DNA of 64,000 bases from Mesorhizobium sp. C432A (lineage in GTDB: Bacteria > Pseudomonadota > Alphaproteobacteria > Rhizobiales > Rhizobiaceae): NCBI RefSeq assembly GCF_030323145.1, contig NZ_CP100470.1, positions 744,001 through 808,000 of the forward strand, given 5' to 3'. Shown here piece by piece: positions 1-64,000 of this stretch (position 1 is its first letter; every line of letters starts with the position of its first letter). A program made the translations under genes and the position numbers. The notes under the pieces are model-generated. The model did not search any database, was not told where the DNA came from, and was given only the letters and a program-made list of their open reading frames with translations.

Positions 1-2
1 CC

Positions 3-518
3 CTGATCGCGCTTGGTGCGCAACTGACGCTGCGCCGCGGCAAGAAGCGGCGCACCATCGCGCTCGAGGATTTCTTCATCGCCTATGGCAAGCAGGACCG
101 GCAGCCAGGCGAATTCGTCGAGGCCGTGCACGTTCCCGTGCCGGCCAAGGGCACGAAGTTTGCCGTCTACAAGATCACCAAGCGCCGCGACGAGGACATC
201 ACCGCAGCCCTTGGCGCCTTTTTCCTCGACCTGGCCAAGGACGGAACCGTGGCCGATATATGCATCGCCTATGGCGGCATGGCGGCCACCCCGAAGCGGG
301 CTTTCGGTGTCGAAAAAGCGCTGCTCGGCAAGCCGTGGACGGAGACAACGGTGGAAGCGGCCATGGCTGAATATGCCGGCGATTTCACCCCGCTGACCGA
401 TATGCGGGCATCGGCCGAATACCGGGCGCTGGCGGCCAGGAACCTGCTGCTGCGCTTTTTTGCCGAAACCAGCGGCAGCAAGGCGCCGTTCCAGGTGTCC
501 CGCAACGAGGCGGCCTGA
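3..518 (+). CDS. xdhA: Xanthine dehydrogenase small subunit XdhA, C-terminal part (partial)
   Basis: This is the last 171 codons of a gene that begins before the window. The small subunit carries the 2Fe-2S and FAD centres that pass electrons from the molybdenum subunit to NAD during oxidation of hypoxanthine and xanthine to urate. Visible here is the C-terminal region of the FAD domain (CO-dehydrogenase flavoprotein C-terminal type), with the stretch GGMAATPKRA that is typical of it. The stop TGA overlaps the xdhB ATG by one base (TGATG), so the two are translationally coupled. The N-terminal ferredoxin and FAD-binding motifs lie outside the window. The identity is firm because of this context. 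Confidence 0.9.
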   Translation: MIALGAQLTLRRGKKRRTIALEDFFIAYGKQDRQPGEFVEAVHVPVPAKGTKFAVYKITKRRDEDITAALGAFFLDLAKDGTVADICIAYGGMAATPKRAFGVEKALLGKPWTETTVEAAMAEYAGDFTPLTDMRASAEYRALAARNLLLRFFAETSGSKAPFQVSRNEAA

Positions 519-2884
519 TGAACAAGCACGCCTCTCCAGATCTCAAGGCGCAGAAGATTTCCGGTGGCGTCGCCGCCGACCAGCGCCACGATTCCGCGCA
601 CAAGCATGTCAGCGGCAGCGCGGTCTATATCGACGATATGCCGGAACCGGCGGGCATGCTGCATGGCTGCCTCGGCCTGTCCACGGCGACGCATGCGACG
701 ATCAGCAAAATGGATCTGTCGGCGGTGCGCGCGGCGCCGGGCGTCGTCGATGTGCTGACGGCCAAGGACGTTCCGGGCGAAAATGACATTTCGCCGACCG
801 GTCGACACGACGAGCCGGTGCTGGCCGACGACAAGGTGCAGTTTTATGGTCAGCCGATCTTCTGCGTTATTGCCAAGACGCGCGAACAGGCGCGCCGCGC
901 CACCCGGCTGGCCAAGGTCGAATACAGTCCATTGCCTTTCGTCACCGACATTGGCGACCTCGACCCCCGCAAGGACAAGCTGGTCACGCCGCCACTGACC
1001 TTGAAGCGCGGCGATGCCGCCGCCGCGATCAAGGCGGCGCCGCGCCGGCTGAAGGGCAAGATGCGCATTGGCGGCCAGGAGCATTTCTATCTGGAAGGCC
1101 ATATCGCCGTGGCCATTCCCGGCGAGGACCAGGACGTCACCATCTATTCCTCGACCCAGCATCCGAGCGAAGTGCAGCATATGGTCAGCCATGCGCTGGG
1201 CGTGCCGAGCAACGCCATCACAGTGGAAATCCGCCGCATGGGTGGCGGCTTCGGCGGGAAGGAGACGCAAGGCAACCAGTTTGCGGCATTGGCTGCGATC
1301 GCCGCCAAGAAACACCATCGCGCGGTAAAAATCCGGCCCGACCGCGACGACGACATGATCGCCACCGGCAAGCGCCATGATTTCCTTGTCGACTACGACG
1401 TTGGCTTCGACGACGACGGCAACATTTTAGGCGTCGATTTCATGTTCGCGGCGCGTTGCGGCTTTTCCTCGGACCTGTCCGGACCGGTCACCGACCGCGC
1501 GCTGTTCCATTGCGACAACACCTATTTCTGGCCGGCGGTGCATGCGCAATCGGCGCCGCTTTACACCAACACCGTGTCGAACACGGCGTTTCGCGGCTTC
1601 GGCGGCCCGCAGGGCATGGTCGGCGCCGAACGGGTCATCGACGAGGTTGCCTTTGCCGTCGGCAAGGACCCGCTCGAAATCCGCAAGCAGAATTTTTATG
1701 GCACCAGTGGTGATAAAGACGGGGGCCGCAACGTCACCCCTTATCACCAGACGGTCGAGGACAACATCATCCACCGCATCGTCGCCGAGCTGGAGGCGAG
1801 CGCCGACTATGCGGGGCGCCGCCGCATCATCCAGGCCTTCAACGCCAACAGCCGCTTCATCAAGCGCGGCCTGGCGCTGACGCCGGTCAAATTCGGCATC
1901 TCTTTCACAGCCACCCACTACAACCAGGCCGGCGCGCTGGTGCATGTCTACACAGACGGTTCGGTGCATCTGAATCACGGCGGCACCGAGATGGGGCAAG
2001 GCCTCTACGTCAAGGTGGCGCAGGTGGTGGCGGAAGAGTTCCAGATCGACCTCGACCAGGTCAAGATCACCGCGACGACCACCGGCAAGGTGCCCAACAC
2101 TTCGGCCACCGCGGCGTCGTCCGGCACCGACCTCAACGGCATGGCGGCGCAGAACGGCGCCCGCCAGATCAAGGAACGGCTGACCGACTTCGCCGCCGAA
2201 AAATACCAGGTGCCGCGCGAGCAGGTGCTTTTCCTGCCCAACCGGGTGCGCATCGGCAACCAGGAGATCGCCTTCACCGACCTTGTCAAGCAGGCCTATA
2301 TGGCCCGCATCCAACTGTCGGCGGCGGGTTTTTACAAGACTCCGAAAATCCACTGGAACCGTGACAAGGGCGAGGGCCGTCCGTTCTATTATTTCGCCTA
2401 TGGCGCCTCGTGCTCGGAAGTCTCGGTCGACACGCTGACCGGCGAATATGTCGTCGAGCGCACCGACATATTGCATGAAACCGGCCGCTCGCTGAACCGC
2501 GCCATCGATCTCGGCCAGATCGAGGGCGGCTTCATCCAGGGCATGGGCTGGCTGACGACGGAGGAGCTGTGGTGGGACGACAAGGGCCGGCTGCGCACGC
2601 ATGCGCCGTCGACCTATAAGATCCCGCTCGCGTCCGACCGGCCGAAGATATTCAACGTCACGCTGGCCGACTGGCCGGAGGCCAACGAGCCGACGGTGCA
2701 CCGTTCCAAGGCGGTCGGCGAACCGCCCTTCCCGCTCGGCATGTCTGTGCTGCATGCGCTGTCGGACGCGGTGGCAAGTGTGGCCGATCATAAGGTCTGT
2801 CCGCGTCTCGACGCTCCTGCAACACCAGAACGGGTGCTGATGGCGATCGAACGGCTGAAGGGTGAAGCCAAGAATAGCGCCTGA
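518..2884 (+). CDS. xdhB: Xanthine dehydrogenase large (molybdopterin-binding) subunit XdhB
   Basis: A 788-residue subunit that binds the molybdenum cofactor and hydroxylates hypoxanthine and xanthine in the cytoplasm. The order of motifs is that of the family: an N-terminal aldehyde oxidase a/b-hammerhead region (about 25-135), then Moco-binding stretches RMGGGFGGKE (about 240) and FRGFGGPQG (about 360), GGTEMGQG (about 490), and the C-terminal KAVGEPPFPLG, which holds the catalytic glutamate. Length is normal for the bacterial two-subunit enzyme. It overlaps xdhA by one base and precedes xdhC by 65 bases. I see no lesions. Confidence 0.97.
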   Translation: MNKHASPDLKAQKISGGVAADQRHDSAHKHVSGSAVYIDDMPEPAGMLHGCLGLSTATHATISKMDLSAVRAAPGVVDVLTAKDVPGENDISPTGRHDEPVLADDKVQFYGQPIFCVIAKTREQARRATRLAKVEYSPLPFVTDIGDLDPRKDKLVTPPLTLKRGDAAAAIKAAPRRLKGKMRIGGQEHFYLEGHIAVAIPGEDQDVTIYSSTQHPSEVQHMVSHALGVPSNAITVEIRRMGGGFGGKETQGNQFAALAAIAAKKHHRAVKIRPDRDDDMIATGKRHDFLVDYDVGFDDDGNILGVDFMFAARCGFSSDLSGPVTDRALFHCDNTYFWPAVHAQSAPLYTNTVSNTAFRGFGGPQGMVGAERVIDEVAFAVGKDPLEIRKQNFYGTSGDKDGGRNVTPYHQTVEDNIIHRIVAELEASADYAGRRRIIQAFNANSRFIKRGLALTPVKFGISFTATHYNQAGALVHVYTDGSVHLNHGGTEMGQGLYVKVAQVVAEEFQIDLDQVKITATTTGKVPNTSATAASSGTDLNGMAAQNGARQIKERLTDFAAEKYQVPREQVLFLPNRVRIGNQEIAFTDLVKQAYMARIQLSAAGFYKTPKIHWNRDKGEGRPFYYFAYGASCSEVSVDTLTGEYVVERTDILHETGRSLNRAIDLGQIEGGFIQGMGWLTTEELWWDDKGRLRTHAPSTYKIPLASDRPKIFNVTLADWPEANEPTVHRSKAVGEPPFPLGMSVLHALSDAVASVADHKVCPRLDAPATPERVLMAIERLKGEAKNSA

Positions 2885-2936
2885 CTCTGACCTGGATTCT
2901 GGCAAAACGTGCAATTCAGACTGAAAAACCCTATAT

Positions 2937-2950
2937 TTCCCGTACGGGAA
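2937..2950. promoter_or_regulatory. Perfect 14-bp palindrome over the first xdhC start codon
   Basis: TTCCCGTACGGGAA is a perfect palindrome in the 65-base gap between xdhB and xdhC. Its last base is the A of the ATG at 2950. It could be a regulator site, or a small hairpin that affects translation of xdhC. It may equally be chance. No second copy was noticed in the window. Confidence 0.3.
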
Positions 2951-3981
2951 TGCGAAATATGAAGTCGAAAGTGCAAAGGCTCAGAGCTTTTCTCGCCAGC
3001 GCCGGCCGGCTTGCTCTGGTCGAAGTGGCCGGCACCAAAGGCTCGACCCCGCGCGAGAAGGGCGCCTTCATGCTCGTATCGCAGGCGGCGATTTTTGGCA
3101 CGATCGGCGGCGGTCAGCTCGAGTACATGGCGATCGACAAGGCGAGGCAGATGGTGGGGTCTTCACCCTCCCCCTTGTGGGGAGGGTCGGCCGGCGAAGC
3201 CGGCCGGGGTGGGGGTGCGGACGATCGTGCCAAGCCACCCCGTTTCGCTGACGCCGCCACACGGCGTCCGCTCACCGACCCTCCCCACAAGGGGGAGGGT
3301 AAAGAAGCCCGCATCGGCTTCGACGAAGTCTGCGCCACGCTTGACGTGCCGCTAGGCCCCGAGATCGGCCAGTGCTGCGGCGGGCGCGTCGAAGTCTTGA
3401 TCCGTGTCGTCGATGCCGCGCTTACTGCCGAGCTGATCGCGGCCGCAGAAGCCGAGGAAGCCCACCTGCCGCATGTCTATATCTTCGGCGGCGGCCATGT
3501 CGGCCGGGCGCTGGCCGCGACGGTAGCACTTCTTCCCGTGCATGGTGTCGTCATCGAGACGCGGGCCGAAGCGCTGGAAGGCATGCCGGAAACCGTCGAG
3601 ACGCGGCTGACGCCGATGCCCGAGGCCGAGGTGCGAAACGCCCCCGCCGGCACCGCCTTCGCCATCCTCACCCACGACCATGCGCTGGATTTCCTCATCG
3701 TCGCCGAAGCGCTGAAGCGCGACGACGCGGCCTATGTCGGCATGATCGGCTCGAAAACCAAGAGAGCGACGTTCAGGAACTGGTTCCTGAAATCGGCGGA
3801 GGGCACGGAGGCTGAGTTCGCCCGCCTCGTCTCGCCGATCGGCGGCGATGCGGTCAAGGACAAGCGCCCACCGGTCATAGCTGCGCTGGCCGCGGCCGAG
3901 ATCATGACGGCGCTGGTCGCGCACGGCGCGGCACCGGCGGTAAGCCAGCAGGCGCGGCAAGGCCAAGAGGTAGCCGGCTAA
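2950..3981 (+). CDS. xdhC: Xanthine dehydrogenase maturation factor XdhC, with an in-frame palindromic insertion
   Basis: XdhC binds molybdenum cofactor, supports its sulfuration and delivers it to XdhB. The 343 residues hold the N-terminal XdhC/CoxI region (EVAGTKGSTPREKGAF, then GTIGGGQLEY) and a C-terminal Rossmann domain (YIFGGGHVGRALA, GMIGSKTKR). Between them, residues about 72-117 (PSPLWGGSAGEAGRGG and on to DPPHKGEGK) do not look like XdhC. They are the translation of the palindromic element at 3165-3300, and removing them rejoins QLEYMAIDKARQM to a normal IGFDEVCATLDVPLGPE continuation. The start may be 2959 (MKSKVQ), since GGGA sits 9 bases before it and nothing resembles a ribosome site before 2950. 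The stop overlaps the convergent gene by 4 bases. Confidence 0.93.
   Translation: MRNMKSKVQRLRAFLASAGRLALVEVAGTKGSTPREKGAFMLVSQAAIFGTIGGGQLEYMAIDKARQMVGSSPSPLWGGSAGEAGRGGGADDRAKPPRFADAATRRPLTDPPHKGEGKEARIGFDEVCATLDVPLGPEIGQCCGGRVEVLIRVVDAALTAELIAAAEAEEAHLPHVYIFGGGHVGRALAATVALLPVHGVVIETRAEALEGMPETVETRLTPMPEAEVRNAPAGTAFAILTHDHALDFLIVAEALKRDDAAYVGMIGSKTKRATFRNWFLKSAEGTEAEFARLVSPIGGDAVKDKRPPVIAALAAAEIMTALVAHGAAPAVSQQARQGQEVAG
3165..3300. repeat. Compound palindromic element inserted in frame in xdhC
   Basis: Two 26-base arms (3165-3190 and 3275-3300) are perfect reverse complements. Each begins or ends with a GGGAGGGT-type block. Inside them lie two smaller hairpins: one around GGCCGGCGAAGCCGGCC (about 3188-3204) and one around ACGCCGCCACACGGCGT (about 3251-3267). 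The whole folds as a cloverleaf. The same architecture occurs between genes at 9929-10092, 10698-10819, 19809-19954 and 30920-31102. Here it keeps the xdhC reading frame open and adds about 45 residues. Confidence 0.9.
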
Positions 3982-5236
3982 TCTTTTTTATCCGACCGCT
4001 TCAGGCCAAGATGATCTCGCAAGGTGCTGCCTTCGTATTCCCGACGGAACAGTCCGCGCCGCTGCAGTTCCGGCACCACCAGCGTGGCAAAGGCATCGAG
4101 CTCGCCGGGGAAGTATGACGGCATGACGTTGAAGCCGTCCGCGCCGCCGCCCTCGAACCGCGCCTGCAATTCGTCAGCGATCCGCGCCGGCGTGCCGACG
4201 ATACGCCAATGGCCACGTGCGCCGGCGAAATGGCGCGCAAGCTGGCGGATCGACAGGCCGTCGCGGCGCGATTGTTGGATGACCAGCGCCTGGCGGCTTT
4301 TCATGCCCTCGGTCTCCGGCAGTTCGGGCATCGGTCCGTCGATCGGATAGCTCCCGAGATCGGAGATGCTGAGATAGCTGGACAGTAGCGCCACGCCGAC
4401 ATCGTCGGGGATCAGCGCCTGCAATTCCTCCTGTTTCTCCCGCGCTTCGGCCTCGGTGTCTGCCACCACCGGGGAGACGCCGGGCATGATCTTGATGTCG
4501 TCGGGTTCCCGCCCATAGCCCGCCATACGGCCCTTGAGGTCGTCGTAAAAGGCCTTGGCTTCCTCGAGGGTCTGCGCCGCCGTGAACACGACGTCGGCGG
4601 TGCGGGCGGCAAGGTCGCGGCCGACATCCGAGGCGCCGGCCTGCACCATCACCGGCGCGCCCTGCGGCGAGCGCGGCAGGTCGAGCGGGTCGCGCACCGA
4701 AAAGCTCTGGCCGTTGTGACCGTGAAAGCCACTGCCTTGCCAAAGTCCTGATACCACCTCGGCGAATTCGCGCGCCCGCTCGTAGCGGTCGGCATGGGGT
4801 TTCAGGCCCGTCGCGCCGAAATTGGCTGCTTCGATGGGGCTGGCCGACGTCACCAGGTTCCAGCCAGCCCGGCCACCACTCAGATGATCGAGCGACAGAA
4901 AGGTGCGCGCCAGACCGTAGGGCTCGTTGTAGCTGGTCGACGCCGTTGAAACGAGGCCGATGCGGCTGGTCTGCACGGCGAGCGCGGACAGCAGGCTGAT
5001 CGGCTCGAAGCCGATCGAGCGTGAGGTCTGGCTGGCGGTGCCGACATTGGCTTCGCGCAGACCGGCGGCGTCCTCGCAGAACACCATGTCTAACTTCGCC
5101 GCCTCCGCCGTGCGCGCCAGCCGGATGTAATGATCGATGTCGATGCCTGCCGTGACATACGCCTTGGGGTGACGCCAGGCGGCGATGTGGTGGCCCGTCG
5201 CCCACAGGAGGCGCCAAGCTTCATCTGGCGGGTCAT
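3978..5236 (-). pseudogene. NtaA/SnaA/DszA-family FMN-dependent monooxygenase, frameshifted near the N-terminus
   Basis: The frame from about 5206 down to the stop encodes a flavin monooxygenase of the nitrilotriacetate monooxygenase type: WATGHHIAAWRHP, the RIGLVSTAST core, and a C-terminal PELQRRGLFRREYEGSTL. Such enzymes use reduced FMN from a partner reductase. The natural start is the ATG at 5234-5236, which has GGAGGAG upstream and forms an ATGA overlap with the preceding gene, but that frame reads MTRQMKLGAS and ends within about 50 codons. Adding one T after GGCGCC (near 5206) gives MTRQMKLGAFLWATGHH, the family's usual opening, and makes the gene exactly 420 codons. It is a recent 1-base deletion or a sequencing error. 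The substrate is unknown. Confidence 0.85.
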
Positions 5237-6213
5237 TGCGCTCCTCCGGCAAGTCCGAGATGCGAGCGCAAGGTGGTGCCGGGATAATCCGGGCGGACGA
5301 GCCCGCGGCGCTGCAATTCCGGCAGCACGCGGCCGATGAAACCGTCAATCGCGGCAGGCGGTATTGCGATGTTGAACCCGTCGCAGCTTTGCGAGCTGAA
5401 CAATGTTTCGAGCGCGTTAGCAGCGACATCTGCGCCAACGTTCAGCAGCAGCTTGACCGCACCCGGATCGCGTCCGCAGGCCACAACGCGGCGCTTGAGA
5501 TCGTCATGGCGCGCCTTGGCGTCCTCTGTGGGTCTGTCCAGCAGGACGACATCGGCGGTGCGGGCGGCGATATCCAGGTCGGCCTCGGACAGGCCGGACA
5601 GCACCAGCACCGGCGTATCCTGCGGCGAGCGCGCGACGTTCAGCGGCCCGCGCACGGAGAAAAATTCGCCTTTGTGGTCGAGCAGGTGCATTTTTTCGGG
5701 ATCGTGGAAGCGGCCGCCGGCCTTGTCGAACAGCAGCGCGCCGGCATCCCAGCCCTGCCACAGGCGCTGAACGATGCCGATGTATTCCTGCGTGCGGCGG
5801 CGGAACACATCGTCGGAAAATCCATCCGGCCGGCTGAAATTGGCGGCTTCCCGTGGCGCCTGCGCCATGGTCGCGTGCCAGCCGGCGCGGCCATGGCTGA
5901 TGATGTCGAGCGAAGCAAAACGGCGCGCCAGATTGTACGGCTGGTGAGCCACCGTCGAGGCTGCAGCGACAAGGCCGATCCGACTTGTCACCGTCGCCAG
6001 CGCCGCCACCAAGGTCGTCGCTTCGAAAGAACTCGACCCGGCGCTGTTCGGCGCGGAATCATCGAGGACAATCATGTCCAGCCCCGCCGCTTCCGCTTGC
6101 TTGGCAAAGCCGGCCAGGTCGCTGAACCCGAGCGGCTGCCCGGAAGTAATGTTGAGCGAAACGGCAAGATGCATTGTGGCTTGCTGGTCAGTCGGCATGG
6201 GACCATCGATCAT
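5233..6213 (-). CDS. Luciferase-like (LLM class) flavin-dependent monooxygenase, short form
   Basis: A 326-residue paralogue of the monooxygenase encoded just downstream. Both share the TIM-barrel motifs TSRIGLVAAAST, SLDIISHGRAGWHATM and ARSPQDTPVLVLSG, and the tail ELQRRGLVRPDYPGTTLRSHLGL ends alike. About 100 residues present in the neighbour between the barrel core and the C-terminus are missing here: the protein runs from KLLLNVGADVAAN almost directly into DGFNIAIPP. It could be a natural short subfamily or an internal deletion. ATGs at 6213, 6198 and 6174 are all possible starts, and none has a clear ribosome site. The gene is coupled to the next by ATGA. The substrate cannot be read from sequence. 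Confidence 0.8.
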   Translation of the reverse strand: MIDGPMPTDQQATMHLAVSLNITSGQPLGFSDLAGFAKQAEAAGLDMIVLDDSAPNSAGSSSFEATTLVAALATVTSRIGLVAAASTVAHQPYNLARRFASLDIISHGRAGWHATMAQAPREAANFSRPDGFSDDVFRRRTQEYIGIVQRLWQGWDAGALLFDKAGGRFHDPEKMHLLDHKGEFFSVRGPLNVARSPQDTPVLVLSGLSEADLDIAARTADVVLLDRPTEDAKARHDDLKRRVVACGRDPGAVKLLLNVGADVAANALETLFSSQSCDGFNIAIPPAAIDGFIGRVLPELQRRGLVRPDYPGTTLRSHLGLAGGAQ

Positions 6214-6281
6214 AGGGCGGCGTATGCGAACCTAAGGTCACCTGCTTGTAAGACAACCCTGGCGACTGGGCCAACAGCCCC

Positions 6282-7202
6282 TCACTTGCCGGCTAGCAAA
6301 TCCTTGATCAGCCGCTGGCAACGCTCGGCCATGAAGTCGAGCAACAGCCGCACCTTCGGGTCCTGCAGCTTCTTGTGCGGATAGACGGCGGCGAACTGCA
6401 CCGGCGTTGGCGGCGTGCTGGCCAGGATGACCTGCAGCCGCCGGTCGCGGATGAAGGGTTCGACCTCGAAGCGCGGCTTGTTGATGATGCCGCGGCCCGA
6501 CAGCGCCCAGCCGGTCAGCACATCGCCATCGTCGGTGTCGTAGGGGCCGTGCACCTCGAATTTCTGCGGGCCGGACGGCGTCTGCAGCGTCCAGACATAT
6601 TCGCGCGCCCCGGAATAGCGCAGCATCAGGCAGTCGTGCTTCTTGCCGATCAGCTCCTGTGGCTCCACCGGCTCGCCGCGCGCTTCGAGATATTTCGGTG
6701 CCGCCACCAGCACGCGTTCACATTCCATGATGCCGCGCATCCGCAGGCTGGAATCCTCAATGATGCCGAGCTTGAAGGCGACGTCGATGCCTTCCTTCAT
6801 GATGTCGATATTGTGGTCGGAGAGCCTCAGCCGCACCTCGATATCGGGGTATTTGTCGTGGAAATCCGGAATGCCCGCCGCAACCAGCCGCCGTCCAAGG
6901 CCGAGCGGGGCGGTCACCTTGATGGTGCCGCGCGGCTGGCCGGAAAGAGCCGAGACCGCGGCTTCCGCCTCGGTGATCGCCTCCAGCACCTGCTTGGCGC
7001 CGGAGTAGAACACCGTGCCATGCTCCGTCGGCATCAATTGCCGTGTGGTGCGGTTGAACAGCCGCACGCCGAGGTGTTTTTCCAGCTCCTTGATGCGGTT
7101 GGAGGCGACCGCCGGCGAAATGCGCATGTCGCGGCCCGCCGCCGAGAGATTACCAAGCTCGACGACGCGGACGAAGACGGCGATGTTGTCGAGATAGGCC
7201 AT
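6282..7202 (-). CDS. LysR-family transcriptional regulator
   Basis: The 306 residues start with a LysR winged helix-turn-helix (about 10-60: LSAAGRDMRISPAVASNRI, then LGVRLFNRTTRQL), followed by a periplasmic-binding-like effector domain (about 90-300, GTIKVTAPLGLGRR onward). It is divergent from the urate hydroxylase gene across 135 bases, so it plausibly controls purine breakdown. It could instead govern the monooxygenase pair that follows it 68 bases downstream on the same strand. The effector is unknown; a purine intermediate is a guess from context. Confidence 0.9.
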   Translation of the reverse strand: MAYLDNIAVFVRVVELGNLSAAGRDMRISPAVASNRIKELEKHLGVRLFNRTTRQLMPTEHGTVFYSGAKQVLEAITEAEAAVSALSGQPRGTIKVTAPLGLGRRLVAAGIPDFHDKYPDIEVRLRLSDHNIDIMKEGIDVAFKLGIIEDSSLRMRGIMECERVLVAAPKYLEARGEPVEPQELIGKKHDCLMLRYSGAREYVWTLQTPSGPQKFEVHGPYDTDDGDVLTGWALSGRGIINKPRFEVEPFIRDRRLQVILASTPPTPVQFAAVYPHKKLQDPKVRLLLDFMAERCQRLIKDLLAGK

Positions 7203-7337
7203 TCGTGGCTCTTTATGTGGCGGCGTACGTGGTCAGCCTAGTATTTTCCATTTTTTTTTGAAAGTCATCGTACACCTCGCCTCTTTTCGTTTGCGCCCCA
7301 CACCGTAAAGTCAGCCGAACGGCAGGGACGATTTCAC
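7203..7337. other. Divergent intergenic region, lysR / urate hydroxylase
   Basis: The 135 bases hold the control signals for both divergent genes. They include an AT-rich block at about 7240-7266 with nine consecutive T (7251-7259), unusual in this GC-rich DNA and a likely place for promoters and LysR binding. I could not define one convincing operator. Confidence 0.4.
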
Positions 7338-8555
7338 ATGATGGATTTCGCGATTTTCTGGGACTGGCTGAGTTTCGCCGTGCGCTGGCTGCACGTCGTC
7401 ACCGGCATCGCCTGGATCGGCTCGTCCTTCTATTTCGTCGCGCTCGACCTTGGCCTGCGCCAGCGCCCCGGCATGCCGGTCGGCGCATTCGGCGAGGAAT
7501 GGCAGGTGCATGGCGGCGGCTTCTACCACGTCCAGAAATATCTGGTGGCGCCGGCCGAAATGCCGGAACACCTGACCTGGTTCAAATGGGAATCCTACGC
7601 CACCTGGCTGTCCGGCTTCGCCATGCTGTGCGTGGTCTACTATGCCGGCGCCGACCTGTTCCTGATCGACCCCAATGTTCTGTCCATGTCGGTTCCCGTG
7701 GGCATCCTGCTGTCGATGGCGACGATCGGCGTCGGCTGGGTTGTCTACGATCTGCTCTGCCGGTCGCCGCTCGGCAAAAGTGACACCGGACTGATGCTGG
7801 TGCTCTATGGCGTGCTGGTGTTCATCGCCTGGGGGCTGACGCATCTGTTCACCGGCCGCGCCGCTTTCCTGCATCTCGGTGCCATCACCGCCACGATCAT
7901 GTCGGCCAATGTCTTCATGGTGATTATTCCAAACCAGAAGATCGTCGTCGCCGACCTGATTGCCGGCCGCAAGCCCGACCCGAAATACGGCAAGATCGCC
8001 AAGCAGCGCTCGCTGCACAACAATTACCTGACGCTGCCCGTGCTGTTCCTGATGCTGTCGAACCACTATCCGCTGGCGTTTGCGACGGAGTTCAACTGGG
8101 TCATCGCCTCGCTGGTGTTCATCATCGGCGTCTTGATCCGGCACTATTTCAACACCGTGCATAAGCGTGCCGGCAACCCGCACTGGACCTGGATGGCGGC
8201 TGCGGTGCTGTTCGTCATCATCATGTGGCTGTCGACAGCGCCGAAAATACTGACCGGCGAGCTCAAGGCATCCGCCGCGGCCGAAGTCTATATCGCCTCG
8301 TCGCATTTCCCGGCGGTGCGCGACACCGTGCTTGGCCGCTGCTCGATGTGCCATACGGCCGAGCCGGTCTATGAAGGCATCTACCATGCGCCGAAGGGCG
8401 TGATGCTCGACACCGACGCCGGCATTGCCGAGCATGCGCGTGAAATCTATTTGCAGGCCGGGCGCAGCCACGCCATGCCGCCCGCCAACGTCACCCAGAT
8501 CAGCGACAAGGAACGGGCGCTGCTGGTCGCCTGGTTCGAAGGCGCAGGGAAATAG
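7338..8555 (+). CDS. puuD: Urate hydroxylase PuuD (membrane urate oxidase with cytochrome c domain)
   Basis: PuuD oxidises urate to 5-hydroxyisourate and passes electrons to the respiratory chain through its own C-terminal cytochrome c domain. The 405 residues show about eight hydrophobic helices across residues 1-310, starting with AVRWLHVVTGIAWIGSSFYF, and then a cytochrome c domain with the haem motif CSMCH (about 338-342) and a distal methionine in SHAMPPANV. Length fits the family. It lies with xdhABC and guaD, so product flow is guanine to xanthine to urate to 5-hydroxyisourate. It shares its name with, but is unrelated to, the gamma-Glu-GABA hydrolase PuuD. Confidence 0.93.
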   Translation: MMDFAIFWDWLSFAVRWLHVVTGIAWIGSSFYFVALDLGLRQRPGMPVGAFGEEWQVHGGGFYHVQKYLVAPAEMPEHLTWFKWESYATWLSGFAMLCVVYYAGADLFLIDPNVLSMSVPVGILLSMATIGVGWVVYDLLCRSPLGKSDTGLMLVLYGVLVFIAWGLTHLFTGRAAFLHLGAITATIMSANVFMVIIPNQKIVVADLIAGRKPDPKYGKIAKQRSLHNNYLTLPVLFLMLSNHYPLAFATEFNWVIASLVFIIGVLIRHYFNTVHKRAGNPHWTWMAAAVLFVIIMWLSTAPKILTGELKASAAAEVYIASSHFPAVRDTVLGRCSMCHTAEPVYEGIYHAPKGVMLDTDAGIAEHAREIYLQAGRSHAMPPANVTQISDKERALLVAWFEGAGK

Positions 8556-8557
8556 GG

Positions 8558-9874
8558 ATGACCTCCACACTTCTGCGCGGCCGCACCCTAAGTTTTTTGC
8601 GCTGGCCCGAAGCCATCGACGACCATGCCGCCTGGCGCTATGAGGAGGATGGCGGCCTGCTGATCCGCGACGGCCGGATCGTTGCCGCAGGCAGCTACAC
8701 GGAAGTCGAAAAGCAAGCGGGCGACGGTGCGAAAAAGATCGATCATCGGCCGCATCTGCTGCTGCCCGGCTTCATCGATGCGCATGCGCATTTTCCGCAG
8801 ATGCAGGTCATTGCCTCCTACGGCGCCGAACTGCTCGACTGGCTGAACACCTACACCTTTCCCGAAGAGACCAAATTCGCCAACGCTCAGCATGGCCGCC
8901 GCATCGCCCGGCTGTTCCTGGACGAGATGGTGCGCCACGGCACGACGACGGTCGCCGCCTACTGCTCGGTGCACAAGGCGTCTGCCGAAGCGTTCTTTGC
9001 CGAATCGCATGCGCGCGGCATGCTCAACATTGCCGGCAAGGTGATGATGGATCGAAACGCGCCGGCAGGCGTGCTCGACACGCCGCAATCCGGCTATGAC
9101 GATACGAAGGCACTGATTGCGGAATGGCACGGCAAGGGCCGCCAGCTTTATGCGATCACGCCGCGCTTCGCCATCACCTCTTCGCCCGAACAGTTGGAGA
9201 TGTCGGGCGCGCTCTGCCGCGAAAACCCCGACCTGCACATGCAGACGCATCTGTCGGAAAACCACGCCGAAATCGCCTTCACGCAAAAACTCTATCCGCA
9301 GGCGCGCGACTACACCGATGTCTACGAGCAGTATGGCCTGCTGGGGCCAAAGAGCCTGTTCGGCCACTGCATCCATCTCTTGGAACGCGAGGCCGATGCG
9401 CTGTCGGACAGCGGCTCGGTGGCGGTGTTCTGCCCGACCTCGAACCTGTTCCTCGGCTCCGGCCTGTTCGACTACCAGCGCTTTCGTCGCCGCGACAAGC
9501 CGCTCAGGATCGCTGCCGCCACCGATGTCGGCGGCGGCACCAACTATTCGATGCTGCGCACCATGGACGAGGGCTACAAGGTGATTGCGCTGAATGGCGA
9601 AAAGCTGAACCCGTTCCAGTCCTTCTGGCAGATAACGCGTGGCAATGCCGAGGCGCTGTCTGTGGCGGACAAGGTCGGCACGCTGGATGAAGGCACCGAC
9701 GCGGACATCACCGTGCTCGACGCCCGCGCCACGCCGGCGATGCGGCTGAGGATGGAGACTGTCGGGACGCTGGCGGAGGAGCTGTTCCTGCTGCAGACAT
9801 TGGGCGACGACCGCGCGGTGCGCGAGGTCTATGTTGCGGGGCGGCCGGCCAAGATCGATATGATCGTGGGGTAG
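8558..9874 (+). CDS. guaD: Guanine deaminase
   Basis: Guanine deaminase converts guanine to xanthine and ammonia, feeding xanthine dehydrogenase. The 438-residue amidohydrolase shows the metal-binding HAHFPQ (about 75-80), the substrate-region TFPEE, the second metal ligand region MQTHLSENHAEI (about 228), GHCIHL (about 268) and the late aspartate in ATDVGGGTNYSM (about 325). The start is two bases after the puuD stop, with AGGG just before it, so the two genes are co-transcribed. Length is normal for the family. Confidence 0.95.
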   Translation: MTSTLLRGRTLSFLRWPEAIDDHAAWRYEEDGGLLIRDGRIVAAGSYTEVEKQAGDGAKKIDHRPHLLLPGFIDAHAHFPQMQVIASYGAELLDWLNTYTFPEETKFANAQHGRRIARLFLDEMVRHGTTTVAAYCSVHKASAEAFFAESHARGMLNIAGKVMMDRNAPAGVLDTPQSGYDDTKALIAEWHGKGRQLYAITPRFAITSSPEQLEMSGALCRENPDLHMQTHLSENHAEIAFTQKLYPQARDYTDVYEQYGLLGPKSLFGHCIHLLEREADALSDSGSVAVFCPTSNLFLGSGLFDYQRFRRRDKPLRIAAATDVGGGTNYSMLRTMDEGYKVIALNGEKLNPFQSFWQITRGNAEALSVADKVGTLDEGTDADITVLDARATPAMRLRMETVGTLAEELFLLQTLGDDRAVREVYVAGRPAKIDMIVG

Positions 9875-10185
9875 GACCCATCATCCGCGCGGGACAAGAT
9901 GATGATTGCGCCTGGTTGCCAAGTGGTTCCCCCACTCCGTCGCCGCTTCGCGGCGCCACCTCTCCCCCCTCCGGAGGGAGAGGAAGGGAGCCTTTGCTTC
10001 GGAGGACGGGCGCCGGTTCGGACAGCTTGGCGCCCTTCCTCTACCCTGTTGATCGGGGGAGAGGTGTCGAGAGAAGCTCGACGGAGTGGGGGTCGACCCT
10101 GGCGGGGCAAGACCACCACCGCGACGAGACCTTGACCGGGCGGAGCTTGTCGTACACACGATTTGTGACGATTTCGGAGAACAAA
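9875..10185. other. 311-base intergenic region, guaD / UPF0303
   Basis: Most of this gap is the compound palindrome at 9929-10092. The remaining 93 bases before the next ATG must hold the promoter of the UPF0303 gene, for which no strong -35/-10 pair was found. No gene is seen. Confidence 0.6.
9929..10092. repeat. Compound palindromic repeat, copy 2
   Basis: The 14-base outer arms CCCCCACTCCGTCG (9929-9942) and CGACGGAGTGGGGG (10079-10092) are perfect reverse complements. Inner hairpins include CGCCGCTTCGCGGCG and a long one made of CCTCTCCC and GGGAGAGG. The layout (outer arms enclosing smaller stems with the CTCTCCC/GGGAGAG core) matches the copy inside xdhC and the copies further on. Confidence 0.8.
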
Positions 10186-10692
10186 ATGGCCGCCGCGGAC
10201 GACATCGCTCTGATCCAGAAACAGGAAGAGACGCTGGTCTTCCCGGCCTTCGACGAGGCCGTCGCCTTCAAGGTCGGCGCGGCGATCCGAGAGCGGGCGC
10301 TGGCCGAAAAGCTGCCCATCATTGTCGATATCAGGCTGTGGGATCGGCCGCTATTCTATGCCGCGCTGCCGGGTTCGAACGCCTCCAACCCCGATTGGGC
10401 TCGACGCAAGATCAATGTGGTCAAGCGCTACCTCAGGAGCACCTATCGCCTGGTGCTGGAACAGCAGCGACCGGACCGCACCTTCAAGGTCGGCGAGGGG
10501 CTGGATATTGCTGATTACGTACTGGCCGGCGGCGGGTTTCCGGTGACTGTAAAGGGGGCTGGCGTGATCGGCGTCATCGCCGTCTCCGGCCTGCCGGAAC
10601 GCCAGGACCACGGCGTCGTCGTCGATGCACTGTGCGATCATCTCGGCGTTGATCGGACACAATTGGCGCTGCCGCCGGAAGATAAATCGTGA
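10186..10692 (+). CDS. UPF0303 / haem-degrading-fold (PF03928-type) protein
   Basis: The 168-residue protein belongs to the UPF0303 family, relatives of GlcG/HbpS-fold proteins sometimes called haem-degrading. The run IVDIRLWDRPLFYAALPGS, the basic ARRKINVVKRYLRSTYRL and the C-terminal GVIGVIAVSGLPERQDHGVV are typical. Biochemical function in bacteria is unsettled. I chose the ATG at 10186, preceded by CGGAGA; a longer open frame upstream is only the palindromic repeat read through. The gene is bracketed by two copies of that repeat, at 9929-10092 and 10698-10819. Confidence 0.85.
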   Translation: MAAADDIALIQKQEETLVFPAFDEAVAFKVGAAIRERALAEKLPIIVDIRLWDRPLFYAALPGSNASNPDWARRKINVVKRYLRSTYRLVLEQQRPDRTFKVGEGLDIADYVLAGGGFPVTVKGAGVIGVIAVSGLPERQDHGVVVDALCDHLGVDRTQLALPPEDKS

Positions 10693-10697
10693 CGCTA

Positions 10698-10819
10698 GCG
10701 CTGCCCCTCATCCGCCTGCCGGCACCTTCTCCCCGTATAGTGACGGGGAGAAAGGACAAGCTCGAGCGCTGGCGATCCCCTCTCCCCGTCTTTCACGGGG
10801 TGAGGGTGAGGGGCAGCGC
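10698..10819. repeat. Compound palindromic repeat, copy 3
   Basis: It starts five bases after the UPF0303 stop. The outer arms GCGCTGCCCCTCA (10698-10710) and TGAGGGGCAGCGC (10807-10819) match perfectly. Between them lie two hairpins, TTCTCCCCGT..ACGGGGAGAA (10727-10752) and CTCTCCCCGT..ACGGGGTGAG (about 10780-10804). It may also end transcription of the gene before it. Confidence 0.85.
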
Positions 10820-10866
10820 CAACGTTTGCTCATTTTGAAAACCGCCAGTTACGGCCAAGGATAACC

Positions 10867-12141
10867 GTGCTCGATCCCAAATCCTTTCTCATCTCGATCT
10901 TCAATGCCGCTGTTGCCGCTGCCGATCCTGAACGGACCATCAGGGATCATCTGCCGGCCAGGCCCAAGGGCCGTACCATTGTCATTGGCGCCGGCAAGGG
11001 CTCGGCGCACATGGCGGCCGCGTTCGAGAAGGTGTGGGATGGCCCAATCGAAGGGCTGGTCGTCACCCGCTACGGCTATGGCGCCAGATGCGAGCGCATC
11101 GAAATCATCGAGGCGGCACATCCGGTACCGGACGCTGCCGGTCTTGAGGCGTCGCGGCGCCTGCTCGAAAAGGTGCAAGGGCTGACTGCGGACGACCTGG
11201 TAGTGGCGCTGATATCGGGCGGAGGATCGGCGCTGCTGCCGTCGCCTGCCGCCGGCCTGACGCTCGCCGACGAAATCGCCGTCAACGAGGCGCTGCTTGC
11301 CTCCGGCGCGCCGATCGCGGCGATGAACACAATCCGCAAGCATCTCTCGACCATCAAGGGCGGCCGGCTGGCAGCTGCCGCCTGGCCGGCCAAACTGGTA
11401 TCACTGGTTGTCTCTGACATTCCCGGCGACAACCCGGCGCTGGTGGCCTCCGGCCCGACCGTGCCCGACTCCGGCAACCGCGCCGATGCGCTGGCCTCGA
11501 TAGCGGCCTACGGCATGAAACTGCCCGACGCCGTCATGGCGCACATCAACTCGCCAGAGGCCGATGCGCCAGATCCGGATGACCAGCGCTTTTCACGCAA
11601 TGAAGTGCACCTGATCGCCTCGGCTGGCGTGTCGCTGGAAGCGGCAGCCGCTGAGGCAAAACGGCAGGGCATCGAAGCCGTCATCCTCTCCGATTCCATC
11701 GAGGGCGAGGCGCGCGAGGTCGGTGGCGTGCATGCAGCCATTGCGCGCGAAGTGGCGACGCGCAACCGGCCGTTCAAAAAGCCGGTGCTGATCCTGTCCG
11801 GCGGCGAGACGACCGTGACCTTGCGGGCCCCTGTTGACGGAAAAAGGGGCAAGGGCGGCCGCAACTCCGAATTCCTGCTCGCCTTTGCCATCGGTATCAG
11901 CGGCGCGGAAGGTATTCATGCATTGGCCGCCGATACCGACGGCATCGATGGCTCTGAAGACAATGCCGGCGCCTTTGCCGATGGCTCGACTGTCTCGCGC
12001 ATGCGTGCCGCCGGCATCGACGCCAAGGCGATGCTGGCCGGCAACAATGCCTGGACGGCGTTCAACGCGATCGGCGATCTGTTCGTGCCGGGGCCGACGG
12101 GTACGAATGTGAATGATCTGAGGGCAATCCTAATCAGTTAA
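10867..12141 (+). CDS. Glycerate 2-kinase (MOFRL / GckA-TtuD family)
   Basis: The 424-residue enzyme phosphorylates D-glycerate to 2-phosphoglycerate, linking glyoxylate, serine-cycle and tartrate metabolism to glycolysis. Seen are the N-terminal IVIGAGKGSAHMAAAFE (about 38-54), the ISGGGSALLPSP loop (about 117), the NTIRKHLSTIKGGRLA region (about 157), and the C-terminal MOFRL domain with LSGGETTVTL, GGRNSEFLLAF and the acidic ADTDGIDGSEDNAGAF. The start is GTG at 10867. The gene stands alone, right after repeat copy 3. Confidence 0.92.
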   Translation: MLDPKSFLISIFNAAVAAADPERTIRDHLPARPKGRTIVIGAGKGSAHMAAAFEKVWDGPIEGLVVTRYGYGARCERIEIIEAAHPVPDAAGLEASRRLLEKVQGLTADDLVVALISGGGSALLPSPAAGLTLADEIAVNEALLASGAPIAAMNTIRKHLSTIKGGRLAAAAWPAKLVSLVVSDIPGDNPALVASGPTVPDSGNRADALASIAAYGMKLPDAVMAHINSPEADAPDPDDQRFSRNEVHLIASAGVSLEAAAAEAKRQGIEAVILSDSIEGEAREVGGVHAAIAREVATRNRPFKKPVLILSGGETTVTLRAPVDGKRGKGGRNSEFLLAFAIGISGAEGIHALAADTDGIDGSEDNAGAFADGSTVSRMRAAGIDAKAMLAGNNAWTAFNAIGDLFVPGPTGTNVNDLRAILIS

Positions 12142-12213
12142 TTCGGCCGTGGCGGCCGAAGTTTCCAACGTTGGATTCACGACCGTAGGTGATTGGCTGA
12201 AGCCACTCAGCTT

Positions 12214-12396
12214 CGTCATCCGTGGGCGAAGCAGGAGCGAAGCTCCGTCGCGAAGCCCCGGGTCCATTCCGTGATGTTAGCCGTCGAGCGCAGCGGAGCA
12301 GAATTCTGCACCGTAGCAGCGTCCAAACGTCGCGGCATGAATCCTCGGGTCTGCGCTGCGTCGCTTCCCTCCTTGGCTCCGCCCGTGGATGACATG
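12214..12396. repeat. Large imperfect palindromic intergenic repeat (different family)
   Basis: Fills the gap between two convergent genes. The left end (CGTCATCCGTGGGCGAAGCA, from 12214) pairs imperfectly with the right end (about 12362-12396, TGGCTCCGCCCGTGGATGAC). A second imperfect inverted pair lies inside (CCCGGGTCCATTCCGTGATG against CATGAATCCTCGGG), and a short palindrome GCAGAATTCTGC sits near the centre. It shares no core with the CTCTCCC family. It could act as a two-way terminator. Confidence 0.7.
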
Positions 12397-12417
12397 TCGC
12401 TGAGGCTTTCGCTCATC

Positions 12418-13884
12418 TCACGACCCCATAAGCCGCTTCACCTCTCTCATATCGCTGAGAAACCGCTCGCGCTCTGCCTCCTTGTCCGCCGGCTCATGAA
12501 TACGCAGGATGAAGGAAGGATGGATGGTGATGAACACGCGCAAACCGTCCTCGCGCTCGATCACCTGGCCGCGCATTTTCGTCACGGCAATGGCCTTGCC
12601 CAGCAGCGACAACGCCGCCGTTGCCCCAAGCGCCACGGCGAGGTCCGGCTTGATCAGCTCAAGCTCCCGGCCGATCCACCAGCGGCAGGCCTGGACTTCA
12701 CCGGCATTTGGCTTCGAATGGATGCGGCGCTTGCCGCGCGGCTCGAACTTGAAATGCTTGACGGCGTTGGTGACGTAGACTTTTTGCCGGTCGACGCCTG
12801 CGTCATCGAGAATTGCATCGAACACTTTGCCCGCTGGCCCGACAAAAGGTTTGCCGGCGAGATCTTCCTGATCGCCCGGTTGTTCGCCGACGAAGACCAC
12901 TTTGGCATCATCCGGCCCCTCGCCGAACACGGTCTGTGTCGCGTCGCGCCACAACGGGCAGCGGCGGCAGCCTTTCGCGGCTTCGCGTAGCTCGGAAATG
13001 GTGTTGGCGTCATCGTCCGGCGCCTCGGCCGGCTCGCGCTTCGGCCAATGTTTCGCCTGCAGCTTGGCGTGGTGCGGCGCCGGCATTGTCGGCAGTCTGG
13101 CAATCATATCCCTGGCGGCCTCGTCCGCTCCTGCGATCAGATCTGGAATGAGCGAGGCCTCGGGAAGGTTCCGCCAATATTTCTTCGGCATCTCCTTCTG
13201 CATCGCCTTCACCTTGAGCCGCGCCGGGTTGAAGATGTTCTGGAAATAGGTCAGCCACAACGCCTCGGTGTCGTCCTGATCGGGTGCATCGCCCTTGGCC
13301 GCACCCGGGCCGATCGCCAGCCTTTCGCCATTCCAGTCGGCGGAGGCATAGGGCGTCAGGACGGTCCAGCGCATGCCGGTGAACCGCCGGACGAAGAAAT
13401 CCGCGTTGCGCTCGACAATGAAATGCTCCGGCTCGAACCAGGCGACGTAGCGCTCGTCCTCGCCGTAGCCGATCTTCCGGAAGCGTACGAAGGCATGCAT
13501 CTTATGGCTGTCGCGCCGCACCGCCTTTTCCATGGCTTCGAGCCGCCTGGTGTCGGGATCGGATGCGATCGCCAGCAGTTTCGGCTCGGTGCGCAGGCGA
13601 CAAAGCATCCAGTAGAGAAAGGCAAACCGGCCGGGGTCGGAGTGGCAGAAGGCGGTTTCGGCATGGGCGATGAACTCGCGCGGGACGGTAAGCTGCGCGC
13701 CCTCTGGCACCGCCGGCAAGGCATCTCGAGGATCATTGGCGTCGGACCCGACACCCCAACTAATATCCTCAGGCCGGACCTCATTCAGCGTCAGACGCCG
13801 TGCCGCATCGCGCCAACCGGCGAAATCGGTCTGGCTCGCTAGCCGGACAGTGTATCGGGCAAGGTCGAGCTGGGCCGGCTGCAT
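12418..13884 (-). CDS. udgX: UdgX-type uracil-DNA-binding protein with N-terminal DUF4130 domain
   Basis: UdgX proteins recognise uracil in DNA and become covalently attached through a histidine in the R-loop. The fusion form is 488 residues. The N-terminal half (about 1-250) is a DUF4130 domain (FLYWMLCRL, VRRDSHKMHAFVRFRKI). The C-terminal half is a family 4-like uracil-DNA glycosylase fold: CRRCPLW (about 309), VGEQPGDQED (about 336) and PFVGPAGKVFD, then KRRIHSKPNAGEV (about 385) with the diagnostic KRRIH, and TIHPSF near the end. The ATG at 13884 is taken; a TTG at 13890 would overlap the preceding stop. It follows the radical-SAM gene within 2 bases. Confidence 0.93.
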   Translation of the reverse strand: MQPAQLDLARYTVRLASQTDFAGWRDAARRLTLNEVRPEDISWGVGSDANDPRDALPAVPEGAQLTVPREFIAHAETAFCHSDPGRFAFLYWMLCRLRTEPKLLAIASDPDTRRLEAMEKAVRRDSHKMHAFVRFRKIGYGEDERYVAWFEPEHFIVERNADFFVRRFTGMRWTVLTPYASADWNGERLAIGPGAAKGDAPDQDDTEALWLTYFQNIFNPARLKVKAMQKEMPKKYWRNLPEASLIPDLIAGADEAARDMIARLPTMPAPHHAKLQAKHWPKREPAEAPDDDANTISELREAAKGCRRCPLWRDATQTVFGEGPDDAKVVFVGEQPGDQEDLAGKPFVGPAGKVFDAILDDAGVDRQKVYVTNAVKHFKFEPRGKRRIHSKPNAGEVQACRWWIGRELELIKPDLAVALGATAALSLLGKAIAVTKMRGQVIEREDGLRVFITIHPSFILRIHEPADKEAERERFLSDMREVKRLMGS

Positions 13885-13886
13885 GG

Positions 13887-15122
13887 TCAAAACAGCGACA
13901 GTTGTTCGCAGGACTTTACGATCGTATCGCGCAGGCCTGTCTTGTCGGTGAGTCCGCCCGGCGACCAGCCTTCGGCGATGATGAAGGGCCTCAGCTTGGC
14001 GATCGAATGGCAGATCCGTCCGACATCTTCCAGCCGCATACGTCGGTGGCGGCGGGTTTCAAGGATCTTCGCCACCACCTTGGTGCCCAGACCCGGAACC
14101 CGCAGCAGCGCTTCCCGATCGGCGCGGTTGATGTCGACGGGAAACCTCGCCCGATTGCGCAAAGCCCAGGCGAGCTTGGGGTCAATGGCGAGATCGAGCA
14201 TGCCGTCGCTGCTGCCGGCGAGGATTTCCGGCTGCGAAAAGCCGTAGAAGCGCATCAGCCAGTCGGCCTGATAGAGCCGGTGCTCGCGCATCAGCGGCGG
14301 TTTCTGGAGCGGCAGCGACGATGACGAATCCGGGATCGGGCTGAAGGCGGAGTAATAGACGCGCCGCAGATGGTAGCTGCCATAGAGCCGCGCACTGGAG
14401 TGCAAGATACCGTCGTCGGATGTCTTGTCGGCGCCGACGATCATCTGCGTCGACTGACCTCCGGGCGCAAAGCGTTCGCGCTTCTTGGTCCGCAACGTCG
14501 GCTCGGCCTTTTCCTCCATCTTCCGGCGCAGGTTCGCCATGGAAAGCCGGATCGTTTGCGGCTTCTTCTCCGGCGCCAGTTTCTTCACGCCCTCATCGGT
14601 CGGCAGTTCGACATTGATAGACAGCCGGTCGGCGTAGAGCCCGGCCTGCTCGACCAGTTCGGCCGAGCTTTCCGGAATGGTCTTCAGATGAATATAGCCG
14701 GAGAATTTTTCGTCCAGCCGCAGCCGCCGCGCCACCTCCACCATCTCGGCCATGGTCTCGTCCGGGGAGCGGATGACTCCTGAGGACAGGAAGAGGCCCT
14801 CGATGTAGTTGCGCCGATAAAAGTCCATGGTCAGCTTCACCACCTCGTCGATGCTAAAGCGGGCGCGGCGCACATTCGATGACGAGCGGTTCATGCAGTA
14901 GCTGCAATCGTAAATGCAGAAATTGGTGAGCAGGATTTTCAGGAGCGAAATGCAGCGGCCATCCGGCGCGTAGGAATGGCAGATGCCCATGCCTTCTGTG
15001 GAGCCGATACCGCCGGATTGGAGCGAATCCTTCTTCGCCGAGCCGGACGAAGCACAGGAGGCGTCGTATTTGGCGGCGTCAGACAGGATTGCCAGCTTTT
15101 CACGGACGGTGGGCGCGCTCAT
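13887..15122 (-). CDS. Putative DNA modification/repair radical SAM protein
   Basis: This is the usual partner of the UdgX-DUF4130 protein. The 411 residues contain the radical-SAM cysteine motif NFCIYDCSYCMNR (about 65-77), a CX3CX2C cluster, and extra conserved cysteines upstream (DASCASSG, GICHSY). Near the C-terminus is a helix-hairpin-helix DNA-binding segment (LLRVPGLGTKVVAKI). The substrate has not been established for the family; a role in DNA lesion repair is inferred from the HhH and the fixed UdgX neighbour. The start could be ATG at 15122 (MSAPTVREK) or GTG at 15158; I prefer the former on family length. Confidence 0.88.
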   Translation of the reverse strand: MSAPTVREKLAILSDAAKYDASCASSGSAKKDSLQSGGIGSTEGMGICHSYAPDGRCISLLKILLTNFCIYDCSYCMNRSSSNVRRARFSIDEVVKLTMDFYRRNYIEGLFLSSGVIRSPDETMAEMVEVARRLRLDEKFSGYIHLKTIPESSAELVEQAGLYADRLSINVELPTDEGVKKLAPEKKPQTIRLSMANLRRKMEEKAEPTLRTKKRERFAPGGQSTQMIVGADKTSDDGILHSSARLYGSYHLRRVYYSAFSPIPDSSSSLPLQKPPLMREHRLYQADWLMRFYGFSQPEILAGSSDGMLDLAIDPKLAWALRNRARFPVDINRADREALLRVPGLGTKVVAKILETRRHRRMRLEDVGRICHSIAKLRPFIIAEGWSPGGLTDKTGLRDTIVKSCEQLSLF

Positions 15123-15211
15123 CCGTTCATGATATGTTCTTGAAGGCTGCAGCGCCACCTCATTTGATGCAGGCGGCGAAAAAGTGATCGCCGCCCGCCG
15201 TCAGGGCAATC

Positions 15212-15354
15212 AGAGACCGTTTCGAAATTCGCTCTGGCGAGTCATATGGTGGTGGTTTCGAGAACCGAAGCGCAGCGGACATTTGGTCCGTGAGCATCGG
15301 AAGCGCAGAAACCACCATCGATGGCCGCCGGAGTAGAATTTCGAAACGGTCTCT
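15212..15354. repeat. Nested inverted repeat between radical-SAM and glutamine-synthetase-like genes
   Basis: The outer arms AGAGACCGTTTCGAAATTC (15212-15230) and GAATTTCGAAACGGTCTCT (15336-15354) are a perfect 19-base inverted repeat. Inside are a second pair, TGGTGGTTT (15250-15258) and AAACCACCA (15309-15317), a direct repeat GAAGCGCAG, and a central hairpin CGGACATTTGGTCCG. The right arm touches the stop codon of the downstream-reading ligase gene (stop at 15354-15356). It is unlike the CTCTCCC family. Confidence 0.8.
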
Positions 15355-16778
15355 CAGACCTCGTGCAGGTAGAGGTGGTAGTCCAGCTCGCTCACCGTAC
15401 GCGCGACGCGCAGATACTCCGACTGCTTGATCGCCACGAAGGTGCGATGCAGATCCTCGCCAAGCGCCTCTTTCAGGAAGCTCGAGGCGCGCGCCGCCTC
15501 GATCGCGGCGCGCCAGTCGACCGGCATGGTCGTGCGCGTGACAGCGGCTTCATAGCCATTCCCAGTGGTTTCAGGGCCGGGGTCGAGGCCTTCGTCCAGA
15601 CCCTTGATGATGCCGGCCAGCACCGTTGCCGCGATCAGGTAGGGATTGGCGTCGACGCCCGACGGCCGGTGCTCGATGCGCCGGTTCTTGGCGTCGCCGG
15701 CCGGCACGCGCAGCGCCACCGAACGGTTGTTGACGCCCCAGGTCGGCGCCACCGGCGCATAGGACTGCGAGACGAAGCGCCGCCAGGAATTGGCGTGCGG
15801 CGCAAACACCAGCATCGATTCGGCCATGGTCTGGATCAGCCCGCCGAGCCCCTGCAGCAGCGGCAGCGACCAGCTTTCGCCGCCGGCTTCGGCAAAAACG
15901 TTGCGGCCGTTCTTGTCCTGCAGCGAAACATGGAAATGCATGCCGGAGCCGGCATATTTTTCGATCGGCTTGGCCATGAAGCAGGCGGTAACACCATGGC
16001 GGCGCGCCTGCGCCCGCACCAGCCGCTTCAACATGACGAGGTCGTCGGCCGCCCGCATGACATCCTTGCGGTAGTTCAGCGTCAGCTCGTACTGGCCGGG
16101 CGCGTATTCGGAAATCACCGTTTCGGCCGGAATGCCTTGCGCCTTAGCCGCGGCATAGATGTCGGAAAACAGCGGCTCCATGCCGTGCAGATGGTCGACG
16201 GAATAGACTTCCGTCTTGGCCGAGCGGCGGCCGTCGAGCACGGCATCCGCCGGTTTCACCTTGCCATCGGCATCGCGCTCATTGGCCAGCAGGAAAAATT
16301 CGAGTTCGAAGGCGCCGGCGGGATAGAGGCCCTTGGCCGCCAAGATGTCGACCTGCCTGGCCAGCGCCAAGCGCGGGTCCGACGACATTGGCTGTCCCTC
16401 GAGATGGTACATCGCCATCAGCAACTGGCCGCGCGGCGGGTTCGTGCCGTAAAGCGGCACCAGCGTGCCGGGAATGGGCCATGCCCTGAGATCGCCGTCT
16501 CCAGTCGTCCAGATCAGCCCGGTTTCGTGCACATCCTCGCCGGTGATGTCGAGGCCGAGGATCGAGATCGGCATGTGGCGGCCGCCCTCGAAGATGCTTT
16601 TCAGCTCATGCCGGCGCACGATCTTGCCGCGGCCGACGCCGTTGGCGTCGGTCAAGACGATATCGAAGGCTTCGATTTCGGGATGGGCGTCGAGAAAGGC
16701 TTGCGCCTCGGCGGGCGTCGAGCCCGAAGGTGAAGTCATGATTAGTGTACTCGAGTTTGGCTTGGCAGCTTGTCTCAT
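15354..16778 (-). CDS. Glutamine synthetase family protein (gamma-glutamylamine/amino-acid ligase type)
   Basis: The 474-residue enzyme has the glutamine synthetase catalytic fold but differs from GlnA: it has N-terminal DIVLTDANGVGRGK, the metal-binding FELEFFLLA (about 165), SEYAPGQYELTL (about 220), the ATP-site GSGMHFHVSL (about 270) and RRIEHRPSGVDANPYL (about 365). Relatives (PuuA, GlnT, IpuC) glutamylate amines or amino acids instead of ammonia. The ATG at 16778 makes an ATGA overlap with the aminotransferase stop, so the two work together, perhaps in amine catabolism. A second possible start is 16739 (MTSPSG). The substrate is not determinable. Confidence 0.88.
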   Translation of the reverse strand: MRQAAKPNSSTLIMTSPSGSTPAEAQAFLDAHPEIEAFDIVLTDANGVGRGKIVRRHELKSIFEGGRHMPISILGLDITGEDVHETGLIWTTGDGDLRAWPIPGTLVPLYGTNPPRGQLLMAMYHLEGQPMSSDPRLALARQVDILAAKGLYPAGAFELEFFLLANERDADGKVKPADAVLDGRRSAKTEVYSVDHLHGMEPLFSDIYAAAKAQGIPAETVISEYAPGQYELTLNYRKDVMRAADDLVMLKRLVRAQARRHGVTACFMAKPIEKYAGSGMHFHVSLQDKNGRNVFAEAGGESWSLPLLQGLGGLIQTMAESMLVFAPHANSWRRFVSQSYAPVAPTWGVNNRSVALRVPAGDAKNRRIEHRPSGVDANPYLIAATVLAGIIKGLDEGLDPGPETTGNGYEAAVTRTTMPVDWRAAIEAARASSFLKEALGEDLHRTFVAIKQSEYLRVARTVSELDYHLYLHEV

Positions 16779-18157
16779 GCCGTCAGCCTTGCCGCAACCG
16801 TGGCGAAGGCGGTGATCAGCCGGTTGACCTGGGCGCCGGTGGTGGCCGGTGAGATCAGCATCATGTTGTGAAAGGGCGCGATCAGCACGCCCTGGTTGAC
16901 CAGCGCGACATGGATAGCCGCCTCAAGCTCCGGCGCATGGGCAGTCTCGGCTTCGGCGCCGTTCCTGAGCGGGCCAGGGGCGCAGATGAACTCGACGCGG
17001 GCGCCGACGCGGGCGACATGCCAGGGCAGATTGTAGCGATCGATGACGCCGGTCAGCCCGGCATCGAGCCGCAGGGCGAGGCGATCCATCCGGGCATAAT
17101 TCTCCTGCGTCATCACCTCTTCGAGCGTTGCGCGCATGGCTGCGAACTGCAGCGGGTTCGCCGACAGCGTCGTGCCCATGCCGGAATAGCCCGGCTCCTT
17201 GGTTCGATTGTAGTCGGCATAGCGCGAGGCGACCTCGTCGCTCATGCCCCACACGCTTGCCGGCACGCCGCCGGCGATCGGCTTGCCCAGCACGAACAGG
17301 TCGGGCTGCAGCCCGAATTTCCTGGTGTAGCCGCCGGGTCCAGTCGAAATCGTGTGCGTCTCGTCTATCAGAAGCAGCGTTCCGGCCGCGCGCGTCAGTT
17401 TGCGCAAGGCGTCGTGAAAACCCGGATCGGGCAGCACCATGCAGGAATTGGTCAGCACCGGCTCAGCAATGACGCAGGCGACATCCTTGTCCTTGAGCGC
17501 TGCTTGCAGCGCGGCGACATCGTTGAATTCAATGACCTTCGCCGTCTTGGTCAGGTCGCGAAACTCACCCGCCAGCCCCGGCCGATTCACGGGCTTGCCG
17601 TCGACCATCCGGACCATCGTCTCGTCGACCGAGCCGTGATAGCAGCCGTTGAAGACCAGTATCTTTTCGCGGCCGGTGACGGCGCGGGCGACGCGCAGCG
17701 CGAAGCGGTTGGCGTCGGTGGCGGTGGTGGCGATCTGCCAGAACGGCAGACCGAAAAGCTGTGTGAGCAGCGGCCCGATGGCCAGCGCATCTTCCGAAGG
17801 CAGCATATAGGTCAGGCCGCGCCCGGCCTGGCGGCGGATGGCGCGCGCCACCGGCGGCGGCGAATGGCCGAACATCGAGCCGGTGTCACCGAGGCAGAAA
17901 TCGTCCAGCCTGTTGCCGTCGATGTCCGTGATGGCGGCGCCCTTGGCGCTTTCGACCAGGATCGGGAATGGCGTCGGCCAGTCGTTCATCCAGTGCATCG
18001 GCACACCGCCGAAGAAGCCTGGCAGGCCGTTACCGACCTTGGCCTGCGATTTCGGCCGCGCCTTGCGGAAGGTGTTCGCCTCGCTTGTCCGCAATGCAGC
18101 GATGCGGTCACGGCTGATACCGTCGATGGATGCTTTTGAACTGTTCGTGCTGTGCAT
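16775..18157 (-). CDS. Class III aminotransferase (glutamate-1-semialdehyde aminomutase-like)
   Basis: This PLP enzyme has 460 residues. The PLP-phosphate loop (TATDANRFALRVARAVTG), the aromatic GCYHGSVDE (about 170), the cofactor aspartate in LLLIDETHTIS and the Schiff-base lysine in FVLGKPIAGGVP (about 287) are all present. The fold resembles HemL, but coupling to a glutamine-synthetase-like ligase argues for transamination of an amine or omega-amino acid. The ATG at 18157 has GAGAGGGA seven bases upstream; the longer open frame to 18229 lacks a ribosome site. Confidence 0.88.
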   Translation of the reverse strand: MHSTNSSKASIDGISRDRIAALRTSEANTFRKARPKSQAKVGNGLPGFFGGVPMHWMNDWPTPFPILVESAKGAAITDIDGNRLDDFCLGDTGSMFGHSPPPVARAIRRQAGRGLTYMLPSEDALAIGPLLTQLFGLPFWQIATTATDANRFALRVARAVTGREKILVFNGCYHGSVDETMVRMVDGKPVNRPGLAGEFRDLTKTAKVIEFNDVAALQAALKDKDVACVIAEPVLTNSCMVLPDPGFHDALRKLTRAAGTLLLIDETHTISTGPGGYTRKFGLQPDLFVLGKPIAGGVPASVWGMSDEVASRYADYNRTKEPGYSGMGTTLSANPLQFAAMRATLEEVMTQENYARMDRLALRLDAGLTGVIDRYNLPWHVARVGARVEFICAPGPLRNGAEAETAHAPELEAAIHVALVNQGVLIAPFHNMMLISPATTGAQVNRLITAFATVAARLTA

Positions 18158-18312
18158 GAAATCCCTCTCGGCCGGCACACTACCCAATTGGCGACGGCAA
18201 CCGCAATTGGCCGTGTTGGTGCCCTGCATTGGGTCAGCAGCAAGTTCGGCAGACTTGACCTTCCGGCGCAGTCGGGCGCCAATGCGATCGGGTCTGTGGT
18301 TTGGGGAGAAAA

Positions 18313-18765
18313 ATGCGGACGATCATCTGCGCTATTGCGCTACTCTTGTCGGCCGCTGCGGCTTCCGCATCGGGCGGCGTCTGGTGTTCCGTCGATGACA
18401 AAGCGGTGCAATTCGAGGTCGGCGCCGGGGTCACCAGAGGTATGGGCGGCCCGACCTTCAATTTTCGCGGCGATCTCGAGATACTTGGCCGGCCGGAAGG
18501 CGACAGTCTGCGCAAGACCGTCTTCGAGGATTCCGACCTCACCCAGTACTGGCTGGACGACAAGGAGTTGCGGCTGAACGTCTACCACGAGCATCAGCTC
18601 GGAGATAAATTCAACTCTGTCGAACTGACGATCCTGACCAAGACCAGTGACGAGGGCGTCTTTGACGGCCGGTACACGCTTGCCGTCTACGACAACGCCG
18701 CCGACACGGAACAGGACGGCAAGCCGAAAGAATTGACCGGCAAGGTGTCGTGCGGAGCCGAATAG
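18313..18765 (+). CDS. Hypothetical secreted protein
   Basis: I do not recognise a named family. The 150-residue product begins with a clear signal peptide (MRTIICAIALLLSAAAASAS, cleavage near residue 20). A mature beta-rich, acidic domain follows, with two cysteines (Cys25 and one near the end, KVSCGAE) that could form a disulfide. The ATG at 18313 has GGGGAGA in good position; a TTG at 18301 is in frame but unlikely. It is divergent from the aminotransferase and convergent with the WD40 gene, which ends one base after it. The periplasm is the likely location. Confidence 0.8.
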   Translation: MRTIICAIALLLSAAAASASGGVWCSVDDKAVQFEVGAGVTRGMGGPTFNFRGDLEILGRPEGDSLRKTVFEDSDLTQYWLDDKELRLNVYHEHQLGDKFNSVELTILTKTSDEGVFDGRYTLAVYDNAADTEQDGKPKELTGKVSCGAE

Positions 18766-18766
18766 G

Positions 18767-19750
18767 TCACGCCGAGATATCGATGACGCCGCAGTCGCCG
18801 GCGGCACTGCCGAAGGCGACCCGGCGCTCTTCCTTATCCCACATCATCGCGGTGATGGCGCCCTTGCCCGGGCGGCGCAACAGCACCTCTTTGGCATCGG
18901 TAAAGCGCACCGCCATGACCATGCCGTCATCATAGCCGACGGCGACGACATCCTGGCTCGGATGGCAGGCAACCGATGTCACCATGGCGTTGCCGCGCGT
19001 GCCGAGCTCCAGCGGCGCCTTGCCCATCGGGCCGTCCTTGCCCGAAAACGGCCAGACGATCGCCGCCGGCGCGCCGGAACTCGCCAGCCACTTGCCCTTC
19101 ACGCTCCACGACAGGCTTTTGACCTTGCCGGGATAGCCGGTCATGCGCATGTGCTTGCCGTCGGCGAGCTTCCAACCATGCAGCGCGTTTTCCTGCATGG
19201 TGGTGACGAGGAAGGCGCCATCCGGCGAGAAGGTGACGCCGGTATGGGCGCCGGCCCATTCCAGCTCCACCGGTCTGCCCTCGGCGGCCGGGAAATGCAG
19301 CGTCGCGCCATTGTAGCGGGCGACGCCGAAGCGCATGCCCTTGGGGGAGAAGGCCAGCCCCTCGACCGAACGTGGATGGGCAAACTCTTTGGTCTTGCCG
19401 TCGGCAAAGCGCACGAACGCAGTCTTGCCTGTGGCATAGGCGATAGCGCCTTGCGGCCCGGCGGCGACGCTGGTGATCCACTTCTTGCCGGCGCTGGCGA
19501 GTTCGCTGACATTGCCGCCGGCGGCAACGGCAAAAATCTTGCCGTCCTCGCCGCCGGTGATCAGGCGGTCGTTGGCGGCGTCATGGAACGTGGAGAGCAG
19601 GCCGTCATTGGCCTGAATTGTCTTGTGGCCGTTGTCGAGCCTATGAACTGTCCCATCGGCGAGCGCAAAATGCGGCACGTTGTCGAGGAAGACGGCGGCA
19701 AGGCAGTGACCTTCCAGGTCGAGGGGAGCAACTGTGGGCATCAGGACCAT
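18767..19750 (-). CDS. WD40-repeat protein
   Basis: The 327 residues read as about seven beta-propeller blades. Repeating units include the hallmark aspartates and WD-like ends, for example AAGPQGAIAYATGKTAF, GAHTGVTFSPDGAFLVTT, GKVKSLSWSVKGKWLASSG and ACHPSQDVVAVGYDDGMVM. No enzymatic motif or signal peptide is seen, so it is probably a cytoplasmic scaffold. It follows the CobW-type GTPase gene on the same strand, separated by repeat copy 4, which suggests a shared role in metal handling (inference). Confidence 0.88.
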   Translation of the reverse strand: MVLMPTVAPLDLEGHCLAAVFLDNVPHFALADGTVHRLDNGHKTIQANDGLLSTFHDAANDRLITGGEDGKIFAVAAGGNVSELASAGKKWITSVAAGPQGAIAYATGKTAFVRFADGKTKEFAHPRSVEGLAFSPKGMRFGVARYNGATLHFPAAEGRPVELEWAGAHTGVTFSPDGAFLVTTMQENALHGWKLADGKHMRMTGYPGKVKSLSWSVKGKWLASSGAPAAIVWPFSGKDGPMGKAPLELGTRGNAMVTSVACHPSQDVVAVGYDDGMVMAVRFTDAKEVLLRRPGKGAITAMMWDKEERRVAFGSAAGDCGVIDISA

Positions 19751-19808
19751 TCCAATGAAGCTGTCACCACTCCCGGGAAGCCACTGAGGCGGCCAGGCCT
19801 GGCGTCAA

Positions 19809-19954
19809 CCTTCTCCCCTTGTGGGAGAAGGTGGATCGGCGCGCAGCGCCGAGACGGATGAGGGGTGTTGAACGGATCGCCGTCGGTGCCGAGCTGGAGC
19901 ACCCCTCATCCGACCTCGCTTCGCGAGGCCACCTTCTCCCACAAGGGGAGAAGG
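19809..19954. repeat. Compound palindromic repeat, copy 4
   Basis: The 26-base outer arms (19809-19834 and 19929-19954) are perfect reverse complements, with core CTTCTCCCC. Inside are hairpins CGGCGCGCAGCGCCG and CCTCGCTTCGCGAGG and a second arm pair GATGAGGGGTG / CACCCCTCATC. This is the cleanest intergenic counterpart of the element inside xdhC: same arm length and same cloverleaf plan. Confidence 0.9.
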
Positions 19955-19990
19955 AAGAGCGGGCAGCGCTAGCGCCATAGAGTCCGGAAA

Positions 19991-21043
19991 TCAAGCCGCC
20001 TGGCAGGCGTCAAAGCTCTTCTTCAGCCGTTCGGCGTCAAGCTCGCGGCCGATGAACACCAGCCGGCTCTCATGCTTTTCGCCGTCTTTCCAAGCGCGCT
20101 GGTGGTCGCCTTCGATGATCATGTGCACGCCCTGGATGACATAGCGCTCGTCGTCGCCCTTGAGCGCGATGATGCCTTTCAGCCGCAGGATGTTGGGACC
20201 TTCCATCTGAGTGATCTTCTCGATCCACGGGAAGAATTTCTTCGGGTCCATCTCGCCGCCGCGCAGCGACACCGACTGCACGGTCACGTCATGGATGTCG
20301 GAGGGATGCGCGTGACCGTGATGATGATGGTCGTGATCATGGTCGTGGTGATCGTGGTCGTGATCATGGTGGTCGTGATCATGATCGTGCGCCTCAAGGA
20401 AATGCGGGTCGTTTTCCAATGCGCGCGACAGGTCGAAGGCGCCGCGGTCGAGCACTTCGGACAGCGCCACGCCGGCGCGCGTGGTGCGGTGGATCCTGGC
20501 CGCCGGGTTGATGGCGCGGATGGTGGCCTCGACCTTGGCCAGTTCTTCGGGCGTCACCAGGTCGGTCTTGTTGAGCACGACGACATCGGCGAAGGCGATC
20601 TGGTCCTCGGCTTCCTTGGAATCCTTCAACCTGAGCGGCAGGTGCTTGGCGTCGACCAGAGCCACGACAGCGTCGAGTTTGGTCTTGGAGCGCACGTCGT
20701 CGTCCATGAAGAAGGTCTGCGCCACCGGCACAGGATCGGCGAGGCCGGTGGTCTCGACGACGATGGCGTCGAAGCGGCCGGGACGGCGCATCAGGCCTTC
20801 GACGACGCGGATCAGGTCGCCGCGCACCGTGCAGCAGACGCAGCCATTGTTCATTTCGTAGATTTCCTCGTCGGATTCCACGATCAAATCATTGTCGATG
20901 CCGATCTCGCCGAATTCATTGACGATGACGGCATAACGCTTGCCATGGTTTTCCGACAGGATGCGGTTGAGCAGCGTCGTCTTGCCGGCGCCGAGATAGC
21001 CGGTGAGAACGGTCACGGGGATTTGCGTCTGTGCTTCGCTCAT
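19991..21043 (-). CDS. CobW/COG0523 family GTPase (metal chaperone type)
   Basis: A 350-residue G3E-class GTPase thought to load metals, often zinc or cobalt, into target proteins. The P-loop GYLGAGKTT (about 15-23), the metal-binding CVCC (in NGCVCCTVRGD, about 75), the Walker B ETTGLADP and the NKTD guanine-specificity motif are intact, and the CobW C-terminal domain follows. Between the two domains (about 240-275) lies a long run made almost only of His and Asp, a metal-binding linker. The ATG at 21043 has GAGG seven bases upstream; the longer open frame to 21310 is spurious. No Zur or cobalamin site was recognised upstream. Confidence 0.93.
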   Translation of the reverse strand: MSEAQTQIPVTVLTGYLGAGKTTLLNRILSENHGKRYAVIVNEFGEIGIDNDLIVESDEEIYEMNNGCVCCTVRGDLIRVVEGLMRRPGRFDAIVVETTGLADPVPVAQTFFMDDDVRSKTKLDAVVALVDAKHLPLRLKDSKEAEDQIAFADVVVLNKTDLVTPEELAKVEATIRAINPAARIHRTTRAGVALSEVLDRGAFDLSRALENDPHFLEAHDHDHDHHDHDHDHHDHDHDHHHHGHAHPSDIHDVTVQSVSLRGGEMDPKKFFPWIEKITQMEGPNILRLKGIIALKGDDERYVIQGVHMIIEGDHQRAWKDGEKHESRLVFIGRELDAERLKKSFDACQAA

Positions 21044-21464
21044 ATCTTGCCTCGAAATGGCTGGGCCACGGAATTGCGGGCCGCAAGAAGGGATTGTTGG
21101 CCTGATATAGGATGTGTGCCGGCCTTTTGCACGAGGCAAACCGCCTGGGTGTTTGACCCAGGATTGACGAAGCGGATGGGTAGACCCGAGAGGCCGAGTG
21201 CGAGGGATGCCGACCATCAACGTGTCGCCGGAAACGCCTCTTCGTTGACCTGTGCTGAGCCGCGCCGCGTCAAACCGTTGCAATCGCCTTGGCGGAAACT
21301 CGTTTGTCATCTAACTGAAATAAACATCTGGCATCACCATTTCGAGCACCACAAATGCTTGCCGGCAAAGCTGTTTCGAAAGCCGGAATCTTTTGGATCG
21401 TCGATTGCCAACCGGCCGGCTGCGTCTATGCTGCACGCACCGGTACGGCCGAAGAGGGATCACC
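21044..21464. other. 421-base divergent intergenic region, CobW / MarR
   Basis: I see no convincing gene here. It must hold the promoters of both divergent genes. A perfect 7-bp hairpin, CCTGGGT-GTTTG-ACCCAGG, occupies 21144-21162, about 100 bases before the CobW start; it has no T-run, so it is more likely an operator or chance than a terminator. The part next to the MarR gene (about 21300-21370) is AT-richer than its surroundings. Confidence 0.4.
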
Positions 21465-21935
21465 ATGGCCAAGGCGGACAAGACTGCAACGATGAGCCGG
21501 CTGCATTCGGCGGCAAGGCTGGCAAGGACCGCGCTGGCGGCGCGGCTTCTGGCGCACGGCTTCTATGCCGGCCAGGACCAGATCATGCTGACGCTCGACC
21601 GCGAGGACGGCCAGACGCCCGGCAATCTCGCCGGCCGCCTCGGCGTGCGCCCGCCGACCATCACCAAGACCATCAACCGGCTGCAGGCCCAGGGCTTTTT
21701 GGAAAAGCGCGCCTCTTCCGCGGATGCACGCCAGGCGCATATCTTTCTCACCGACACCGGCCGCGAGATCATCCACGCCATCGAGAAGTCGGTGAAGAAG
21801 ACCGAAAAGCAGGCCTTGAAGGGCCTCGACAAGAAAGAACAGAAGACGCTGTTCAAGCTGCTCGCCCGCATCGAGGCCAATTTGTCGAACGAGGAGCTGG
21901 TGCTCGTCGACGACGACGCCGACATCGACGACTGA
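21465..21935 (+). CDS. MarR-family transcriptional regulator
   Basis: The 156-residue protein has the MarR winged helix-turn-helix: TPGNLAGRLGVRPPTITKTI (recognition helix, about 50-70), the wing with KRASSADARQAHIFLT (the conserved D-x-R), and flanking dimerisation helices. The C-terminus ends in an acidic run (VLVDDDADIDD). The ATG at 21465 has GAAGAGGGA upstream. Its target is not evident: the neighbours are the divergent CobW gene and a convergent AraC gene. Confidence 0.92.
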   Translation: MAKADKTATMSRLHSAARLARTALAARLLAHGFYAGQDQIMLTLDREDGQTPGNLAGRLGVRPPTITKTINRLQAQGFLEKRASSADARQAHIFLTDTGREIIHAIEKSVKKTEKQALKGLDKKEQKTLFKLLARIEANLSNEELVLVDDDADIDD

Positions 21936-21961
21936 CCGGCACGGCGGCCGCGTGTCTTGAG

Positions 21962-22828
21962 CTAGGCCGCCACCGAAGGGCCGCGCACCAGCGCCGACCA
22001 GCGGCCGGGCGTCAGGCCGAATGCTTTCTTGAAATGCCTGTTGAAATGACTCTGGTCGCTGAAGCCGGCGCCAACGGCAATCTCGGCCAGCGGCTCGCCC
22101 ACCTCGATCATCCGTCTTGCCTTTTGCAGCCGGCGCATCAGCAGGAACCGATGCGGGCTGGTGGAATAGGTCGCGCGAAAATGGCGTGACAGCGCATAGC
22201 GGTCGAGCCCGGTGACGGCTTCCAGCTCATCGGAACGAACGGACCGCTCGGCATTCTCCTCGAGATAGCCGCGCGCCAGCGCTGCCGCACGCGAGGCCGA
22301 CTTCCCCATCGGCTTTGCTTTCTGTCCCGCATGACGCCCCAGATGCTGCGCCAGCTCCGCAACGAAATCGGCGACGAACAGCTCGTCCAGTTCCTCATCG
22401 AGCGGCGACAGGGCCGAAAGCAGCGTGCCACGCAAGGCAGGATCGCTGACCACAGCATCCCTGACGAAAGGCAGCGGCGCGCCGTCGAGGCAGTCGAGCA
22501 GCAGTGAGGGTTCCAGATAGAGGATCCGGTAGCGCAGACCATCCTCGGTCCCGGCGCCGCCATCGTGCACTTCGTCGGGATGCAGCACGATAACCTGGCC
22601 GGGCAGGCTGTGGTTGACAGTGCCCCTGTAGTGGAAGCGCTGCACACCGGAAAGCGTCACGCCGACGGCAAGTGTATCATGACGGTGCAGGTCGAAGGCG
22701 TTGCCATGGAAATGCGCCTCGATGCGCTCGATGCCGGTGCTGCCTGGCGCCGAGACGATCCGGTCTTCATCCGCGCACGAACGTCCAAGACCCTGTGTCG
22801 CCTCACCGTCTAGATCGTGCGTCATCAC
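21962..22828 (-). CDS. AraC-family transcriptional regulator
   Basis: The 288 residues comprise an N-terminal cupin-like effector domain (FDLHRHDTLAVGVTL, about 45) and a C-terminal double helix-turn-helix of AraC type (LDRYALSRHFRATYSTSPHRF and PLAEIAVGAGFSDQSHFNRHFKKAFGLTPGRW). It is divergent from a DUF2000 gene with a 40-base gap, the likely target. The effector is unknown. Confidence 0.93.
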   Translation of the reverse strand: MMTHDLDGEATQGLGRSCADEDRIVSAPGSTGIERIEAHFHGNAFDLHRHDTLAVGVTLSGVQRFHYRGTVNHSLPGQVIVLHPDEVHDGGAGTEDGLRYRILYLEPSLLLDCLDGAPLPFVRDAVVSDPALRGTLLSALSPLDEELDELFVADFVAELAQHLGRHAGQKAKPMGKSASRAAALARGYLEENAERSVRSDELEAVTGLDRYALSRHFRATYSTSPHRFLLMRRLQKARRMIEVGEPLAEIAVGAGFSDQSHFNRHFKKAFGLTPGRWSALVRGPSVAA

Positions 22829-22868
22829 CTATCCCTGCCCTTCATGGGGGTGCTCCGGAGTCCTCATT

Positions 22869-23279
22869 TTGGTGTTCGATACGAAATTTGCAATCGTGCT
22901 GCGGGACGATCTCGCCGTCTGGCAAAAGCTCAACGTCGCCGCCTTCCTGACCAGCGGCATCGTCGCGCAATTCCCCGCCATTATCGGCGAACCCTACCGC
23001 GACCGCGCCGGCAACCTTTACAATCCTCTGTCGATCCAGCCGGTCATCGTGCTTTCGGCCGATGGGCCGACGCTCAACTCCATCCACCGGAAGGCGCTGG
23101 AGCGGGGCGTGACGGGGTCAGCCTATGTCGAGGAGATGTTTGCCACCGGCTTCGATGCGGCCAACCGCGCGGTCTTCGCCGAGTTCGGGCCTGAGGACGC
23201 CAAGATCGTCGGCATCGCGCTGCGTGCCGACAAGAAACTCGTCGACAAGATCACCAAGGGCGCCCGCATGCACGCCTAA
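22869..23279 (+). CDS. DUF2000 family protein
   Basis: The 136-residue protein is of the DUF2000 family, which has a peptidyl-tRNA-hydrolase-like fold and no assigned reaction. It is recognised by VFDTKFAIVLRDDL at the start, KLNVAAFLTSG, and IVGIALRADKKLVDKITKG at the end. No ATG lies in frame near the beginning. TTG at 22869 has GGAG eight bases upstream and is preferred; GTG at 22872 is the alternative. It ends four bases into the convergent hydrolase gene. It is probably controlled by the divergent AraC protein. Confidence 0.85.
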   Translation: MVFDTKFAIVLRDDLAVWQKLNVAAFLTSGIVAQFPAIIGEPYRDRAGNLYNPLSIQPVIVLSADGPTLNSIHRKALERGVTGSAYVEEMFATGFDAANRAVFAEFGPEDAKIVGIALRADKKLVDKITKGARMHA

Positions 23280-24064
23280 TTCAGCAGGAAGCGTGTAACG
23301 GCGCTCATGAATTCAGTCGGCCGCTCGACGTTCAGCATATGGACGCCCGGAAGCAGTGTAAGCGTGGCGCCGGGGATGCTGGCTGCGATCGCCTCGCTGT
23401 GGCTTGCCAGCGTTACCTTGTCGTCTTCTCCACCGATCACCAGGGTGGGCGCGGTAATGAGGGAGACAGTCCGGCGCAGATCGCAATCGCGTACGGCGGC
23501 GAAGCATCCCGCGAGACCTTGGGGCGGCGTCGCCAGGACCATCGCGCGGAACGCGTCGACAGTTTCGTTTGGGCCGGCAAGCATCGAGGCGGGAAACCAG
23601 TTGTGCATGAACATGTCCGCGGCGGCCGACATGTTGCTCGCAGCAAGGACAGTACGGATCTGCTCGTCAAAGTAAGAAGCCGGCCCGAGATGTGGCGAGG
23701 TGTTGGAAAGGATGAGACGCTCGATGCGGTCCGGGGCATGGATACCCAGCCACTGCCCTACGAAGCCGCCCAGCGACAGCCCGCAGAAATGCACGCGGGC
23801 GATCTGAAGCGCATCCAGCAGCTCAAGGACGTCGCGGCCCAGCCGATCGAGCGAATAGGCTCCGGCCGGAGCATCGGAACTGCCGTGGCCGCGCAGATCA
23901 TAGCGCAGCACCCGGAAAGATCCGGCAAATTCCGCAAGCTGCCGGTCCCACATATGCAGGTTCGTCGCAATGGAATTCGAGAGCACAAGCACAGGGCCGG
24001 CCCCCGCCAGCTGATAGGCGATCCGGCAGCCGTCGCCCGTCGTAAAATAAAGCGTGTCAGTCAT
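23276..24064 (-). CDS. Alpha/beta hydrolase, 3-oxoadipate enol-lactonase-like (PcaD type)
   Basis: The 262-residue hydrolase resembles beta-ketoadipate enol-lactone hydrolase, which opens the lactone in protocatechuate and catechol breakdown. The triad is visible: nucleophile in GLSLGG (Ser about 96), acid in IGGEDDKVTL (about 213) and histidine in LPGVHMLNVE (about 242); the oxyanion-side SNSIATNLHMW is also family-like. No other beta-ketoadipate genes are nearby, so the true substrate may be another ester or lactone. It is divergent from a LysR gene, with an inverted repeat between them. Confidence 0.82.
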   Translation of the reverse strand: MTDTLYFTTGDGCRIAYQLAGAGPVLVLSNSIATNLHMWDRQLAEFAGSFRVLRYDLRGHGSSDAPAGAYSLDRLGRDVLELLDALQIARVHFCGLSLGGFVGQWLGIHAPDRIERLILSNTSPHLGPASYFDEQIRTVLAASNMSAAADMFMHNWFPASMLAGPNETVDAFRAMVLATPPQGLAGCFAAVRDCDLRRTVSLITAPTLVIGGEDDKVTLASHSEAIAASIPGATLTLLPGVHMLNVERPTEFMSAVTRFLLN

Positions 24065-24137
24065 CTGGTCCTCATCTCACCCTGGCGAAAGGAGTTCGAT
24101 GCTCCCGCCGCCCTTTGAATGAGCCACCCTAGGCCTC

Positions 24138-24158
24138 GTAATTATCCAGGAAAATTAC
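24138..24158. promoter_or_regulatory. Candidate LysR operator between hydrolase and lysR
   Basis: GTAATT-N9-AATTAC is a perfect 6+6 inverted repeat in an AT-rich patch between the divergent genes, 35 bases before the lysR ATG and 74 before the hydrolase ATG. LysR proteins often bind T-N11-A sites with dyad symmetry, and this fits. It probably controls both genes. Confidence 0.5.
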
Positions 24159-24192
24159 TATGATTGGACGATCTCAGTAGGTTTTTACGATA

Positions 24193-25095
24193 ATGAATGG
24201 TCTAAAACTCCACGACCTACGGTGCTTTGACGCCGTGGCAAGCGAGGGCAGCTTCCAGGCGGCCGCCCTTGCCTTGAACCGATCGCATCCATCCGTCTTC
24301 GCCGCTGTCGCACGCCTCGAGCAGTTGCTCGGGCTCACACTTCTCGACCGCAGCGGATATCGGGTGGGGCTGACGGAGGCGGGCCGCGAGTTTCACGCGC
24401 GAGCGCAGCTGACATTGCGCGAGCTCGACCATCTGCGAACCTATGCGGGCCAGTTGGCGAGCGGCGAGGAGACGGTCCTGCGTGTCGTCATGGGTGATCT
24501 CTGCCCGCGACCGCAAATCCTGCGTATGCTCAGCGGCTTCTTTGCCGAACGCACCGGGACACGCCTGCACCTGGAGTACGAGGCGGTCGGCGGTCCGCTC
24601 GAACGGTTGATGGAAGGCTCGGCTGACCTCATCTTCCATCGCGCGGATCCTTCCGATCCGCATCTCGAGCGGATCGATCTCTGCGCGGTGCCCCTCGTGC
24701 CGGTGGTGGCGCCTGGGTTCCTTCCGTTCGCGCCTGGCCGCGAGATTGCGCCGGAGCAGATGCGGCCCTTCACCCAGTGCGTGATCCGCGACACGGCGCG
24801 GCGGCCATCGCCGGAGAGCTATTTCCTCATCGACGGTGCGCATCAGTGCTCGGCGCCGGATCATCTGATGAAGAAGGAACTGATCCTTCACGGACTGGCC
24901 TGGGGCCATCTGCCGGCATGGCTGATCGAGGACGAACTGCGGGATAGGAGGCTGATCTCGATCGCTGGTGCACATCTGCCCGGCCGGACGGAGACCCTGG
25001 CGGCGGTGCGCCGGCGCGACCGACCGCATGGACCCGTCGCCCAGGCGTTGTGGCTTCATCTCCAGGCGCAAGTGGCATCCGGCGAGGCGCTTTAG
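24193..25095 (+). CDS. LysR-family transcriptional regulator
   Basis: The 300 residues carry a LysR helix-turn-helix (GSFQAAALALNRSHPSVFAAV, then LGLTLLDRSGYRVGLTEAG) and a C-terminal effector-binding domain (from about 90; ending with LPAWLIEDEL and a basic tail). It is divergent from the enol-lactonase-like hydrolase, its probable target, across 128 bases with a dyad at 24138-24158. The effector is unknown. Confidence 0.92.
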   Translation: MNGLKLHDLRCFDAVASEGSFQAAALALNRSHPSVFAAVARLEQLLGLTLLDRSGYRVGLTEAGREFHARAQLTLRELDHLRTYAGQLASGEETVLRVVMGDLCPRPQILRMLSGFFAERTGTRLHLEYEAVGGPLERLMEGSADLIFHRADPSDPHLERIDLCAVPLVPVVAPGFLPFAPGREIAPEQMRPFTQCVIRDTARRPSPESYFLIDGAHQCSAPDHLMKKELILHGLAWGHLPAWLIEDELRDRRLISIAGAHLPGRTETLAAVRRRDRPHGPVAQALWLHLQAQVASGEAL

Positions 25096-25219
25096 CCGGC
25101 ATAGGATCGGCCCGCGCTGAGCCTGCGCGCGACTCCTGTTGTGCCAGTCGCTTTTGGCTTGCCGGGCGCAGGCGATTGCCGCAAAGGTTAAGCGTTGATC
25201 CTCCCTGCCCGGCCTGACA

Positions 25220-26161
25220 TTGAACGTTCCCGCAAAATCAGACGAAAGCGCAACGCCGCTCGCGGCGATGCTGTTCATGCTTTCGACCTATGTCTTTTTC
25301 ACCTTTCTCGACACCTCGAGCAAATATCTGGTCCTGGCCGGCGTCTCGGCGCTGATCGTCGCCTGGGCCCGCTTCACCGTCCATGTCCTGCTTGTCGGCG
25401 TCTTCCTGCGCGGCTGGCGCGAGCCGTCGCGCTTCCGCGCCAACAATTTGCCGGCCCACATCCTGCGCGGCGGACTGCTGTTCGGTTCGACCATGTGCAA
25501 CGTCATGGCGCTCAAGACCCTGCAACTGGCCGAGACCACCTCGATCTACTTCTTCGGCCCGATGGTGATCACCGCACTTGCCGGTCCGCTGCTCGGCGAA
25601 TGGGCGGGCTGGCGGCGCTGGCTGGCGATCCTGACGGGTTTTGTCGGCGTGCTGGTCACCACAAGGCCTGGCGTCGGCGTGTTTGGTGTCGGCCACCTCT
25701 TCGCGCTCGGCTCGATGCTGTCGAACAGTTTTTACGTCATCATGACGCGGCGGATGTCAGCCAGCGAAACCTCGGAAAGCCTGATCCTGTTTTCGGCGCT
25801 GGCGCCGGCCGTGCTGCTTCTGCCGATGCTGCCGTTCTCGCATGGGCTGCCGCAGGATGGCTGGCACTGGTTCATACTGGTGATGCTGGGCGTGTTCGGC
25901 GCCGGCGGCCACTGGCTGCTGGTGCAGGCCTACCGCCTGGCGACCACCACGGCGCTGGCGCCGTACCCCTATTCGCAGATGGTCTGGATGATCCTGTCCG
26001 GCTGGATCATCTTCCACCAGTTCCCCGACCGCTGGACGCTGGTGGGTGCAGCCATCATCGTCGCCAGCGGCCTTTACATCATCCATCGCGAGCACCGTTT
26101 GCGGCTGCGCAATCGCACGACCGTCGATGTCGAGGCGGAGGCTCTGGCGAAAAAACTTTGA
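25220..26161 (+). CDS. DMT-superfamily (EamA) inner-membrane transporter
   Basis: The 313-residue protein has about ten hydrophobic helices and two EamA halves: one from residue 15 (MLFMLSTYVFFTFLDTSSKY) and one from about 155 (HLFALGSMLSNSFYVIMTRR). Conserved FFGPMVITALAGPLLGE marks the first half. Members export amino acids or other metabolites; the substrate cannot be assigned. The longest start is TTG at 25220, without a clear ribosome site, so the exact start is uncertain. It is followed 65 bases later by a LacI gene. Confidence 0.88.
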   Translation: MNVPAKSDESATPLAAMLFMLSTYVFFTFLDTSSKYLVLAGVSALIVAWARFTVHVLLVGVFLRGWREPSRFRANNLPAHILRGGLLFGSTMCNVMALKTLQLAETTSIYFFGPMVITALAGPLLGEWAGWRRWLAILTGFVGVLVTTRPGVGVFGVGHLFALGSMLSNSFYVIMTRRMSASETSESLILFSALAPAVLLLPMLPFSHGLPQDGWHWFILVMLGVFGAGGHWLLVQAYRLATTTALAPYPYSQMVWMILSGWIIFHQFPDRWTLVGAAIIVASGLYIIHREHRLRLRNRTTVDVEAEALAKKL

Positions 26162-26186
26162 TTTGCTCCGAATCCGATGGCATAAC
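26158..26186 (+). promoter_or_regulatory. Candidate sigma-70-type promoter for the lacI-type gene
   Basis: TTGATT (26158-26163), a 17-base spacer and CATAAC (26181-26186) resemble -35 and -10 boxes. The expected start of transcription falls in an A/T stretch (26192-26210, TTTAAAAAATTTAAAAAA), unusual for this DNA and a possible autoregulatory site. The -35 overlaps the transporter stop codon. Confidence 0.4.
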
Positions 26187-26226
26187 GCCGCATTTAAAAA
26201 ATTTAAAAAACTCGGGGAGCCAAGGG

Positions 26227-27249
26227 CTGGCACAAAAGATCAAGCTTTCGACGATCGCGGATGCGCTTGGCGTCTCCACGGCCACCGTCTCCCTCGCCTT
26301 GCGCGACAGCCCGCTGGTCGCAGGCGCCACGCGTGACCGCATCAAGGAGCACGCGCGGGCCATCGGTTATATCTACAATCGCCGCGCCGCCTCACTGCGC
26401 ACCTCGCGCTCGGGCATTGTCGGCGTCGTCGTGCATGACATCATGAACCCGTTCTTCGCCGAGATCCTGCGCTCGATCGAGAGCGAACTCGACCGCAGCC
26501 GGCAGACCTTCATCCTGTCCAATCACTACGACCAGCTGGAAAAGCAACGCACCTTCATCGATACGCTGCTGCAGCTCGGCGCCGACGGCGTCATCATGTC
26601 CCCGGCCATCGGCACGCCGGCCTCTGACATCGTCATGGCCGAGGAAAACGGCCTGCCGGCGGTGCTGATCGCACGCAGCGTGGAAGGCGCCGACGTGCCG
26701 GTGTTTCGCGGCGACGATGCCTATGGCACGGCACTTGCCACCAATCATCTGATCTCGCTCGGGCACAAGCGCATCGCCATGATCGGCGGCACCGACCAGA
26801 CCTCGACCGGGCGCGACCGCTACCAGGGCTATCTCAACGCCATGGAGGCCGCCGGGCTTGAGGTCAGGCCGTCCTGGCGCATCGCCGGGCCGCGCACCAA
26901 GCAGGGCGGATTCGAGGCGGCTGGACAGTTTCTGGCGCTTAAAGACAAGCCAACCGCCGCTTGCTGCTGGAATGATCTGGTCGCCATCGGCCTGATGAAC
27001 GGCATTGCCCGCGCCGGCCTGGTGCCGGGCGCCGACATCTCGGTGACCGGCTATGACGATCTCGAGGAGGCGGCAATCGCGACACCGGCGCTCACCACAG
27101 TCTGGAATGGCCAGCGAGAGGTCGGCCGCCGTGCCGCCAGCGCGCTGCTCGACAAGCTGAACGGACAGGCGGTACGGCCGTCACAGGAACTGATCAAGCC
27201 GGAACTGCATGTGCGCCAGTCGACCGGCAAGCCGGTGGAGCGTGCATGA
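26227..27249 (+). CDS. LacI-family transcriptional regulator (probable CTG start)
   Basis: The 340-residue repressor has the LacI helix-turn-helix at its extreme N-terminus (KLSTIADALGVSTATVSLAL) and a sugar-binding-like domain with IVGVVVHDIMNPFFAEI, HKRIAMIGG and ISVTGYDDLEEA. No ATG, GTG or TTG fits between the preceding gene and the helix-turn-helix. CTG at 26227 does: GGGGAG lies seven bases before it, and it would give MAQKIKLSTIADALG, a normal LacI opening. Its stop overlaps the next gene's start (ATGA), so it is co-transcribed with the dehydrogenase it probably regulates. Confidence 0.88.
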   Translation: MAQKIKLSTIADALGVSTATVSLALRDSPLVAGATRDRIKEHARAIGYIYNRRAASLRTSRSGIVGVVVHDIMNPFFAEILRSIESELDRSRQTFILSNHYDQLEKQRTFIDTLLQLGADGVIMSPAIGTPASDIVMAEENGLPAVLIARSVEGADVPVFRGDDAYGTALATNHLISLGHKRIAMIGGTDQTSTGRDRYQGYLNAMEAAGLEVRPSWRIAGPRTKQGGFEAAGQFLALKDKPTAACCWNDLVAIGLMNGIARAGLVPGADISVTGYDDLEEAAIATPALTTVWNGQREVGRRAASALLDKLNGQAVRPSQELIKPELHVRQSTGKPVERA

Positions 27250-28226
27250 CCAAGACTGATGCGTTGCAGACCGTCGCCGTTCTGGTGCCAGGACATTTCA
27301 ACGACCATGCGGTCGAGCGCATCGACCGCACCTTCAAGCGGGTCAAGATAGAGCGCGCCGATCCCGCCCTGGTCACCGACGAGATGCGCCATGACGTACG
27401 CGCCATTGCGTCCTTCGCCGGCGTCAATGCGGCATTGATGGATGCATTGCCCAACCTCGAACTCATCGCCTCCTTCGGCGTCGGCTATGATTCGGTCGAT
27501 GCCGGCCATGCGGCCAAGAAAAACATCATGGTCACCAACACCCCCGATGTTTTGACCGAGGAGGTCGCCGACACCACGATCGGCCTTTTGCTCAACACCG
27601 TGCGTGAACTTTACAAGGCCGAGAAATGGCTGCGCGACGGCAGTTGGGTGAAGAAGGGCAACTATCCCCTGAGCCGGCTGACCTTGCGCGGTCGGCATGT
27701 CGGCATTTTCGGCATGGGCCGCATCGGCCTTGCCATTGCGCGCCGGCTGGAAGCGTTCGGGCTGCCGGTGGCCTACCACAACAGGCGCAAGGTCGAAGGT
27801 CTGGCTTATGAATACCACCCGACCCTGAAGGGCCTTGCCGAAGCGGTCGATACGCTGATTTCCGTAGTGCCGGGCGGCGCTTCCACGGAGAAGGCGGTCA
27901 ATGCCGAAATCCTGGCGGCGCTTGGCGCCAACGGCGTTTTCGTCAACATCGGCCGTGGCAGCACGGTCGACGAGGCAGACCTCGCCGCAGCGCTTGCCAA
28001 CGGCACCATCGCCGCGGCCGGGCTCGATGTTTTCGCCGATGAACCGAATGTGCCCAAGGCTTTGCTGGAGGCGCCAACCTCGCTTTTGCCCCATGTCGGC
28101 TCGGCCTCGCACCATACGCGCCGCGCCATGGCGGATCTGTGCGTCGACAATCTGGTATCCTGGTTCAGCGAGCGCCGGCCACTGACCCCGGTGCCTGAGA
28201 CGGCGCAAGTCAAGCCACGAAGCTGA
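27246..28226 (+). CDS. D-isomer-specific 2-hydroxyacid dehydrogenase (glyoxylate/hydroxypyruvate reductase-like)
   Basis: The 326-residue NAD(P)-dependent enzyme reduces 2-keto acids such as glyoxylate or hydroxypyruvate. The substrate domain has ASFGVGYDSVD, the nucleotide-binding motif is GRHVGIFGMGRIGLAIARR (about 145-163), and the catalytic Arg, Glu and His lie in NIGRGSTVDEADL, GLDVFADEPNVP and LPHVGSASHHTR. It overlaps the LacI gene by 4 bases. The natural substrate depends on the regulon and is not clear. Confidence 0.92.
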   Translation: MTKTDALQTVAVLVPGHFNDHAVERIDRTFKRVKIERADPALVTDEMRHDVRAIASFAGVNAALMDALPNLELIASFGVGYDSVDAGHAAKKNIMVTNTPDVLTEEVADTTIGLLLNTVRELYKAEKWLRDGSWVKKGNYPLSRLTLRGRHVGIFGMGRIGLAIARRLEAFGLPVAYHNRRKVEGLAYEYHPTLKGLAEAVDTLISVVPGGASTEKAVNAEILAALGANGVFVNIGRGSTVDEADLAAALANGTIAAAGLDVFADEPNVPKALLEAPTSLLPHVGSASHHTRRAMADLCVDNLVSWFSERRPLTPVPETAQVKPRS

Positions 28227-28246
28227 GCGGCTCTCTGCCACACTCG

Positions 28247-28261
28247 TTAACGTCGGCTTAA
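28247..28261 (+). promoter_or_regulatory. Candidate CtrA-binding site upstream of the Inh-like gene
   Basis: TTAACGTCGGCTTAA is an exact TTAA-N7-TTAA followed by C, the full consensus of the cell-cycle regulator CtrA of alphaproteobacteria. It lies 48 bases before the ATG at 28309, in an otherwise GC-rich 82-base gap. Confidence 0.5.
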
Positions 28262-28308
28262 CGCTTTGGAATCATTCTGCATCTGCGCCGGGGAGCGCGG
28301 AGTGCAAG

Positions 28309-28719
28309 ATGACGAAACTTCCGGCATTGATTGCGGCAGCGGCACTTTTCGCCGGCTTTCAGCTGTTTCACGGCGGCAGCAGTGAAAGTTCGGCCAATGA
28401 AGCAAGGCCGGCAACCACCTTCAGGCTGGTCGCCAATGGCGACGAAGGCGACTGCGCGGTTAGCCGCGGCGCCGCGATTGACGATGGCCTGTCGCTGTTG
28501 ACCGTGGCGCCGAGTTGCCGCGGGTTGCTGCCGGGGATCGAGCGGGCAAAATTCTGGCGAGAGGGCGAGGACGGCACAATCGCGTTCAGCGCCGACGGCA
28601 CCGACCCGATCGTCACCTTCTCGGTTGCGGATGGCGACGGCTACGAATCCTACGCTCCGGCCACGCCGCTGCTTTCGCTGGCGACAACCGGCGAACGGGA
28701 TCAATCCGCCGGCAATTGA
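28309..28719 (+). CDS. Secreted AprI/Inh-like (Omp19-type) protease-inhibitor domain protein
   Basis: The 136-residue product has an N-terminal hydrophobic export signal (MTKLPALIAAAALFAGFQLF). The rest resembles the small beta-barrel of metalloprotease inhibitor Inh and rhizobial/Brucella Omp19: a cysteine pair (GDCAVSR and APSCRGLLPG), then the typical FWREGEDGTIAFSADG and FSVADGDGYES. No lipobox is seen, so it is periplasmic or anchored by its signal helix. Family assignment is by motif pattern and is moderately sure. A CtrA-like site lies upstream. Confidence 0.65.
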   Translation: MTKLPALIAAAALFAGFQLFHGGSSESSANEARPATTFRLVANGDEGDCAVSRGAAIDDGLSLLTVAPSCRGLLPGIERAKFWREGEDGTIAFSADGTDPIVTFSVADGDGYESYAPATPLLSLATTGERDQSAGN

Positions 28720-28729
28720 TCGTCGGGAT

Positions 28730-29503
28730 TTATTCCGCCGCCGCCCGTGCACCGGCCTTCGCCGCCGCATGCAGCCGCACCGCATCGCCGAAGGCGCGGA
28801 AGATCTTGGCCGAGTTGCCGTCCGACTTGACCCAGTATTCGGGGTGCCATTGCACGCCGACGGCGAAGGCGCGGGCGTCCTTCACCGAAACCGCCTCCAC
28901 CGTGCCGTCGCCGGCAACCGCCTCGACCTGCAGCTTCGAGCCGAGCCGGTCGATGCCTTGGCGGTGCAGCGAGTTGACCTTGATGTCGCCGGCGCCGAAT
29001 ACACCGGCCAGGCAACTGCCCGGCTTGATCGAAATGGTCTGGTGAATGGCGAAACGTTCGTCCTGATTGTCGCTCACCGGCGCGCGATGGTCCAGCGAAC
29101 CTTCGCGCTCCTGGATCTCGGTGCCAAGCGTGCCGCCTAGCGCCACGTTCAACTCCTGGATGCCGCGGCAGATGGCAAGCAGCGGCACGCCGCGCTCGAT
29201 CGCCTTGCGGATTAGCGGCAGCGTGGTGGAATCGCGCGCCGGGTCGTAGGGGCCGTTGGCTTCGCTGGCGTCGCCGCCATAGAGCGATGGATGCACGTTG
29301 GACTTCGAGCCAGTGACCATGACACCGTCGACCGAAGACAACAGCTCGTCGAAGTCGAGCCGGTCACCGAATGACGGCACCAAAAGCGGGAACACGCCGG
29401 CGCCGGAAAGTGCTGCCTCGATATATTGCTGCGGGACGGCATGCCAGGTGTAGTTGTCGAACTGACGGACGTCGGTTGATATGGCGACGAGCGGCTGGTG
29501 CAT
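28730..29503 (-). CDS. Class I glutamine amidotransferase, gamma-glutamyl-GABA hydrolase-like
   Basis: The 257-residue peptidase C26 enzyme hydrolyses gamma-glutamyl bonds; the best-known relative cleaves gamma-glutamyl-GABA in putrescine breakdown. The nucleophile elbow is LLAICRGIQELNVALGG (Cys about 116), and the His-Glu pair is in VGVQWHPEYWV (about 220). The ATG at 29503 (MHQPLVAIS) fits the family start; one at 29521 is also open. It could act with the glutamine-synthetase-like ligase and aminotransferase at 15.3-18.2 kb, although they are 10 kb away. Confidence 0.88.
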   Translation of the reverse strand: MHQPLVAISTDVRQFDNYTWHAVPQQYIEAALSGAGVFPLLVPSFGDRLDFDELLSSVDGVMVTGSKSNVHPSLYGGDASEANGPYDPARDSTTLPLIRKAIERGVPLLAICRGIQELNVALGGTLGTEIQEREGSLDHRAPVSDNQDERFAIHQTISIKPGSCLAGVFGAGDIKVNSLHRQGIDRLGSKLQVEAVAGDGTVEAVSVKDARAFAVGVQWHPEYWVKSDGNSAKIFRAFGDAVRLHAAAKAGARAAAE

Positions 29504-29631
29504 TTTGGGTCCGGATTCCATTTGGCGCGAAGCGAATAGCTATTTGCCTGCAAAATAGGCGATCCGAAGGCGCTTTTCCATGGCAAGTTTCGCCATCTCG
29601 CATGGGCCACGCGGCGAACGTTAGACTATAG

Positions 29632-30906
<1,275 letters not shown>

Positions 30907-30919
30907 GCTGGGATCTGTC

Positions 30920-31102
30920 CCTTCTCCCCGTCACTATACTGGGAGAAGGTCCCGGCAGGTGGATGAGGGGCGGCGCAAACTTCGGCGATTGATCGCCTTG
31001 GGCTTGGTAGCCGCCCCGAAATTATAGCTTATCTTTCCAAGCGTTGACGCTGCACCTCACCTGCCTGCCGGCATCCTCTCCCCGTATAGTCACGGGGAGA
31101 GG
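30920..31102. repeat. Compound palindromic repeat, copy 5
   Basis: It lies between the convergent takP-like and alcohol dehydrogenase genes. The left hairpin (CCTTCTCCCCGT..GGGAGAAGG, 30920-30949) and the right hairpin (CCTCTCCCCGT..ACGGGGAGAGG, 31075-31102) are related to each other and to copies 3 and 4. Inside, the segment CGGCAGGTGGATGAGG pairs imperfectly with CCTCACCTGCCTGCCG. It could serve as a two-way terminator. Confidence 0.8.
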
Positions 31103-31157
31103 GGCGCGGTCATCGCCGTTTCGCCAATCGCCAACACCGCAGGATTGAGGCTGCCCT

Positions 31158-32186
31158 TCATTCCCTGCCCGGCACCACCAACACCTTGACCTCGCCCGGC
31201 GCTGCCGGATTGGCGATCACCGAGGCGGCTTCCTCCAGGCCGACCTGCCTTGAGATGAGCTTGTCGATCTCGATTGCGCCGGACGCGACAAGGTCCGCCG
31301 CCCGCCTGTGGGTGAAGGGATTGATGAACGAGCCGAGAACCTTCAGCTCGCGAAACAGGATGTCGAACGGTTCGAAGGGCACTTTCACGCCTTGCGGCAT
31401 CACGCCGACGATCACCACCGAGCCGCCGGACTTCGCCAGCCGCATCGATTGTTCGACGGTATCGGGGACACCGGCGCATTCGAGCACCACGTCGGCCCCG
31501 CCGGGCACAAGGCCGGCTGGGCCGGCGATCGCCTCGATCGGGTCGACCGCGCTTGGGTCGACCGTCGTCGTTGCACCGAGCTCTTCGGCGAGCGCACGGC
31601 GGGAGGCCTGCCGCGTCGACAGGATGATGGTCGCCGCTCCTGCGAGCCTCGCCAATTGCACGGTAAGCAGGCCGATGACGCCGCCACCAAGCACCACCAC
31701 GGCAGCGCCGGGTCTGATTCCGGCGAGGTCGACAGCGTGCAGGCAGCAGGCCAGCGGCTCGCAGAAGGCGCCATGCGTTGGCTTGAGGTTCGCAGGCAGA
31801 AGAAAGGCCTGGCTCTGCGGCATCACGACGTAGTCGGCGAAGCCGCCGTCGCGATGGATGCCGATGGCCCTGAGATTGCTGCACAGATTGACGCGGCCGG
31901 CTCGGCAATGACTGCAGCGTCCGCAGAAGATGTTGGGATCGCCGGTAACACGGTCACCGATGGCGATGCCGGAAACCGCGTCGCCGACAGCCTCGACGAT
32001 GCCGCAGAATTCGTGACCAAGCGTCACCGGCGGGCTCGAAGGGAATTCGCCGTGGAGGAGGTGACGGTCGGTGCCGCAAACGCCGCAGGCTTCAACGCGC
32101 ACCAGAACGTCCTGCGGTCCCGCAACAGGCTTGTCGACCTCCCGTAGCGCAATGCTGCCCACGGCTTCCAGGCGCACGGCTCTCAT
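31158..32186 (-). CDS. Zinc-dependent medium-chain alcohol/polyol dehydrogenase
   Basis: The 342-residue MDR-family enzyme has the catalytic zinc ligands in ACGVCGTDRH (Cys about 35) and GHEFCGIVE (His-Glu about 60), and the structural zinc cysteines in CGRCSHCRAGRVNLC (about 90-104). The coenzyme motif is VVVLGGGVIGLLTVQLAR (about 165). It resembles sorbitol, threonine and butanediol dehydrogenases; the substrate is not resolved. The ATG at 32186 has GAGGA upstream. It follows the TRAP permease gene by 33 bases, so it probably oxidises what that transporter imports. Confidence 0.9.
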   Translation of the reverse strand: MRAVRLEAVGSIALREVDKPVAGPQDVLVRVEACGVCGTDRHLLHGEFPSSPPVTLGHEFCGIVEAVGDAVSGIAIGDRVTGDPNIFCGRCSHCRAGRVNLCSNLRAIGIHRDGGFADYVVMPQSQAFLLPANLKPTHGAFCEPLACCLHAVDLAGIRPGAAVVVLGGGVIGLLTVQLARLAGAATIILSTRQASRRALAEELGATTTVDPSAVDPIEAIAGPAGLVPGGADVVLECAGVPDTVEQSMRLAKSGGSVVIVGVMPQGVKVPFEPFDILFRELKVLGSFINPFTHRRAADLVASGAIEIDKLISRQVGLEEAASVIANPAAPGEVKVLVVPGRE

Positions 32187-32219
32187 AACATCCTCACTCA
32201 GGTTCTCAGTGTTCACACA

Positions 32220-33998
32220 TCAGTTGAAGTTCGGCGGCTGCGACAGGTCGGTCGCCGGCGCCGCCGGCTTGGCGGGCGGCGTCTCGCCGAAATTCGGCGG
32301 CTGCGAGAGATCGTTCGACGGTGGCGCCGCAGGTGATGGGCCACCGTTGGCTGGTGGTGGTGTGCCGAGAGGCGCAAGGCCTGGCATATCAGGCAAGTTG
32401 ATCTCGATCGTTCCCGGATCGACGGCCGCACCCTTGTAGCGCATGACCATTTGCGGGAAGGCGATGGTCAGCCCGATCATGATCACCTGGATGCAGACGA
32501 AGGGCACGGCGCCCCAATAGATCTGGCCGGTGGTCACCGGCGCGATCTGCTTGCCGGTGAGGCGATCGAGATAGGGCACGCGCGCGGCGACAGAGCGCAG
32601 GTAGAACAGCGCAAAGCCGAAAGGCGGGTGCATGAAGCTTGTCTGCATGTTGACGCCGAGCAGCACGCCGAACCAGATCAGGTCGATGCCGAGCTTATCG
32701 GCAGCCGGCGCCAAGAGCGGTACGATGATGAAGGCGAGCTCGAAGAAGTCGAGGAAGAAGGCGAGCACGAAGACCAGGATGTTGACGCCGATCAGGAAGC
32801 CGACTTCGCCGCCCGGCAGCGACGTCAACAAATGCTCGACCCAGACGTGGCCGTTGACGCCGTAGAAGGTCAGCGAGAACACCCGCGCGCCGATCAGGAT
32901 GAACAGCACGAAGGAGGAAAGCCTGGTGGTCGACGCGAGCGCCTGTTTGATGACATCCAGCGACAACCGCCCCTTCATTGCCGCCATCGCCAGGGCGCCA
33001 ACCGCGCCCATGGCGCCGCCCTCCGTCGGGGTGGCGATGCCGAGGAAGATGGTGCCCAGCACCAGGAAGATCAGCGCCAGAGGCGGGATCAAAACGATGA
33101 TCACCTGCTGCGCCAACCTGGACATCATGTTGATGTTCAGGCCCTTGTCGGCGATCGCCACGATATAGATCAGGATCACCCCGATGCTGGCGCCAAGGAT
33201 ATCGGCATTGTCGCCATGCGCCGGCGCAAGGTGGCGATAGGCCGCATAGGAAGCCGCGACTGCCACCAGCAGTGCCGCGAGCAGCGACAGCACGCCGTGG
33301 CCAAGCGTGCGGGCCGCCAGCGGCAACGCCGGCATCGAGTTCGGCCGGACGATCGACATGATCAGGATGTAGAGCGTGTAAAGGCCGGTCAGCACCAGGC
33401 CGGGGATCAGCGCGCCGGCATACATGTCGCCGACCGAACGGCCGAGCTGGTCGGCCAGAACGATCAGCACCAGCGACGGCGGGATGATCTGGGCGAGTGT
33501 GCCGGATGCCGCGATGACGCCCGACGCCAGTCGTCGGTCATAGCCGTAGCGCAGCATGATCGGCAGCGAGATCAGGCCCATGGCGATGACCGAAGCCGCG
33601 ACCACGCCAGTGGTCGCGGCAAGCAGCGCACCGACGAAGATCACCGCATAGGCAAGGCCGCCGCGAACCGGGCCGAACAGCTGGCCGATCGTGTCGAGCA
33701 GGTCCTCGGCCATGCCCGATCGTTCCAGCACGATGCCCATGAAGGTGAAGAACGGGATTGCCAAGAGCGTGTCGTTCGACATCACCCGGCTGCCGTAGAA
33801 ATTGTCGGGCAGCGCATGCAGCAGCGGCCACGCCAGGTTGATCGAGCCGCCCGAATAGGGCGACAGCACGACACCGATGAAGAAGAACATCAGGCCGTTG
33901 GCGGCGAGCGAGAAAGCGACGGGGTAGCCGATCAGCAGGAAGATGATCAGCGAAGCGAACATGATCGGCGCCATGTTCTGGGCGATGAACTCGATCAT
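32220..33998 (-). CDS. TRAP transporter large permease (DctM type), with a repeated Pro-rich C-terminal tail
   Basis: The 592-residue inner-membrane protein forms the transport channel. It has about 12-14 helices, starting MIEFIAQNMAPIMFASLIIF, with family motifs IPFFTFMGIVLERSG, ASGTLAQIIPPS and FLGIATPTEGGAMGAVGAL. The last 70 residues are not membrane-spanning: they are rich in Pro and Ala and contain two near-identical units (NDLSQPPNFGE and TDLSQPPNFN) about 21 codons apart, visible as a DNA direct repeat near 32226-32313. It overlaps dctQ by 4 bases (ATGA). Confidence 0.93.
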   Translation of the reverse strand: MIEFIAQNMAPIMFASLIIFLLIGYPVAFSLAANGLMFFFIGVVLSPYSGGSINLAWPLLHALPDNFYGSRVMSNDTLLAIPFFTFMGIVLERSGMAEDLLDTIGQLFGPVRGGLAYAVIFVGALLAATTGVVAASVIAMGLISLPIMLRYGYDRRLASGVIAASGTLAQIIPPSLVLIVLADQLGRSVGDMYAGALIPGLVLTGLYTLYILIMSIVRPNSMPALPLAARTLGHGVLSLLAALLVAVAASYAAYRHLAPAHGDNADILGASIGVILIYIVAIADKGLNINMMSRLAQQVIIVLIPPLALIFLVLGTIFLGIATPTEGGAMGAVGALAMAAMKGRLSLDVIKQALASTTRLSSFVLFILIGARVFSLTFYGVNGHVWVEHLLTSLPGGEVGFLIGVNILVFVLAFFLDFFELAFIIVPLLAPAADKLGIDLIWFGVLLGVNMQTSFMHPPFGFALFYLRSVAARVPYLDRLTGKQIAPVTTGQIYWGAVPFVCIQVIMIGLTIAFPQMVMRYKGAAVDPGTIEINLPDMPGLAPLGTPPPANGGPSPAAPPSNDLSQPPNFGETPPAKPAAPATDLSQPPNFN

Positions 33999-34600
33999 GG
34001 GCGCGCCTCCTGGGCGAGCGCCTTGGCTTCTTCGGCAAGGGCTTTCGCCTCGAGCTCGGCCTGTTCGTGCACCGAGATGAACGGATTGGGATCGTCCATG
34101 TCGCCGCGCATGATGGCGATCTTCTTGATGATCTCGGAGATGCCCTGCAGCGCCAGCAGAAAGAAGCCGACGAGCAGGATCGCCTTGGCCGGCCAGATGA
34201 TCAGGCCGCCGGAATTGTTCGACATTTCGCCGCTGCGGAACGACAGCGACACGTAGGGTATAAAATAGATCACCATCAGCGTCACGAACGGCATCAGGAA
34301 GAAGACATGGCCGAGCAGGTCGATCCAGTGCTGCACGCGGCGCGACCACATGCCGTAGACGATGTCGATGCGGATATGGTCGTTCTGTTTCAGCGTGTAG
34401 GCGGCGGCCAGCATGAAGGCGGCGCCGAACAGGTACCACTGCAGTTCCAGCCAGGCATTCGACGAGACGTCGAAGACCTTGCGGATGATGGCATTGGCGG
34501 CGCTGACCAGGATTGCCAGCAGGATCAGCCACGATATCCACCGGCCGATGAACTCGTTCATACGGTCGATCGTTCTGGATAGAGCGAGCAGCCCTGCCAT
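33995..34600 (-). CDS. TRAP transporter small permease (DctQ type)
   Basis: The 201-residue small permease has four predicted helices (ISWLILLAILVSAANAI at about 22; LQWYLFGAAFMLAAAYTL; LGHVFFLMPFVTLMVIYF; ILLVGFFLLALQGISEII) and the family's NDHIRIDIVYG loop. A C-terminal acidic, Ala-rich helix (about 180-200) lies in the cytoplasm. The ATG at 34600 follows GGGAGGAA. It heads the operon dctQ-dctM-adh. Its receptor is most likely the TakP-like protein at 29797-30906. Confidence 0.92.
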   Translation of the reverse strand: MAGLLALSRTIDRMNEFIGRWISWLILLAILVSAANAIIRKVFDVSSNAWLELQWYLFGAAFMLAAAYTLKQNDHIRIDIVYGMWSRRVQHWIDLLGHVFFLMPFVTLMVIYFIPYVSLSFRSGEMSNNSGGLIIWPAKAILLVGFFLLALQGISEIIKKIAIMRGDMDDPNPFISVHEQAELEAKALAEEAKALAQEARP

Positions 34601-34797
34601 GCATTTCCTCCCTGAGGTCGAAGGCGCGCCGGCTCCCCTATTTTCCGTCGCGCCGCTGTGGCCCAACGGTATGCCGTGCGTGGTTCGGCGGGTCAACATG
34701 GCATGGGCGCGATCAACGCCGTCGTGACGGGAGGCAGGGGATAAGTGCCGACCGGCTGCTGCGTCATGCAACCAAAGTCTGACAGCGGATGCGGCGA

Positions 34798-35703
34798 TCA
34801 GGCGATCTTCTGCTGGTCGCGGCCGGGACCGATCAGCACAAGTGCCGCGACCAGGAACAGATACATCCAGCCATCGCGCCATTCGATCGGGAAATAGCCG
34901 GCCCATAGCGACTCCGCCATGCCGAAGGCGGCCGCACCGAGCGCGGCCCGAGGCGGAGAGAGATAGCCGCCCACCGCCGTCACGAACAGGATTTTCAGCC
35001 CGTAGACGAGGCCGGAGCCGAAGCTGACATTGCCGTAGTAAAGGGCGGCCATGATTCCGGCCAGCGCGGCGCAGAAACCGCCGAACAGCACCGCATGCCG
35101 GAACACTGCGCGCACGTCCACGCCGCACATGGCAGCCGCTTTGGGATCGTCGGAGACGGCGCGCCAGCGGCGGCCGAAGCCCGAGCGGGCAAACGCCCAT
35201 GCAGCGAGCATGATTGCCGCCAGAACCACCGCGCAATCGATGAGCTGGATCAGCGTCAGCGTCGCCTGGAAGCCGGCATCCTGAGCAAAAACGATGGGCT
35301 GCGCCAGCATCGGCGGCAGCCACCAATCATGCGTGTCGGCGGCGATACGGCTTGCTTCCGACAGCACCAGCAGGATGCCGAGCGTCGTCACCACAATGGC
35401 ATTGGGCGTGCGGTCGGCCAGCGGTTCGAAGACGCTGCGCGACAGCACGTGGCCGATCAGCGCGGCATAAAGGAAAGCCGTGACGACGCCGAGCACCACT
35501 GCCGCCAGCAAGGTCAGCCACAATACCTGATAGCCGAAGGCCACGGTCAGGATCATCGTCTGGCCGCAAAAGGCGAACAGCGCGCCATAGGCGAGATTGG
35601 TCCGGTGCAGGATGCCATTGGTCAGCACGTAGCCGAAGGCAAGCAGCGCATAGAGCGCGCCGGAATGCAGCCCGTTCAGCACCTGCTGGAAGAAATAGAG
35701 CAT
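34798..35703 (-). CDS. Orphan branched-chain amino acid ABC transporter permease (LivH type)
   Basis: The 301-residue membrane protein is of the LivH family. Its opening (MLYFFQQVLNGLHSGALYAL) is typical, as are RTPNAIVVTTLGI, the EAA-like RAVSDDPKAAAMCGVDV segment and a C-terminal helix. No LivM, LivF, LivG or binding protein lies nearby, so its partners are elsewhere or it has been separated. I take the ATG at 35703 because GGAAAG precedes it; an ATG at 35745 adds 14 residues without a ribosome site. It is divergent from the CGNR gene. Confidence 0.85.
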   Translation of the reverse strand: MLYFFQQVLNGLHSGALYALLAFGYVLTNGILHRTNLAYGALFAFCGQTMILTVAFGYQVLWLTLLAAVVLGVVTAFLYAALIGHVLSRSVFEPLADRTPNAIVVTTLGILLVLSEASRIAADTHDWWLPPMLAQPIVFAQDAGFQATLTLIQLIDCAVVLAAIMLAAWAFARSGFGRRWRAVSDDPKAAAMCGVDVRAVFRHAVLFGGFCAALAGIMAALYYGNVSFGSGLVYGLKILFVTAVGGYLSPPRAALGAAAFGMAESLWAGYFPIEWRDGWMYLFLVAALVLIGPGRDQQKIA

Positions 35704-35749
35704 AGACAGCTTTCCGGGCGCCGGAGCCCGCGCCAAGGTTTGCATCGTA

Positions 35750-35787
35750 AAATCTAACTTGTCAAACGCGATTTATCGGTTAGATTT
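35750..35787. promoter_or_regulatory. 9-bp inverted repeat between livH-type and CGNR genes
   Basis: AAATCTAAC (35750-35758) and GTTAGATTT (35779-35787) are perfect reverse complements with a 20-base spacer. They fill the short gap between the divergent genes, and the right arm ends five bases before the CGNR ATG. The site is a strong operator candidate, perhaps bound by the CGNR protein itself. Confidence 0.55.
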
Positions 35788-35792
35788 CTGAT

Positions 35793-36401
35793 ATGACAGT
35801 ATCTTGGAGCCCACATCGCTTCACCGGCGGCATTCTTGCGCTCGATACGGCCAACACCGTGGTGTTGCGCAACGATCCGGAAAAGACTTTCGACCGTTTT
35901 GCCGATCCGGCCGAGATCGCGCGCTTCGCCAACGCCGCAACCGGCTTTCGCGGTGCCGAGCTTGGCGGCAGACCGCTAGAGGCGACCTCGCCGGACAGCA
36001 TCGCGCCGGTGGTGCTGGCGATCCGCGAGACGACCGACCGCCTGTTTCGCGGCGCGGTGTCGAAAGGTGCGCTTGCCGCCGGCGACCTCGCCGCTTTTCT
36101 CAAGGCCTGCGCCAACGGCCTCGATCGGAGCCCTGCCGAAATCGGCGCACCGGGTAGACCGTTCGGCGATCCATCGACGCCGATCGCGTTCGAGGCGGCG
36201 CTGGCGGTTTCGGCCTTGTCGCTGCTGCGCGACGACACGGTCGCCAGGCTCAGGATCTGTCCCAATTGCAGCTGGCTGTTTCTCGACAGGAGCCGCAATT
36301 CCAGCCGCCTTTGGTGCGATATGGCTGTGTGCGGCAACCGCCAGAAAGCAAGCCGTCACTATCGCCGCCGCACGGCGGCACATGAGGTCAACAATGCTTA
36401 G
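35793..36401 (+). CDS. ABATE/CGNR zinc-finger domain protein (putative regulator)
   Basis: The 202-residue protein has an N-terminal ABATE domain (about 1-140, FTGGILALDTANTVV) and a C-terminal CGNR zinc finger, ICPNCSWLFLDRSRNSSRLW followed by CDMAVCGNRQKASRHYRR, with four cysteines to bind zinc. The family is thought to comprise stress-linked DNA-binding regulators. There is no ribosome site before the ATG at 35793: the operator-like repeat occupies that place. Its end overlaps the lipoprotein gene by 8 bases. Confidence 0.9.
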   Translation: MTVSWSPHRFTGGILALDTANTVVLRNDPEKTFDRFADPAEIARFANAATGFRGAELGGRPLEATSPDSIAPVVLAIRETTDRLFRGAVSKGALAAGDLAAFLKACANGLDRSPAEIGAPGRPFGDPSTPIAFEAALAVSALSLLRDDTVARLRICPNCSWLFLDRSRNSSRLWCDMAVCGNRQKASRHYRRRTAAHEVNNA

Positions 36402-36924
36402 GGTTGTTTTTCGTTCAATCCTTGTCGGTGCTGCGCTCATTGCAGCCGTTGCGCTTGGCGCCTGCCGCGACACCGGCGGCGACGGCAAGCTGTTCGAGGT
36501 TTCCGGCAAGGTCGTCGTCTTCAACTACCGTCTCGCCCGGGCGACCTATGTCGTGACGCTGCGGCCCCTGCAGCCGATGGGCGAAGGCCAGGTGGCGGTC
36601 GCCAGTTTCCAGAATCCGGCCGGCGGCCCTCCCCTGGTAGTCGAGCAGAAGGTCTGGCCGAAGCTCGACAAGGTCAGCCTGGAGAGCCCGGCGCTCACCT
36701 GCATCGTCAAGGACAAACCCTATGCGATCTCCATCAGCATCAGGGGTCCTGACGGCACGTTCCTGCAGAAGATCGACACGACGCTGATGTCGAGCGAGGA
36801 CCAGTCGATCCTTCCCGACCGGCCGCTGGTGGTCGACCAGCTCTATACGGCCAATCCCGATCTTGCCGGCCATCCCGACGGCAAGCTGCCGGGTGAGCCG
36901 AAGCCGGATTGCTCGAAAGGCTGA
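36394..36924 (+). CDS. Hypothetical lipoprotein
   Basis: I recognise no named family. The 176-residue product begins with a lipoprotein signal (MLRVVFRSILVGAALIAAVA then LGAC, lipidated Cys24). The rest is a beta-rich domain (KVVVFNYRLARATYVVTLRP, AISISIRGPDGTFLQKI) and a Pro-rich end with one more cysteine. The ATG at 36394 has GAGGT upstream and lies inside the end of the CGNR gene, so both are probably translated from one message. The envelope is the likely location. Confidence 0.8.
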   Translation: MLRVVFRSILVGAALIAAVALGACRDTGGDGKLFEVSGKVVVFNYRLARATYVVTLRPLQPMGEGQVAVASFQNPAGGPPLVVEQKVWPKLDKVSLESPALTCIVKDKPYAISISIRGPDGTFLQKIDTTLMSSEDQSILPDRPLVVDQLYTANPDLAGHPDGKLPGEPKPDCSKG

Positions 36925-37145
36925 CGCGTCTTTGCCGGGCGCGACTGCGTGGAAATTTTCGGTCGCCGGACAACCGCCGCGGACCGATTTCGTGCCGGAT
37001 ACGCGACGGCAGCGGATCGTTCGTTGCGCTTTGCCTGGCACTTTCGATTTCGTTTGACCTGCCTTGCAAGCGGAGAAAGACTGCGCCATCTCACTCCTAC
37101 GTTGGCTGCGCGCCCCCGGTGCTGTCTCCGCAGAGGAAATGCCTG

Positions 37146-40100
37146 ATGACGCTGCACGACGTCGCGCTCGACGACAAGTTCGATCTTGGCAAGGAGCGCA
37201 TCTTCCTGTCCGGCGCACAGGCGGTCATCCGCATGCTTGTGATGCAGCGCGAGCGCGACCGCCGGGCCGGCCTCAACACGGCCGGCTTCGTGTCCGGTTA
37301 TCGCGGCTCGCCGCTCGGCGGCCTCGATATGCAGCTGTGGCGGGCGAAAAAGCAGCTGGCGCAGGCCGACATCGTCTTCCAGCCCGGCCTCAACGAGGAG
37401 CTTGCCGCCACCGCCTGCTGGGGCTCTCAGCAGACGGAATTAATGGGCGAAGGCAAGCATGACGGGGTGTTTTCGGTCTGGTACGGCAAGGGACCGGGCG
37501 TCGACCGCTCCGGCGACGTTTTCCGCCACGCCAACCTCGCGGGATCGTCGAAGCATGGCGGCGTGCTTGCGCTGATGGGCGACGACCATATGGCCGAATC
37601 ATCGACCAATGCGCACGCCACCGAATTCCTGTTCGTCGACACCATGGTGCCGATCCTCAACCCGGCCGGCGTTCAGGAGATCATCGACTACGGCCTCTAC
37701 GGCTTTGCCATGTCGCGCTTCGCCGGCACCTGGGCGGCTATCAAATGCGTCAAGGACAACATCGAATCCACGGCCTCCGTCGATGCCGCGCTCGAGCGCC
37801 TGAACATCGTCGTGCCGGAGTTCGATATGCCGCCCGGCGGCCTCAACATCCGCGATGAGATCGACATGCTCGGCCAGGAGGAGCGGCTGCATGAATACAA
37901 GCGCGCCGCTGCATCCGCCTTCATCCATGCCAACGGCCTGAACCGCATCGTCTATTCGGGCGGCCGCGCGCCGAAGCTCGGTATCATCACGCTGGGCAAG
38001 AGCTATCTCGATGTCCGCCAGGCGCTGGAAGACATCGGCATCGACGAGGCCGCCGCCAACCGCATCGGCATCCGCCTGTTCAAGGTCGGCTGCCCCTGGC
38101 CGCTCGACCTGCAGCATATCGCCGAATTCGCCCGCGGCCTCGACACCATCGTCGTCGTCGAGGAGAAGCGCTCGCTGATCGAGGTGCAGCTGCGCGAAAA
38201 CCTCTACGGCACCGCCACGCGGCCGACGATCGTCGGCAAGAAGGACGAGCGCGGCGACTGGCTGTTCCCGGCCAAGGGCGCGCTTGACCCCAACGAGATC
38301 GCCATTGCGCTGGGCGAGCGCATCCTGCGCACAATCGGCCCTTCGGAAGAGATCACTGGCAAGGTGGCAAAGCTGCGCCAGTTCCAGGCGATGCTTGCCG
38401 ACACCAGCGATATCGGTTCGCGCACGCCGTTCTTCTGCTCCGGCTGCCCGCACAATTCCTCGACCAAGGTGCCGGACGGCTCGATCGCCGCCGCCGGTAT
38501 CGGCTGCCATTTCATGGCGCTGTGGATGGACCGCAACACGGTCGGCTTCACCGCCATGGGCGGCGAGGGCGCACAATGGGTCGGCCAGGCGCCATTTTCG
38601 AAGCGTGGCCACATTTTCCAGAATCTTGGCGACGGCACCTACAATCACTCCGGCACGCTGGCGATCCGCTTCGCGCTGTCGACCGATGCCAACATCACCT
38701 ACAAGATCCTCTACAACGACGCCGTCGCCATGACCGGCGGCCAGCCGCATGAAGGCGGCCTGACTGTCGACATGATCGCCAGGCAGGTGCGCGCCGAAGG
38801 CGTCGAGCGCATCGCCATCGTCACCGACGAGCCGGAGAAATATGCGGGGAAGGCCGAATTCCCCTCCGGCGCCACCATCCACCACCGCGACGACCTCGAC
38901 CTCGTCCAGCGCGAGCTGCGCGACGTCAAGGGCGTCTCGGTGCTGCTCTACGACCAGACCTGCGCCGCCGAAAAGCGCCGCCGCCGCAAGCGCGGCACCT
39001 TCCCGGATCCCGACAAGCGGGTCTTCATCAACGAACTGGTCTGCGAGGGCTGCGGCGATTGCGGCGTGCAATCGAACTGCGTCTCGATCCAGCCGGCCGA
39101 AACCGAGTTCGGCCGCAAGCGCAGAATAGACCAGTCGAGCTGCAACAAGGACTTCTCCTGCGTCAACGGCTTCTGCCCGTCCTTCGTCACCGTGCACGGC
39201 GCCAAGATCAGGAAGGCCGAAGGCATTGCCGGGCGCTCCGACCCGCTTGACGGCGTGCCGGTGCCGGCCGAATTCCCGCTCGGTAGCGAGGGTTGGGCGG
39301 CGATCATCGACGGTGTCGGCGGCACCGGCGTCGTCACCATAGGTGCTGTGCTCGGCATGGCCGCCCATCTCGAGGACAAGGGCTGCGGCATGATCGACAT
39401 GGCCGGCCTCGCCCAGAAGGGCGGCTCGGTGTTCACCCATGTCCGCATCGCCCGCACTCCGGACGACATCCACGCGATCCGCGTTTCGGCCGGCAAGGCG
39501 GACCTGGTGCTCGGCTGCGACCTCGTCGTCTCGGGCGCCAAGAAGGTGCTGGCCGCAGTGCGCGAAGGCCATACCATCTTCCTCGCCAACACCGCCGAGA
39601 TCATGCCCGGCGAATTCGCCCGTTCGGCCGATTTCTCGCTGCCGATCGAGCGCCTGAAGAAGGCGATCCGTGCTGCCGCCGGCGAAGACAAGACGCATTT
39701 CTTCGACGCCACGCGCACCGCCACCCAATTGTTCGGCAATTCACTCGGCGCCAATATGTTCATGCTCGGCTTCGCCTTCCAGAATGGCGGGCTGCCGCTG
39801 TCGGCGCAAGCCGTTGAAAAAGCAATCGAATTAAACGGCGAGGCGGTGGCGATGAACATCGCCGCCTTCCGCTGGGGCCGGCGCGCCGCGCATCAGCCGG
39901 AGTTTGTGCGCGGCCTCGTCGCCCAGCCGGGCAAGGCCACTGAGATCGCCAAGACGCTGGACGATATCATCGCCCGCCGCGTCGCTTTCCTCTCTGCCTA
40001 TCAGAATGCCGCCTATGGCAGGCGCTATGCCGAGAAGCTGGCGGTTTTGCGTGCTGCCGAGGCCAAGGCCGTGCCTGACTCGACCGCGGTGACCGAGGCC

Positions 40101-40616
40101 GCCGCCAGAAACCTGTTCAAGCTGATGGCGATCAAGGACGAATATGAGGTGGCGCGGCTATACACCGACGGCTCCTTCGCTATGGAGCTCTCAAAACAGT
40201 TCCAGAGCTACGACAAACTCGAATTTCATCTGGCGCCACCGATCATGGGCAGGCGCGGCAATGACGGCAAGCCGAGGAAATCGAGCTTCGGCCCGTGGAT
40301 GATGAAGGGATTTCGCCTGCTGGCGGCGCTGAAAGGCCTGCGCGGCACGGCCTTCGACGTGTTCGGCTACAGCACTGAGCGGCGCATGGAGCGGCAGCTT
40401 CTGGCCCGCTATGAGGCCGATCTGGAGCTTGTCGCCAAGGCACTTGCGCCAGGCAGGATCGAGGCCGCCATCGCCCTTGCCTCGGTGCCGGCGCTCATTC
40501 GCGGCTACGGCCATGTCAGGCAAGCCAGCGCCGAAAAGGCAGAGGGCGAGCGCACAAGGCTTGTCGAGCGGCTGGCCAACACGCCGGCGCGGCCTGAACT
40601 TCAGGCCGCCGAGTGA
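37146..40616 (+). CDS. Indolepyruvate ferredoxin oxidoreductase family protein (fused IorA-IorB type)
   Basis: The 1156-residue enzyme decarboxylates aryl or branched 2-keto acids to acyl-CoA with ferredoxin as acceptor. It contains an N-terminal pyrimidine-binding domain (AGFVSGYRGSPLGGLD), a central thiamine-diphosphate domain (MGGEGAQWVGQAP, NLGDGTYNHSGTLA), an iron-sulfur region with CEGCGDC (about 635) and nearby cysteines (NKDFSCVNGFC), and a C-terminal gamma-type domain (GVGGTGVVTIGAVLG). This single-chain form is common in aerobic proteobacteria. AGAGGAA precedes the ATG at 37146 by seven bases. It has no co-transcribed partner. Confidence 0.93.
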   Translation: MTLHDVALDDKFDLGKERIFLSGAQAVIRMLVMQRERDRRAGLNTAGFVSGYRGSPLGGLDMQLWRAKKQLAQADIVFQPGLNEELAATACWGSQQTELMGEGKHDGVFSVWYGKGPGVDRSGDVFRHANLAGSSKHGGVLALMGDDHMAESSTNAHATEFLFVDTMVPILNPAGVQEIIDYGLYGFAMSRFAGTWAAIKCVKDNIESTASVDAALERLNIVVPEFDMPPGGLNIRDEIDMLGQEERLHEYKRAAASAFIHANGLNRIVYSGGRAPKLGIITLGKSYLDVRQALEDIGIDEAAANRIGIRLFKVGCPWPLDLQHIAEFARGLDTIVVVEEKRSLIEVQLRENLYGTATRPTIVGKKDERGDWLFPAKGALDPNEIAIALGERILRTIGPSEEITGKVAKLRQFQAMLADTSDIGSRTPFFCSGCPHNSSTKVPDGSIAAAGIGCHFMALWMDRNTVGFTAMGGEGAQWVGQAPFSKRGHIFQNLGDGTYNHSGTLAIRFALSTDANITYKILYNDAVAMTGGQPHEGGLTVDMIARQVRAEGVERIAIVTDEPEKYAGKAEFPSGATIHHRDDLDLVQRELRDVKGVSVLLYDQTCAAEKRRRRKRGTFPDPDKRVFINELVCEGCGDCGVQSNCVSIQPAETEFGRKRRIDQSSCNKDFSCVNGFCPSFVTVHGAKIRKAEGIAGRSDPLDGVPVPAEFPLGSEGWAAIIDGVGGTGVVTIGAVLGMAAHLEDKGCGMIDMAGLAQKGGSVFTHVRIARTPDDIHAIRVSAGKADLVLGCDLVVSGAKKVLAAVREGHTIFLANTAEIMPGEFARSADFSLPIERLKKAIRAAAGEDKTHFFDATRTATQLFGNSLGANMFMLGFAFQNGGLPLSAQAVEKAIELNGEAVAMNIAAFRWGRRAAHQPEFVRGLVAQPGKATEIAKTLDDIIARRVAFLSAYQNAAYGRRYAEKLAVLRAAEAKAVPDSTAVTEAAARNLFKLMAIKDEYEVARLYTDGSFAMELSKQFQSYDKLEFHLAPPIMGRRGNDGKPRKSSFGPWMMKGFRLLAALKGLRGTAFDVFGYSTERRMERQLLARYEADLELVAKALAPGRIEAAIALASVPALIRGYGHVRQASAEKAEGERTRLVERLANTPARPELQAAE

Positions 40617-40701
40617 TCGATACGCCTTGTTTACCTGAACACGAATTTTCGCGGTTTACGCCGATGGAGCCGACTTGACGCCAGGCGTCGGAACGGCATC
40701 T

Positions 40702-40716
40702 CTAAACCTTTCTTAA
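40702..40716 (+). promoter_or_regulatory. CtrA-like site (one mismatch) upstream of the GGDEF-EAL gene
   Basis: CTAAACCTTTCTTAA matches TTAA-N7-TTAA except for its first base. It lies 12 bases before the ATG at 40729, where a bound protein would more likely block than activate. It is reported because an exact site precedes the next gene. Confidence 0.3.
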
Positions 40717-40728
40717 GGCGAATGTGAC

Positions 40729-43071
40729 ATGACTGCGGTTCGTGCGACACCGCAGGCCATGCAAGAAAACAAAGCCGCAGAGATAGGTGAGGACGTCTAT
40801 GCTGGGTTCGTGCGATCGTTGTTCAACGATCCCGGGATCCTGCTGATTGGCGCATTTTGCCATGGCCTCATCGGCATTCTGGTTTATTTTACCTCGGGGC
40901 ATCCGGCCTATCTTGCATTGGCCGCGCTTATGCTTGCGGCGGGGCTTTACCGTTACTACGGCATCCGCAAAGGCCTGCGCATAGGCAGTTTCGAAACTTA
41001 TGAACAAGCCAAGAAGTGGGAACGCTACTACCTGGTTGGCGGCACCATCCAGGCTTTCTTCATGGGGCTTTTCTGCTTCACCTCAATCTATCTCATTCCC
41101 GATGTCTTCGGGGAAAGTGCCGCCATCGCCGTCATAATGGGCTCGACGGTGACCATTGTCGGCCGCAATTACGGCTCCAAGACCATGGTTGCGGTGCAGG
41201 CCTTCACGGTCGTGCTGCCGATCGCGGTCGGGCTGATGCTCAAGGGACATCTCGGCGATTTCATCCTCGGCCTCTACATAGTGCCGTTCATCTTCATCAT
41301 CACCCGGATGGCCAGCCACGTCCGCACCGTGCTGTTCAACGCCATTTCGGAGCGCAAGACGGCCGCCAGGCTCGCCGAGCGCTTCAACCGCGCGCTCAAC
41401 ACCATGTCGCATGGCCTGGTCATGCTCGGCCCCGACGGCAAGGTCGTGGTCGGCAATGCCGAAGCCGCGCATCTGATGTCGCTGCGCTCGCCCGACCAGC
41501 TGCTCGGGCGGTCGATCCATTCGCTGCTCCTGCGCGGCGTTGCGGGCGGCATGCTGGCGCCGAAAGACTGTCGTTATGTCGAAGCGCAGCTGACGCGCGC
41601 CTTGCGCGAGGGCCGCGACCGCAAGGTGCTGGTCTCCTTCTCCAATGGCCAGCACTATGAGTTCTCGGCCCGCGAAGGCAATCAGGATCTCGGTGTCATC
41701 ACCTTCGAGGACGTCACCGCCCGCGTCGAGGCTGAGGAAAAAATCCGCTTCATGGCGCGCTATGACAGCCTTACCGGCCTGCCGAACCGCGCGTATTTCC
41801 ATGAGCTGGTCGGTGAAGCCATGGCGTCGGGCAGCCGCGACCGCCTGTGCGCCCTGGCGGTGCTCGATCTCGACGATTTCAAGAGCGTCAACGACACCCT
41901 CGGCCATCCGGTCGGCGACGGACTTATCTATGCCGTTGCCGAGCGACTGGCGGCCGTCGCCGGGCAAGGCGTCAATGTCAGCCGCTTCGGCGGCGACGAG
42001 TTCATGATCTTCTTCGACCGCGTCGAGGATGAAAGCCATCTGACGGGCCTGCTCGACCAGATCTTTGCCGATCTGCAGGGCGAGGTCGACGTCGCAGGCC
42101 ACGGTCTGCGCATCCAGGCAAGCGCGGGCGCCGTGCTGTCCAGGGTCGACGACACCGATGTCGACGCCATGATCGTCAAGGCCGATCTGGCGCTCTACAA
42201 GGCCAAGGAACTCGGCAAGAACAACTGGCGGCTGTTCGAGGCAGCGATGGATGCGGCGTTCCGCAACCGCCAGCTGATGAAGGCCGATCTGCGCACGGCG
42301 GTCGAAGGCAAGGCGCTGCGGGTGGTCTATCAGCCGATCGTGGCGATGAACACCATGCGCATCGCCAGTTGCGAGGCGCTGTGCCGCTGGGATCATCCCG
42401 ATCTCGGGCCGGTTTCGCCCAGCATCTTCATTCCGCTGGCCGAAGAAATGGGCATCATTTCCGAGATCAGCACTTTTGTGCTCGCGGCTGCCTGCGCCGA
42501 ATGCGCTAAATGGCCCGCACAGACCAGCGTCTCGGTCAACCTTTCGGCCAAGGATTTCCGCAACCGCGACGTTGTCCAGAAGGTTCGCGACGCGCTTGCC
42601 ACTTCGGGGCTCGCCGCCGGCCGCCTCGAGATCGAAGTCACCGAAACCGCACTGCTCGACGACAAATCGCTAACGCGCCAGTATATCGAGGAACTTAAGC
42701 AGCTTGGCGTGCGCATTGCGCTCGACGATTTCGGCACCGGCTATTCAAGCCTGAGCTACCTCCACAAGCTGCCGCTCGACAAGATCAAGATCGACCGTTC
42801 GTTCCTGATGGACGTGACCCAGAACAAGCGTTCGCTCGACTTGTTGAAGGGCATCGTCGACCTGACCCGCGTGCTCGGGCTGACCGTCACCATCGAAGGT
42901 GTGGAAACCTTCGAACAGCTGAAGATCCTGGTGCATTCGGTCAAGCCGGACCTCGTCCAGGGCTTCCTGTTTGGCGCAGCACTCAGTGCCTCGGGCATAG
43001 AGACCATGTCCAACGTGACCTGGCCTTTCGCCGCCGAGCTGCGGCCGGCGGCAAAACTCGCCACGCCCTGA
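40729..43071 (+). CDS. Membrane GGDEF-EAL protein with PAS domain (c-di-GMP turnover)
   Basis: The 780-residue protein has about six N-terminal membrane helices (25-195, a MASE-like sensor), a PAS-like segment (about 215-330, LNTMSHGLVMLGPDGKVVVG), a GGDEF domain with intact FGGDEF (about 421) after RYDSLTGLPNRAYF, and an EAL domain with CEALCRW (about 548), ETALLDD and DDFGTGYSSL. Both catalytic signatures look complete, so it could make and break c-di-GMP; which activity dominates cannot be told. The signal sensed is unknown. It is followed 167 bases later by a FeeM-like synthase. Confidence 0.95.
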   Translation: MTAVRATPQAMQENKAAEIGEDVYAGFVRSLFNDPGILLIGAFCHGLIGILVYFTSGHPAYLALAALMLAAGLYRYYGIRKGLRIGSFETYEQAKKWERYYLVGGTIQAFFMGLFCFTSIYLIPDVFGESAAIAVIMGSTVTIVGRNYGSKTMVAVQAFTVVLPIAVGLMLKGHLGDFILGLYIVPFIFIITRMASHVRTVLFNAISERKTAARLAERFNRALNTMSHGLVMLGPDGKVVVGNAEAAHLMSLRSPDQLLGRSIHSLLLRGVAGGMLAPKDCRYVEAQLTRALREGRDRKVLVSFSNGQHYEFSAREGNQDLGVITFEDVTARVEAEEKIRFMARYDSLTGLPNRAYFHELVGEAMASGSRDRLCALAVLDLDDFKSVNDTLGHPVGDGLIYAVAERLAAVAGQGVNVSRFGGDEFMIFFDRVEDESHLTGLLDQIFADLQGEVDVAGHGLRIQASAGAVLSRVDDTDVDAMIVKADLALYKAKELGKNNWRLFEAAMDAAFRNRQLMKADLRTAVEGKALRVVYQPIVAMNTMRIASCEALCRWDHPDLGPVSPSIFIPLAEEMGIISEISTFVLAAACAECAKWPAQTSVSVNLSAKDFRNRDVVQKVRDALATSGLAAGRLEIEVTETALLDDKSLTRQYIEELKQLGVRIALDDFGTGYSSLSYLHKLPLDKIKIDRSFLMDVTQNKRSLDLLKGIVDLTRVLGLTVTIEGVETFEQLKILVHSVKPDLVQGFLFGAALSASGIETMSNVTWPFAAELRPAAKLATP

Positions 43072-43089
43072 CCCGTCATTAAATTGCGC

Positions 43090-43118
43090 TTGAAAAGCCC
43101 GTCTAAAAAGCGTTGTAT
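43090..43118 (+). promoter_or_regulatory. Possible promoter before the FeeM-like gene
   Basis: TTGAAA (43090-43095), a 17-base spacer and TTGTAT (43113-43118) resemble a -35/-10 pair, the second box weakly. The CtrA-like site at 43129-43143 lies where transcription would begin. Confidence 0.3.
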
Positions 43119-43128
43119 TGTCTAGGCG

Positions 43129-43143
43129 TTAACTGATTGTTAA
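43129..43143 (+). promoter_or_regulatory. Candidate CtrA-binding site upstream of the FeeM-like gene
   Basis: TTAACTGATTGTTAA is an exact TTAA-N7-TTAA, with a further TTAA two bases on. It is 95 bases before the ATG at 43239. Such sites are rare in DNA this GC-rich, and the pattern is the consensus of CtrA. Confidence 0.55.
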
Positions 43144-43238
43144 GGTTAATGATCGGTAAACACAGACGATTAGAGTTTCATCTTCTTGTTCCTTCGGTCG
43201 TCCGGTATTGTTCTCCTGCGGCGGTACGAGGGGAAGTA

Positions 43239-44006
43239 ATGGACACGCATCAGTCAGGTGTGCTTTCGGGTGCGGCAGTCAAATCCGGCCCGCCTTCCTT
43301 GTTCGCCCGCAACGTCCTCGACGTCCTCGAGCGTGTCGAATACCGGCGCTGCGAAAGCGGCGAGGATCTCGAAGCGGTCTACCGGCTGCGCTACAAGGCC
43401 TTTCATACACACGGCCTGCTTGACACCATTACCGAACAGAAGCTCGTCGATCCCCTTGACGAAGTGCGCAATTGCTACTGTTTCGGCGTCTTCATGGATG
43501 GCGAGCTGGTCAGCACCGTCAGGCTCCACCATTTGACCCGTGAGACCCCCGAAGCGCCGATCATGACCGTTTTCGGCGACCGGCTGCTGCTGCGGCTGGC
43601 GCGCGGTGAAACCTTCATCGACCCGAGCCGGTTGGCGATCGATCCGCAAATGTCGTCGGCCAACCGCGCCCTGCCCTATGTCACGCTGCGGCTCGCGGTT
43701 ATCGCCAACACCTTCTTCAACGCCACCAGCTGCATTTCGATGATCCGCGAGGAGCACACGGCCTTCTACCATCGCATCTTCGGATCGGTGCAGGTCGGCG
43801 AGCCGCGCCTCTACCCGCCCTTCACCATGCCGATCTTCTTCTATGAATCGATCTGCGAGCAGAACATGGCCCCGACGCTGGAGCGCTTTCCCTTCTTCCA
43901 GTCGACGGCGCTGGAGCGGCGTATGCTGTTTGCCAAGGCGCCGGCCGGCGAGCTCGCGCCGCTGACCATCCTGCCCACCGCTAAATATTTTCGCGAAGCA
44001 GCGTAA
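43239..44006 (+). CDS. N-acyl amino acid synthase FeeM-like acyltransferase (GNAT / autoinducer synthase fold)
   Basis: The 255-residue protein resembles the FeeM family, which joins a fatty acyl chain from acyl-ACP to an amino acid and shares its fold with acyl-homoserine-lactone synthases. Seen are AVYRLRYKAF (about 47-56, the R-x-x-x-F of this superfamily), a variable loop, VSTVRLHHL (about 92) and the conserved FIDPSRLAIDPQM (about 125). The product could be a signal, surfactant or membrane lipid precursor; none can be assigned. GAGGGGAAG precedes the ATG. It lies behind a c-di-GMP protein and carries its own candidate promoter and CtrA site. Confidence 0.78.
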   Translation: MDTHQSGVLSGAAVKSGPPSLFARNVLDVLERVEYRRCESGEDLEAVYRLRYKAFHTHGLLDTITEQKLVDPLDEVRNCYCFGVFMDGELVSTVRLHHLTRETPEAPIMTVFGDRLLLRLARGETFIDPSRLAIDPQMSSANRALPYVTLRLAVIANTFFNATSCISMIREEHTAFYHRIFGSVQVGEPRLYPPFTMPIFFYESICEQNMAPTLERFPFFQSTALERRMLFAKAPAGELAPLTILPTAKYFREAA

Positions 44007-44110
44007 TATCGGCAAAGCCGGCGCACTTTAGCGCCCGGTGCGAGGAGCTTTCCGGCCGCTTCGGCGTTCTGGACGTCACGACGCCGACGCGGCCATAGAA
44101 AGGAACCGAC

Positions 44111-44260
44111 ATGCATATTCCCGAGCTAGCACTGACCCCGCTGATCTCGCTGATTGCCGGCGTGCTGATCCTGGTGATGCCGCGGCTGCTCAACTACATC
44201 GTCGCGCTCTATCTGATCGTCATTGGGCTGCTCGGGCTGTTTCCGCATCTAGCCGGTTGA
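44111..44260 (+). CDS. DUF3096 family small membrane protein
   Basis: The 49-residue protein begins MHIPELALTPLISLIAGVLI and has two hydrophobic helices separated by MPRLLNYIVALYL. Composition and pattern fit DUF3096, short inner-membrane proteins of unknown function. AAAGGA lies six bases before the ATG, and the stop is TGA at 44258-44260. It is 104 bases after the FeeM-like gene. Confidence 0.8.
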   Translation: MHIPELALTPLISLIAGVLILVMPRLLNYIVALYLIVIGLLGLFPHLAG

Positions 44261-44425
44261 AACGCAAAATCCTCAACCTTCGACGCCAGGCCGGCGACAA
44301 GCCCATACCGCCGGCTTTCAACATTCCTTTGAGGCTGTTGTCACTGGTCGTGCGGCAATAGCGCCATTGCTCTTGGCCCGGCTTTTCGCTATGTGCCTCA
44401 AAGATGTCTTCGAAGGGGTATTCCT

Positions 44426-44650
44426 ATGGCTGATCACACGCCGACCGGTCCTGTCGAACTGGGCGCGAAGATGGACTATGCCGAACATGACCGCACCTAT
44501 CATGGCTTTCTGGCGCTGGCCAAATACGGCTCGCTGTTCTGCGGCGCCCTGCTCCTGGCCATGGCTTTCGGCTTCTTCGCAGGCGGCTTCTTCTCCGCGA
44601 CCATCCTGTTCGTGCTGATCCTCGCCCTCGGCGCCTTCATTCTCCGATAG
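44426..44650 (+). CDS. aa3-type cytochrome c oxidase subunit IV
   Basis: The 74-residue protein is the small fourth subunit of bacterial aa3 oxidase: a hydrophilic start with AKMDYAEHDRTYHGFLALAK, then one or two helices (YGSLFCGALLLAMAFGFFAG and TILFVLILALGAFI). In rhizobia this gene commonly stands directly before the transhydrogenase genes, as here. GAAGGGG lies upstream of the ATG. Confidence 0.9.
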   Translation: MADHTPTGPVELGAKMDYAEHDRTYHGFLALAKYGSLFCGALLLAMAFGFFAGGFFSATILFVLILALGAFILR

Positions 44651-44733
44651 TCTATACAGACCCCTTGCCAGGGCGTAGCCGGATATCCGGCCGCACTCTT
44701 GCGCAAACAGGTTCCAGCCGAAAGGATCATGCG

Positions 44734-46011
44734 GTGGGACAGACGGTTTTCATCCCTCGCGAGCTCGATGCCAGCGAGCCTCGTGTCGCGGCCTCGCCCG
44801 ATACCGTGAAGCGGCTGGCGGCGCTGGGCTTCGACGTCACCGTCGAGACGGGCGCCGGCACCAAGTCGCGCATTCCCGATGAGGAGTTCGCCAAGGCGGG
44901 TGCCGCGATCGGCAAGGCTTCGGATGCGAGCCGGGCGGATGTGGTGCTGAAGGTGCGCCGGCCGACCGACGCCGAGCTGAAGGGCTACAAATCGGGTGCG
45001 GCGGTCATCGCCATCATGGATCCCTACGGCAATGATGCCGCGGTCGCGGCGCTTGCCGAGGCTGGGGTCACCGCCTTCTCGATGGAATTCATGCCGCGCA
45101 TCACCCGCGCCCAGTCGATGGATGTGCTGTCGTCGCAGGCCAATCTCGCCGGCTACCAGGCCGTGATTGACGGCGCATCGGAGTATGACCGCGCGCTGCC
45201 GATGATGATGACTGCGGCCGGCACCGTGCCGGCGGCGAAGATCTTCATCATGGGCGTCGGCGTTGCCGGCCTGCAGGCGATCGCCACGGCGCGCCGTCTC
45301 GGCGCTGTCGTCACCGCCACGGACGTTCGTCCCGCCGCCAAGGAACAGGTGGCGTCGCTTGGCGCAAAGTTCCTCGCCGTCGAGGACGAGGAGTTCAAGG
45401 CGGCCGAGACCGCCGGCGGCTACGCCAAGGAAATGTCGAAGGAGTACCAGGCGAAGCAGGCAGCGCTCACCGCTGAGCACATCGCCAAGCAGGACATCGT
45501 CATCACCACGGCGCTGATCCCCGGCCGGCCGGCGCCGAAGCTGGTGTCGGCGGCGATGGTCGCCTCGATGAAGCCGGGTTCGGTGATCGTCGACCTCGCC
45601 GTCGAGCGCGGCGGCAATGTCGAAGGCGCGGTTGCGGGTCAGGTGGTGACGACGGCCAACAACGTTAAGATCGTCGGCCACCTCAACGTGCCCGGCCGCG
45701 TCGCCGCATCGGCCTCGCTGCTCTACGCCAGGAACCTGTTCGCCTTCCTCGAGACGCTGGTCGACAAGACCAGCAAGACGCTCGCCATCAACCGCGAAGA
45801 CGATCTGGTCAAGGCGACGATGCTGACCGACGCTGGCCGCGTGGTGCATCCGGCCTTCGCCAAGGCGGCGGAACAGCCCCATATCGAACCGGCGGCCATT
45901 CCGGCCGAGACCATGGTGGCTGATGCCACGCCGAAGAAGGCTGCACCGAAAAAGGCGTCCGACAAAGCCACTGCCGGCAAGTCCGCCGCCAAGCCGAAGG
46001 GGATCGCGTGA
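44734..46011 (+). CDS. pntAA: NAD(P) transhydrogenase subunit alpha part 1 (PntAA)
   Basis: The 425-residue protein is the soluble NAD(H)-binding domain I of proton-translocating transhydrogenase, which makes NADPH from NADH using the proton gradient. The opening [20 protein letters not shown], the mobile-loop region [17 protein letters not shown] and the Rossmann motif [20 protein letters not shown] (about 170-190) are typical. The tail (about 400-425) is a Lys/Ala-rich linker. The start is GTG at 44734, with AAAGGA seven bases upstream. It overlaps pntAB by one base. Confidence 0.95.
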
Positions 46012-46436
46012 TGGATCAGACCTTGCAGAAAGCCCTCGATCAGCTCGACCAGGCAAGTGCCGCCGTCCGGCTGGCTGTGCAGAACCTGGCCAACGCGCCC
46101 GGTGGCGTCGATGCGGCGGGCGATGCCGCGCACGCACTGTCCGGCGGCGCCATCGATCCCTTCGTCTTCCGCTTCGCCATCTTCGTACTTGCGATCTTCG
46201 TCGGATACTACGTCGTCTGGTCGGTGACGCCGGCGCTGCACACGCCGCTGATGGCGGTCACCAACGCCATCTCCTCGGTCATCGTCGTCGGCGCGCTGCT
46301 GGCCGTCGGCATCTCGGCCTCCGGCATTGCCACCGGCTTCGGCTTCGTCGCGCTGATGCTGGTCTCAGTCAACATCTTTGGCGGCTTCCTGGTCACCCAG
46401 CGCATGCTGGCCATGTACAAGAAGAAGGACCGGTAG
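46011..46436 (+). CDS. pntAB: NAD(P) transhydrogenase subunit alpha part 2 (PntAB)
   Basis: The 141-residue protein holds the first membrane helices of transhydrogenase domain II: after a soluble N-terminus come [40 protein letters not shown] and a third helix, and it ends with a short basic tail. Splitting alpha into two chains is common in alphaproteobacteria. The ATG at 46011 shares a base with the pntAA stop, and pntB starts six bases after its stop. Confidence 0.95.
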
Positions 46437-46442
46437 AGAGCC

Positions 46443-47840
46443 ATGAACGCCAACTTCGCGTCCTTCCTCTACCTGGTCTCTGGCGTCCTGTTCATCATGG
46501 CGCTTCGCGGCCTATCTCATCCGACCACCAGCCGCCAAGGCAATCTCTACGGCATGATCGGCATGGGCATTGCCATCGCCACCACGCTGGCGCTGGCGAC
46601 TCCGTCCGCCGGGCGCTTCGGCCTGATCGTGCTTGGTCTAGCCATCGGCGGCGGCGTCGGCGCCGTTACAGCGCGCCGCATCGCCATGACGTCGATGCCG
46701 CAGCTGGTCGCCGCCTTCCACTCGCTGGTCGGCCTTGCCGCCGTCATGGTCGCGGCAGCCGCCATCTACGCGCCGGAAAGTTTCGGCATCGGCACGAATG
46801 GCGACATCCACGCCCAGGCGTTGATCGAGATGAGCCTTGGCGTTGCCATCGGCGCCATCACCTTCACCGGCTCCGTCATCGCCTTCCTCAAGCTCGATGG
46901 CCGCATGTCGGGCAAGCCGATCATGATCGGCGGCCGTCACATCATCAACGCGGTCCTCGGCATCGCGCTGATCGTGCTGATCGTGCTTCTGGTCACCACC
47001 GAGGCCAAGCTGGTGTTCTGGCTGATCGTCGCGGCTTCGCTGGCGCTCGGCGTCCTCTTGATCATCCCGATCGGCGGCGCCGACATGCCGGTCGTCGTCT
47101 CGATGCTGAATTCCTATTCCGGCTGGGCCGCCGCGGCACTCGGCTTCACGCTTGGCAATCTGGCGTTGATCATCACCGGCGCGCTGGTCGGCTCGTCCGG
47201 CGCCATCCTGTCCTACATCATGTGCAAGGGCATGAACCGGTCGTTCATCTCGGTCATCCTCGGCGGCTTCGGCGGCGAGACCGCGGCGGTTGCCGATGAC
47301 GGCATCGAACGCACGGTCAAGCAGGGCTCGGCCGACGACGCTGCCTATCTGATGATGAACGCACAGAAGGTCATCATCGTGCCGGGCTACGGCATGGCGG
47401 TCGCCCAGGCCCAGCACGCGCTGCGCGAAATGGCCGACAAGCTCAAGGCCAATGGCGTGGATGTCAAATACGCCATCCACCCCGTGGCCGGCCGCATGCC
47501 CGGCCACATGAACGTGCTGCTCGCCGAAGCCAATGTTCCCTATGACGAAGTGTTCGAACTGGAAGACATCAACTCCGAGTTCGCGCAGGCCGATGTCGCC
47601 TATGTCATCGGCGCCAATGACGTCACCAATCCGTCCGCCCGCGACGACAAGTCGTCGCCGATCTACGGTATGCCGATCCTCGACGTCGACAAGGCCCGCA
47701 CCTGCCTGTTCGTCAAGCGCTCGCTCGGCTCGGGCTACGCCGGCATCGACAACACGCTGTTCTACAAGGACGGCACCATGATGCTGCTCGGCGACGCCAA
47801 GAAGATGACCGAGGAAATCGTCAAGGCCATGGATCACTAA
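46443..47840 (+). CDS. pntB: NAD(P) transhydrogenase subunit beta (PntB)
   Basis: The 465-residue subunit supplies the remaining membrane helices (about nine, residues 1-260) and the NADP(H)-binding domain III. In the latter are IIVPGYGMAVAQAQHALREM, HPVAGRMPGHMNVLLAEANV and YVIGANDVTNPSAR. The channel region has GGRHIINAVLG. Length is normal. A strong terminator follows 46 bases after the stop, so pntAA-pntAB-pntB, probably with the oxidase subunit gene, forms one unit. Confidence 0.96.
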   Translation: MNANFASFLYLVSGVLFIMALRGLSHPTTSRQGNLYGMIGMGIAIATTLALATPSAGRFGLIVLGLAIGGGVGAVTARRIAMTSMPQLVAAFHSLVGLAAVMVAAAAIYAPESFGIGTNGDIHAQALIEMSLGVAIGAITFTGSVIAFLKLDGRMSGKPIMIGGRHIINAVLGIALIVLIVLLVTTEAKLVFWLIVAASLALGVLLIIPIGGADMPVVVSMLNSYSGWAAAALGFTLGNLALIITGALVGSSGAILSYIMCKGMNRSFISVILGGFGGETAAVADDGIERTVKQGSADDAAYLMMNAQKVIIVPGYGMAVAQAQHALREMADKLKANGVDVKYAIHPVAGRMPGHMNVLLAEANVPYDEVFELEDINSEFAQADVAYVIGANDVTNPSARDDKSSPIYGMPILDVDKARTCLFVKRSLGSGYAGIDNTLFYKDGTMMLLGDAKKMTEEIVKAMDH

Positions 47841-47886
47841 GCCGCCGCAACCTTCCACTGGAAGGTTGTCGGTCCATCATCGGAAA

Positions 47887-47915
47887 CAAAAAAGCCCGGT
47901 TCGACCGGGCTTTTT
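47887..47915. terminator. Rho-independent terminator after pntB
   Basis: AAAAAAGCCCGGT, a TCG-centred loop, then ACCGGGC and TTTTT form a GC-rich stem flanked by A and T runs. It works in both directions: it ends the pnt operon and also the membrane protein gene that converges from the right (stop at 47932). Confidence 0.95.
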
Positions 47916-47931
47916 GATGTTGAAGACCGGT

Positions 47932-48849
47932 TCAGCGGCTGGTCAGGAAAACCGCTTCCTCGTCGTCGCGCTGCCTGCCGCCCAGGGCTGCCGCAGCGCT
48001 GGCGATGAAGGCGCCGATAACCAGCGACAGGGCGCCAAGCAGGGCGAAGGTGGCGCTGCCTTTCCGCGCGGCGTCGGCGGCCTGCTTTGCCTTGACCTTG
48101 GCGTCCTCGACCCTGGCCACCAGGGCGTCGACACGCGCCTTGGCGTCGGCCTCGGAAAGCCCGGTGCGGGCGGCGACCAGCTGCGACAGATAGGTCTTGT
48201 CGTCAGCCGAAACTTCGCCTGCCGCCGCACTGGCGATGAGGATGCGCGAAGCCTGCCCGGCCGCAGCCGCATCGCTGTCCGGATTGGCCGCCGCGAGCCT
48301 GGCGGCATCAGCCGGACGGAACAGCGTATCCACGAGATAGGACGTTGCATTGTCGGCCGGTGCGCTGCCGGCATTGGCGGACGCGCCGGCCGAAGCACCC
48401 ATGGCGGCGCCTGAGGCAACAGTAGAAGCCGCCTGCACGCCTGAACCAAGCACTGCCGACAGCGCCGACCCGAGAATGCCGACGACCAGCAATGTCGCCA
48501 GCGCCCAGGCGAGGAGGCCGTGCGCGGTGTCACGGAAATAGACCTCGTCGGTGTGGATGCCGACCCATTTGGTGCGCAGGCGTCCGGCAAGATAGCCACC
48601 GACCCCGGAGGACAGCCATTGCACGATGATGAGCCAGATGGCGCCGGACACCGCGAAGGTGGTCAGCGAGGCACTGGCGCCGGACCACGGCGAGACCATG
48701 GTCAGCCCCAGCCCCGAACCGAGCAGCATGAGGATGAAGGTCAGCGTCGAGGCCGCGAAGGCGCCGGCGATGATCGGACCCCAGCTGACGGCCGGGGCGG
48801 AGGATTCCGTTGAGGCGGATACGTCGACAGCCGATACGGTGGACTGCAT
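47932..48849 (-). CDS. Hypothetical membrane protein with Ala-rich helical domain
   Basis: The 305 residues start with two to three helices (WGPIIAGAFAASTLTFILML, FAVSGAIWLIIVQWLSSGVG) and YLAGRLRTKWVG. A helix then precedes a long Ala-rich periplasmic or cytoplasmic segment (about 150-265), with coiled-coil-like EDAKVKAKQAADAARKG. A last helix near 270-290 ends before the acidic tail. I know relatives only as uncharacterised rhizobial membrane proteins. GGAGG precedes the ATG, and a 25-residue microprotein gene lies nine bases upstream in the same unit. Confidence 0.85.
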   Translation of the reverse strand: MQSTVSAVDVSASTESSAPAVSWGPIIAGAFAASTLTFILMLLGSGLGLTMVSPWSGASASLTTFAVSGAIWLIIVQWLSSGVGGYLAGRLRTKWVGIHTDEVYFRDTAHGLLAWALATLLVVGILGSALSAVLGSGVQAASTVASGAAMGASAGASANAGSAPADNATSYLVDTLFRPADAARLAAANPDSDAAAAGQASRILIASAAAGEVSADDKTYLSQLVAARTGLSEADAKARVDALVARVEDAKVKAKQAADAARKGSATFALLGALSLVIGAFIASAAAALGGRQRDDEEAVFLTSR

Positions 48850-48858
48850 CGACGCCTC

Positions 48859-48936
48859 CTACCGTACGAACAGCATGATGAGAATGATGATCGGGATCGG
48901 AATACCGAGCAACCAGAGCAAAATACCGCGTCCCAT
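48859..48936 (-). CDS. 25-residue hydrophobic membrane microprotein
   Basis: The short frame opens MGRGILLWLLGIPIPIIILI and ends LFVR, with TAG at 48859-48861. A strong ribosome site (GGGAGG) lies nine bases before the ATG. It is almost one membrane helix with a central Pro-Ile-Pro kink and a positive end. The next gene starts nine bases after it with its own GGAGG, so the two are translated in tandem. It is too short for most gene finders. The two good ribosome sites, spacing and clean composition make it probably real. Confidence 0.75.
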   Translation of the reverse strand: MGRGILLWLLGIPIPIIILIMLFVR

Positions 48937-49180
48937 AAAGAGCCTCCCTGCGAGAAATTGATCGATGTCGTCACAATGTTCCTGAGCGATTTCCGTTCCG
49001 AAGGGCAATGAAATGATTTGCTTGCCGGGAACGGAACTATTTTCCGCGCGGCCCGAGACACAACTGCGAAACTGTGGATTGGTTCACGGAGTTCCACATG
49101 GGCTGCCGTGTATTGTTGGCTCGGTGAGCCGGGGGTAGCATGAGCGATCCCGCCGTCGGATGTCGTCAACGGAGACGCTG

Positions 49181-50626
49181 ATGCCCAAGACTGTCGCATC
49201 GCTGGCTTACAAAAAGGCGCAGCCCGGCCAGGCGGTGGTGATCGTGCACGGCATGGGCGAGCAGCGGCCGATGGGTACGCTGAGGGGATTCGTCCAGGCG
49301 GTCTGGAGCAGCGATCCCACCCGTGCTCCACCCTACGCCCAGATTCCCGATCCGGCCGTTTCCGGCGCCACGATCAACCAGAGCTGGATCACGCCCGACA
49401 GCCGGACCAAGTCACACGAGCTGCGCCGCATCACCACGCCCTACGACGTCGATGGCCGCCGTACCGATTTCTACGAGCTTTATTGGGCCGACATCACGCA
49501 AGGCACGACGCGCGGCCGGCTGGCCGCCTGGGTGACGAACCTGTTGTGGCGCAAGCCCGCCGACATTCCGCTCGACGCCCGCAAGCTTTACGTCGCCACA
49601 CTTCTGATCGTTATCGTCATTCTGGGCGCAGCACTCGTGCTGGCAACATCGGTCTGGCAACAGGCCGTTACCTTGACGACCGGCCTGATGATCACCACCC
49701 TCGCTTCTTTTGTCATCTGGGCGGTGGATCAGTTCGCCCTGCCCTATTTCGGTGACGTCGCCGCTTATGTGCGCGCCGAGGCGGCGACGATCGAGAAGCG
49801 TGCGCTGATCCGCGACAGAGGCCTGACGTTGCTCAAGACGCTGATGAAGGACGATGCTTACGACCGCATCGTGCTGGTCTCGCACAGCCTTGGGTCGATC
49901 ATCGCCTATGATTTGCTGCAGATCCTGTGGGCCGAGTTCCGGCCGCGAAGGCTGGAAGCGGTCCGCGACAAGGCCAAACTGGCGGCGGTCGAGGCCGTCG
50001 ACAAGGCAACGCTCGGCTCTGATGGGTCAGCGTGGCCAAAGAACCTTGAAGACCTCGCCGGATTCCGGCGCGGTCAATGGGCGCTCTACCAGCAGCTTCG
50101 GACCAAGGACGCCGACCACCCGCTGCCCTGGAAGATCAGCGATTTCGTCACGCTTGGCAGTCCGCTCTCCCACAGCGAATTCCTGGTGACCTACAATCTC
50201 GCGGAATTCAGGCGTGGCCTTGCCGAGCGCCTGTTCTCGGCTTGCCCGCCGATTGCCGATGACGGGCGCCCCGGCGGCACCGTGCTTTACCGGGAAGGAC
50301 ACAGCCAAGGCAAGGCGCAGCGCGCGGTGCATCATGGCGCGGTGTTTGCGGCAACGCGCTGGACGAACGTCTACGACCGCGGCAATGGCTGGGCGACAGG
50401 CGATCCGATTTCCGGTCCGATGACGGAAAACTTCGGCCCCGGTGTGGAGAACATCCAGATCGAGCTTCGCAGCTCACTTGGCCGTATCTTCACCCACACG
50501 CTTTATTGGTCATCGACGGCAAACGGCGTCGAAATCGCCCTGCCGGCGGGCACCGCGCCGCGCTCGCATCTGCAAGTGCTGCGCGACGCGGTGGACCTTG
50601 GTCGGAAGCTGGAGCCAAAGGCCTGA
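49181..50626 (+). CDS. Membrane-anchored alpha/beta-hydrolase-fold (lipase-like) protein
   Basis: The 481-residue protein has an early oxyanion-type motif VVIVHGMGEQRPMGTL (about 18-33). Two hydrophobic helices follow in the middle (YVATLLIVIVILGAALVLAT and TTGLMITTLASFVIWAVDQF, about 138-190). A nucleophile elbow LVSHSLGSIIAYDLL comes after them (Ser about 232), then FVTLGSPLSHSEF. A late histidine is not obvious. It is probably a membrane-bound serine hydrolase; the substrate is unknown. The ATG at 49181 has GGAGA five bases before it; an ATG at 49160 is also open. Confidence 0.75.
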   Translation: MPKTVASLAYKKAQPGQAVVIVHGMGEQRPMGTLRGFVQAVWSSDPTRAPPYAQIPDPAVSGATINQSWITPDSRTKSHELRRITTPYDVDGRRTDFYELYWADITQGTTRGRLAAWVTNLLWRKPADIPLDARKLYVATLLIVIVILGAALVLATSVWQQAVTLTTGLMITTLASFVIWAVDQFALPYFGDVAAYVRAEAATIEKRALIRDRGLTLLKTLMKDDAYDRIVLVSHSLGSIIAYDLLQILWAEFRPRRLEAVRDKAKLAAVEAVDKATLGSDGSAWPKNLEDLAGFRRGQWALYQQLRTKDADHPLPWKISDFVTLGSPLSHSEFLVTYNLAEFRRGLAERLFSACPPIADDGRPGGTVLYREGHSQGKAQRAVHHGAVFAATRWTNVYDRGNGWATGDPISGPMTENFGPGVENIQIELRSSLGRIFTHTLYWSSTANGVEIALPAGTAPRSHLQVLRDAVDLGRKLEPKA

Positions 50627-50627
50627 C

Positions 50628-50644
50628 CCGGAGTGGAGCTCCGG
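50628..50644. terminator. Short hairpin between convergent hydrolase and gyrB genes
   Basis: CCGGAG-TGGAG-CTCCGG is a perfect 6-bp hairpin midway in the 36-base gap between the two convergent stops. It lacks a T-run, so it may only slow polymerase or may be chance. Confidence 0.3.
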
Positions 50645-50662
50645 CGGCAAGGCCCCCAGCCC

Positions 50663-55910
<5,248 letters not shown>

Positions 55911-55986
55911 ATCGAACCGCCCCCGGCTCAGTCACCTGCCGACCATTCCACCTCTTTATGGCATGAGCAAGCCGGGGCCGGCTGCA

Positions 55987-56556
55987 TTACGCAGCCCGCA
56001 TCGGCTTCAGCGCCTCGCTCCAGCGCGACAGCTCGTCCAGCATGGTCTTGGTGCCGCCCTGTACCTGCTCGCTGGCCTGGAAGGAGCCGTCGCTCTCCAG
56101 CAGTTTCTGATACATCGGCAGCGCGACGCCTTCCGAGATGGGCATGACGCCCACCGCGGTCAGCAGCGGCTTCAGCGCCTGCGCGGCGCGCAGGCCTCCG
56201 GAAACGCCGCCATAGCTGAAGATGGCGGCTGGCTTGTATTTCCATTCGCGCGCAAGGTAGTCGATGGCGTTGACGATCGCAGGCGCCACGAAATAATTGT
56301 ACTCCGGCGCCGCGAACACGAAGGCGTCGGCGGCATCAATGACCTTCGACCAGGCTTTGGTGTGGTCGTTCTGGTAATTGCCGAGCCTGGGGTGATGCGG
56401 CTCGTCCAAAACCGGCAGATGGAACGTGTCAATGTCGGTCAGCACCGGTTCGAATTTGCCGTGCTCGCGGGCAAAATCCTCCAGCCAGTGGGCGAAGACC
56501 GGCCCGGCGCGGCCCGGCCGCGTGCTGCCGATGATGATGTTCAGCTGATGCTTCAA
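55987..56556 (-). CDS. NADPH-dependent FMN reductase family flavoprotein
   Basis: The 189-residue flavodoxin-fold protein opens with NIIIGSTRPGRAG, the phosphate-binding loop for FMN, and has the second FMN contact FAAPEYNYFVAPAIVNAIDY (about 80-100) and FSYGGVSGGLRAAQALKP (about 118). Relatives reduce quinones, chromate or azo dyes with NADPH. It could in principle supply reduced FMN to the monooxygenases at 4-6 kb, but nothing links them. It is divergent from the P450 gene. Confidence 0.92.
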   Translation of the reverse strand: MKHQLNIIIGSTRPGRAGPVFAHWLEDFAREHGKFEPVLTDIDTFHLPVLDEPHHPRLGNYQNDHTKAWSKVIDAADAFVFAAPEYNYFVAPAIVNAIDYLAREWKYKPAAIFSYGGVSGGLRAAQALKPLLTAVGVMPISEGVALPMYQKLLESDGSFQASEQVQGGTKTMLDELSRWSEALKPMRAA

Positions 56557-56766
56557 GCGGGCTCTCCTGGTGGCAGTATCTGTTGGTGACTATCACCTAC
56601 GGCAGAGTGTCCGATTGGACAAGGCGCGAGCGTTTCACAGGCGGTCTCGATCCGATGAACAGATTGTCTGTCGAGGCATTCCCGCTGCAGCGTTTCGGCT
56701 TGCCCTTCGGTCACATGGACGCCCGGATCGTCAACCACTACATCTAAGCTATCAGCGGAGTACCTC

Positions 56767-58137
56767 ATGGACACGCAGCCCGTCCCCTTCGTGCCGCCGG
56801 CGCCCAAGCCGCGCACGACGCCGCCTTCGACGCTGGAGATGATGCGGATCGTCTACCGCAATCCCCTCGAACTCTGGGGCGAGCACACCTACAACGAACC
56901 CTGGATTTCGGCGAATGGCGTCGGCGGGCATCTGATCGTCGCCAACGATCCCGGCCTCATCCGCCACGTGCTGATCGACAACGCCAAGAACTACAAGATG
57001 GCGACGGTGCGCCAGATGATCCTGCGGCCGATCCTGCGCGACGGGCTGCTGACCGCCGAAGGCGAGGTGTGGAAGCGGTCGCGCAAGGCGATGGCGCCGG
57101 TGTTCACGCCGCGGCATATCTTCGGCTTCGCCGAGCCGATGCTGCGCCGCACGATGCAGTTCGTCGCCCGCTACGAGGAGGGCGGGATGACCGATGTCGC
57201 CCATGACATGACGCTGCTCACCTACGATATCCTGGCCGAAACGCTGTTTTCGGGCGAGATTGCGGGCGAGCCCGGCAGTTTCGCGCAGGAAATCGACCGC
57301 CTGTTCGAAACCATGGGCCGTGTCGATCCGCTCGACCTGTTGCGCGCGCCCGAATGGCTGCCGCGGCTGACCCGCATCCGCGGCCGCAAGACCATGGCGT
57401 ATTTCCGCAAGATCGTCACCGATACAGTCAAGATGCGCGAGGAGCGGCTGAAGCGCGACCCCGACACCGCGCCGCAGGATTTCCTGACGCTTCTGCTGCG
57501 CGCCGAAGGCCCCGACGGGCTGACGCGGGCGGAAGTCGAGGACAACATCATCACCTTCATCGGCGCCGGCCACGAGACCACCGCGCGGGCGCTGGGCTGG
57601 ACGATCTACTGCCTCGCCGAAGCGCCGTGGGAGCGCGAAAAGGTCGAGCGCGAGATCGATGCCGTGCTGGCGCGCGAACCCGACCCGACGAAATGGCTCG
57701 ACGCAATGCCGTTCACCCGCGCCGCCTTCGAGGAGGCGCTGCGGCTTTATCCGCCGGCGCCGTCGATCAACCGCGAGCCGATCGAGACGGAGACCTGGAA
57801 CGATCTGGTGCTCCCCAAGCGCGCGGCCGTACTGGTGATGCCTTGGGTCGTCCACCGCCACAGAAAACTGTGGGACATGCCCGACGCCTTCATGCCCGAA
57901 CGCTTCCATCCGGGAAACCGCGAGAAGATCGACCGCTTCCAGTATCTGCCGTTCGGCGCCGGTCCGCGCATCTGCATCGGCGCCAGCTTTGCCATGCAAG
58001 AGGCGATCATTGCGCTGGCCATCATGCTGTCGCGCTTCCGCTTCGATGTGACCGCCGAGACCAAGCCGTGGCCGGTGCAGAAACTGACGACACAGCCGCA
58101 AGGCGGCCTGCCGATGCAGGTGACGCGGCGCGTTTAA
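56767..58137 (+). CDS. Cytochrome P450
   Basis: The 456-residue monooxygenase has the I-helix GAGHETTARALGW (about 266-278, with the conserved acid-Thr pair), the K-helix EEALRLYPPAPS (ExxR, about 320), the PERF segment and the haem loop FGAGPRICIGASFAMQEA with the thiolate cysteine (about 402). It lacks a membrane anchor, as bacterial P450s usually do. The sequence pattern is of the fatty-acid/alkane-hydroxylating CYP102/CYP4-like bacterial sort, but the substrate is not assigned. No ferredoxin or ferredoxin reductase gene adjoins it. Confidence 0.94.
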   Translation: MDTQPVPFVPPAPKPRTTPPSTLEMMRIVYRNPLELWGEHTYNEPWISANGVGGHLIVANDPGLIRHVLIDNAKNYKMATVRQMILRPILRDGLLTAEGEVWKRSRKAMAPVFTPRHIFGFAEPMLRRTMQFVARYEEGGMTDVAHDMTLLTYDILAETLFSGEIAGEPGSFAQEIDRLFETMGRVDPLDLLRAPEWLPRLTRIRGRKTMAYFRKIVTDTVKMREERLKRDPDTAPQDFLTLLLRAEGPDGLTRAEVEDNIITFIGAGHETTARALGWTIYCLAEAPWEREKVEREIDAVLAREPDPTKWLDAMPFTRAAFEEALRLYPPAPSINREPIETETWNDLVLPKRAAVLVMPWVVHRHRKLWDMPDAFMPERFHPGNREKIDRFQYLPFGAGPRICIGASFAMQEAIIALAIMLSRFRFDVTAETKPWPVQKLTTQPQGGLPMQVTRRV

Positions 58138-58152
58138 CGGCGCAACGCCTTG

Positions 58153-59133
58153 TTACGCGATGCCGGCGGGCTTGCGCTGGAACTGGCCTGCGGCGCGGAA
58201 GCGCCAGAGATAGCTGGGCAGGATTGTGCCGATAGACTGCGGCTGGATGTCGAGGCCGGCAAGGTTCCGGTTGGCCTTGTTGGCCTCCTCCGACACAATG
58301 TTGGGCTGGCGCAGCAGCAGCACCTGGTCTTTGGTCAGCAACGGGTTGGGCAGCAGGCCGAGGATCGAGGCCTGCAGATTGGCCATCCACCACGGCACCG
58401 GTACCAGGAGCCGCTTGCGCTCGATGACGGTCAGCAGCTCTTCCATGCACTGCTTGAAGGTGAGCACTTGCGGCCCGCCGAGTTCATAGATCTGGCCGCC
58501 CTTGATCTTGCCCTCGACCGAACGCGCCACCGCTTCGGCGACATCGCCGACATAGACCGGCTGGAACTTGGTCTGGCCGCCGCCGATCAGCGGCAGCACC
58601 GGCGAATAGCGCGCCATGTCGGCGAAGCGGTTGAAGAAACTGTCCTCGGGTCCGAAATTGATCGACGGACGGAAGATGACGGCGTCCGGGATCGTCTCCA
58701 GGACGGCCTTTTCGCCGAGCGCCTTGGTGCGGGCATAGTCGGATTCGGCGTTGAGGTCGGCGCCCAGCGCCGAGATGTGGGTGAGCCCTGCGCCGACCGA
58801 GCGTGCGGCTTCGGCGACGGCGCGGGCGCCGAATTCGTGCACGGTGTTGAATTTCTGCCGGCCGCTTTCATGCGGGATGGCGACCAGATTGATGACATGG
58901 TCGGCCCCCTGCACGGCGCGGTCGACCGACCAGCGCACGCGCACATTGGCCTGCACCGGCTGGATCTGGCCGACATTGCCGAGCGGCTGCAGATGTCCCG
59001 CCAGATCGGGCCGGCGCACCGCCACCCTGATGCGGTAGCCGCGCTTGGCCAGCGCCCGCACGATGTGGCGGCCGACGAAGCCGGAGCCGCCGAAGACGAC
59101 CACGAGCTTGGGGATCTGCAGGATTTCGGTCAT
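58153..59133 (-). CDS. Complex I NDUFA9-subunit-like atypical SDR protein
   Basis: The 326-residue protein is an atypical short-chain dehydrogenase of the NDUFA9/39-kDa type, an accessory subunit of respiratory complex I in mitochondria and alphaproteobacteria. It has the nucleotide motif LVVVFGGSGFVGRHIVRALA (about 9-28), then NLVAIPHESGRQKF and RPSINFGPEDSFFNRFADMA, which are typical. It is thought to bind NADPH for stability, not catalysis. The ATG at 59133 has GGAG six bases upstream. It is convergent with the P450 gene. Confidence 0.9.
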   Translation of the reverse strand: MTEILQIPKLVVVFGGSGFVGRHIVRALAKRGYRIRVAVRRPDLAGHLQPLGNVGQIQPVQANVRVRWSVDRAVQGADHVINLVAIPHESGRQKFNTVHEFGARAVAEAARSVGAGLTHISALGADLNAESDYARTKALGEKAVLETIPDAVIFRPSINFGPEDSFFNRFADMARYSPVLPLIGGGQTKFQPVYVGDVAEAVARSVEGKIKGGQIYELGGPQVLTFKQCMEELLTVIERKRLLVPVPWWMANLQASILGLLPNPLLTKDQVLLLRQPNIVSEEANKANRNLAGLDIQPQSIGTILPSYLWRFRAAGQFQRKPAGIA

Positions 59134-59237
59134 GGCTGGCTCCGGCGCTCGAAAGCTTGGCTGAAGCCGTTTCATAGTCCGTTTTGGGCCAAAGGCAAAG
59201 GGTGACGCGTCGTCGCTGCCACCCTCTTATGGACCCT

Positions 59238-59687
59238 TCAGAACGCCTTGCCGATGCGCGCGTCGACCGACTGGCGGTTGCCGCCGCGGATAACGAAGAA
59301 CAGCAGGATCGCCGCCCATAGAAGCGACTTTTCAGCGCCGGAAAAGCCCTGGCCGGCAGTGATCCAGTGGAACCAGACGGTGACCAGCAGCACGATCATG
59401 CCGGCAAAGGCGGCGGGCCGAGTCAACAGGCCGATGGCGATCAGAATGCCGCCGAAGAATTCGGTGCAGGACAAAGCAACGACCAGAACGCGCCGGGATA
59501 GAAGCCGAGGCCTTCGACCATCTCGGCGGCGCCGAAAGGGTTGGCGATCTTCTGCGAGCCGTGAATGGTGAAACCCGCCGGCGACGACGCGCAGAAGGGT
59601 TTCGGCGCCATCATGCAGCGACGAATACAGGCGGCCAAACACCGGAACGATAAGTTTGCCGCGGGAAGCGTCGGTGGTTGCGGAAAT
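59238..59687 (-). pseudogene. DoxX family membrane protein, decayed (two compensating frameshifts and altered start)
   Basis: The ends read as a DoxX protein: KLIVPVFGRLYSSLHDGAET and LLRVVAG at the front, then SCTEFFGGILIAIGLLTRPA and VTVWFHWITAG at the back. The 33 residues between make no sense in that frame; the correct text (IHGSQKIANPFGAAEMVEGL, then GFYPGAFWSLL) lies in the +1 frame between about 59578 and 59475. This means one extra base near 59574-59581 and one missing near 59472-59478. The expected start, five bases after AGGAG, is ATT (59685-59687) instead of ATG. The frame stays open, but the protein would be scrambled. Confidence 0.85.
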
Positions 59688-59720
59688 CGTAGCTCCTGTT
59701 TTTGTGACGATCCCTTGCAA

Positions 59721-60013
59721 ACGCCCGATGGTTCCGGCAAGTCAAGTTAACAAAAGTTAACTTCCGCCACATGCTTTAGCACACAGAGCACGAACGCAGA
59801 AAACCCCGCCGAAGCGGGGTTTTCCGGGTGACGCAACGGTCGAGACAGAGCGCAACGGGGCGGATAACCTGAGACGGCATACGCCCGCCCGGGCCCTAAA
59901 CGCATCCGACAGAAGACACCGACCGGGCAAACCCGACCCGGCAGCTATTGGTCGTTGCGATCGGTAGAAAGGTTCAGTCAGGTCGCGTAAAAATTCGTTG
60001 TCGCAGGACCGCT
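59721..60013. other. 293-base intergenic region with a hairpin and AT-rich direct repeat
   Basis: No convincing gene is seen. It holds AGTTAACAAAAGTTAAC at about 59745-59761, a 10-base-period direct repeat, and the hairpin at 59800-59823. The stretch 59830-60013 is featureless to me: a 34-codon frame reading leftward ends in the hairpin but has no ribosome site. An untranslated RNA transcribed leftward and ending at the hairpin is possible. Confidence 0.35.
59800..59823. terminator. GC-rich hairpin with A/T flanks
   Basis: AAAACCCCGC-CGAA-GCGGGGTTTT is a perfect 10-bp stem with a 4-base loop, symmetric enough to work on either strand. It is 190 bases past the end of the Ldh_2 gene (reading leftward) and is the likely end of that operon. 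Confidence 0.7.
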
Positions 60014-61015
60014 TCAGCCCGAATAGCGCTCGGCGAACTCGGAAATGCGCTGCACCACGGCTTTGGGGGCATTGATGCCGCGCGCCTGCGCCTTCTCGGC
60101 CGCTTCGGCCCGCGCCCGGCCCGGAACGTGCACGCCAAAGCGCCGGCGCAGCCGGTCGAGCTGGTCCTTCATGCGTTGCTCGAAATCCGGGTCGAGCAGC
60201 TTGGGCTCGACGGCGAGCACGAACAGGCCGGTTCCCGGGCTGTCCGGTCCGCCGGAGAACCAGGGCGCGTCGAGCGACCAGTTGGCGCCCGACAGGCCAG
60301 CCGCCAGCACTTCGACCATCAGCGCGATGTTGGCGCCGCGCTGGCCGCCGAAGGCCAGCATGGCGCCCTTCATGGCCGCGGCCGGATCGGTGGTCGGGTT
60401 GCCGCTGGCGTCCAGCGCCCAGCCTTCGGGGATCTTCTTGCCGTCCTCGGCCGCCTTGCGGATGTTGACGAACGCCGTGGCGCTCGACGACTGGTCGATG
60501 ACCAGCGGCGCGCCATCGGCGGCGGGTGCCGCAAACGACATCGGGTTGGTGCAATAGACCGGCTTGACCGAGCCCGAGCCTGCCAGCACCGCCGGCCCGT
60601 TGGTGGCGGCGAAGGAGACCAATCCCAGTTGCGCCAGACGCCCGGTGAAATAGCCTAGTGCGCCGCAGGTATAAGCGTTCTTCTGCGAGAAGATGGCGAC
60701 GCCGAACAGCTTTGCCGCCTTGGCAAGGTCATCGATGGTGCGGTCGAAGCCGGTATGGGCGAGGCCGCCACGCGCATCGGATTGATAGACGGCGAGCGCC
60801 GGCCTGGTGATCACGGGATCGGCATTGCCGTCGATGCGGCCGGCTTCCAGCGCTTCGAGGTAATCGATGAAATGGGTCAGCCCGACGGTCGAAAGCCCTT
60901 CCGCCTCGGCGGCAATGATCGAGGCGGTGAGCGACCTCGCCGCCTCCTCATTGGCGCCGGCGCCGAGCGCCGCCATCCGGCACAGCCCTGTTGCCTGATC
61001 GAGAGAGAGTTGCAT
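60014..61015 (-). CDS. Ldh_2 family oxidoreductase (malate/lactate or imine-2-carboxylate reductase type)
   Basis: The 333-residue NAD(P)-dependent enzyme belongs to the Ldh_2 family, which includes YlbC/MdH-type malate and ureidoglycolate dehydrogenases and delta1-piperideine/pyrroline-2-carboxylate reductases. The catalytic histidine segment THFIDYLEALEAG, FSQKNAYTCGALGYFTGRLA and NPMSFAAPAADGAPLVIDQS are characteristic. Being last in an operon with a polar amino acid importer, it may reduce a cyclic imino acid made from the imported substrate. This is an inference. Confidence 0.88.
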   Translation of the reverse strand: MQLSLDQATGLCRMAALGAGANEEAARSLTASIIAAEAEGLSTVGLTHFIDYLEALEAGRIDGNADPVITRPALAVYQSDARGGLAHTGFDRTIDDLAKAAKLFGVAIFSQKNAYTCGALGYFTGRLAQLGLVSFAATNGPAVLAGSGSVKPVYCTNPMSFAAPAADGAPLVIDQSSSATAFVNIRKAAEDGKKIPEGWALDASGNPTTDPAAAMKGAMLAFGGQRGANIALMVEVLAAGLSGANWSLDAPWFSGGPDSPGTGLFVLAVEPKLLDPDFEQRMKDQLDRLRRRFGVHVPGRARAEAAEKAQARGINAPKAVVQRISEFAERYSG

Positions 61016-61036
61016 GTTGCGGACCCGATTGGTGGT

Positions 61037-61130
61037 GAGTGAGTAGGGAGTAGTCAGTAGGGAGTAGCGAAAGCAAGCGGTTTCCCGGTCATATGCTGAC
61101 TACTCACTACTGCCTACTCACTATTCCCTA
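61037..61130. repeat. Inverted AGTAG-rich repeat between permease and reductase genes
   Basis: The left part (61037-61067) is made of AGTAGGGAGTAGTC-like 14-base units. The right part (61096-61130) is its imperfect reverse complement (CTGACTACTCACTACTGCC and on). The right arm includes the permease stop codon. It is a third type of palindromic element in this window. Confidence 0.7.
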
Positions 61131-61937
61131 GCCCACCTTGTTCGGTATGCGCGCCTCGATCTTGCTGAATGCAAACACCAGAAGGCCGGTGATGATCATG
61201 TAGATCAGCGCCAAAAGCAGCAAGGGTTCGTAGGTGAGGTAGGTGTCCTGCCGGACCTTGGACGAGACTGCGAAGATGTCGATGACGCTGATCGTCGCCA
61301 CCAGCGGCGTCGACTTCAGCTGCAGCACGGTTTCGCCGGTCAGCGTCGGCAGCGCCCGGTAGATGGCCTGCGGCAGCCAGATGCGGCGGAAAATCTTCCA
61401 GCGGCTCATGCCGAAAGCGCGGGCCGCCTCTAACTGCCCCTTCGGCACGCCGGCAAAGGCGCCGCGCATCACTTCGCCCTCATAGCCGGCGAAGGACAAG
61501 GTCAGTGCCAGCACTCCATAAGGCCAGGCTTGCCTCAGATACGGCCACATCCAGGATTCGCGGATCCAGGGAAATTGCGGAAACAGCGAGCCTAGCCCGT
61601 AATAGAGCAGCCATAGCTGGATCAGCAGCGGCGTGCCCCTGATGACGGTGCAGAATGTCCTGGCGGGCGCGGAAAACCAGAAAGAGCCGGCGGCCTGCGC
61701 CAGCCCGAGCGGCACGGCGAGCAGGAAGCCGAGAAAGCAGGTGACGGCCAGGATCCACAGCGAGCGCCAGATGCCGATCAGTCCCATTTCATAATATTGC
61801 GGAAGCCAGTCCCAGCGCATGAAAAAGGCGGCACCGAAAACCAGCGCGATTGCGACCAGGATCAGCACGATGCGATGCGGCTGCAGCCACAGCGACGTCC
61901 GCGCGGCAGCGTTGATGATGGTCGCTTCTCCGGCCAT
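61128..61937 (-). CDS. Polar amino acid ABC transporter permease (HisM/ArtM type)
   Basis: The 269-residue inner-membrane protein has five to six helices (RIVLILVAIALVFGAAFFMR first) and the EAA loop EAARAFGMSRWKIFRRIWLP, which docks the ATPase. The RGTPLLIQLWLLYYGLG motif is characteristic of the histidine/arginine/octopine permease family. The ATG at 61937 overlaps the preceding permease stop by one base. With that gene it forms the heteromeric channel. Confidence 0.93.
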   Translation of the reverse strand: MAGEATIINAAARTSLWLQPHRIVLILVAIALVFGAAFFMRWDWLPQYYEMGLIGIWRSLWILAVTCFLGFLLAVPLGLAQAAGSFWFSAPARTFCTVIRGTPLLIQLWLLYYGLGSLFPQFPWIRESWMWPYLRQAWPYGVLALTLSFAGYEGEVMRGAFAGVPKGQLEAARAFGMSRWKIFRRIWLPQAIYRALPTLTGETVLQLKSTPLVATISVIDIFAVSSKVRQDTYLTYEPLLLLALIYMIITGLLVFAFSKIEARIPNKVG

Positions 61938-62773
61938 CAGCGCGCATCCTTGAGCGACGGCATACCGCGCCGCGACCAGGCCTCGACGCGGCCGATGAGC
62001 AGGTTGGAAACCAGCGACAAGATGAGATAGAGCACGCCCGCGGCGAAAAAGAAGGTGAAATAGGCTTTGGTGACCCCCGCAGCCTGCCGCGTCGCCAGCG
62101 CCAGCTCGTAAAAGCCGACGACCGCCAGAAGGGCTGTGTCCTTGGTGGCGATCAGCCACAGATTGGCGAGCCCGGGTATGGCGAAGGGCAGCATCGCCGG
62201 CAAGGTGATGCGCCGCAGCATGAGCCCGGGTGACATGCCATAGGCGCGGGCGGCTTCGATCTGGCCCTGCGGTATGGCCAGGATGGCGCCGCGGATCACT
62301 TCGGTCGAATAGGCACCCTGGACAAAGCCGAGCACGGCGATGCCCGCGGCAAGGCCGCTGATGTCGACGCGCTGGTAGCCCATAGCGGTCAGCGCCTGGT
62401 TGATCAGGTCTGTTCCGGCATAATAGAGCAGCAGGATCAGCACCAGTTCGGGCACGGCGCGCACGATGGTGGTGTAAACCGCCAGCAGGTCGCGCACGAC
62501 AGGACCGCCATAGAGCTTGCCAAAGGCGCCACCGGTGCCGATCAGAAGACCGAGGACCGTGGCGCCGAGCGCGATCTCGATCGAATGGAGCAGCCCAAGC
62601 AACAGCGTGCCGCCCCAGCCCGGCGGATTGGGCGAGAGAAGTTCTATGATGCCGGCCGCCGAGGCCGAAAGAAGTGCGTCGATCAGCGTCGCCCCCGGAT
62701 TGCTGGGTCCAACCACCGCCGACGGCAGCGCCGGCGGCAAGCATGTCTGGGAAAGGTCGGGCAGGAGGGGCAT
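61937..62773 (-). CDS. Polar amino acid ABC transporter permease (HisQ/ArtQ type)
   Basis: The 278-residue permease has an unusually long N-terminus (about 55 residues before the first core helix, TLLLGLLHSIEIALGATVLG). The family's RAVPELVLILLLYYAGTDL and the EAA loop EAARAYGMSPGLMLRRITLP follow. It is encoded 38 bases downstream of the binding protein and overlaps the next permease by one base. A start further in, near residue 35, is possible, but no ribosome site supports it. Confidence 0.92.
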   Translation of the reverse strand: MPLLPDLSQTCLPPALPSAVVGPSNPGATLIDALLSASAAGIIELLSPNPPGWGGTLLLGLLHSIEIALGATVLGLLIGTGGAFGKLYGGPVVRDLLAVYTTIVRAVPELVLILLLYYAGTDLINQALTAMGYQRVDISGLAAGIAVLGFVQGAYSTEVIRGAILAIPQGQIEAARAYGMSPGLMLRRITLPAMLPFAIPGLANLWLIATKDTALLAVVGFYELALATRQAAGVTKAYFTFFFAAGVLYLILSLVSNLLIGRVEAWSRRGMPSLKDAR

Positions 62774-62811
62774 GGCGTTGGCGCCATGCCCCTCAGCTCA
62801 TGCGAGGATCG

Positions 62812-63612
62812 TCAGTTCGACTGCGCGCCGCCACCACCGTAAATGTCGAAATCGAAGTATTTCTTCGATATCTCGTCATATTTGCCGTTCGAGCGGATCG
62901 CCTTGATGCCGGCGTTGATCTTGGCCTTAAGGTCGGTGTCTTCCTTGCGCACGCCGGCGCCCACGCCCGGTCCGAGCACTTCATCGTCCGGAGCCACCAT
63001 GCCCTTCAGATCGCAGCAGGCCTTGCCCTGGTCCGACTTCAGAAATGCGTCGAGCGCGATCGAATCCGCCTGGACGGCGTCGAGGCGGCCTGCGGCCAGA
63101 TCGTTGTTGGCTTCGTCCTGCGTCTGGTATTCCTTGATCTCGGCGGCCGTGGGCCCGAAATGCTTCTTGGCATAGGCCGAATGGGTGGTCGACACCTGCA
63201 CGCCGAGCACTTTGCCCTTGAGATCGTCGGGCGTGGCGCCGAATTTCTGGTCCTTCGGCCCGATGATGGCGGTCGGCGTGTTGTAGTACTTATCCGAGAA
63301 GTCGATGGTCTTCTCGCGTTCGGCAGTGATCGACATCGAACTGGCGATGACGTCGATCTTCTTGGTCGTCAGCGCCGGGATGATGCCGTCCCAGGCGACA
63401 GGCGTGATGACGCAGTCGAGCTTCTCCTCGGCGCAGACGGCGTCGATGAACTCGATTTCCCAGCCAACCCATTTGCCGGAAGCGTCCGGCGAGGTGAAGG
63501 GCGGATAGGGCTCGGCGGCGACGCCGATCTTGACCGGATCGGCCTTGGCCACGCCCATGGCGGCGACGCCGAGCAGCAGCGCTGCGGCGAATGTTTTCAG
63601 AACAGTCTTCAT
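62812..63612 (-). CDS. Periplasmic polar amino acid binding protein (SBP family 3)
   Basis: The 266-residue receptor has a signal peptide (MKTVLKTFAAALLLGVAAMG, cut after AKA) and a family 3 solute-binding fold: VKIGVAAEPYPPFTSPDASG, WEIEFIDAVCAEEKLDCVIT, DVIASSMSITAEREKTIDFS, and LGVQVSTTHSAYAKKHF. Such proteins bind arginine, ornithine, lysine, histidine or octopine-type opines. Paired cysteines (CAEEKLDC) suggest a disulfide. The exact ligand is not clear. Confidence 0.93.
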   Translation of the reverse strand: MKTVLKTFAAALLLGVAAMGVAKADPVKIGVAAEPYPPFTSPDASGKWVGWEIEFIDAVCAEEKLDCVITPVAWDGIIPALTTKKIDVIASSMSITAEREKTIDFSDKYYNTPTAIIGPKDQKFGATPDDLKGKVLGVQVSTTHSAYAKKHFGPTAAEIKEYQTQDEANNDLAAGRLDAVQADSIALDAFLKSDQGKACCDLKGMVAPDDEVLGPGVGAGVRKEDTDLKAKINAGIKAIRSNGKYDEISKKYFDFDIYGGGGAQSN

Positions 63613-63666
63613 GTCACGACTCCCAGTTTGTTGTTGGTTCCCGGTTTTCTTCCGTCCCGGCTTGTC

Positions 63667-64000
63667 CTAGCCGATGTTGCGGATGAACTGCTTCAGCCTT
63701 TCGGATTTCGGTGCGCCGAATATCTGCTCCGGCGGCCCCTCTTCCTCGACCAGCCCGTTGCAGAGGTAGACGACATGGGTCGCGACCTCGCGGGCGAATT
63801 TCATTTCATGCGTGACCAGCACCATGGTGCGGCCCTCGCGCGCCAGGTCGCCGATCACCTTCAGCACCTCGCCGACCAGCTCCGGGTCGAGCGCCGAGGT
63901 CGGCTCGTCGAACAGCATGACGCGCGGGTTGATGGCCAGGGCGCGGGCGATCGCCGCGCGCTGCTGCTGGCCGCCCGAGAGATAGGCCGGATAGACGTCG
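63667..64000 (-). CDS. Polar amino acid ABC transporter ATP-binding protein (partial)
   Basis: The C-terminal 110 codons lie in the window; the gene continues beyond it. The signature LSGGQQQRAAIARALA, the Walker B VMLFDEPTSALDPE and the switch histidine in LVTHEMKFARE are intact, and the end (SERLKQFIRNIG) is typical of HisP/GlnQ-like ATPases. It powers the importer whose binding protein and two permeases follow on the same strand. The Walker A motif is outside the window. Confidence 0.95.
   Translation of the reverse strand, partial: DVYPAYLSGGQQQRAAIARALAINPRVMLFDEPTSALDPELVGEVLKVIGDLAREGRTMVLVTHEMKFAREVATHVVYLCNGLVEEEGPPEQIFGAPKSERLKQFIRNIG

Follow-up and report, generated by a model that had tools for sequence, protein, structure and literature searches.

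An in-frame palindromic insert in xdhC

The xanthine dehydrogenase accessory gene xdhC in the window (the whole 64-kb stretch of DNA that was analyzed) raises the question of how a long palindrome came to lie inside a conserved reading frame that it does not interrupt. We consider it highly likely that the segment is a non-autonomous, MITE/REP-like palindromic repeat lodged in a tolerant loop of XdhC and translated with it, and that a few such loops are repeatedly reoccupied. The features of the locus are as follows.

2950..3981, + strand: xdhC, xanthine dehydrogenase accessory protein, 343 codons plus stop (open reading frame; Pfam; TIGR02964)
3160..3300, + strand: insert relative to insert-free relatives, 141 bases or 47 codons, family A (spacer comparison and own-genome repeats)
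3160..3164, + strand: left palindrome extension, TCTTC; a pyrimidine-rich, T-containing end is common among other copies
3165..3190, + strand: left arm of a perfect 26-base inverted repeat (inverted-repeat search)
3190..3204, + strand: inner hairpin 1 (minimum-energy fold)
3205..3242, + strand: inner hairpin 2 (minimum-energy fold)
3247..3271, + strand: inner hairpin 3 (minimum-energy fold)
3275..3300, + strand: right arm of the perfect 26-base inverted repeat (inverted-repeat search)
3301..3305, + strand: right palindrome extension, AAAGA; other copies often have a purine-rich, (R)AA-like end

An earlier note on this DNA had described 136 bases with perfect 26-base inverted arms at 3165-3300, and this is what we find; past one mismatch, four further bases pair on each side, extending the palindrome to ~3160-3305. 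Folded as RNA, positions 3155-3310 reach -120.2 kcal/mol vs. a shuffled mean of -74.9 (z = -10.7, with 0 of 200 shuffles as good), and the minimum-energy fold contains three inner hairpins rather than the two originally described. A tRNA scan of the window found none, so the cloverleaf is not a recognizable tRNA, and an Rfam scan of the window at gathering thresholds gave no match. The note's description of a gene with its frame kept and otherwise intact agrees with the 343-residue ORF, which reads through the insert and retains both PF02625 (residues 16-70) and PF13478 (residues 176-318). TIGR02964 also matches the product above its cut-off in two stretches, the best covering residues 131-319.

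The spacer between a KAR-ending helix and the PLGPEIGQCCGG block measures 201 bases here vs. 60 in Mesorhizobium loti DSM 2626 (L040). The in-frame addition proposed from the sequence is thus present, with a size of 141 bases or 47 codons relative to L040 rather than ~45 residues. It had been placed between the two domains of the protein; it does precede the Rossmann domain, but its position is inside the N-terminal part, with the PLGPEIGQCCGG block between it and that domain.

The same kind of element had also been thought to recur at four other places in the window. Palindromes do lie there (~10699-10817, 15212-15354, 19809-19954 and 30920-31101), but their sequences are unlike family A, of which no other copy was found in the 64-kb window, and none of the four is in frame with sequence that looks coding on both sides. 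Those at 10699-10817 and 30920-31101 are family C type palindromes (CCTCATCCGCCTGCCGGCACCTTCTCCCCGTATAG..), a type found in frame in the xdhC of L048, L082 and L083. The palindrome at 19809-19954 has perfect 26-base arms of a different sequence (CCTTCTCCCCTTGTGGGAGAAGGTGG) and is positioned just beyond the 3' end of the minus-strand ORF 19991-21310, presumably a CobW-type GTPase; this ORF has a P-loop and a CXCC-like motif, and tandem repeats at ~20309-20389 encode a His/Asp-rich stretch. The fourth, at 15212-15354, consists of 19-base inverted arms (AGAGACCGTTTCGAAATTC) separated by 105 bases and is unlike the GC-rich families. Elsewhere in the window, the neighboring minus-strand ORFs 3978-5438 and 5233-6213 both match PF00296 (luciferase-like monooxygenase) and have in common a 131-base stretch of 74% identity.

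Family A as a genomic repeat

At E≤1e-3, with both strands and partial alignments included, the 6.02-Mb host genome has at least 93 family A matches, and at least 13 places align across all 136 bases; 40 of the 115 first-look candidates were scored, which makes these counts minimum values. Between 39 and 94 family A matches occur in each of 8 other Mesorhizobium genomes.

The ends of the family were analyzed in 45 aligned rows from outside Mesorhizobium xdhC, including one out-genus xdhC copy (o_L259). Beside the arms there is a pyrimidine at -3 in 43 of the 45 and a T at -2 in 40, with a purine at +1 in 42 and an A at +2 in 34. Because bases are conserved outside the arms, the true ends of family A lie a few bases beyond them, and 3301..3305 may be such an end. 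Of the two traits looked for in a MITE of a known IS family, family A has inverted ends; when the flanks of 44 genomic copies were inspected by eye, no target-site duplication was visible, and the ends are fuzzy. A TGGG-like common target was also considered, and the same inspection gave no such consensus.

Arm-to-arm length in the 44 genomic copies was 1, 2 or 0 modulo 3 in 17, 18 and 9 cases, respectively. The length was 1 modulo 3 in 17 of 18 xdhC A copies, a count that is not independent since these copies are related by descent.

A rough survey of the 30 best own-genome family A loci, which reduce to 28 places because two pairs coincide, indicates how often the element lies in genes. A strict cut on frame composition passed cobN only and missed xdhC itself. 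A looser cut passed 12 frames at 11 loci: xdhC, cobN, a frame that begins upstream of a recG-like gene and runs into it (L023, the place also scanned as L179) and nine others. Of these nine, eight have no Pfam match; the remaining one (L028) is recognized as a permease whose domain lies downstream of the element. Within the limits of this survey, only xdhC and cobN stand out as clear in-gene cases among the 28 places. At L179 (G000 4547835-4547984) the family A copy lies upstream of a gene with RecG-type domains, whose open frame it lengthens on the 5' side beyond the likely start.

The paired, inverted palindromes, the large number of copies and the scarcity of copies within genes are also reminiscent of REPINs and BIMEs, and the elements could be REPINs moved by a host RAYT (Y1 HuH) transposase. 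PF01797, the RAYT domain, gave 0 matches in the host genome in a search whose control was positive in 5 of 14 genomes, which makes RAYT unlikely; we give this explanation very little credence. As a best guess, no surer than the toss of a coin, the elements are moved by a transposase acting in trans.

Occupants of the xdhC site among relatives

We compared 93 xdhC loci, comprising the best 80 of 190 and 13 of 30 loci from a second search that matched 146 genomes (the other 17 were already among the 80). Of the 80, 78 are named Mesorhizobium, the exceptions being L054 and L089. Family A occupies the site in 16 loci, family B in 39 and family C in 3, with no insert or a short scar in 35. These states were assigned from patterns picked by eye, with L139 relabeled as A and L092 as B; since the query itself has an A insert and the 93 loci are its best matches, the share of A may be inflated. 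In all 93 loci both anchors are in the same frame with no stop between them. Outside this set, a stop occurs within the XdhC match of G014, G023, G031 and G052.

The three families are read as distinct peptides in xdhC: ..SPSPLWGGS..DPPHKGEG.. for A, ..FSPLEGEMAAKRPEGV..FAATLPSRGR.. for B and ..APHPPAGTFSPYSDGEKG.. for C. A and B start one or two codons apart, and C is preceded by extra residues. By eye, L052, L065, L080 and L128 have nested or chimeric inserts, which suggests insertion of elements into older ones, or recombination with them. Short forms in L037 and L064, and in L196 outside the 93, resemble fused arm remnants. With other palindromes or their leftovers at the same spot in relatives, selfish DNA appears to have colonized a few protein loops repeatedly.

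In pairwise comparison, a representative of A and one of B aligned with a score of 62.5, vs. a mean of 0.9 (sd 8.2) for 200 mononucleotide shuffles, and on this sequence evidence the two families are distant relatives. Between single representatives, C resembled neither A nor B more than shuffles did. Family B has 70 matches in the host genome, near full length at two or three places only and as arm-only matches at many places elsewhere.

The insert-free protein nearest to the window XdhC is the database entry P0032, identical to it at 287 of 292 residues and missing the 47 residues present here. P0032 retains EGK, the end of the element, as expected for in-frame loss; its source is a 1,097-base contig, and the hairpin could have been lost in assembly. 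In five other XdhC entries (P0003, P0008, P0011, P0012 and P0013) a long G/P-rich filler replaces part of the element, and these may be assembly errors at the hairpin.

Turnover and origins of the inserts

For phylogenetic comparison, we constructed a flank tree from the upstream sequence (mostly xdhB) and xdhC minus the spacer. The four states require 39 changes on this tree vs. a shuffled mean of 42.6, a value as low being reached in 16 of 200 shuffles. B alone requires 22 changes vs. 30.0 when shuffled (as low in 0 of 500); B is therefore more clustered than random and partly inherited. A alone requires 16 changes vs. 15.0 when shuffled, with starred branches forcing 14. On a tree from xdhB only, with corrected labels, 38 changes are needed. 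There, 14 of 25 cherries differ in state (support ≥80 in 8 and under 80 in 6), and all 11 same-state cherries have support of 87 or more. The sisters L052 and L117, with xdhB 93.7% identical and support of 98, carry A and B; L088 and L118 (96.5%, support 99) carry none and A. Family C also adjoins B, in L083 alongside L099 and L109.

Such a pattern could arise if a single ancient insert had diverged in place into what appear to be A, B and scars, with no re-insertion. The distant relationship of A and B would fit this, as would the clustering of the xdhC A copies, which separate from genomic copies in the A tree (see below). However, well-supported sisters differ in state and C sits beside B without detectable similarity to either family; one and the same genome, that of the host, has both A and B at other places, A at the full-length ones counted above; and a single clade of xdhC B copies is rejected. 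Divergence in place fails to explain the pattern at the site and is already contradicted, and we judge it improbable.

In the first A tree, whose xdhC rows kept a few flanking bases, 16 Mesorhizobium xdhC copies fall apart from 31 genomic copies, with 1 change and in 89% of 200 bootstrap trees. In a second, strictly trimmed tree that also included copies from two other genera there are 2 changes, and neither a single xdhC clade (p-AU = 0.364) nor a single A clade including the two out-genus xdhC copies (p-AU = 0.213) is rejected; one row of this tree, o_L259, is the xdhC copy of an out-genus genome in reverse orientation and is not a genomic copy, and the counts were corrected accordingly. That every xdhC A copy is an independent insertion is unsupported, given that the copies cluster and one origin is not rejected. 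They may descend from one or a few old insertions, their scatter reflecting loss, replacement and some exchange.

For B, 32 of 38 xdhC copies (six of odd length or low score were omitted) were compared with 14 genomic rows, which represent 13 places because L296 and L310 are one. With L139 and L092 labeled as before their reassignment, a single clade for the xdhC copies was rejected (p-AU = 0.001), and starred branches force at least 3 changes. Judged from these trees, family B evidently has more than one origin in xdhC. A would appear to be the older occupant of Mesorhizobium xdhC and B a later arrival, several times over.

The scatter could also reflect homologous recombination that exchanged inserts between xdhC alleles. 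A is spread over the flank tree like random labels even though its copies cluster, and one A subtype is common to deep clades (L032, L034 and L139, in different halves of the tree), which makes some exchange between species likely. Relative to xdhB, identity in the C-terminal 560 bases also drops slightly more in cherries that differ in state (4.7) than in same-state cherries (3.0). In the 60 bases flanking the insert on either side, by contrast, the median drop is 2.3 points in the 14 differing pairs vs. 3.7 in the 11 same-state pairs, and over the closing 190 bases of the N-terminal side it is 4.6 vs. 5.3. Flank identity is not lower where states differ, so states change without a visible recombined tract beside the insert, and the tracts needed would be about as short as the element; very short ones could still be present there. 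As the general explanation of the scatter, allele swapping seems to us unlikely, though it deserves to be taken seriously.

Inserts in other genera

A family-wide search matched XdhC in 106 of 121 genomes. Among 28 xdhC loci from outside the genus, 22 have short spacers (14-31 residues) and one a long spacer (L170), and five were not read by the pattern. Six out-genus genomes, each with another genus code, form a sample chosen for split matches, and all six have spacers of 54-62 residues. Their inserts belong to family A in L188 and L191, are C-like in L189 (the gene of L170) and are of other kinds in L190, L192 and L193. All six fold stably, judging from energies taken without a shuffle comparison. 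Two of these genomes, G196 and G233, have one stop codon marked in the matched XdhC stretch.

Selection on the host protein and predicted structure

Outside the insert, the median dN/dS of xdhC is 0.164 when both members of a pair have an insert (1520 pairs) and 0.166 when neither does (633 pairs), for pairs with dS of 0.1-1 that are not independent and were labeled before the reassignment of L139 and L092. The window xdhC gives 0.14-0.19 against six relatives. By these ratios, XdhC is under similar purifying selection with or without the insert.

An AlphaFold2 model of XdhC from 30 alignment rows has a mean pLDDT of 75.4 and a pTM of 0.67. Residues 69-121 have a pLDDT under 50, which may partly reflect the shallow alignment. 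Other ten-residue blocks are mostly at 70-96, apart from 53 at residues 131-140 and 34-56 at the C-terminal end. The insert is placed between a helix (52-65) and a strand (123-130; model numbering, which is 3 below that of the ORF). The modeled fold matches 3on5 (TM 0.63) and, less well, 2we8 (0.39), and 2we7 is matched by sequence. In the model the insert is predicted to be a floppy, unstructured loop.

These results bear on the possibility that the segment belongs natively to XdhC as a functional part, either a conserved domain or an adaptive loop, and that its palindromic DNA is incidental. The segment is open and in frame, and its coding strand and frame are identical among the xdhC A copies seen, as that would predict. 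Yet close relatives have no segment or another sequence in its place, the segment is modeled without structure, and the same DNA recurs widely in the host and in other genomes. We find a native role scarcely credible.

Inserts in cobN, amidases and other proteins

Family A also lies in frame in the host cobN (L199; G000 3410476-3414171, minus strand; CobN by NF008973 and TIGR02257), which answers the earlier suggestion to look for further proteins in the genome that contain the segment. The same gene carries a second, different in-frame insert, family D, which has 78 matches in the host genome, many of them adjacent pairs on opposite strands. We compared 30 cobN loci among the matches listed (61 genomes matched), using labels from patterns picked by eye. 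Site 1 holds D in 10 loci, E in 8 and another insert in 1, with a scar in 3, none in 5 and 3 not read; the site in L321 has a short form resembling fused arm remnants. At site 2 there are 3 A, 14 D, 4 D remnants (two of which, L328 and L348, are full length by eye) and 1 C, with none or a short form in 5 and 3 not read.

Protein searches with the insert peptides alone, whose reach was limited to proteins 0.55-1.75 times the length of XdhC, returned mostly XdhC. For the A peptide, 26 of 30 matches are XdhC, the others being an amidase, a precorrin-3B synthase and two unnamed proteins. For B, 112 of the 120 matches listed (145 found) are XdhC by Pfam; the others are three hydantoinase/oxoprolinase entries, two of the uracil-DNA glycosylase family, an amidase, an acetyltransferase and one unnamed protein, families having been rechecked for seven proteins. 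In each of the three hydantoinase entries the sequence stops at the element or close to it; these proteins may be broken, or truncated where a contig stops. The amidases P0122 (A) and P0167 (B) have their inserts at one and the same place.

The proposal that a repeat element has colonized coding DNA in frame, as in Rickettsia, is therefore upheld by the relatives without the segment, the genomic repeats and the cobN copy. The segment is neither conserved in all relatives nor unrepeated in the genome, the two outcomes named in advance as contrary to that proposal.

Proposed mechanism

In the explanation that we favor, the XdhC segment is a copy of family A, a non-autonomous MITE/REP-like palindromic repeat of ~136-146 bases. 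Such elements would land widely and, within genes, persist only in the few loops where extra residues are harmless. Insertions and later internal deletions would survive only when in frame and stop-free, so that the element would be translated into ~47 loop residues, with the remainder of XdhC still under normal purifying selection; translation of the XdhC insert is probable. The XdhC loop, two CobN loops and one amidase loop would be occupied repeatedly by family A, the distantly related B, the unrelated C and others, and in-frame deletion between occupations would leave short scars. Hairpins would promote both in-frame deletion and element-in-element events, through which the occupants change. 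The loops are probably chosen by their tolerance, not by a dedicated target.

A bolder extension holds that these loops of Rhizobiaceae proteins are docking sites, in which palindromes preferentially land in or recombine with a resident palindrome, so that the loops swap families faster than the genes diverge and some inserts have gained a function. Examples would be pairing of the maturation factor with its enzyme or slowing of translation at the hairpin. We regard this as speculative and rather doubtful.

Comparison with known palindromic repeats

REPINs and BIMEs consist of two palindromic units in inverted orientation and occur in many copies. Family A likewise has inverted palindromic units and many copies, but no Y1 transposase was found in its host genome, and its copies also lie inside genes. 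RIME in Sinorhizobium and Bru-RS in Brucella are palindromic repeats of related Rhizobiales. A further such repeat, Br-REP of Bradyrhizobium, lies in 3'-UTRs and intergenic regions (PMC5082802), and the likeness of family A to all three is one of description only. In the portion of the Br-REP report available to us in-frame insertion is not mentioned, whereas family A is in frame in xdhC. Searches for literature on in-frame palindromes or insertion hotspots in Rhizobiales or Mesorhizobium found none by title or the start of the abstract, with most subscription papers outside their coverage.

Small palindromic, non-autonomous repeats that are mostly intergenic and sometimes in frame within genes, as here, include RU-1/ERIC, the Neisseria Correia element (107 bp) and Coxiella MITEs, according to the available parts of the sources (PMC2229807, PMC2759123, PMC5896051). 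Correia and ERIC/RU-1 are marked as having a target-site duplication in Table 1 of PMC2229807, in contrast to family A, with none visible; this sets them apart by description, not by sequence.

In-frame palindromic repeats are best known from Rickettsia and Wolbachia, alongside the enterobacterial, neisserial and Coxiella cases. The Rickettsia palindromic elements (RPE) and the Wolbachia elements are described, in the parts consulted, as palindromes of 100-150 bases in frame in conserved genes, at solvent-exposed areas (PMC3767692, PMC2229807). The xdhC element is similarly a genome-repeated palindrome of ~100-150 bases that lies in frame in a conserved gene and is absent from relatives. Mesorhizobium belongs to another order of Alphaproteobacteria, and its families are GC-rich with long C/G-run arms, RPE having been compared by description. 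Overall, the Mesorhizobium elements resemble RPE but differ in having several families per site and no detected Y1/RAYT gene.

Throughout a genus, peptides that derive from palindromes are annotated as XdhC and CobN sequence, which is a warning for annotation. The xdhC loci also provide natural replicates of selfish DNA adding peptides to working enzymes. In Rickettsia orthologues, different RPE groups occur at or near one place; the sections available of a paper on Rickettsia japonica weigh a hotspot against divergence, favor a common origin without excluding hotspots, and prefer divergence in place for RPE-4/6/7 (PMC3767692). In Mesorhizobium, by contrast, sister strains have different families at the same few codons, and one loop of close relatives contains distantly related and unrelated families as well as no insert at all. 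The choice between hotspot and divergence is thereby directly testable in culturable soil bacteria.
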